DNA of 23,216 nucleotides from positions 1 through 23,216 of IMG/VR virus record IMGVR_UViG_3300031703_000056, one strand, 5' to 3'. The DNA is from a virus. Positions 1-23,216 of this stretch are shown piece after piece; positions within the stretch are counted from its first letter, which is position 1, and each line of letters begins with the position of its first letter. The notes below the pieces were generated by a model. It saw only the letters and a program-made list of their open reading frames with translations, had not been told where the DNA came from and searched no databases. The translations under genes were made by a program, and so were the position numbers.

Positions 1-2428
1 ATTCTTCGGTTTCCGTTGTTGATAACTTGTTAATAAGTCCTGATATTTCTCTATCAATTTTATCTTCTTTGGATTTTGCTTCTTGGAAATTAGCCCATTC
101 TTTTTCATATGGAACTAAAGAATCAATGGATAATGTTATTTCAAGGTGTTGTTGGTTAAATTCATGTAAGTGAGATTCACCCTCTTTTATGTTGGAATCT
201 ACCTTTGCCTTCTGTTCTCTAATTGTTTGTGAGTTCTCCATACAAACATCACACTCTTCATCATACTTGTGAGAATCTAAGTGTTCTTTCCTTTCATACA
301 AAGAATCTAATTTAATTTTAGTCTTTTCAATATCAGATTGTAAAGTTCGTTGGGTTACCTTATTTTCCTTTAATTTGGTAATACCATCTTCTAAATCCTC
401 CTCATCGAATTTATCAAGAATTTCATCAAGAGTAATTTGTAACTCCTCTCTATGTGTAATTCTACCTTGAATGGAATTTTTAGATTCTTTTAAATCGTTT
501 TGTTTATTAGAAAGTAGTTTTCTTCTTTTTTCTAATTCTTCAATAGAAACACCACTATCTGCATTTAACTTAACAATTTTTTCATTTAATTTGATTATTT
601 CTTTGTTAAGTTTTTCTTCTTCTGCCTTAGCAACATCTTGTTGAATATCTAAAAGCTTATATTCTGATTTCTTTTCTTTTAATTCAATTGCAATATCTGC
701 TAATTTCTGAGTAAAATCATCTTGTTTAAATTTTCTAATTAATGAAGCATTATCTCTATTTTCATCACTTGCTTGTTGATATAGTTTATCAAAAATATCT
801 ACTCCAATAAACTGTGATAGAACTTCTTTTCGTTCACTTTGAGATTTATCAATAAATAATGCATTATTTCCTTGTAAGGAAAGTGTAGTTAAAACAAAAT
901 CTTCAAACTTACCTAAATACCTTTCTATCTCTTTATTTGTATCTTTTCGTTGTTCTCCGTTTAATGATTGAATAACACCACCATCTTCTTTCCAAAAGTT
1001 TACATCTACCTTTACCGATGTTCCTTTCCTAACATATTTAGCAGTTCTTTCAATAAAATAATCAACACCATCAATCTCAAAGTTAAATTTACAATGGAAT
1101 GTATTCTTACGATTGTTTAAGATGTTCTTAGAAACATTTGTACGAGAAGTCTTATCATATATACAAAATGATAATGCATCGAACAGAGAGGATTTACCAG
1201 AGGCATTAGGAGCGAAGATACCAACGATACCTCGAGCTCTATCGAATCTAATTAAATTATCTTCTCCATATGAAAACATATTAGAAAATTGAAAATCTTT
1301 CGGTGTCCATAGAATATTTTCTGCTATCTTAGAATCATCTATTAAACCATTCATTTGTTTGTTTATATCTGTTATCTGATTCAATTCACCATCTCCTAAC
1401 AAATATCTTCTTTCTAAGTAATCTCGTATTAATTGGTTCTGAAATGTTTCTTCTTTAACATTACCAACTATGTTTTTATTTAGTTTACTATCCTGTTTAA
1501 GTTGTCCCATTGTATCAGTTCTTGTAACTGTTACTTCTGCAACCTTAAATATTTTCTTTAATTCTGTAATACGAAGTTTCATTTCTGCTCCTCCTGTATT
1601 TGTAAATCGTAATCTTAATCTTGGATTCTTTGGAAGTTTAGTACCAACTTCTTCATATACCCATTGTGGTATTTTACCATCAACTACATCAACTGTAAGG
1701 AATCCGTAATCATTATGTATATGATGCTCGGTAAATGTTCTTGTAGGAATATCCCAAAGTAGATACCCATGGTTCTCTAACATCTCCCCATGATTCTGTT
1801 GAACCATAGAACCTGCATAAGCAATGTGCTCATAACCAGGACCGAATGTTTGTCTTTTATGAATATCACCCAACATAGCCATGTCGAATCCATCGAACAT
1901 ATCCACTTGGAATGAGTTAGAGGAAACTGTATATCCAATATCTGTTTGAGCTTTATTTACTGGTCCATGAAAAAGACAGATTGTGTTTTCACCTTCAACT
2001 GTATTTCCCTTAGGCCAGTTTTCCTTGTCATCTAATATAGAATAGACACAGAAAGTAAGGTTATAGATATGATAAACACCAGTATCACGAAGATAATGAA
2101 TTCTATCATTTGCAAGATTTTCGATAATAGGTGTGAGTACATCAAGTCTATGCGAATTATTTAAGTTACAATCATGGTTTCCTGTGATTACCACAGTTTC
2201 TCTTAACTTTGCACACTCAGTAAGAAACCAAGATATTTCATGAATTAACTCAGGACTCATCTCTGTTTTAGCATGAGCAATATCTCCTGCAAGATATATG
2301 AGGGAATCCTCTATCTTATCTTCTTTAACTTGTTTTAAGAATTTTTTGAATACCAATCTGTATTCTTTGTGCCTTTGTAGATTTCTAATGTGTAAATCTG
2401 CAAGGTGGTAAACTTTATTTATAATCAT
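1..2428 (-). CDS. 47-46: Fused gp47-gp46 (Mre11/SbcD nuclease + Rad50/SbcC ATPase), C-terminus beyond window
   Basis: One reading frame runs without a stop from an ATG at 2428 to the left edge, 809 codons, and continues outside. I checked the frame triplet by triplet. Residues 1 to about 300 carry the Mre11/SbcD phosphodiesterase motifs: D11-x-H13, G48-D49, G83-N-H-D86, H154 and G187-D-I-H190. Residues 330-372 look like the helical capping segment. From about W374 a Rad50/SbcC ATPase begins, with a P-loop A406-P-N-A-S-G-K-S413, a Q-loop near Q519, a long coiled coil, and a zinc hook C726-D-V-C729. The second coiled-coil arm and the Walker B lobe must lie beyond the window. In T4, gp47 (about 339 residues) and gp46 (about 560) are separate proteins that resect DNA ends for recombination-dependent replication; here they are one chain. 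The start codon overlaps the stop of the upstream glycosyltransferase-like gene as ATGA, suggesting translational coupling. Family identity is very secure; the fusion is read directly from the sequence. Confidence 0.93.
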   Translation of the reverse strand, partial: MIINKVYHLADLHIRNLQRHKEYRLVFKKFLKQVKEDKIEDSLIYLAGDIAHAKTEMSPELIHEISWFLTECAKLRETVVITGNHDCNLNNSHRLDVLTPIIENLANDRIHYLRDTGVYHIYNLTFCVYSILDDKENWPKGNTVEGENTICLFHGPVNKAQTDIGYTVSSNSFQVDMFDGFDMAMLGDIHKRQTFGPGYEHIAYAGSMVQQNHGEMLENHGYLLWDIPTRTFTEHHIHNDYGFLTVDVVDGKIPQWVYEEVGTKLPKNPRLRLRFTNTGGAEMKLRITELKKIFKVAEVTVTRTDTMGQLKQDSKLNKNIVGNVKEETFQNQLIRDYLERRYLLGDGELNQITDINKQMNGLIDDSKIAENILWTPKDFQFSNMFSYGEDNLIRFDRARGIVGIFAPNASGKSSLFDALSFCIYDKTSRTNVSKNILNNRKNTFHCKFNFEIDGVDYFIERTAKYVRKGTSVKVDVNFWKEDGGVIQSLNGEQRKDTNKEIERYLGKFEDFVLTTLSLQGNNALFIDKSQSERKEVLSQFIGVDIFDKLYQQASDENRDNASLIRKFKQDDFTQKLADIAIELKEKKSEYKLLDIQQDVAKAEEEKLNKEIIKLNEKIVKLNADSGVSIEELEKRRKLLSNKQNDLKESKNSIQGRITHREELQITLDEILDKFDEEDLEDGITKLKENKVTQRTLQSDIEKTKIKLDSLYERKEHLDSHKYDEECDVCMENSQTIREQKAKVDSNIKEGESHLHEFNQQHLEITLSIDSLVPYEKEWANFQEAKSKEDKIDREISGLINKLSTTETEE

Positions 2429-3561
2429 ATATACTCTTTATATGGGGTAGGTTTGTAATTTATTCTATTGTAATAAAACTTTTGTTTCATCATAATCTTA
2501 TAATTATCTTCAATTTTGTGTGAATTATTTATATAGTAATCTCTTAATTCTAAATTAGTCATTTTATTTAAAATATCTAAATTTGATTTATACTGATTCA
2601 ATACATCTTTAAAAGTTTCTTTAGGAGTTATATCAAATAAAGAATCTGCTAGCCAAAATCCTAAACTTTTAAGATACTGATTACTTCTAGTACCATTAAG
2701 AATTAATGGTATATTAAAAGATAAAAACGGATTCCAAGTTTTTTCACTAAATTGAATTTCATTATGAGGTGTTGATGGGTTTGTTTCTAAAATACAACTA
2801 ACATAACTATTCATACAATATGGAAGTGGAGGTAAATCAGGATTAACTGATCCTTCACCAGACTGTTCTAGTGTGGTATCTAATATAGTAGGTATGTTCT
2901 CTTGTTTCCATTTTAATAATCTATCACTTAATGTATTATCATTATATGTTGAACAGAATGCACTATAAGCTAAATAAGAATCTTTATCCAAACCAATATT
3001 GTGAACATATTTGAATATTTCAAATCTTTCAGCTTTATCCACTCCTACTATAAGATTTATTTTCTTTTCTCTTATGTTGTTCATAAATGGCATTAATATT
3101 TCTGATGTACTTTTGTAAAAAGAAGTTTCGTTGGCTCTATATCTATAATAATTTAAGTTTAAATTATTTTCGTTATCATTCCACATAAACTTATTAGAAA
3201 ATATAGTATAATGTTCAGTATCTTCGTAATTACGACTACAATCATCATCAAAAATCACCAATTTTATTTTATATTTGTTTGATAATTTAATTAAAATTTT
3301 ATTTAACTGGCCAGGTATATCTGTTGGTAAATACTTTATATCAAAAATAATAGTATCATTTATATTTGGAGAAATATCAGATATATGTTTTTCCAATAAA
3401 CTTGGATACGGCGGTTCTTTATCTTTATACTTTGCTCTTTCAATCATATCCCAATCATCTGATGTAAAATATGAAACATCTGTATCTGAATGAAAATTTA
3501 TTAAATTATACCAAGGGGTATAAGAACCCTTCTTTATATGATGCTTTATTATATGAATCAT
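2425..3561 (-). CDS. Glycosyltransferase-like protein
   Basis: A 378-residue protein with no signal peptide or membrane segment. Its best clue is the C-terminal half. A hydrophobic strand ending in L-E-T (about 252-260) precedes the acceptor-style motif S-E-K-T-W-N-P (272-278), then a strand F-N-I-P-L-I-L-N-G (282-290), and then L-G-F (300-302). This order resembles the C-terminal nucleotide-sugar-binding half of GT-B fucosyltransferase/exostosin-like enzymes, and similar segments occur in many marine phage proteins. An acidic I-F-D-D-D patch lies at 104-107. The likely role is transfer of a sugar to a host surface glycan, a virion protein or DNA; the substrate cannot be read from sequence. 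It sits between the primase and the nuclease/ATPase gene with ATGA overlaps on both sides, so it looks like cargo fitted into a replication operon. The family call is by motif only. Confidence 0.6.
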   Translation of the reverse strand: MIHIIKHHIKKGSYTPWYNLINFHSDTDVSYFTSDDWDMIERAKYKDKEPPYPSLLEKHISDISPNINDTIIFDIKYLPTDIPGQLNKILIKLSNKYKIKLVIFDDDCSRNYEDTEHYTIFSNKFMWNDNENNLNLNYYRYRANETSFYKSTSEILMPFMNNIREKKINLIVGVDKAERFEIFKYVHNIGLDKDSYLAYSAFCSTYNDNTLSDRLLKWKQENIPTILDTTLEQSGEGSVNPDLPPLPYCMNSYVSCILETNPSTPHNEIQFSEKTWNPFLSFNIPLILNGTRSNQYLKSLGFWLADSLFDITPKETFKDVLNQYKSNLDILNKMTNLELRDYYINNSHKIEDNYKIMMKQKFYYNRINYKPTPYKEYI

Positions 3562-4502
3562 AAACCTTTTAATTTTTGTGATATTATATCACCGAATCCT
3601 GTTTTCTTAGATTCTTTTAATTTATTATTTACTTCTGTGAATCCCATATCAGATGCATCTTTATCTGTGGGTTTAATGTTTTTTGTATCAATTCCTTGAT
3701 TTTGAAATTGCATAGTATAACGTAATGCCTGTCCTTGAGCATCTTCATCTAAAAATATGTTTATATTTTTTACTTCATTTTTAAATATAGCTTCATTTAA
3801 TTTGGTAGGAATGAACTTACCCAATATTGGTATAGAGTTTCGTTTAACTGCCATTGCATCAAATACACCTTCTACTAGTGTAATTGGTTCATCCCAATTT
3901 ATTTGATTTTCAAACATTATAACATTTTTCGAAACTGGCGGATTTTTATATTTAAATTTTTCTTCAACAAATACAGACCTCGCGATGAAGTAATTGAGTC
4001 TATTGTTAGAATCATAAGAAGGAATAATAATACGACCGGAGTAATGACCAGAAGTACAATAACCAATATTATATCGTGTAATATCTTCTTTAGTAAGATT
4101 ACGAGATTTTGCATAATCTATTACCTTTCTGTACAAAGGATTTACTTTTCCTTTAGGTACTTTTAATAATGATTGAAACTCATTAGGTAACCTTAACTCT
4201 ACCTTTTCATCTTCGGTATCATTTGAATAAACTATGTAATCATCACCATAGACTTCATAAATCTTTTTTAATTTATGATTATCTACATGAAGTCTTTTTA
4301 ATAACCTTTGTATTCGTTTTCCTTTCGCATCACATACCCAACAATGCCATTGTTGTGTTTTTAAGTTAATCTGTAACTTTTTCTTGTGGTGATGGCAAAA
4401 AGGACAATAGTGAGCCTGTTCATCGTTTTTCATTGATGTACCAACCCCCAAGATATCATCCAATATGTTTATAACTGATTGTTTCTCATGGTGTGAGAGC
4501 AT
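3558..4502 (-). CDS. DNA primase (CHC2 zinc finger + TOPRIM, T4 gp61-like)
   Basis: A 314-residue primase that would make RNA primers on the lagging strand, normally together with a replicative helicase (not in this window). The N-terminus has a CHC2-type zinc ribbon, C33-P-F-C36 and C54-W-V-C57. The middle has the R-I-I-I-P strand (157-161) usual just before the catalytic core. The TOPRIM metal-binding motifs are V-E211-G and L-D252-E-D254, followed by K-D-A-S-D-M-G (281-287), a variant of the KDPSD motif. The length is close to T4 gp61 (342 residues) and there is no helicase domain. The gene starts after a 33-base gap holding a one-mismatch copy of the recurrent TATATTTATA element, and its stop overlaps the next start as ATGA. 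A gp61-like assignment is favoured over a DnaG-type primase because of size and neighbours. Confidence 0.9.
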   Translation of the reverse strand: MLSHHEKQSVINILDDILGVGTSMKNDEQAHYCPFCHHHKKKLQINLKTQQWHCWVCDAKGKRIQRLLKRLHVDNHKLKKIYEVYGDDYIVYSNDTEDEKVELRLPNEFQSLLKVPKGKVNPLYRKVIDYAKSRNLTKEDITRYNIGYCTSGHYSGRIIIPSYDSNNRLNYFIARSVFVEEKFKYKNPPVSKNVIMFENQINWDEPITLVEGVFDAMAVKRNSIPILGKFIPTKLNEAIFKNEVKNINIFLDEDAQGQALRYTMQFQNQGIDTKNIKPTDKDASDMGFTEVNNKLKESKKTGFGDIISQKLKGL

Positions 4503-4520
4503 ATTTTATCTTTTAATATA

Positions 4521-4530
4521 TGTAAATATA
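4521..4530 (-). promoter_or_regulatory. Promoter-like element, one mismatch (TATATTTACA)
   Basis: On the coding strand this reads TATATTTACA, one base off the exact 10-mer found in four other gaps. It lies 18 bases upstream of the primase ATG, in the only gap of the replication block. Its position fits a -10-type element that restarts transcription for primase, glycosyltransferase and nuclease/ATPase. Assignment is by recurrence and position only. Confidence 0.4.
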
Positions 4531-4535
4531 CGAAA

Positions 4536-5036
4536 TTATTCTGTAATTTCCAAGTCTTTTCTAAAAAACTTTCCTAAAAGATTATCATTTAGTGATAATT
4601 CATCCGCTAATACATTATGTGAGAACTGTTCTTGTAATTCATAATAGGTTAATGCCTTCTTTCCTTTACAAAACTTAAGTATTTCTAACTTTAATGTATC
4701 GTTTATTTCTCCTCTTGGTTCTTGTTCCAATGCCATTACATTTTCATGAAACCATAGTTGTACTGTTGGATTTGAGGAACGATAATCATGCCATTTAGAT
4801 TCTTTTTGAACCATTTCATATCGTTTGATTCTTTTATCTGTTAATTTAGCTATTTCTTTTTTGCCAAATTTTCTTTTTCTAATAGAAACTACTTGTTTTT
4901 TACCAATGTAGTATTCACCAGTTTTTCCATTAGTTATTTTATATATAAAACCAAATGTACCCTCAGGCATATCTGATAATTCTGTTATACATCTACCTTG
5001 GTAAGTCCATGTCATAGTTAAAAATCTTGAAATCAT
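4536..5036 (-). CDS. GIY-YIG nuclease-like protein
   Basis: A 166-residue protein whose front part matches the GIY-YIG endonuclease fold: G-F-I-Y-K-I-T-N (29-36) and E-Y-Y-I-G-K-K (41-47). Basic residues follow (R53, K54, R55), with K-E-S-K-W at 78-82. The rest resembles small phage GIY-YIG proteins whose C-terminal part holds an E-I-L helix (118-120) and Y-E-L-Q-E-Q-F (132-138). Members of the family cut DNA as homing or repair nucleases, but many phage versions are uncharacterised. It could be a free-standing homing endonuclease at the join between the structural and replication blocks. The ATG at 5036 is preceded by AAAGG at good spacing and overlaps the sulfotransferase gene by 44 bases. 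A second in-frame ATG at 5015 (residue 8) is also plausible, because relatives tend to start near the W-x-Y segment. Confidence 0.68.
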   Translation of the reverse strand: MISRFLTMTWTYQGRCITELSDMPEGTFGFIYKITNGKTGEYYIGKKQVVSIRKRKFGKKEIAKLTDKRIKRYEMVQKESKWHDYRSSNPTVQLWFHENVMALEQEPRGEINDTLKLEILKFCKGKKALTYYELQEQFSHNVLADELSLNDNLLGKFFRKDLEITE

Positions 5037-5571
5037 CTTTATACCTTTCTTTGACCCAATCTATCATCCATTCTTCTGTAAAGAAGTTTTTATAGTAATT
5101 TTCTTGATTTAAAGTTGGATGTATATCGTAAATTGGATTACGGTTAAGATGCGGTATATCTGAAGTGTGATTTAATTTATTTAATATTGTTTTCATATCA
5201 TTATGATAATTTTCATAATGGGCAACAAATGATATTTGTCTTTTTTCTGTTTTTCCCGCATCGGTATAATAACTTTGGGGGAGAATCCATTGATGAAATG
5301 GATTTGATTTTTCTAAAAACTCACCAAATGAATAGTTGTGTGTTTTTTTTCTAATCTCATGATTGTAAGCTGAGGCAATTCGTGTGTATGGATTTCTTAC
5401 TATTGTAAAAATATAATAATCGGATACATCATCTACCCATCTAATTGAATCATGACCTGTAATTTGCTGTGTACCATCTATTCCCCTTATTATAGAAGAC
5501 AATGATGTTCCTCCGGTTTTAGGTATATGAATAAATGCCCATTTTTCAGAACTATTTATCAGTAAACTCAA
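4993..5571 (-). CDS. Sulfotransferase family protein (PAPS-dependent), TTG start
   Basis: A 192-residue protein with both hallmark sites of PAPS-dependent sulfotransferases. The 5'-phosphosulfate loop is F-I-H-I-P-K-T-G-G-T-S (13-23), and the 3'-phosphate site is I-V-R-N-P-Y-T-R-I-A-S (57-67). The IPKTGGTS form is typical of the heparan-sulfate 2-O-sulfotransferase-like group and of bacterial and phage relatives. It should move sulfate from PAPS to a hydroxyl, probably on a glycan. No signal peptide or membrane segment is seen, so it would act in the host cytoplasm. There is no ATG before the catalytic site: the first internal Met is near residue 125. The start must therefore be non-ATG, and TTG at 5571 is the best candidate. 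It lies in the same frame as the preceding 61-codon gene, separated only by that gene's TAA and three sense codons. Confidence 0.85.
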   Translation of the reverse strand: MSLLINSSEKWAFIHIPKTGGTSLSSIIRGIDGTQQITGHDSIRWVDDVSDYYIFTIVRNPYTRIASAYNHEIRKKTHNYSFGEFLEKSNPFHQWILPQSYYTDAGKTEKRQISFVAHYENYHNDMKTILNKLNHTSDIPHLNRNPIYDIHPTLNQENYYKNFFTEEWMIDWVKERYKDDFKIFNYDMDLPR

Positions 5572-5580
5572 GTTGTTCGT

Positions 5581-5766
5581 TTAGCGTTCTACTGAATCAG
5601 AATATTTCTTCTCAATCAATTTTCCACCTCTAGCGGTAGCTAAAGCTTTATCGTCTTTATGCAATTTGTTAATCATGTTAGCTGATGTAGGTGTTTTATC
5701 CTTACTACTTCCACTTTTAAGTTTTGCAAAATCTGAACCTTTGTATAAGTCTTGTATTGATGCCAT
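5581..5766 (-). CDS. Small basic protein of unknown function
   Basis: A 61-codon gene that I do not recognise. The product is Lys- and Ser-rich and hydrophilic, with no membrane segment or cysteines, and a Gly/Lys-rich end (R-G-G-K-L-I-E-K-K). It has an ATG at 5766, lies 16 bases downstream of the 70-residue gene, and sits just upstream of the sulfotransferase in the same reading frame. Its TAA stop is separated from the sulfotransferase TTG by only three sense codons. That layout suggests the two are translated together, by reinitiation or possibly low-level readthrough. It is supported as a gene by its fit in the tight array and by the lack of any competing frame. Confidence 0.6.
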   Translation of the reverse strand: MASIQDLYKGSDFAKLKSGSSKDKTPTSANMINKLHKDDKALATARGGKLIEKKYSDSVER

Positions 5767-5782
5767 ATCGTTTTCTTTTTAT

Positions 5783-5995
5783 TTACTCTTCTGATTCAAA
5801 CGAACCAATTCTTTTTATTACAAACTCTCCTTCAGAGATGTTATCGAATGTAGTTGTATCATCATCATATTCGTCATATTGTAATACGTTTCCTAAATCA
5901 TTATCTTCTGCATAGGATTGAACTTCTTCAAGTGTTAATTCAATATTATCCGTTACTACTGTTTTGTCGTGTGCTAATAATTGATATTTTGCCAT
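5783..5995 (-). CDS. Small acidic protein of unknown function
   Basis: A 70-residue, strongly acidic protein that I do not recognise. Two Asp/Glu-rich stretches stand out, around residues 30-48 (including Y-D-E-Y-D-D-D) and at the C-terminus (E-S-E-E). The N-terminus, M-A-K-Y-Q-L-L, starts like a short beta strand. It has no cysteines and no membrane segment. A purine-rich AAAGGA lies nine bases upstream of the ATG, and an exact TATATTTATA element lies 49 bases upstream. It is therefore probably the first gene of the transcript running into the 61-residue gene, the sulfotransferase and the nuclease-like gene. The role is unknown; an acidic DNA-mimic or assembly factor is possible but has no direct support. 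Confidence 0.65.
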   Translation of the reverse strand: MAKYQLLAHDKTVVTDNIELTLEEVQSYAEDNDLGNVLQYDEYDDDTTTFDNISEGEFVIKRIGSFESEE

Positions 5996-6044
5996 AATAT
6001 ATTTTCCTTTGTTTAAGTTGGGTTAGTTTTAGAATAACCTCTAG

Positions 6045-6054
6045 TATAAATATA
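6045..6054 (-). promoter_or_regulatory. Candidate promoter element TATATTTATA
   Basis: An exact copy of the 10-mer shared by all four gaps longer than 50 bases. It lies in the 84-base gap before the 70-residue gene, 49 bases upstream of its ATG, the longest spacing of the set. It would start transcription of the small genes, sulfotransferase and GIY-YIG gene. No clear -35-type element precedes it. Confidence 0.5.
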
Positions 6055-6079
6055 GTTAATCGCAATAAACCGATAAATA

Positions 6080-7237
6080 CTATGTATCGATTCTTACGAT
6101 AAAGTTCATATCGTAATCTGGTAAATTCTTTATTGGTTGTGGCAATTTAGCAACTGCAATCATTTCGCCAGTATTATCATATATACCAATTGTTGATATA
6201 TATGGAGCTAAATAAGAACCAGTTGGGTCTATTGAAGCAGATGTATCATAATCATCCCATGAACCACTTATTGATGGATTTACAGAACCACTATAATATT
6301 TTGTTTGAGTTATATCATCTACAACATTAATCTTTTTAGTTCCAGCTGGGAAAGAATTTAGTTCTCCTGTTATTTCTGTTTCATAAGAACCACTCATTTT
6401 TACATCTATTGCAGAGGGGTTTTGAGAATAATTAAATTCTCCTGCCTTAGATGTAACTAAAATCTCCATCTCATTAATAGTTTTAGTAGATTTGAAATCC
6501 ATTACATAACTACTAAATTGTGTAATATCATCATTGAATATTACCAATCCTTCAGAATACATTATATTACCAAATTTTAACTGGTCTAAATCTACTCCTG
6601 CAAAATTAAATGCAGTTAATGTTGATATTCTTCCAGCTTCTAAATCAATTCTTACTATGTGAATAGTATCAGTATCACCACCGAAAGTCATTTTTGCTAA
6701 ACCTGTTTCCAAATCAATTGCAGTTTGGCCAGCTGATGTCCATAGTGTTCCTATAAATTCACCATCATCGGTATCAGACATTATTATTTCTCCAGTTTCT
6801 AAATCAAAAGATACAAGAGTATATTCTGGGTTTAATGATGTTATATTTCCCTTACCATCATCTGAAAATTCAACCTCGTTAGTTAAATCTTTAAGAATCA
6901 AAGAAGTTGGTTGAATTCTTTCTCCATACTTCTTCTGAGGTAATGCTATAACATATCCAGTTGTACCCAATCTTCTTTCAAAAGCATCTCCAATAGTTTC
7001 CATAGTACCATGTAAGGTAAATGGATTTCCTATATCAGAATAATATTTTGATTTTAAAGATTTAAATAAAGGATATGTATATAATCCTTCTTGTTGAGTT
7101 GCAGTATTTTTATCAAACTCTCTATCTGTTGTAAAGGAACCAGAAATTAATGGGTACTCAGTACTATTAACTGTCCAAGTTTTATTAACTTGAAAAGCTC
7201 TTTTAGAAATATTCGATTTATTTAATGTCTTTAACAT
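6080..7237 (-). CDS. Probable virion structural protein, paralogous C-terminal module
   Basis: A 385-residue beta-rich protein. The N-terminal half contains Y-G-E-R-I-Q-P-T-S (104-112) and D-D-G-K-G-N (126-131), a pattern I associate with phage tail or baseplate proteins. The middle holds three short D-L-E-[TA]-G repeats at 145, 175 and 198. From about residue 265 it matches the end of the next upstream gene's product. Both have E-F-N-[YF]-S-[QN]-N-P, then I-S-T-I-G-I-Y-D-N versus I-T-T-V-G-L-M-N-D, then I-A-V-A-K-x-x-Q-P-I, and both end in a [IV]-x-[IV]-x-[IL]-D strand. In this copy the module is split by roughly 60 extra residues rich in Gly and Ser. The gene follows a terminator and has its own promoter-like element, so it is probably a separate transcript. 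It may be a tail-tip or baseplate decoration protein; the exact role is unknown. Confidence 0.7.
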   Translation of the reverse strand: MLKTLNKSNISKRAFQVNKTWTVNSTEYPLISGSFTTDREFDKNTATQQEGLYTYPLFKSLKSKYYSDIGNPFTLHGTMETIGDAFERRLGTTGYVIALPQKKYGERIQPTSLILKDLTNEVEFSDDGKGNITSLNPEYTLVSFDLETGEIIMSDTDDGEFIGTLWTSAGQTAIDLETGLAKMTFGGDTDTIHIVRIDLEAGRISTLTAFNFAGVDLDQLKFGNIMYSEGLVIFNDDITQFSSYVMDFKSTKTINEMEILVTSKAGEFNYSQNPSAIDVKMSGSYETEITGELNSFPAGTKKINVVDDITQTKYYSGSVNPSISGSWDDYDTSASIDPTGSYLAPYISTIGIYDNTGEMIAVAKLPQPIKNLPDYDMNFIVRIDT

Positions 7238-7255
7238 ATAGATTTAACTTCTCTA

Positions 7256-7265
7256 TATAAATATA
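7256..7265 (-). promoter_or_regulatory. Candidate promoter element TATATTTATA
   Basis: An exact copy of the shared 10-mer, 18 bases upstream of the ATG at 7237 and only nine bases downstream of the intrinsic terminator. A terminator followed directly by this element and then a gene is what a transcription restart would look like. This is the best single argument that the motif is a promoter. Confidence 0.55.
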
Positions 7266-7274
7266 CTAAAACAA

Positions 7275-7300
7275 AAAACCCCACTTATGAGTGAGGTTTT
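7275..7300 (-). terminator. Intrinsic terminator between two paralogous structural genes
   Basis: On the coding strand AAAACCTCACT pairs with AGTGGGGTTTT around a CATA loop. This gives an 11-bp stem with one G-U pair, followed by a T-rich run. It lies 22 bases past the stop of the 408-residue gene. The plus strand also ends in eight T's after the stem, so the structure could work in both directions. Confidence 0.88.
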
Positions 7301-7322
7301 TTTTAATTTAGGGGAAATATAA

Positions 7323-8549
7323 TTAGAAATCTAATTTTACTTTTATTAATACTTCCTTATCGTATGATTTTGGAATTGGTTGTGATGTTTTAGCCACCGC
7401 AATCGTTTCGTTTGAATCATTCATCAATCCAACAGTTGTAATAAATGTCTTAGGGTCTTTTTCAAATGTTGATTCTGCGAATTTGTTATCTGAACCAGTT
7501 ACATAAGTAGGATTGTTAGAGAAGTTAAATTCTCTATTTGTTGCTCTTATAAAGTAATGTGATGTAGAAACATTTTCTGTTCTTCTTGCTTGGAAATCAC
7601 CACCACCTTTAATTGCGTTTTGTAGAAGATAATGATTTTGTCCTTCATATGCAGTTCCTGCATAAATAGTTGCACCTAAGTTAGAACCACTATCAATAGA
7701 TGTTCCAATTAATTGGTGAATTGCAGTTGGGTTAAGTACAATAAATCCTTGGTCTGGATAGAATGAACCAAATCCTCTACCATTAGCATCTTTTAATGTA
7801 CTTACTGTAGCTTCATTTTCAGTTCCTAAGTTTAATGAACCACTTGCAACATTAAATACTCTACCAGCTTTTCCAACTGTATCTGAGAATTTCTTACCAC
7901 TATCATCAATAAATGTATGTGTTCCAGTAGAACCACTTAAAACCATTGACCAGTTTCCTGCATCCATTTTCTCTTTGTAACGAGCACGAGCTACATTGAT
8001 TACATAGATGTCATCTGAATCATGAGTTCCAGCTGCGGATGATGAATAGAATGTAAATTTATCATCATTCGGTTCTAACAATATTGATTTGTATTGTGCA
8101 TAGGTTGCTTTACTTGCTAATGTTGATGAATCTGAAGTTGTTAAATCAACTGAACCACTTGCGTATTTGTGTCCATATGCAGCTGCATATTGTACAACGG
8201 CTGAAGTATCAGTTGATGGATTCTTATCATATACATTAACATAGTAGTTTCTACTAGCTGCTGTTTGTGTAGATGAAGTAAAGAAAGTACTCATACTTCC
8301 AGTATCACCACTCCAAAGACCAGTTGTTACAACTTCTATCTTTCCATTTACTTGGTCAAATTCACCAAACCTTTTATAGATACCATTAGAAAGTGAACCT
8401 CCGGTTGCACCTAATTTATCTCCACCTGTAAGGTATTGGTTAATTATTGTCGTTATTTGTTCGGATGTTAAATTACCTTGGTTGGCATCTAAATAGTTTG
8501 CCAACTCTTGTGATAAATTTACTCCCGCTTGTCCTTTTATTTGTGCCAT
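7323..8549 (-). CDS. Probable virion structural protein (408 residues)
   Basis: A 408-residue Ser/Thr/Gly-rich protein with no signal peptide or membrane segment. It contains Y-D-K-N-P-S-T-D-T-S-A (108-118), Y-V-I-N-V-A-R-A-R-Y-K-E near the middle and G-N-W-S-M-V-L-S-G just after. I recognise this pattern from conserved structural proteins of uncultured marine phages, but I cannot name a subunit. The last 75 or so residues form the module shared with the product of the next gene downstream. GGAG six bases before the ATG is the clearest Shine-Dalgarno site of the region. The gene follows the 209-residue gene by 20 bases and ends at the strong terminator, so it is the last gene of its transcript. 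It may be a baseplate or tail-fibre-network protein. Confidence 0.72.
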   Translation of the reverse strand: MAQIKGQAGVNLSQELANYLDANQGNLTSEQITTIINQYLTGGDKLGATGGSLSNGIYKRFGEFDQVNGKIEVVTTGLWSGDTGSMSTFFTSSTQTAASRNYYVNVYDKNPSTDTSAVVQYAAAYGHKYASGSVDLTTSDSSTLASKATYAQYKSILLEPNDDKFTFYSSSAAGTHDSDDIYVINVARARYKEKMDAGNWSMVLSGSTGTHTFIDDSGKKFSDTVGKAGRVFNVASGSLNLGTENEATVSTLKDANGRGFGSFYPDQGFIVLNPTAIHQLIGTSIDSGSNLGATIYAGTAYEGQNHYLLQNAIKGGGDFQARRTENVSTSHYFIRATNREFNFSNNPTYVTGSDNKFAESTFEKDPKTFITTVGLMNDSNETIAVAKTSQPIPKSYDKEVLIKVKLDF

Positions 8550-8569
8550 TTTATTTTATTCTCCGTTTA

Positions 8570-9199
8570 TTAACTTGGTTGTATATAATTGATTGTTACT
8601 GGTATAGATGATGATCCTCCAGTTTCATTACCATATACAGTTATAGTTGTTTTGATATTTTTTGTAATATTTGGGTTAGGTATAAATGTAAAAGTTAAAC
8701 CTGTTTCAATCGCCGCTGTTGCAGTTATCTCATCACCTAAGAAAGCTGGTGTTGAACTTGCTCCTGCTGCTAAACCTGTACCTACAATAGAACCTGCGTT
8801 CTTGTTTGATAGTATCATGGTATAACCAGATTGTCCATTACCAGTTGGTGAAGTTGTTGGGGAAAGTTCAACTTGACCAGAGTTTTGGTTTACTGAGATT
8901 GATGGTACACCAAATTCTACTTTTGGAATCTTAGTTGTTCCTTTTGGTAGTGTTACCAATTTATATCTTAATACTTGTGTTTCGTCTGGAGAAGCTTCCG
9001 TAATTGGAATTGCTTTGATTGCAGCATCATAAAATGCACTACCTTTTGGATGTGCTGGTTCGTATAATGTGTAATCTACCTCATCATCACCCAATGCAAA
9101 CTTGGAGATGTTGAGACCTTCACCTGATGCTAGTTTTTCTCTACCCTTTTTGGTTAAGATTGCATCGACTGTTATTTCTGCGTTATTTAAATAAGCCAT
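8570..9199 (-). CDS. Probable tail/baseplate-associated structural protein
   Basis: A 209-residue protein. The first 75 residues include I-T-V-D-A-I-L-T-K-K-G-R (9-20), then F-A-L-G-D-D-E-V-D-Y (34-43) and a P-I-T-E-A strand. This arrangement (a KKGRE helix followed by an ALGDDE loop) is a recurring N-terminal domain of phage virion proteins. The C-terminal part, from about residue 95, is Gly/Ser/Thr-rich and looks like an Ig-like or jelly-roll beta domain ending in a strand-rich tail (I-P-V-T-I-N-Y). An exact TATATTTATA element lies 28 bases upstream, and AAAGGG lies 11 bases before the ATG. It would be the first gene of a two-gene transcript with the 408-residue gene. The subunit identity is not known. 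Confidence 0.68.
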   Translation of the reverse strand: MAYLNNAEITVDAILTKKGREKLASGEGLNISKFALGDDEVDYTLYEPAHPKGSAFYDAAIKAIPITEASPDETQVLRYKLVTLPKGTTKIPKVEFGVPSISVNQNSGQVELSPTTSPTGNGQSGYTMILSNKNAGSIVGTGLAAGASSTPAFLGDEITATAAIETGLTFTFIPNPNITKNIKTTITVYGNETGGSSSIPVTINYIQPS

Positions 9200-9227
9200 A
9201 ATATGTTTTTCCCTTTGTTATTCAATA

Positions 9228-9237
9228 TATAAATATA
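9228..9237 (-). promoter_or_regulatory. Candidate promoter element TATATTTATA
   Basis: An exact copy of the shared 10-mer in the 79-base gap between the giant structural gene and the 209-residue gene, 28 bases upstream of the ATG at 9199. The gap also has a weak 6-bp AT stem (TAACTA/TAGTTA) but no convincing terminator. Confidence 0.5.
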
Positions 9238-9278
9238 ACTATTTTATTTTTTAGTTAATTTCTTTCTGTTATTATTTG

Positions 9279-12200
9279 TTAGTCAACTTCTAATATAGGT
9301 TCACCACTTCCTCTTCCACTATCAGAAACTCGTAAAGTATTCGGATTAGTTGTAAATGTTTGAACAGGAGAACCACCATCTAATGTAGTTAATGATGTTT
9401 GTTTTGAACCAAGTGAAAATGAATTTTCAAGGCCGGTAGTTATATCACCCACATTTCTGTAATGATAAGGAACATAACCATCTAATGGTTCTACCTTAGT
9501 TACATTACCAGCTAAAAGTGAACCACTATCTGCAAAATTTCTAAAGTTTACTCTTTTACGAGTAACTGTTGTTGCAACAAAATGTCTTCCTTTTGAAGAA
9601 TCGTTTGAATCTATATTCTCAGGAACATCTACCGAAAAAGTTTCTGTAATAATATCTACTCTTTTTCTTTCTTTTATAAAATTATTATTTTTATCTAATC
9701 TTGTTATGATACTATGTCCATTTTCTGCATATAAACCGAAACCAGCTACTGTTAGTGATTCAGGATTGTTTCCAACTTGTTCAAAAATATCAGAAGTAAA
9801 TTCACCTTGTGCAGAAGAACTAAATTCAGCATCTATCACAATGGATATACCTCCCATATTAGAACCACTATTTACAGTTATAAATCCAAATTGATTTATA
9901 TCGTTTTCTGCATTTATTGTACTGTTATATGAATTCTTACTACTTACTAAATTTGGTGATATAGAAGATGATATAAATCCACTATAGTCATTCTTTGTAG
10001 AACTTAATACAGTATGTTGTGAAGCGGTTAATATACCTACTTTACCATCATTGGTTGAGTTCACACTAATATCTTCTTGAGTATCTATTGAAGAATCATG
10101 TTGATGTGATGATGCAATTGTAGGTCTTTTTTCTACTTTACTTCTTTCAAGTATATGTGGTTCAATTAATAATCCACTTGATACTTTTGCTCTTGCTGGT
10201 ACTAAAGATTCTAATACATCAAATAATGATTTATCTATATACCTTACTAATTGAATATATTCAGATAAATTTAAATTATATCTATCGAAGTAATAATTTC
10301 TTAATGAAGCTAAATCCTTGTACTCAGATTTAAAATCATCTGATGGGTCACCAATATAATTATCAATATTAAATGAACCAAGAGATTTCATAATATCTAA
10401 ATTGATTTCTTTTATAGGTGAGAAAAATAATCCTAACTTATCACTATCTAATGGTGATTGGTCAAATGATTTTTTAGTAGCCCTACTTCTATATGATAAA
10501 TCTGTTACTTTAGTTTGTGTTTCGAATCTTACTTTATTACCAAAACTTATACCAGTTGATGGAACTTCTGCAGTTACATCTCTATCATATATTTTATATT
10601 GATGTGGGTAATCTGAAATAGATGGTAGATTAGAAGCTGTTGCAAATGTGTCATATGTTCTGTTTACAGATACATTTTTTATAAATGGGTCACCACTACT
10701 ATGTCTGTTTTTTGGATGTTCAAAATCTAATCTAAACATTAAATCTTCAGTAGATGATGAAACATGATTACCATTTATTGCCTCTGGCATTAATGTGTGG
10801 TTATTAATAACTGATTCACTTAATGGAGCAGCCCATAATCTAAACTCATCAATTGAACCTGTTAAAGTAGAACCACCTATTTTTAATTCTTGTCCACTAC
10901 CCCAACCATTAGAACCAGAAGGTACTTTAATAGTAGTTGATATTGTGTTTCTAATTCTACCTTGGAATCCTTCTTTTAAGTAAACATCTATCGTATCATC
11001 AACTCCTACACTACTTCCTGTTGTTCTGTTTACAACTAATTGTGAGTACTCATCGTTAAAGAATGCAACTTTTTCTGTTGAAGATGAAATAAATTCACTT
11101 CCACTTAATATATTGAATGTTAATTTTCCAAGTGAACCAGATTCAGGATAATCTATATCAAGATGCCATCCCGAACCACTAATAATATTTTGGTCTTGTT
11201 TTTGGTCTGTATTTACCCTAACTTCTACTGAATTAGGATATTTTCCATTATGAGATTTCCAAGGAACAATAATAGAAGAAGCTCCACTTATGTTAAGAGA
11301 AGAAGTTCTATCTTCAAATGTAAATGTAGTAGTTGCATCTTTATTTGCATTTTGTGGGCCACCGAACTCCATTATAGTTAGTAAAGAATTTGGAATACCA
11401 TAACAACTTAAAGCTGCAGATATTGCTCTTCGTGTACCTTTATGTTTTTGTAGGTATGGTAAGTTATTAAGTAATCTCCTCCAAACTTCATTCTGTCTAT
11501 CCTTACCACTCATTGTAGATACAGATGTACCATCAGAATGTTTACCGAATGCATATTCCCAAAGTAATTGAGATTGTGCACCCATATCAGCATCCCAACC
11601 AAGGGATTCTAACATATGATAAATAACTTTATCGTTAATTCCGTTTTCGAACTTATGTTCTAATTTTTTATTTTTATTTATACCATCAATATGTGTCCAT
11701 AATATATCGAAGTGTTGACCAATCATATCAAAGAATAAAGTAAATGATTGACCTTCTTGGTCATTTTGAATATGAGATGGTAAGTTACTAACTAATCTTG
11801 ATGTATTGGTTTCATCATATGATTTAGCACTTAAGATGGTTGTATTATACCAAGTAGTTACTGATGAATCGGTAGATGCGGATAATGCCGAACCTCCAGC
11901 ACCAGGCCATGTTATACCACTAAGTGATGAACTCGTATATAATAATTTTTCAAATGCATCAAATCCTTTTTTAGTATCATTGATTTTACTAAGTGTTCTA
12001 TTTGCTTCGTTTCTTACTGCAACTGAACTTGAAGCAGCTCCACTTATTGTACCAGTTCCTCCTCCAAAGTCTATTGAAGAACCAGATACCAATCCATTAT
12101 ATCTAGTTTCGTATGATTGAATTAATTTAACTTTGTAAATAAAGTTTTCAGTTCTTTCTTCTGCAGATGAGTATTTTACAAATGCATCCCAATTAATTGA

Positions 12201-14729
12201 AGGAGTTCCACTTGTTTGGAAAAATGTTCCTGTACCAGTAGTTTCTACTAATGAAGTAGATGCCGTTACATAAGAAATATTTAAATTTTCTAATGAGAAT
12301 TCGGAAGATGATACAAATTGATTAACAACATCAGATGATGATTGAGAACCACTTGATATTAAATCATCTAATATTTGATATCCAATTACATCATTAACTT
12401 CTAATGCGAAGTTTGGAGTAAGTGGAGTACAGTTCTTAGAAATATCATCTATAATTGTTATCTGGTCAATTAAAGGTACTGCCTGTAATTTAGATAACCA
12501 AATTCTATCATTTGGATTAATATTTTGAGGAAGAGGTTCGTATAATTTTAATATTAGTGATTTTTCTTCGTTTACCTTTACTCTTGTATTGTTTGTTAAA
12601 TCATCTTCAAATGTAGATAATGTTTCTGTATCAATTCCCCATGTTGCAACTAATTTATTAACACCCTCACCTAAATGTAAGTAATGTGTTAAGAAAGGAG
12701 ATATTGAATCTTGGAATACAGATTTATCAAAGTTTTCTATGAATGCTTTTTTAATATCAGATATAACTTGACCTCTTCTAAGAGTTAAATCACCAGCATC
12801 AAATGAAATACTTATTTGTTCTGTTTTACCTGCAGTTACTGCATCCCCTTCTGAGTTATATGGTATTAATAATAAATCAAATTGTATTACTCCATTAACT
12901 TCTGTTGGTTTGATATTTGCAGATGATAGTTTTTTTAATACATCACCAACATTAAATGAAGTAAGGCCTGCACCAGGAATTTTTCCTAATGATGTACTTG
13001 ATGTTACCTTTCCTGCATAAACTTGAACATAGTTTGTGTTTATAGATTGCCAACTAATATCAAATGGTACATTGTATCCTTTGAAGTCTGCACCAACAAT
13101 GTTTTGTGGGTAATTTATATTTGTAATATCAGGACCAGGAATAAAAGCTTTACTTTCAACCGTTACTGATATCTTTTCTATCGAACTACTTCCAGCAGCC
13201 TTTGAAATTCCTTGTAAGTAAATTATATAGTTTCCTACTCCATTGGAAAAATCTGATTTACTTAAAACTAAACTACCATTTAAATCTATTTTTCTTTTTG
13301 TTTTACCAAGAGTATAAATTACTTCTTCTGAATTTACACTACTATATGGTATCTTAATAGAAGATGGATTAGATATGTTAAGTTTAAAATTTTTAATAGA
13401 TGCCTTTACACTTGGAGCAAGTGGTGAAGCTTCACGAGGCATTTTACTAGCATTAACTATAATGTTTGTTTGACCTGATGATAAATCAAGGTCAAATCCT
13501 CCTGAAGTTATTTTTTTATTACTTCTCTGGTCTGGTGTATTGTATTCGTATGTTACTGTATGTGTAAAATCTGAAATACCAACTGATGTAAATGATATAC
13601 TTGATTTTTCTCCATTAACTGTTGGAGTGTATGTTAAATCAATATCATCCTCATCTAAAAGATATCCACTTTTTCCCCATGATGTTTCGTACTTAATAAT
13701 ATCATCAGATGATACAAAACTTTCTACATTAAGTTTTATTGGAACATCAGGTGCAGGGTCTTCTACAATTTTAACAGATTCTAAATTAAATTTTAAATTA
13801 ACAAATTGAGATTTATTTATAGTCTCTGTTATATTATTTATTTGATTTGGAACATCAACAAATTCCCCATTCTTTTCTAATTTAAATTCATAGTAAGAAT
13901 ATTGAATTGTACTAACTGGTCTTGGTTTTCTAGGGCCCTTTCGTCTTACAGGTGTAGTATATCCTAGATTTGCTGCAGCGAATCCACCTGTACCTCTTCC
14001 TAAATTATCGTTAAATTCAATACCACCATATCCTCTATCTTCAATTCCAAAATTACTAATTAAACCATTTCCTCTAATTGGTATTCTATCTTCAATAACA
14101 ACATCATCAAAATCTATAAAATCATCATCTGCTATTACTAAAGGTGTTACTGTTTTAGTAAGAACTTTTTCTACAGCATATAATTTATATTCTTCATTTG
14201 ATACAAATCCATCCTTAACTACTTTGAATATTTGTGGTTGTAGTAATTCTTTTCCTGTAAATTGGTAAACCTTTGTTGGTTGGTTTAAAGTATCTTTTCC
14301 ATTTAAAATAATACTTCCCCCATTTGTTGAAGTAACTGAAACTGATATGCTTCTACTTTCTGATAAAGGTTTTGAAGGTGGTGTTGGGTATCTACAAGTA
14401 GATTGTTTATTTATGGTTGCTAATGGATTGTAATTTATAGCCGTTCTATCAGTACAACCACTAACTACTCGTATTGGTGGTTTTGGTCTTGGTATTGGTT
14501 CTGATAGTTCTTTTATAGGAATAATATCTCCAGCTTCATCAATAAATCCTTGATCGGAAACTCTTTCTCCAGATTTTGTTGTTGTAACAGGACTTATCGC
14601 CCCTCCTGCTGCAATTATTGCATTATCAGAATATCCTCCTCCACTAAGAATGGGTGCGCCAAATGATTCAACTACTTCATCACTAAAGTTTGCATCACTT
14701 GGTAATCCTCTTGTTAATCCTCTTGCCAT
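9279..14729 (-). CDS. Giant tail/baseplate protein with KGT (tail protein I-like) and LamG-like domains
   Basis: An 1816-residue protein, by far the largest gene here. The N-terminal 120 residues are Gly/Pro-rich and hold one cysteine repeat, G-C-T-D-R-T-A-I-N-Y-N-P (91-102), closing at C112. Residues of about 120-650 look like successive Ig-like beta domains. Near 1080-1100, W-R-R-L-L-N-N-L-P followed by K-H-K-G-T-R-R-A-I resembles the conserved helical segment of P2 tail protein I-type baseplate proteins. Residues of about 1140-1310 look like a LamG/concanavalin-type lectin domain, ending with G-S-I-D-E-F-R-L-W near 1288. Lower-complexity Ser/Asn-rich sequence follows to the C-terminus. It probably links the baseplate to a glycan-binding or fibre function. 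There is no Shine-Dalgarno site at the ATG, but no later Met is a sensible start. Confidence 0.75.
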   Translation of the reverse strand: MARGLTRGLPSDANFSDEVVESFGAPILSGGGYSDNAIIAAGGAISPVTTTKSGERVSDQGFIDEAGDIIPIKELSEPIPRPKPPIRVVSGCTDRTAINYNPLATINKQSTCRYPTPPSKPLSESRSISVSVTSTNGGSIILNGKDTLNQPTKVYQFTGKELLQPQIFKVVKDGFVSNEEYKLYAVEKVLTKTVTPLVIADDDFIDFDDVVIEDRIPIRGNGLISNFGIEDRGYGGIEFNDNLGRGTGGFAAANLGYTTPVRRKGPRKPRPVSTIQYSYYEFKLEKNGEFVDVPNQINNITETINKSQFVNLKFNLESVKIVEDPAPDVPIKLNVESFVSSDDIIKYETSWGKSGYLLDEDDIDLTYTPTVNGEKSSISFTSVGISDFTHTVTYEYNTPDQRSNKKITSGGFDLDLSSGQTNIIVNASKMPREASPLAPSVKASIKNFKLNISNPSSIKIPYSSVNSEEVIYTLGKTKRKIDLNGSLVLSKSDFSNGVGNYIIYLQGISKAAGSSSIEKISVTVESKAFIPGPDITNINYPQNIVGADFKGYNVPFDISWQSINTNYVQVYAGKVTSSTSLGKIPGAGLTSFNVGDVLKKLSSANIKPTEVNGVIQFDLLLIPYNSEGDAVTAGKTEQISISFDAGDLTLRRGQVISDIKKAFIENFDKSVFQDSISPFLTHYLHLGEGVNKLVATWGIDTETLSTFEDDLTNNTRVKVNEEKSLILKLYEPLPQNINPNDRIWLSKLQAVPLIDQITIIDDISKNCTPLTPNFALEVNDVIGYQILDDLISSGSQSSSDVVNQFVSSSEFSLENLNISYVTASTSLVETTGTGTFFQTSGTPSINWDAFVKYSSAEERTENFIYKVKLIQSYETRYNGLVSGSSIDFGGGTGTISGAASSSVAVRNEANRTLSKINDTKKGFDAFEKLLYTSSSLSGITWPGAGGSALSASTDSSVTTWYNTTILSAKSYDETNTSRLVSNLPSHIQNDQEGQSFTLFFDMIGQHFDILWTHIDGINKNKKLEHKFENGINDKVIYHMLESLGWDADMGAQSQLLWEYAFGKHSDGTSVSTMSGKDRQNEVWRRLLNNLPYLQKHKGTRRAISAALSCYGIPNSLLTIMEFGGPQNANKDATTTFTFEDRTSSLNISGASSIIVPWKSHNGKYPNSVEVRVNTDQKQDQNIISGSGWHLDIDYPESGSLGKLTFNILSGSEFISSSTEKVAFFNDEYSQLVVNRTTGSSVGVDDTIDVYLKEGFQGRIRNTISTTIKVPSGSNGWGSGQELKIGGSTLTGSIDEFRLWAAPLSESVINNHTLMPEAINGNHVSSSTEDLMFRLDFEHPKNRHSSGDPFIKNVSVNRTYDTFATASNLPSISDYPHQYKIYDRDVTAEVPSTGISFGNKVRFETQTKVTDLSYRSRATKKSFDQSPLDSDKLGLFFSPIKEINLDIMKSLGSFNIDNYIGDPSDDFKSEYKDLASLRNYYFDRYNLNLSEYIQLVRYIDKSLFDVLESLVPARAKVSSGLLIEPHILERSKVEKRPTIASSHQHDSSIDTQEDISVNSTNDGKVGILTASQHTVLSSTKNDYSGFISSSISPNLVSSKNSYNSTINAENDINQFGFITVNSGSNMGGISIVIDAEFSSSAQGEFTSDIFEQVGNNPESLTVAGFGLYAENGHSIITRLDKNNNFIKERKRVDIITETFSVDVPENIDSNDSSKGRHFVATTVTRKRVNFRNFADSGSLLAGNVTKVEPLDGYVPYHYRNVGDITTGLENSFSLGSKQTSLTTLDGGSPVQTFTTNPNTLRVSDSGRGSGEPILEVD

Positions 14730-14732
14730 ATC

Positions 14733-14742
14733 TATAAATATC
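14733..14742 (-). promoter_or_regulatory. Weak copy of the promoter-like element (GATATTTATA)
   Basis: One mismatch from the shared 10-mer, in a 27-base gap, but only three bases before the ATG of the giant gene. A -10 element so close would give an essentially leaderless transcript. Chance in AT-rich sequence is equally likely. Confidence 0.2.
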
Positions 14743-14756
14743 TATACAATATATTC

Positions 14757-16784
14757 CTATAACTCTCTTGGTGTCTTTGGTCTTCTTAATACTACATCTC
14801 CTCCGCCGATTCCTCCAGTCAAACTAATAGCTGTATTTTTAACTACATCAACATAATCTGCTACTTTTCCTTCTTCTATTAAGATGGCACTATAATTATC
14901 ATTTCCTAATGGTTGTGAGACTCCTCCATATGAACCTCCTCCTCTAATAATTGGAATTTGTTTTGGTCTTGGTTTTGGTGGTGGTGGAGATGGTTTAACT
15001 CTAATAGGAGATTTAGTATCTGGTGGCATCACACTTACACAAGATCCCATATCTGTTACTATCACACCAGCCTGTTTTGATACTGTACCTGCTTGTGCAC
15101 AAATTGTTGTTGTATCACCAGGAAGTAATTGACTTGTTGTTTTTGTATTTCCAATAGCATCTTTATATGTTACTGATAGTGGTATTGGAGCTACTTCATT
15201 ATAAAATGGATTAGGAGCTCTCATTCCTATTCCATAATTATTATTATATGTGTCAGAACCAAATTGATTTTGGCCGTAATATTCTGCAATTGCCTTGTAA
15301 TCAGGAGCTGGGTTTACTGTTTGTGGTTTAACATTATTGTTTTTAATATTATACATCTTAGTCGATACCACATTTACAGGTTTAGGAGTTTCTCTTACAT
15401 CTCCTTTAAATTTAAATTGACCCTTATCGTGAGTAATAGTAAATGAATCAAATTCTTTACCTATAATACTCTTGTTAGTTTTTTGTTCTTTATATTTAAT
15501 GTTTGCAGTTGCAGACCAAACATAATAGTTTTTAGTGACAGTTTCTATAACGACTATTTTATCTTTTACAATAATCTCGTATTTACAAGTTCCATTATCA
15601 ACAGTTGCATTTGGATTGTAATTAAGTGCGGTTATATCTGTACATCCTTTGATTGTCGGTTCTTCTTTTTCTTCTTCCTTTTCAACCTCTATCTCTTCAA
15701 CTACTTTTGGATATGTACAACTACCATCATTATCCTGTGCCATTGGATTATAATTTTCAGCCTTAGGGTCTGTACAACCTCTTACTCTTGCATTTACTTT
15801 ATCAGGAACAGTTGAATTATATATTGAACTTGAAGTAGTTGATTTTAAAATTTGTTTAACTTTATCAAATGTAATTTGTTCTTCTTTACTTAATATATTA
15901 TCTACTTGTACATCTCTTTTTGGTAAATAAAAATCAATACAATTTATTAAAGATTGTTGAGCATCTCTTTCTAATTGTTCTATTGATAATTCAATACAAT
16001 CCTCGTCATCACTAAGTGGTTTACCAAAATTAATATCATTTATTTGCCAGTTTCTACGCTGAGAATAATATTCCATTGATTTTACAAACTTTGTTTTGAT
16101 TCTATTTAATAAGATTTCAAAACTTTCTATTTGGAATTCTTCTTTTATTAAGTTGATATAATCAATTCCATCTTGTTCTTTTCCTTTACAAAATAAAAAG
16201 TATTGAAGTATTTTTTCTAATTCTAATTTATCTATAAAAACATTAACATAATAAATTACATCATCTCTGAAGTTTTTCTTATCAAGAAATAAAGATAATC
16301 TTTTTTCTAAATCTTTATTTTCTCCCTTTGCTCTATTTGGTAGAATTCTAATTTCAGTTCGTGAAGGTGAAATTTCATGTATCCACATATCATCTCCTTC
16401 TTTTGCATCAGAACCAACTCTTCGATTTAAAAGAGTAACTTGTGTTTTAAATATTCCATTTGAATATCCAGCTTCTCTAATTAATTTTTCAATATCTACT
16501 ATAAATTCAGGAGTACCATCTTTCTTTTTGGTAAATTGATTATCAGATATTATAAAATACTCTTCAATGTTTGCATCATTAATATGAATATATCTTACTA
16601 ATTTTTCATCTTCACCTTGTGGTAGTTGATTTTCACTCGAATCAAATAATATAAATTCGATCATATCAGAACAACCTAACCCAAAGTTAGATTTAGATAT
16701 TTCTTTTTCAAATACCTTTCTATCATCAGAGTCAACCTTGTACCCTTTTCTATCGATTATATCTTTAAATCCTTTTATTGCCAT
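14757..16784 (-). CDS. Probable virion structural protein with two GCTD-NYNP cysteine repeats
   Basis: A 675-residue protein in three parts. The N-terminal part (to about residue 160) ends in W-I-H-E-I-S-P-S-R-T-E-I-R, a motif I associate with structural proteins of marine phages, and is followed by a helical region to about 330. The central part carries two cysteine repeats, G-C-T-D-P-K-A-E-N-Y-N-P (336-347) and G-C-T-D-I-T-A-L-N-Y-N-P (380-391), each closing with [SC/TC]-x-Y. They are joined by a run of Glu and Lys (about 360-372). The last part is beta-rich, then Pro-rich (P-P-P-P-K-P-R-P-K), then Gly-rich. The protein downstream carries the same repeat in its own Pro/Gly-rich N-terminus, so the two probably touch in the tail. 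The weak start context GGAAACTAAAATATT-ATG fits a poor Shine-Dalgarno phage. The role in the virion is inferred from position. Confidence 0.7.
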   Translation of the reverse strand: MAIKGFKDIIDRKGYKVDSDDRKVFEKEISKSNFGLGCSDMIEFILFDSSENQLPQGEDEKLVRYIHINDANIEEYFIISDNQFTKKKDGTPEFIVDIEKLIREAGYSNGIFKTQVTLLNRRVGSDAKEGDDMWIHEISPSRTEIRILPNRAKGENKDLEKRLSLFLDKKNFRDDVIYYVNVFIDKLELEKILQYFLFCKGKEQDGIDYINLIKEEFQIESFEILLNRIKTKFVKSMEYYSQRRNWQINDINFGKPLSDDEDCIELSIEQLERDAQQSLINCIDFYLPKRDVQVDNILSKEEQITFDKVKQILKSTTSSSIYNSTVPDKVNARVRGCTDPKAENYNPMAQDNDGSCTYPKVVEEIEVEKEEEKEEPTIKGCTDITALNYNPNATVDNGTCKYEIIVKDKIVVIETVTKNYYVWSATANIKYKEQKTNKSIIGKEFDSFTITHDKGQFKFKGDVRETPKPVNVVSTKMYNIKNNNVKPQTVNPAPDYKAIAEYYGQNQFGSDTYNNNYGIGMRAPNPFYNEVAPIPLSVTYKDAIGNTKTTSQLLPGDTTTICAQAGTVSKQAGVIVTDMGSCVSVMPPDTKSPIRVKPSPPPPKPRPKQIPIIRGGGSYGGVSQPLGNDNYSAILIEEGKVADYVDVVKNTAISLTGGIGGGDVVLRRPKTPREL

Positions 16785-16790
16785 AATATT

Positions 16791-18047
16791 TTAGTTTCCA
16801 GAACCACCTTTTCTACGTTTACGATAGAATTGTGCGTTTAGTTTAAAAGATTTACCACCTACTGTAACTGTTATTTCATCTGTAAAGGTTTTCTTTCTTC
16901 CTTTTGGTGAATTTACGTTTCTAATTTTTTTAACTGTTAACTGAGCAACTCCTGCTGTTGTACCACTTCTTTTTGGAATAGTTCCACTTGATTTACTAAA
17001 TCCTATCCATGGTTGTCCATGTCCTCCTGATTTTGCTTTAGAACTAATTGACCAACTTACTTCTTTTTCATCATCTAAGTTAATTATTTCTAAATTAGTT
17101 CCATTCTTACTCCATCCATTTGATTTTTTAAGAGACTGAAATTTAAAATCAAAATCATCTGTTGTTCTATTAACTACTTTAACACCCGAATCTCCCGATG
17201 TTTGTGCTCCTTCAGCTGCTTCTGCATTTGATGCTGCTGCTTCTTGTGAAGCCGCTATTGCTGCAGTTGCTGCTGCTTGATTTACAGCTTGTTGTTGTAA
17301 TGTTATAACTAAATCTTTTTGAGCCTCAAGTAGTGATTTTAACGTAGCCTTTTGTGCTTGTAATCCTCGAACTTGTGCAGTAAGAGAAACTCTCTCTATA
17401 CCTTCCTTAGTACCCTTGATAACTGCCTGTTGGAAGTTATCTAACAATGCCGAATATCTTTCGTTTGTTATCTGTGATTCATTCTCTGCAGCTGCTTTTT
17501 GTAGTTCTGCAGAATCTAATGATACCTCAAGTCCTTGTATTTCAGCTACTTGTCTTTCGTTTATAGATATCTGTTCGTTTAATTCTCTTCTTAAATCTTC
17601 TAATTCAGTTATCTTTTCATCATATTCTCTTAAAAGTTTAGTATAAATTCTTTTAAGAACATAATCTGGTTTTTTCTTTTTGTTGGGTTTTATTAACTCA
17701 TCAACCTTTACATCAACTGCCTTTACTAACTCATCTTCATTATATTTAGGTTTTTCTAAATATCCTGATGTTTCTCCACTAAAGGAAGTTTGTCCTTCAA
17801 CTTCTACTTCATCAAATTCATCAGAATCAACCCAATCAGATTTGTATCTTGGTGATATTTGTTTTCTTTTAATTGGTTTTGAACCAAATGGAATTATTTT
17901 TTTTACTTTACTAAATGGAGCTACTTGTTTACCATCCTTCTTACGCACAAGAATACTACCAGTTTTTTTATCTCTGGTCTTATCTATTGCTTTAGAACCT
18001 TTTGTTAAAAGTTCGTTTAGTCTGTAATCTTCAGGTTTAGCTGCCAT
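16791..18047 (-). CDS. Coiled-coil structural protein
   Basis: A 418-residue protein that I do not recognise. The first 125 residues are rich in Lys, Asp and Pro. Residues of about 135-255 form a long heptad-like helix (for example E-L-E-D-L-R-R-E-L-N-E-Q) that should be a coiled coil, followed by an Ala/Gln-rich stretch (about 250-285) and a Gly/Ser linker. The last 120 residues look like a compact Trp-containing beta domain (W-S-I-S-S, W-I-G-F-S), ending in a very basic tail (R-K-R-R-K-G-G). The coiled coil suggests an oligomer, possibly a trimeric fibre or rod attached to the baseplate. It starts one base after the previous stop and ends six bases before the next start, so it is in the same operon as gp6 and the DNRLRE-like gene. 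A scaffold or tape-like role is possible but the protein is short for that. Confidence 0.65.
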   Translation of the reverse strand: MAAKPEDYRLNELLTKGSKAIDKTRDKKTGSILVRKKDGKQVAPFSKVKKIIPFGSKPIKRKQISPRYKSDWVDSDEFDEVEVEGQTSFSGETSGYLEKPKYNEDELVKAVDVKVDELIKPNKKKKPDYVLKRIYTKLLREYDEKITELEDLRRELNEQISINERQVAEIQGLEVSLDSAELQKAAAENESQITNERYSALLDNFQQAVIKGTKEGIERVSLTAQVRGLQAQKATLKSLLEAQKDLVITLQQQAVNQAAATAAIAASQEAAASNAEAAEGAQTSGDSGVKVVNRTTDDFDFKFQSLKKSNGWSKNGTNLEIINLDDEKEVSWSISSKAKSGGHGQPWIGFSKSSGTIPKRSGTTAGVAQLTVKKIRNVNSPKGRKKTFTDEITVTVGGKSFKLNAQFYRKRRKGGSGN

Positions 18048-18048
18048 T

Positions 18049-19110
18049 TTATAATTCTACGGTGAAAAATAAATCCTTGTCTTCAAAGTATTCTATTACA
18101 CCATCTCTATTTATTTTTATTTCAATATAATAATCTCTATTGATTTCCCAATTTGTTAAATTTAATTTAAAGAAGTGTCCATTTGCATCACAACTAACCT
18201 TAGTATAGTTATCATCGAATGGAACAACCACTTCACCAGTTACTATATCTCTAATTTGATAGCATGTAGTTGTTGGTAAATATTTAACATCTGTATATGA
18301 ATATTGATTGGTATAAGTTTTAAGAGGATATTTCTCTCTTGCAAAAACTCTGATTGTAGGTTTACTTCCCCTCTTATACGAAGTTTTTAATCTCTTGAAA
18401 GTTACATGGATATCATCCGATGTAAGTTCTGTAAGAGAACCAGTATTATAAGTAGAATCATCCCAACCAATTCTTAATTTAGGTTGGTATATAGTATTTG
18501 TTTCTTTTGAAAAGAATTTTAACTGTCCATAATCTTCAGTATCATTTTCTAATGCTGAATCATGCATTAGGATTAGTCCATTATTTGGGAATGTACCAGC
18601 CACCCACTTATTAATTGGTTCTAATATGTTCATTGCCATATCAGTTGATTGATATTCAAATGATTGAGATACTGCCGAACCAGTTAGCCACATTCCTCCC
18701 TTACCATTAAATGAACCTGAACTTTCTAATGAAGCCGAACCAATTAGCCAATTATCTGAAGTTGTTCTTTTGTTCCAAGTACAACCAACAGTTGATATTT
18801 TATCAAATCTAGTACCAATACCAACATCCCATGATTGAGAAACTATATAACCATATAGTGTATAATCAGTTGGTATTTCTATTGATTCACATTCTCTAAG
18901 TAGTAAATCTGCAGCTGATGCCGTTATTTCTCCACTTGTGATTTTAGAAGATATTTCATTTGTATTAAATTGAATTAATGTATGTGCAATATCTTTTAAA
19001 TTACCATAATATGTTTTAGATATTTCCAATATCTCATCTCTACCAGTATTTTGAGATGGTTGTTGTAAATAAATTGTTGAATCTTTTGATGCTGTTACGA
19101 AATAATACAT
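18049..19110 (-). CDS. DNRLRE-like (carbohydrate-binding-like) baseplate-region protein
   Basis: A 353-residue protein. Its start, A-S-K-D-S-T-I-Y-L-Q-Q-P (7-18), then N-T-G-R-D-E-I-L-E-I, and then T-L-I-Q-F-N-T (43-49), follows the usual order of DNRLRE/CBM-like beta-sandwich domains. So does the closing Y-Q-P-K-L-R-I-G-W near 210-220. The C-terminal 125 residues form a second beta domain (F-K-R-L-K-T-S-Y-K-R-G, then R-V-F-A-R-E-K-Y-P) of a kind found in several marine phage structural proteins. It probably binds a glycan or mediates subunit contacts in the baseplate periphery. Its ATG overlaps the stop of the gp6 gene as TAATG, so the two are translationally coupled. No enzyme motif is seen. 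Confidence 0.68.
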   Translation of the reverse strand: MYYFVTASKDSTIYLQQPSQNTGRDEILEISKTYYGNLKDIAHTLIQFNTNEISSKITSGEITASAADLLLRECESIEIPTDYTLYGYIVSQSWDVGIGTRFDKISTVGCTWNKRTTSDNWLIGSASLESSGSFNGKGGMWLTGSAVSQSFEYQSTDMAMNILEPINKWVAGTFPNNGLILMHDSALENDTEDYGQLKFFSKETNTIYQPKLRIGWDDSTYNTGSLTELTSDDIHVTFKRLKTSYKRGSKPTIRVFAREKYPLKTYTNQYSYTDVKYLPTTTCYQIRDIVTGEVVVPFDDNYTKVSCDANGHFFKLNLTNWEINRDYYIEIKINRDGVIEYFEDKDLFFTVEL

Positions 19111-21125
19111 TATATAACCCTCCCTTTTAAATCTTTGTTAGGAAACTTAACTTCAAATATCGATGGGTCTAAAGATGGATAAACCATTTTACCTTTAGTT
19201 GCATCTTCAATATTATATGAATGTTCTGAATAGTTTCCTAAACACTTGTTAGTGATTTCGCATTTTGGTACTGATTGAACTCCTTCAACACCTGCGATTA
19301 ATAACTCTACTTCAGATATATTAATTGCCATATTAAATGTCCAATTATCTATATCAAAGTAATTTGCCAATTCTTGTTGTACTTTAACTAATACTTCTCT
19401 TTTATTATATCCACCATAAGTTCTTATTTCAAAATCTACTCCGATGTTTATAACATATCCATCAATTAAGTTAACACCATCAGTTAACATTCTAAATTCA
19501 CTAATATATGTTTTTAGATTTTCTTTAACTGCTTGATTTAATGTTGATATATTTTTATTATTATCATATCCAAGTATATATAAATTAATTGCAAATGGAT
19601 TATTTTTTTCATTTACATTACCTTTCTTAGAACCTAAAAACTTAGTTACCTGATCTTTCATTTCTTGTTCGGATAACTTTTTATCTTTTAGTGATTCTAC
19701 CAATCCAACAAACTCATCAAGTGAAGCTTGATTGTTTAATATAGAGGCAGGAGAGTTATTATCTAACTCACCATCTGGTGCACAATATGCTTTTGCAACT
19801 CCACCGAACTTAGGAGGTAGTGATAATGCTCTTACTTGATAATCTTTTCTTGTTACTGCTCTGTTTTGTGAACCGAAGTTTGCAAGTGAGTTTTCTCTAA
19901 TCTCTTCAATCGTATCTGCTCCCTTTCCTCCTGTTCCTGTTTCTTCATTATCACAAGCTACTGAGTTTTTAGATACTCTATATAAAGCTAATTCATTATT
20001 TTGGAATGATGTATTATCTTCATCAAATTCAATTGTTTCAATATTATTTAATTCACCAACACCAACATTTGATTCAACACCACCACCAACTAAGTAAGAT
20101 ATTGTAAACTTACCAGTAGGAGCCTGTCCATATGATTTAGTTTTTAAAAAGTTTGCTGGGTCAAATGATGCTCCCATTTTATCAATAGAGTTATTTAATC
20201 CCAATCCTACATTTTTAAAATTAGGAATTAATAATTCATCACCAGATGTAGAGTTACCTCCACCAAATACTAATGATGTTGTATTATCTTCATTTACTTT
20301 AGTTGTAAATCTTCTTGATGTTTTTATTACTTTAAGAACATTTGGTACAGATTCTTTAAATTGAGCCAAATCTTTATCAGTTTGTTCTGAATTAGCATAT
20401 TCAACATATACCATCTCTTGTGCCAAATAAGGAACATTATACCACTTATTTCCACTTGAATCTCTAACATCATATATGTCAATTACATTATCTTCTCCTA
20501 ATTGTATTTTAGAAAATTGTTCAGGTGATGAACCAAAATCAAATTCAATTGTTCTAAGTTCAGCAGATATTGCATTTACAGATTTTTTTAATAAATAAGA
20601 AGTAGGTGTCCCATCATTACTTTGATATATAGAAATTTCTCTTTCATCTTCTACTGCAAAATCAAGTAGTTCAGATGTTCTAAAAGAAGTTGTTGATGTG
20701 GATGATTTAACTACCATACCTTCTTTGATTCTTAAACAATAATCTAAATCTGGCTTAACTTCGTCTCCAGTTCCAGTTGATGGTACTGTTTGATATACTG
20801 CTAATTTTACAATCGAAGGTGAAGTTACTTTTGGTTTATATCCAAGGTATTCGGCTAATGCAACTACATTCTGTTTATCTTCAGAATATAACATTAACGA
20901 TTCTTTTAATGTATCATCTGTATAATAAGATAAAACATCACCAAGGTAAGATGCCATTTCTATGAACATCATTCCAGGAGAAGATTCGTTAAAATCAGAA
21001 TAGGTTTGTGGGAAATATGTTTTTGCGTAATCTATTAGATTCTCTCTAAATTTAGAGAAATCTTTATTAAGGTATTTTATATCCCTACCTTTATTCGATT
21101 TTTTTGTTGAACTATTTAATGCCAT
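19110..21125 (-). CDS. 6: Baseplate wedge protein gp6-like (baseplate J family)
   Basis: A 671-residue protein whose length matches T4 gp6 (660). The N-terminus has the family signature: Y-L-N-K-D-F-S-K-F-R (19-28), F-N-E-S-S-P-G-M-M (45-53), then E-M-A-S-Y-L-G-D-V-L (56-65). In the middle there are the R-A-V-T-R-K-D-Y-Q segment and the A-Y-C-A-P-D-G loop usual in baseplate J/gp6 proteins. In T4, gp6 dimers form the inner ring of the baseplate wedges and drive sheath contraction on attachment. The gene comes directly after gp25, in the same order as in T4. AGAGGG stands eight bases before the ATG. Assignment is by signature, size and neighbours; no oddities are seen. Confidence 0.92.
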   Translation of the reverse strand: MALNSSTKKSNKGRDIKYLNKDFSKFRENLIDYAKTYFPQTYSDFNESSPGMMFIEMASYLGDVLSYYTDDTLKESLMLYSEDKQNVVALAEYLGYKPKVTSPSIVKLAVYQTVPSTGTGDEVKPDLDYCLRIKEGMVVKSSTSTTSFRTSELLDFAVEDEREISIYQSNDGTPTSYLLKKSVNAISAELRTIEFDFGSSPEQFSKIQLGEDNVIDIYDVRDSSGNKWYNVPYLAQEMVYVEYANSEQTDKDLAQFKESVPNVLKVIKTSRRFTTKVNEDNTTSLVFGGGNSTSGDELLIPNFKNVGLGLNNSIDKMGASFDPANFLKTKSYGQAPTGKFTISYLVGGGVESNVGVGELNNIETIEFDEDNTSFQNNELALYRVSKNSVACDNEETGTGGKGADTIEEIRENSLANFGSQNRAVTRKDYQVRALSLPPKFGGVAKAYCAPDGELDNNSPASILNNQASLDEFVGLVESLKDKKLSEQEMKDQVTKFLGSKKGNVNEKNNPFAINLYILGYDNNKNISTLNQAVKENLKTYISEFRMLTDGVNLIDGYVINIGVDFEIRTYGGYNKREVLVKVQQELANYFDIDNWTFNMAINISEVELLIAGVEGVQSVPKCEITNKCLGNYSEHSYNIEDATKGKMVYPSLDPSIFEVKFPNKDLKGRVI

Positions 21126-21129
21126 TTAT

Positions 21130-21561
21130 TTATCCCTCTACCGTAAATGTTAATTCTTGAGATTCAAATTGTCCACCAACAGAAAACTTTAATTTAATTC
21201 CTGCTGTATTTCTATCTTTCATCTCGTCTGTCATATCTACTTCTATTTCTTCTATATCAATATAAGGTAACCAAAAATTAACACTATCTGTTATTACTGA
21301 TTCAAGTTTTCCTTCTAAATTATCTGTCATTTGATCAAATAATAATCCTTGAAGTCCTGTTCCAAACTCTGGTTGGAAAATTCTCTCACCTTTATTTGTT
21401 AATAGTAAATTTTTTAAATTACTTTTTGCTTGTTCAAACGATGAAAATGCTTGATTAAAATAACCACTATTACCTTTCATGACAGGCAAAGTAATTCCAT
21501 ACGCGTGGTTCGAAAACTCTTCGGTATCTTTTACTATTTTTTTGTCAAGAATGTAAGCCAT
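21130..21561 (-). CDS. 25: Baseplate wedge protein gp25-like (GPW/gp25 family)
   Basis: A 143-residue protein with the central gp25 signature N-L-L-L-T-N-K-G-E-R (51-60), then Q-P-E-F-G-T-G-L (63-70) and L-L-F-D-Q (73-77). It ends with the alternating strands seen in this family (I-K-L-K-F-S-V-G). The acidic, lysozyme-like fold of gp25 sits in the baseplate core, starting sheath polymerisation and binding gp6; T4 gp25 is 132 residues. The ATG is followed by M-A-Y-I-L-D-K-K. The gene ends four bases before gp6. No catalytic residue can be inferred, which is normal for phage gp25. Confidence 0.93.
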   Translation of the reverse strand: MAYILDKKIVKDTEEFSNHAYGITLPVMKGNSGYFNQAFSSFEQAKSNLKNLLLTNKGERIFQPEFGTGLQGLLFDQMTDNLEGKLESVITDSVNFWLPYIDIEEIEVDMTDEMKDRNTAGIKLKFSVGGQFESQELTFTVEG

Positions 21562-21577
21562 CTATTTGTTTCTTATA

Positions 21578-22240
21578 TTATCTCTTAAACTTTTTAACAA
21601 GTTCAGAGTTATCTCTATTTAATATTCTATCTAAACCAGGTAAACCAGTTTGAACTCCTAATCCAGTTTTAGTTGGGTTTGTTCCTATTGATTGATATCC
21701 CATTTTTTGTGCCATCTGAGCTCTTAACGCTTCAGGACCACCTGCTCCTAATGATGTATCCATATTAACTGTTTGGTCAATATCTGGTTCTGCATCCATA
21801 TACGATGGTATATGTGTGTTTTCCTGTACCATTGGTTGTTGTTCTGTTTTTGGTAAATTATCTAATACAGATTTAGTTCCTCCTCCTGGTACTCCTCCAC
21901 TTGCTCTTTGAGCTTTTGAAAATGGAGTTGTTTGATTCAATACTTGATTTAAAACTGCATTCTTTGAGAAAGTTCTCTGTGGTGCTTGTATGTTTTCTTG
22001 TATTGGTACAACAGTTGCTGATTGTTCGTTTCGAAGAACTTCGTTTGCCATATCAAATGGATCGATTTCTTTTATTGGTTGTATATTTTTTTTAGTCTTT
22101 ACCTTTGATTCTGATAATACTTTCTTAACAGATTCTTTTAATATCTTAGGAAAGGTTTTAGACAAAAAATGTTCTTGTCTTTTGGCTACTTCCGCCTCGA
22201 CAAGTGTTTTTATTACTTTAATTAATTGCTTATTATTCAT
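21578..22240 (-). CDS. Hydrophilic protein of unknown function, upstream of gp25
   Basis: A 220-residue protein that I do not recognise. Residues 1-50 are a basic, probably helical segment (I-K-V-I-K-T-L-V-E-A-E-V-A-K-R). The rest is rich in Gln, Asn, Pro and Gly and looks largely disordered, with V-P-G-G-G-T-K and L-G-A-G-G-P in the middle. It ends in a basic helix (L-V-K-K-F-K-R). No cysteines or membrane segments are seen. Its place just before gp25 suggests an assembly factor or a flexible baseplate component. It has its own upstream TATATTTATA element, 21 bases before the ATG, and so probably leads the gp25-gp6 transcript. Confidence 0.62.
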   Translation of the reverse strand: MNNKQLIKVIKTLVEAEVAKRQEHFLSKTFPKILKESVKKVLSESKVKTKKNIQPIKEIDPFDMANEVLRNEQSATVVPIQENIQAPQRTFSKNAVLNQVLNQTTPFSKAQRASGGVPGGGTKSVLDNLPKTEQQPMVQENTHIPSYMDAEPDIDQTVNMDTSLGAGGPEALRAQMAQKMGYQSIGTNPTKTGLGVQTGLPGLDRILNRDNSELVKKFKR

Positions 22241-22261
22241 TTCTAATTCTTGTTATCTTAA

Positions 22262-22271
22262 TATAAATATA
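22262..22271 (-). promoter_or_regulatory. Candidate promoter element TATATTTATA
   Basis: An exact copy of the shared 10-mer in the 59-base gap, 21 bases upstream of the ATG at 22240. It would drive the transcript carrying gp25, gp6 and the following tail genes. Confidence 0.5.
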
Positions 22272-22299
22272 TCTTTGTTAATTTTATGGTTCTAAATAT

Positions 22300-22860
22300 C
22301 TATGGAATGCTAAATCCAGTACCCAATACAACTCCAGGTGCAGGTGTTGGGCCTGTTGGGCCGGGATATAATGAAACAGTTGAATACATAAATTGTGGTG
22401 TTAATACATGAGTCATCATTCCCGCTACTAATATGTTTAAAAACATACCACTATCATCAGTTGGAGGATTTGGCCCGACTGGAGTCCATGTTCCTGGTGA
22501 TGTACACATTGCTGATGTAGAAGATACATTTACAAGAGAACCTGGGGCTGGAATAAGTGGAGGCATTAAAATTAAAGTTGAGCCCGTCCAATATCCTACT
22601 ACAGCCTTTCCTATATCATCTGCAAAAGTATGTGTTCCTGATTGTTTACCTAGAGCTGTCATACAAGCAATGGTTACCAAAGATTCCATTAAAGAAGTAT
22701 TTCCTTTCTGTATAGGAACATTGTTTGCTAATTGAACTCCTCTTTGAATACACATATGGTATTCTTGTGTAATCTTTTTTGCAAAATCTTTAAAATCTTT
22801 AATACCATCTTGATTTTGCATATAGGCCATCATACTTTGTTTAAATAGTGGAAAGGCCAT
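22300..22860 (-). CDS. Probable baseplate-region structural protein
   Basis: A 186-residue protein that I cannot place in a named family. The N-terminal half is helical with two cysteines (Y-H-M-C-I and I-A-C-M-T). Then comes T-F-A-D-D-I-G-K-A-V-V-G-Y-W, then two Pro/Gly-rich loops (P-P-L-I-P-A-P-G and V-G-P-N-P-P-T) and a C-terminus full of Pro and Gly (P-G-P-T-G-P-T-P-A-P-G). Hydrophobic strands are present but none is a clear membrane helix. It starts three bases after the gp5-like gene ends and lies upstream of gp25, so it is probably part of the baseplate hub or its assembly. The function is inferred from position only. Confidence 0.6.
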   Translation of the reverse strand: MAFPLFKQSMMAYMQNQDGIKDFKDFAKKITQEYHMCIQRGVQLANNVPIQKGNTSLMESLVTIACMTALGKQSGTHTFADDIGKAVVGYWTGSTLILMPPLIPAPGSLVNVSSTSAMCTSPGTWTPVGPNPPTDDSGMFLNILVAGMMTHVLTPQFMYSTVSLYPGPTGPTPAPGVVLGTGFSIP

Positions 22861-22863
22861 GAG

Positions 22864-23216
22864 TTATTCTGTATAGTTAAGTGTGGATAATATGGTATCT
22901 AATTTACCTTTAATCTTATTGAAGTCACCACGATTATTTGGTCCTGTCATTGTAGGCCCAGCTGGTGTTGAGAATATTTGAGCATTTATGGCCTCAATTA
23001 ATTTTTCCAATAGTTCTTTTAAAGTTTCTCCTCGGACTAATGGTTCATCGACTGAGTTTGTATTTAGATATATCTCTCCACTTCCTCCCTCTGGATTTAT
23101 TGTAAAATTATTATCGTTGGTGGTAATTAAAACATCACCATTGAAATCCATATCAGCTCCATCTAATCCATTATCTATTGTAAGTTTACCATCTGATATA
23201 AATGAATAGTTTCCTT
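22864..23216 (-). CDS. C-terminal end of a gp5-like baseplate hub/needle protein (N-terminus beyond window)
   Basis: The frame is open to the right edge: the 21 codons upstream of the Met at 23151 contain no stop. I therefore treat this as the end of a longer gene, at least 116 residues, rather than a complete small gene. The visible part starts with short beta repeats (Y-S-F-I-S-D-G-K-L-T-I-D), like a needle or beta-helix. It then has D-E-P-L-V-R-G-E-T-L-K-E-L-L, a helix (K-L-I-E-A-I-N) and T-P-A-G-P-T, with I-K-G-K-L-D-T-I-L near the end. This beta-prism plus terminal helix layout resembles the C-terminal end of gp5/VgrG-type spike proteins in T4-like marine phages. No lysozyme motif is visible, since it would lie outside. 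Confidence 0.55.
   Translation of the reverse strand, partial: GNYSFISDGKLTIDNGLDGADMDFNGDVLITTNDNNFTINPEGGSGEIYLNTNSVDEPLVRGETLKELLEKLIEAINAQIFSTPAGPTMTGPNNRGDFNKIKGKLDTILSTLNYTE

Follow-up and report, generated by a model that had tools for sequence, protein, structure and literature searches.

A fused nuclease–ATPase gene at the contig end

The window analysed here, a 23,216-base IMG/VR virus record, is a single metagenomic contig whose minus strand carries a fused Mre11/SbcD–Rad50/SbcC gene (positions 2..2428), recognised from Pfam and PHROG families and from its relatives. The reading frame begins with an ATG at 2428 and runs to position 2 through 809 codons without a stop. It is still open where the contig stops, and the window therefore holds the N-terminal 809 of about 1052 codons and lacks the 3' end of the gene. 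The two halves of the product matched different families: Pfam Metallophos aligned with residues 5-191 (E 8.6e-7) and AAA_23 with residues 382-621 (E 7.8e-7), each exceeding its curated threshold, and PHROG 77 (SbcC-like) covered residues 285-806 (E 6e-30). When the PDB was searched by sequence, Rad50 chains matched the second half and Mre11/SbcD the first half, the latter weakly. The families, motifs and folds bear out the first-pass annotation, which had placed an Mre11-like nuclease and a Rad50-like ATPase in one chain and had correctly located the P-loop, Q-loop and CxxC within one stop-free frame of 809 codons.

All features of the gene lie on the minus strand. The calcineurin-type nuclease domain has an Mre11-like fold and occupies residues 1-265 (1634..2428). 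Its motifs, which vary little or not at all among 46 homologues, are D11-x-H13 (2398-2390), GDIAH at residues 48-52 (2287-2273), GNHD at residues 83-86 (2182-2171), H154 (1969-1967) and GDIH at residues 187-190 (1870-1859). The earlier statement that all nuclease motifs are there holds as far as their presence is concerned, but two metal-site positions depart from the textbook Mre11, GDxxD being replaced by GDIAH and GHxH by GDIH. The domain is followed by a capping region that extends to about residue 303 and by helices 327-341 and 346-361, which stand in place of the Rad50-binding helix-loop-helix (HLH) (1346..1633; AlphaFold2 secondary structure, with low confidence at 305-319). A linker of residues 362-372 (1313..1345), delimited in the same way, leads to the Rad50/SbcC N-lobe (residues 373-560, 749..1312, Pfam AAA_23). 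This lobe contains the P-loop GIFAPNASGKS at residues 403-413 (1222-1190), in which G411, K412 and S413 are invariant in the 46 homologues, and the equally invariant Q-loop residue Gln519 (874-872). Residues 561-809 (2..748), which form long helices in the model, comprise the first coiled-coil arm and the start of the second, together with the zinc-hook CxxC at residues 726-729 (253-242), whose cysteines C726 and C729 do not vary in the same set. Among the features of a Rad50/SbcC ATPase, Walker A and the Q-loop are found in the window, and the signature, Walker B and D-loop in complete relatives.

Complete relatives and conservation of the single frame

The full chain is represented by the protein of a relative designated L002, which is 94% identical to that of the window and has 1052 residues. 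It supplies the parts beyond the contig end, namely the signature SGMERF, the Walker B/D-loop NFLVIDEGFGTLD and the switch SHID. A Walker B motif and a stop codon, which the first-pass annotation had proposed to look for past the contig end, are both present in the complete relatives, the near ones extending from stop to stop over about 999-1088 codons. The gene product is a single uninterrupted polypeptide of about 1052 residues that unites the nuclease, the HLH-like region, a short linker, both ABC ATPase lobes, the coiled coil and the zinc hook. All of the 121 complete copies have SGMERF or SGMEKF as their signature, GDIH as the last nuclease motif, a motif II of the form GD(I/L/V)xH and the CxxC hook.

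Since the sequence comes from one metagenomic contig, the end of which cuts the gene, two genes could have been joined artificially through a stop or frameshift lost during assembly or sequencing. The relatives speak strongly against such an event. The first scan of viral contigs kept 80 near relatives (51-97% identical), all 80 of which carry the gene in a single frame. The second scan, started from a divergent alignment, confirmed at least 583 relatives; 80 of these were kept, which are distant relatives 38-50% identical to the query, the protein of Microcystis phage Mel-JY01, and the frame is again single in 80 of 80. Thus, neither a stop or frameshift at the junction nor relatives with separate genes, the two outcomes that the first-pass annotation had set against a fusion, occur in any of the 160 related loci. 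Moreover, the GenBank record of the cultured phage Mel-JY01 also shows a single frame (1066 aa), and the dN/dS values of the window versus its relatives in segment 321-382 (HLH-like helices plus linker) were far below 1, ranging from 0.02 to 0.26 and mostly staying under 0.15 where computable. These ratios indicate that purifying selection runs through the junction. As 160 of 160 relatives are single-framed, the assembly artefact was rejected, and we regard it as having next to no probability. The fusion is maintained across hundreds of contigs of aquatic phages. Outside viruses, a scan of genome contigs confirmed no bacterial homologues, a result that is uninformative because only two, unspecific peptide patterns were used; a plasmid search returned matches to the ATPase half only and did not recover the published fusions of the C. 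kluyveri and Deferribacter plasmids.

Some individual copies deviate from the common layout. In one relative (L069, 6001-8994) about 55 residues are absent at the capping region (about 265-318) with the frame kept, which represents either a real deletion or a misassembly. In the 484-kb phage LR756508 (3950-8175) a separate ORF of 305 aa, whose product has a TnsA-like endonuclease domain, splits the fusion gene directly behind GDIHKRQ, and the fusion frame picks up again at FSGSLIQQ. This insertion looks like one of the homing type, an intron or an intein; a search of Rfam gave no intron match there. In addition, the third-position identity between the window and L002 was 50-72% over the first 240 codons and mostly 80-92% beyond them, and two other relatives (L006 and L012) displayed the opposite trend. 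These patterns suggest that lineages have recombined within the fusion gene, close to codon 240 (window 1634-2428 versus 2-1633).

The junction and the predicted structure

The AlphaFold2 model was computed for the L002 protein from 46 aligned relatives, with the GenBank phage rows left out. Its mean pLDDT is 78 and its pTM 0.44, a low value that is expected because of the long coiled coil and the poorly modelled C-lobe. The nuclease core is succeeded in the model by the capping region, helices 327-341 and 346-361 in the HLH position, the linker 362-372 and, from residue 373, Rad50 beta-1. The junction defined by secondary structure (about 1345-1313) lies within the interval 1290-1450 given by the first-pass annotation. 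The modelled linker of about 11 residues, placed after the HLH-like helix pair and ahead of Rad50, can be compared with the T. maritima proteins, in which about 28 A separate the C-terminus of Mre11 from the N-terminus of Rad50 and a linker of 9-12 residues would suffice (PMC3175470). The predicted length fits this geometry, and the idea that the nuclease is tethered to the ATPase would be compatible with it.

The PDB fold matches included Mre11 and Rad50 of M. jannaschii, with target-normalised TM-scores of 0.75 (4tug_B) and 0.68 (5dny_D). Among viral proteins, the list was led by full-length giant-virus proteins of Tupanvirus (E 1.4e-66, 24% identity across 1306 alignment columns), Harvfovirus, Yasminevirus and Catovirus, and the proteins of Tenacibaculum phages pT24 and PTm1 stood lower. 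As the coiled coil dominates, TM-scores for the entire chain stay low (0.26-0.50), and the match therefore rests on the sequence-and-structure E-values.

A single frame could still yield two working proteins if an internal start or proteolysis released a free Rad50-like ATPase. The candidate start is M384 in the first strand of the ATPase (FSNMFSYG), which is an ATG in 57 of 57 complete near relatives. However, initiation at this codon would cost the ATPase its first beta strand, no other in-frame start is conserved in the linker, and a ribosome-binding-like sequence precedes M384 in only 6 of the 57, although this last test is weak because the gene's own start has no obvious site in 54 of 57. 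We consider the release of a free ATPase unlikely and retain the single chain as the working product.

Known fusions, predicted role and genomic setting

Fusions of Mre11 and Rad50 were reported in 2011 by Yoshida, Claverie and Ogata for Mimivirus R555 and a further twelve proteins, among them those of Bacillus phage 0305phi8-36, plasmids and eukaryotes (PMC3175470). The window fusion is a member of this kind and is not in itself new, contrary to the novelty implied by the first-pass annotation. The open-access literature searched yielded no later paper devoted to the Mre11/Rad50 fusion. In R555 the third Asp of GDxxD is replaced by His and the first His of GHxH by Asp (PMC3175470). Taking R555 from its published description, the phage protein shares with it the domain order, the short linker and both nuclease substitutions, and giant-virus proteins are its best full-length fold matches. 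However, R555 has 1351 residues versus about 1050 here, and the genes described here reside in tailed-phage contigs.

The fusion of Microcystis phage Mel-JY01 (WWT39521.1), whose host is cyanobacterial, shares 38% identity with the full-length L002 protein, and its gene occurs in the same order of GIY-YIG endonuclease, primase and fusion, but with a small ORF between primase and fusion instead of the 378-aa ORF that stands there in the window. It is annotated only as 'AAA domain containing protein'. Tenacibaculum phages PTm1 and pT24 likewise possess a fused nuclease and ATPase (about 1310 aa) with a zinc hook and the signature SGME, which groups with the family of the window in the tree, but alignment by fold gives 14-16% identity, the His of motif II is missing, and the protein is not confidently derived from the same fusion event. 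The Pfam Rad50 zinc hook was found in the PTm1 protein just below the cut-off. The 1318-aa fusion of PTm1, also a cultured phage, (3992-7948 of its locus) is annotated only as a metallo-phosphoesterase. T4 gp47/gp46 and E. coli SbcD/SbcC consist of the same two domains with presumably the same chemistry, but they are encoded by two genes and have SEGE/SGGE and GHxH where the fusion has SGME and GDIH. An SxGE signature and a GHxH nuclease motif were found in the split pairs of T4, SPO1, BSP38 and E. coli. The Asp in the last nuclease motif is nevertheless not unique to fusions, since GDLH occurs in the T5-like Vibrio phage PG07. With Asp in place of the first His of GHxH and Met in place of Gly in the signature, the activity of the fusion is not guaranteed.

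The tree was built on the nuclease, N-lobe and C-lobe of 22 phage fusions and five split pairs (phage and E. coli). All 22 fusions fell on one side of a branch separating them from the split pairs (support 98/96), and several end branches were long. A single fusion origin for the main group appears likely from this tree, which contains only five split pairs; whether the same origin would extend to PTm1 and the 735-kb phage LR756501 is unsure. It is conceivable, though rather doubtful, that the tailed-phage and giant-virus fusions descend as a single ancient lineage that has a catalytic variant of its own (GDIH with Asp, SGME with Met), in other words a distinct and possibly tightly coupled enzyme and not merely two joined subunits.

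The gene very probably specifies an Mre11–Rad50 (SbcD–SbcC) nuclease that the phage makes as a single chain and that is related to the Mimivirus R555 type. The fusion most likely dimerises into a self-contained MR complex that would resect phage DNA ends for recombination. From what is known of the MR complex, two chains would pair by way of their ATPase heads, their nuclease domains and/or their hooks and form the usual M2R2 assembly, the nuclease:ATPase ratio being fixed at 1:1 by construction, and ATP would control whether DNA ends reach the nuclease. The assembly could then resect and tether phage DNA ends, allowing a phage RecA-type recombinase to drive recombination-dependent replication and repair. 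The T4 proteins gp46/gp47 serve these two processes, and by analogy the fusion may play such a role in T4-like recombination.

The genomic setting was assessed in the window, in related loci and in 15 long records of 109-735 kb, which are not certified complete. The upstream neighbour in the window is a DnaG-like primase with a zinc ribbon and Toprim (3558..4502, minus strand; phrog_47, E 7.8e-46). A primase was found beside the fusion in 161 loci (almost all), including 80 of 80 distant ones. The next conserved neighbour is a GIY-YIG SegE-like endonuclease (4536..5036, minus strand; Pfam SegE_GIY-YIG, E 1.7e-18), and the succession of virion-type genes, SegE-like endonuclease, primase and fusion is widespread. 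RecA-like genes (phrog_97) occur in 11 of the 15 long records, with one member recognised by sequence. Small separate phosphoesterases of about 190-280 residues were observed in several of these records.

The fold search also returned SMC-type proteins of defence systems, Lamassu and JetABC among them, and the fusion might accordingly be read as a Lamassu-like nuclease–SMC device of defence or counter-defence. Mre11 and Rad50, however, fit the two halves more specifically in the same search, and the gene is conserved across the group and primase-linked. It is also the only recognisable MR-type complex and the only strong SbcC-type match in 14 of the 15 long records, other SbcC-type matches there being weak; LR756501 carries both the fusion and a separate SbcC-like gene. 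A defence device is thus very improbable, and a replication and repair enzyme remains our preferred reading.

In ocean scaffolds, phage primases were found to adjoin R555-like genes, and many of the abundant marine copies were inferred to be phage-borne (PMC3175470). Long contigs and cultured phages now confirm that these are phage genes. The labels 'AAA domain' and 'metallo-phosphoesterase' conceal a complete single-chain MR enzyme. A natural MR of fixed ratio would suit the study of ATPase–nuclease coupling, and the two family-wide variants, the nuclease Asp and the signature Met, merit biochemical attention.

Other genes of the window were also noted. Its gp25-like and other baseplate-wedge-like proteins mark it as a contractile-tailed phage. 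A Sulfotransferase-family gene (4993-5571; Pfam Sulfotransfer_2, E 4.1e-15), present in 47 relatives, lies between the virion genes and the SegE/primase pair. The 675- and 1816-aa proteins encoded at 14757-16784 and 9279-14729 contain repeats of the GCTD-x-x-A-x-NYNP-x-A-x-DGSC type and matched no Pfam or PHROG family. A clear Shine-Dalgarno sequence precedes few of the window genes, whose upstream regions are A/T-rich, a pattern that might point to a host among cyanobacteria or of Bacteroidota-like affinity.
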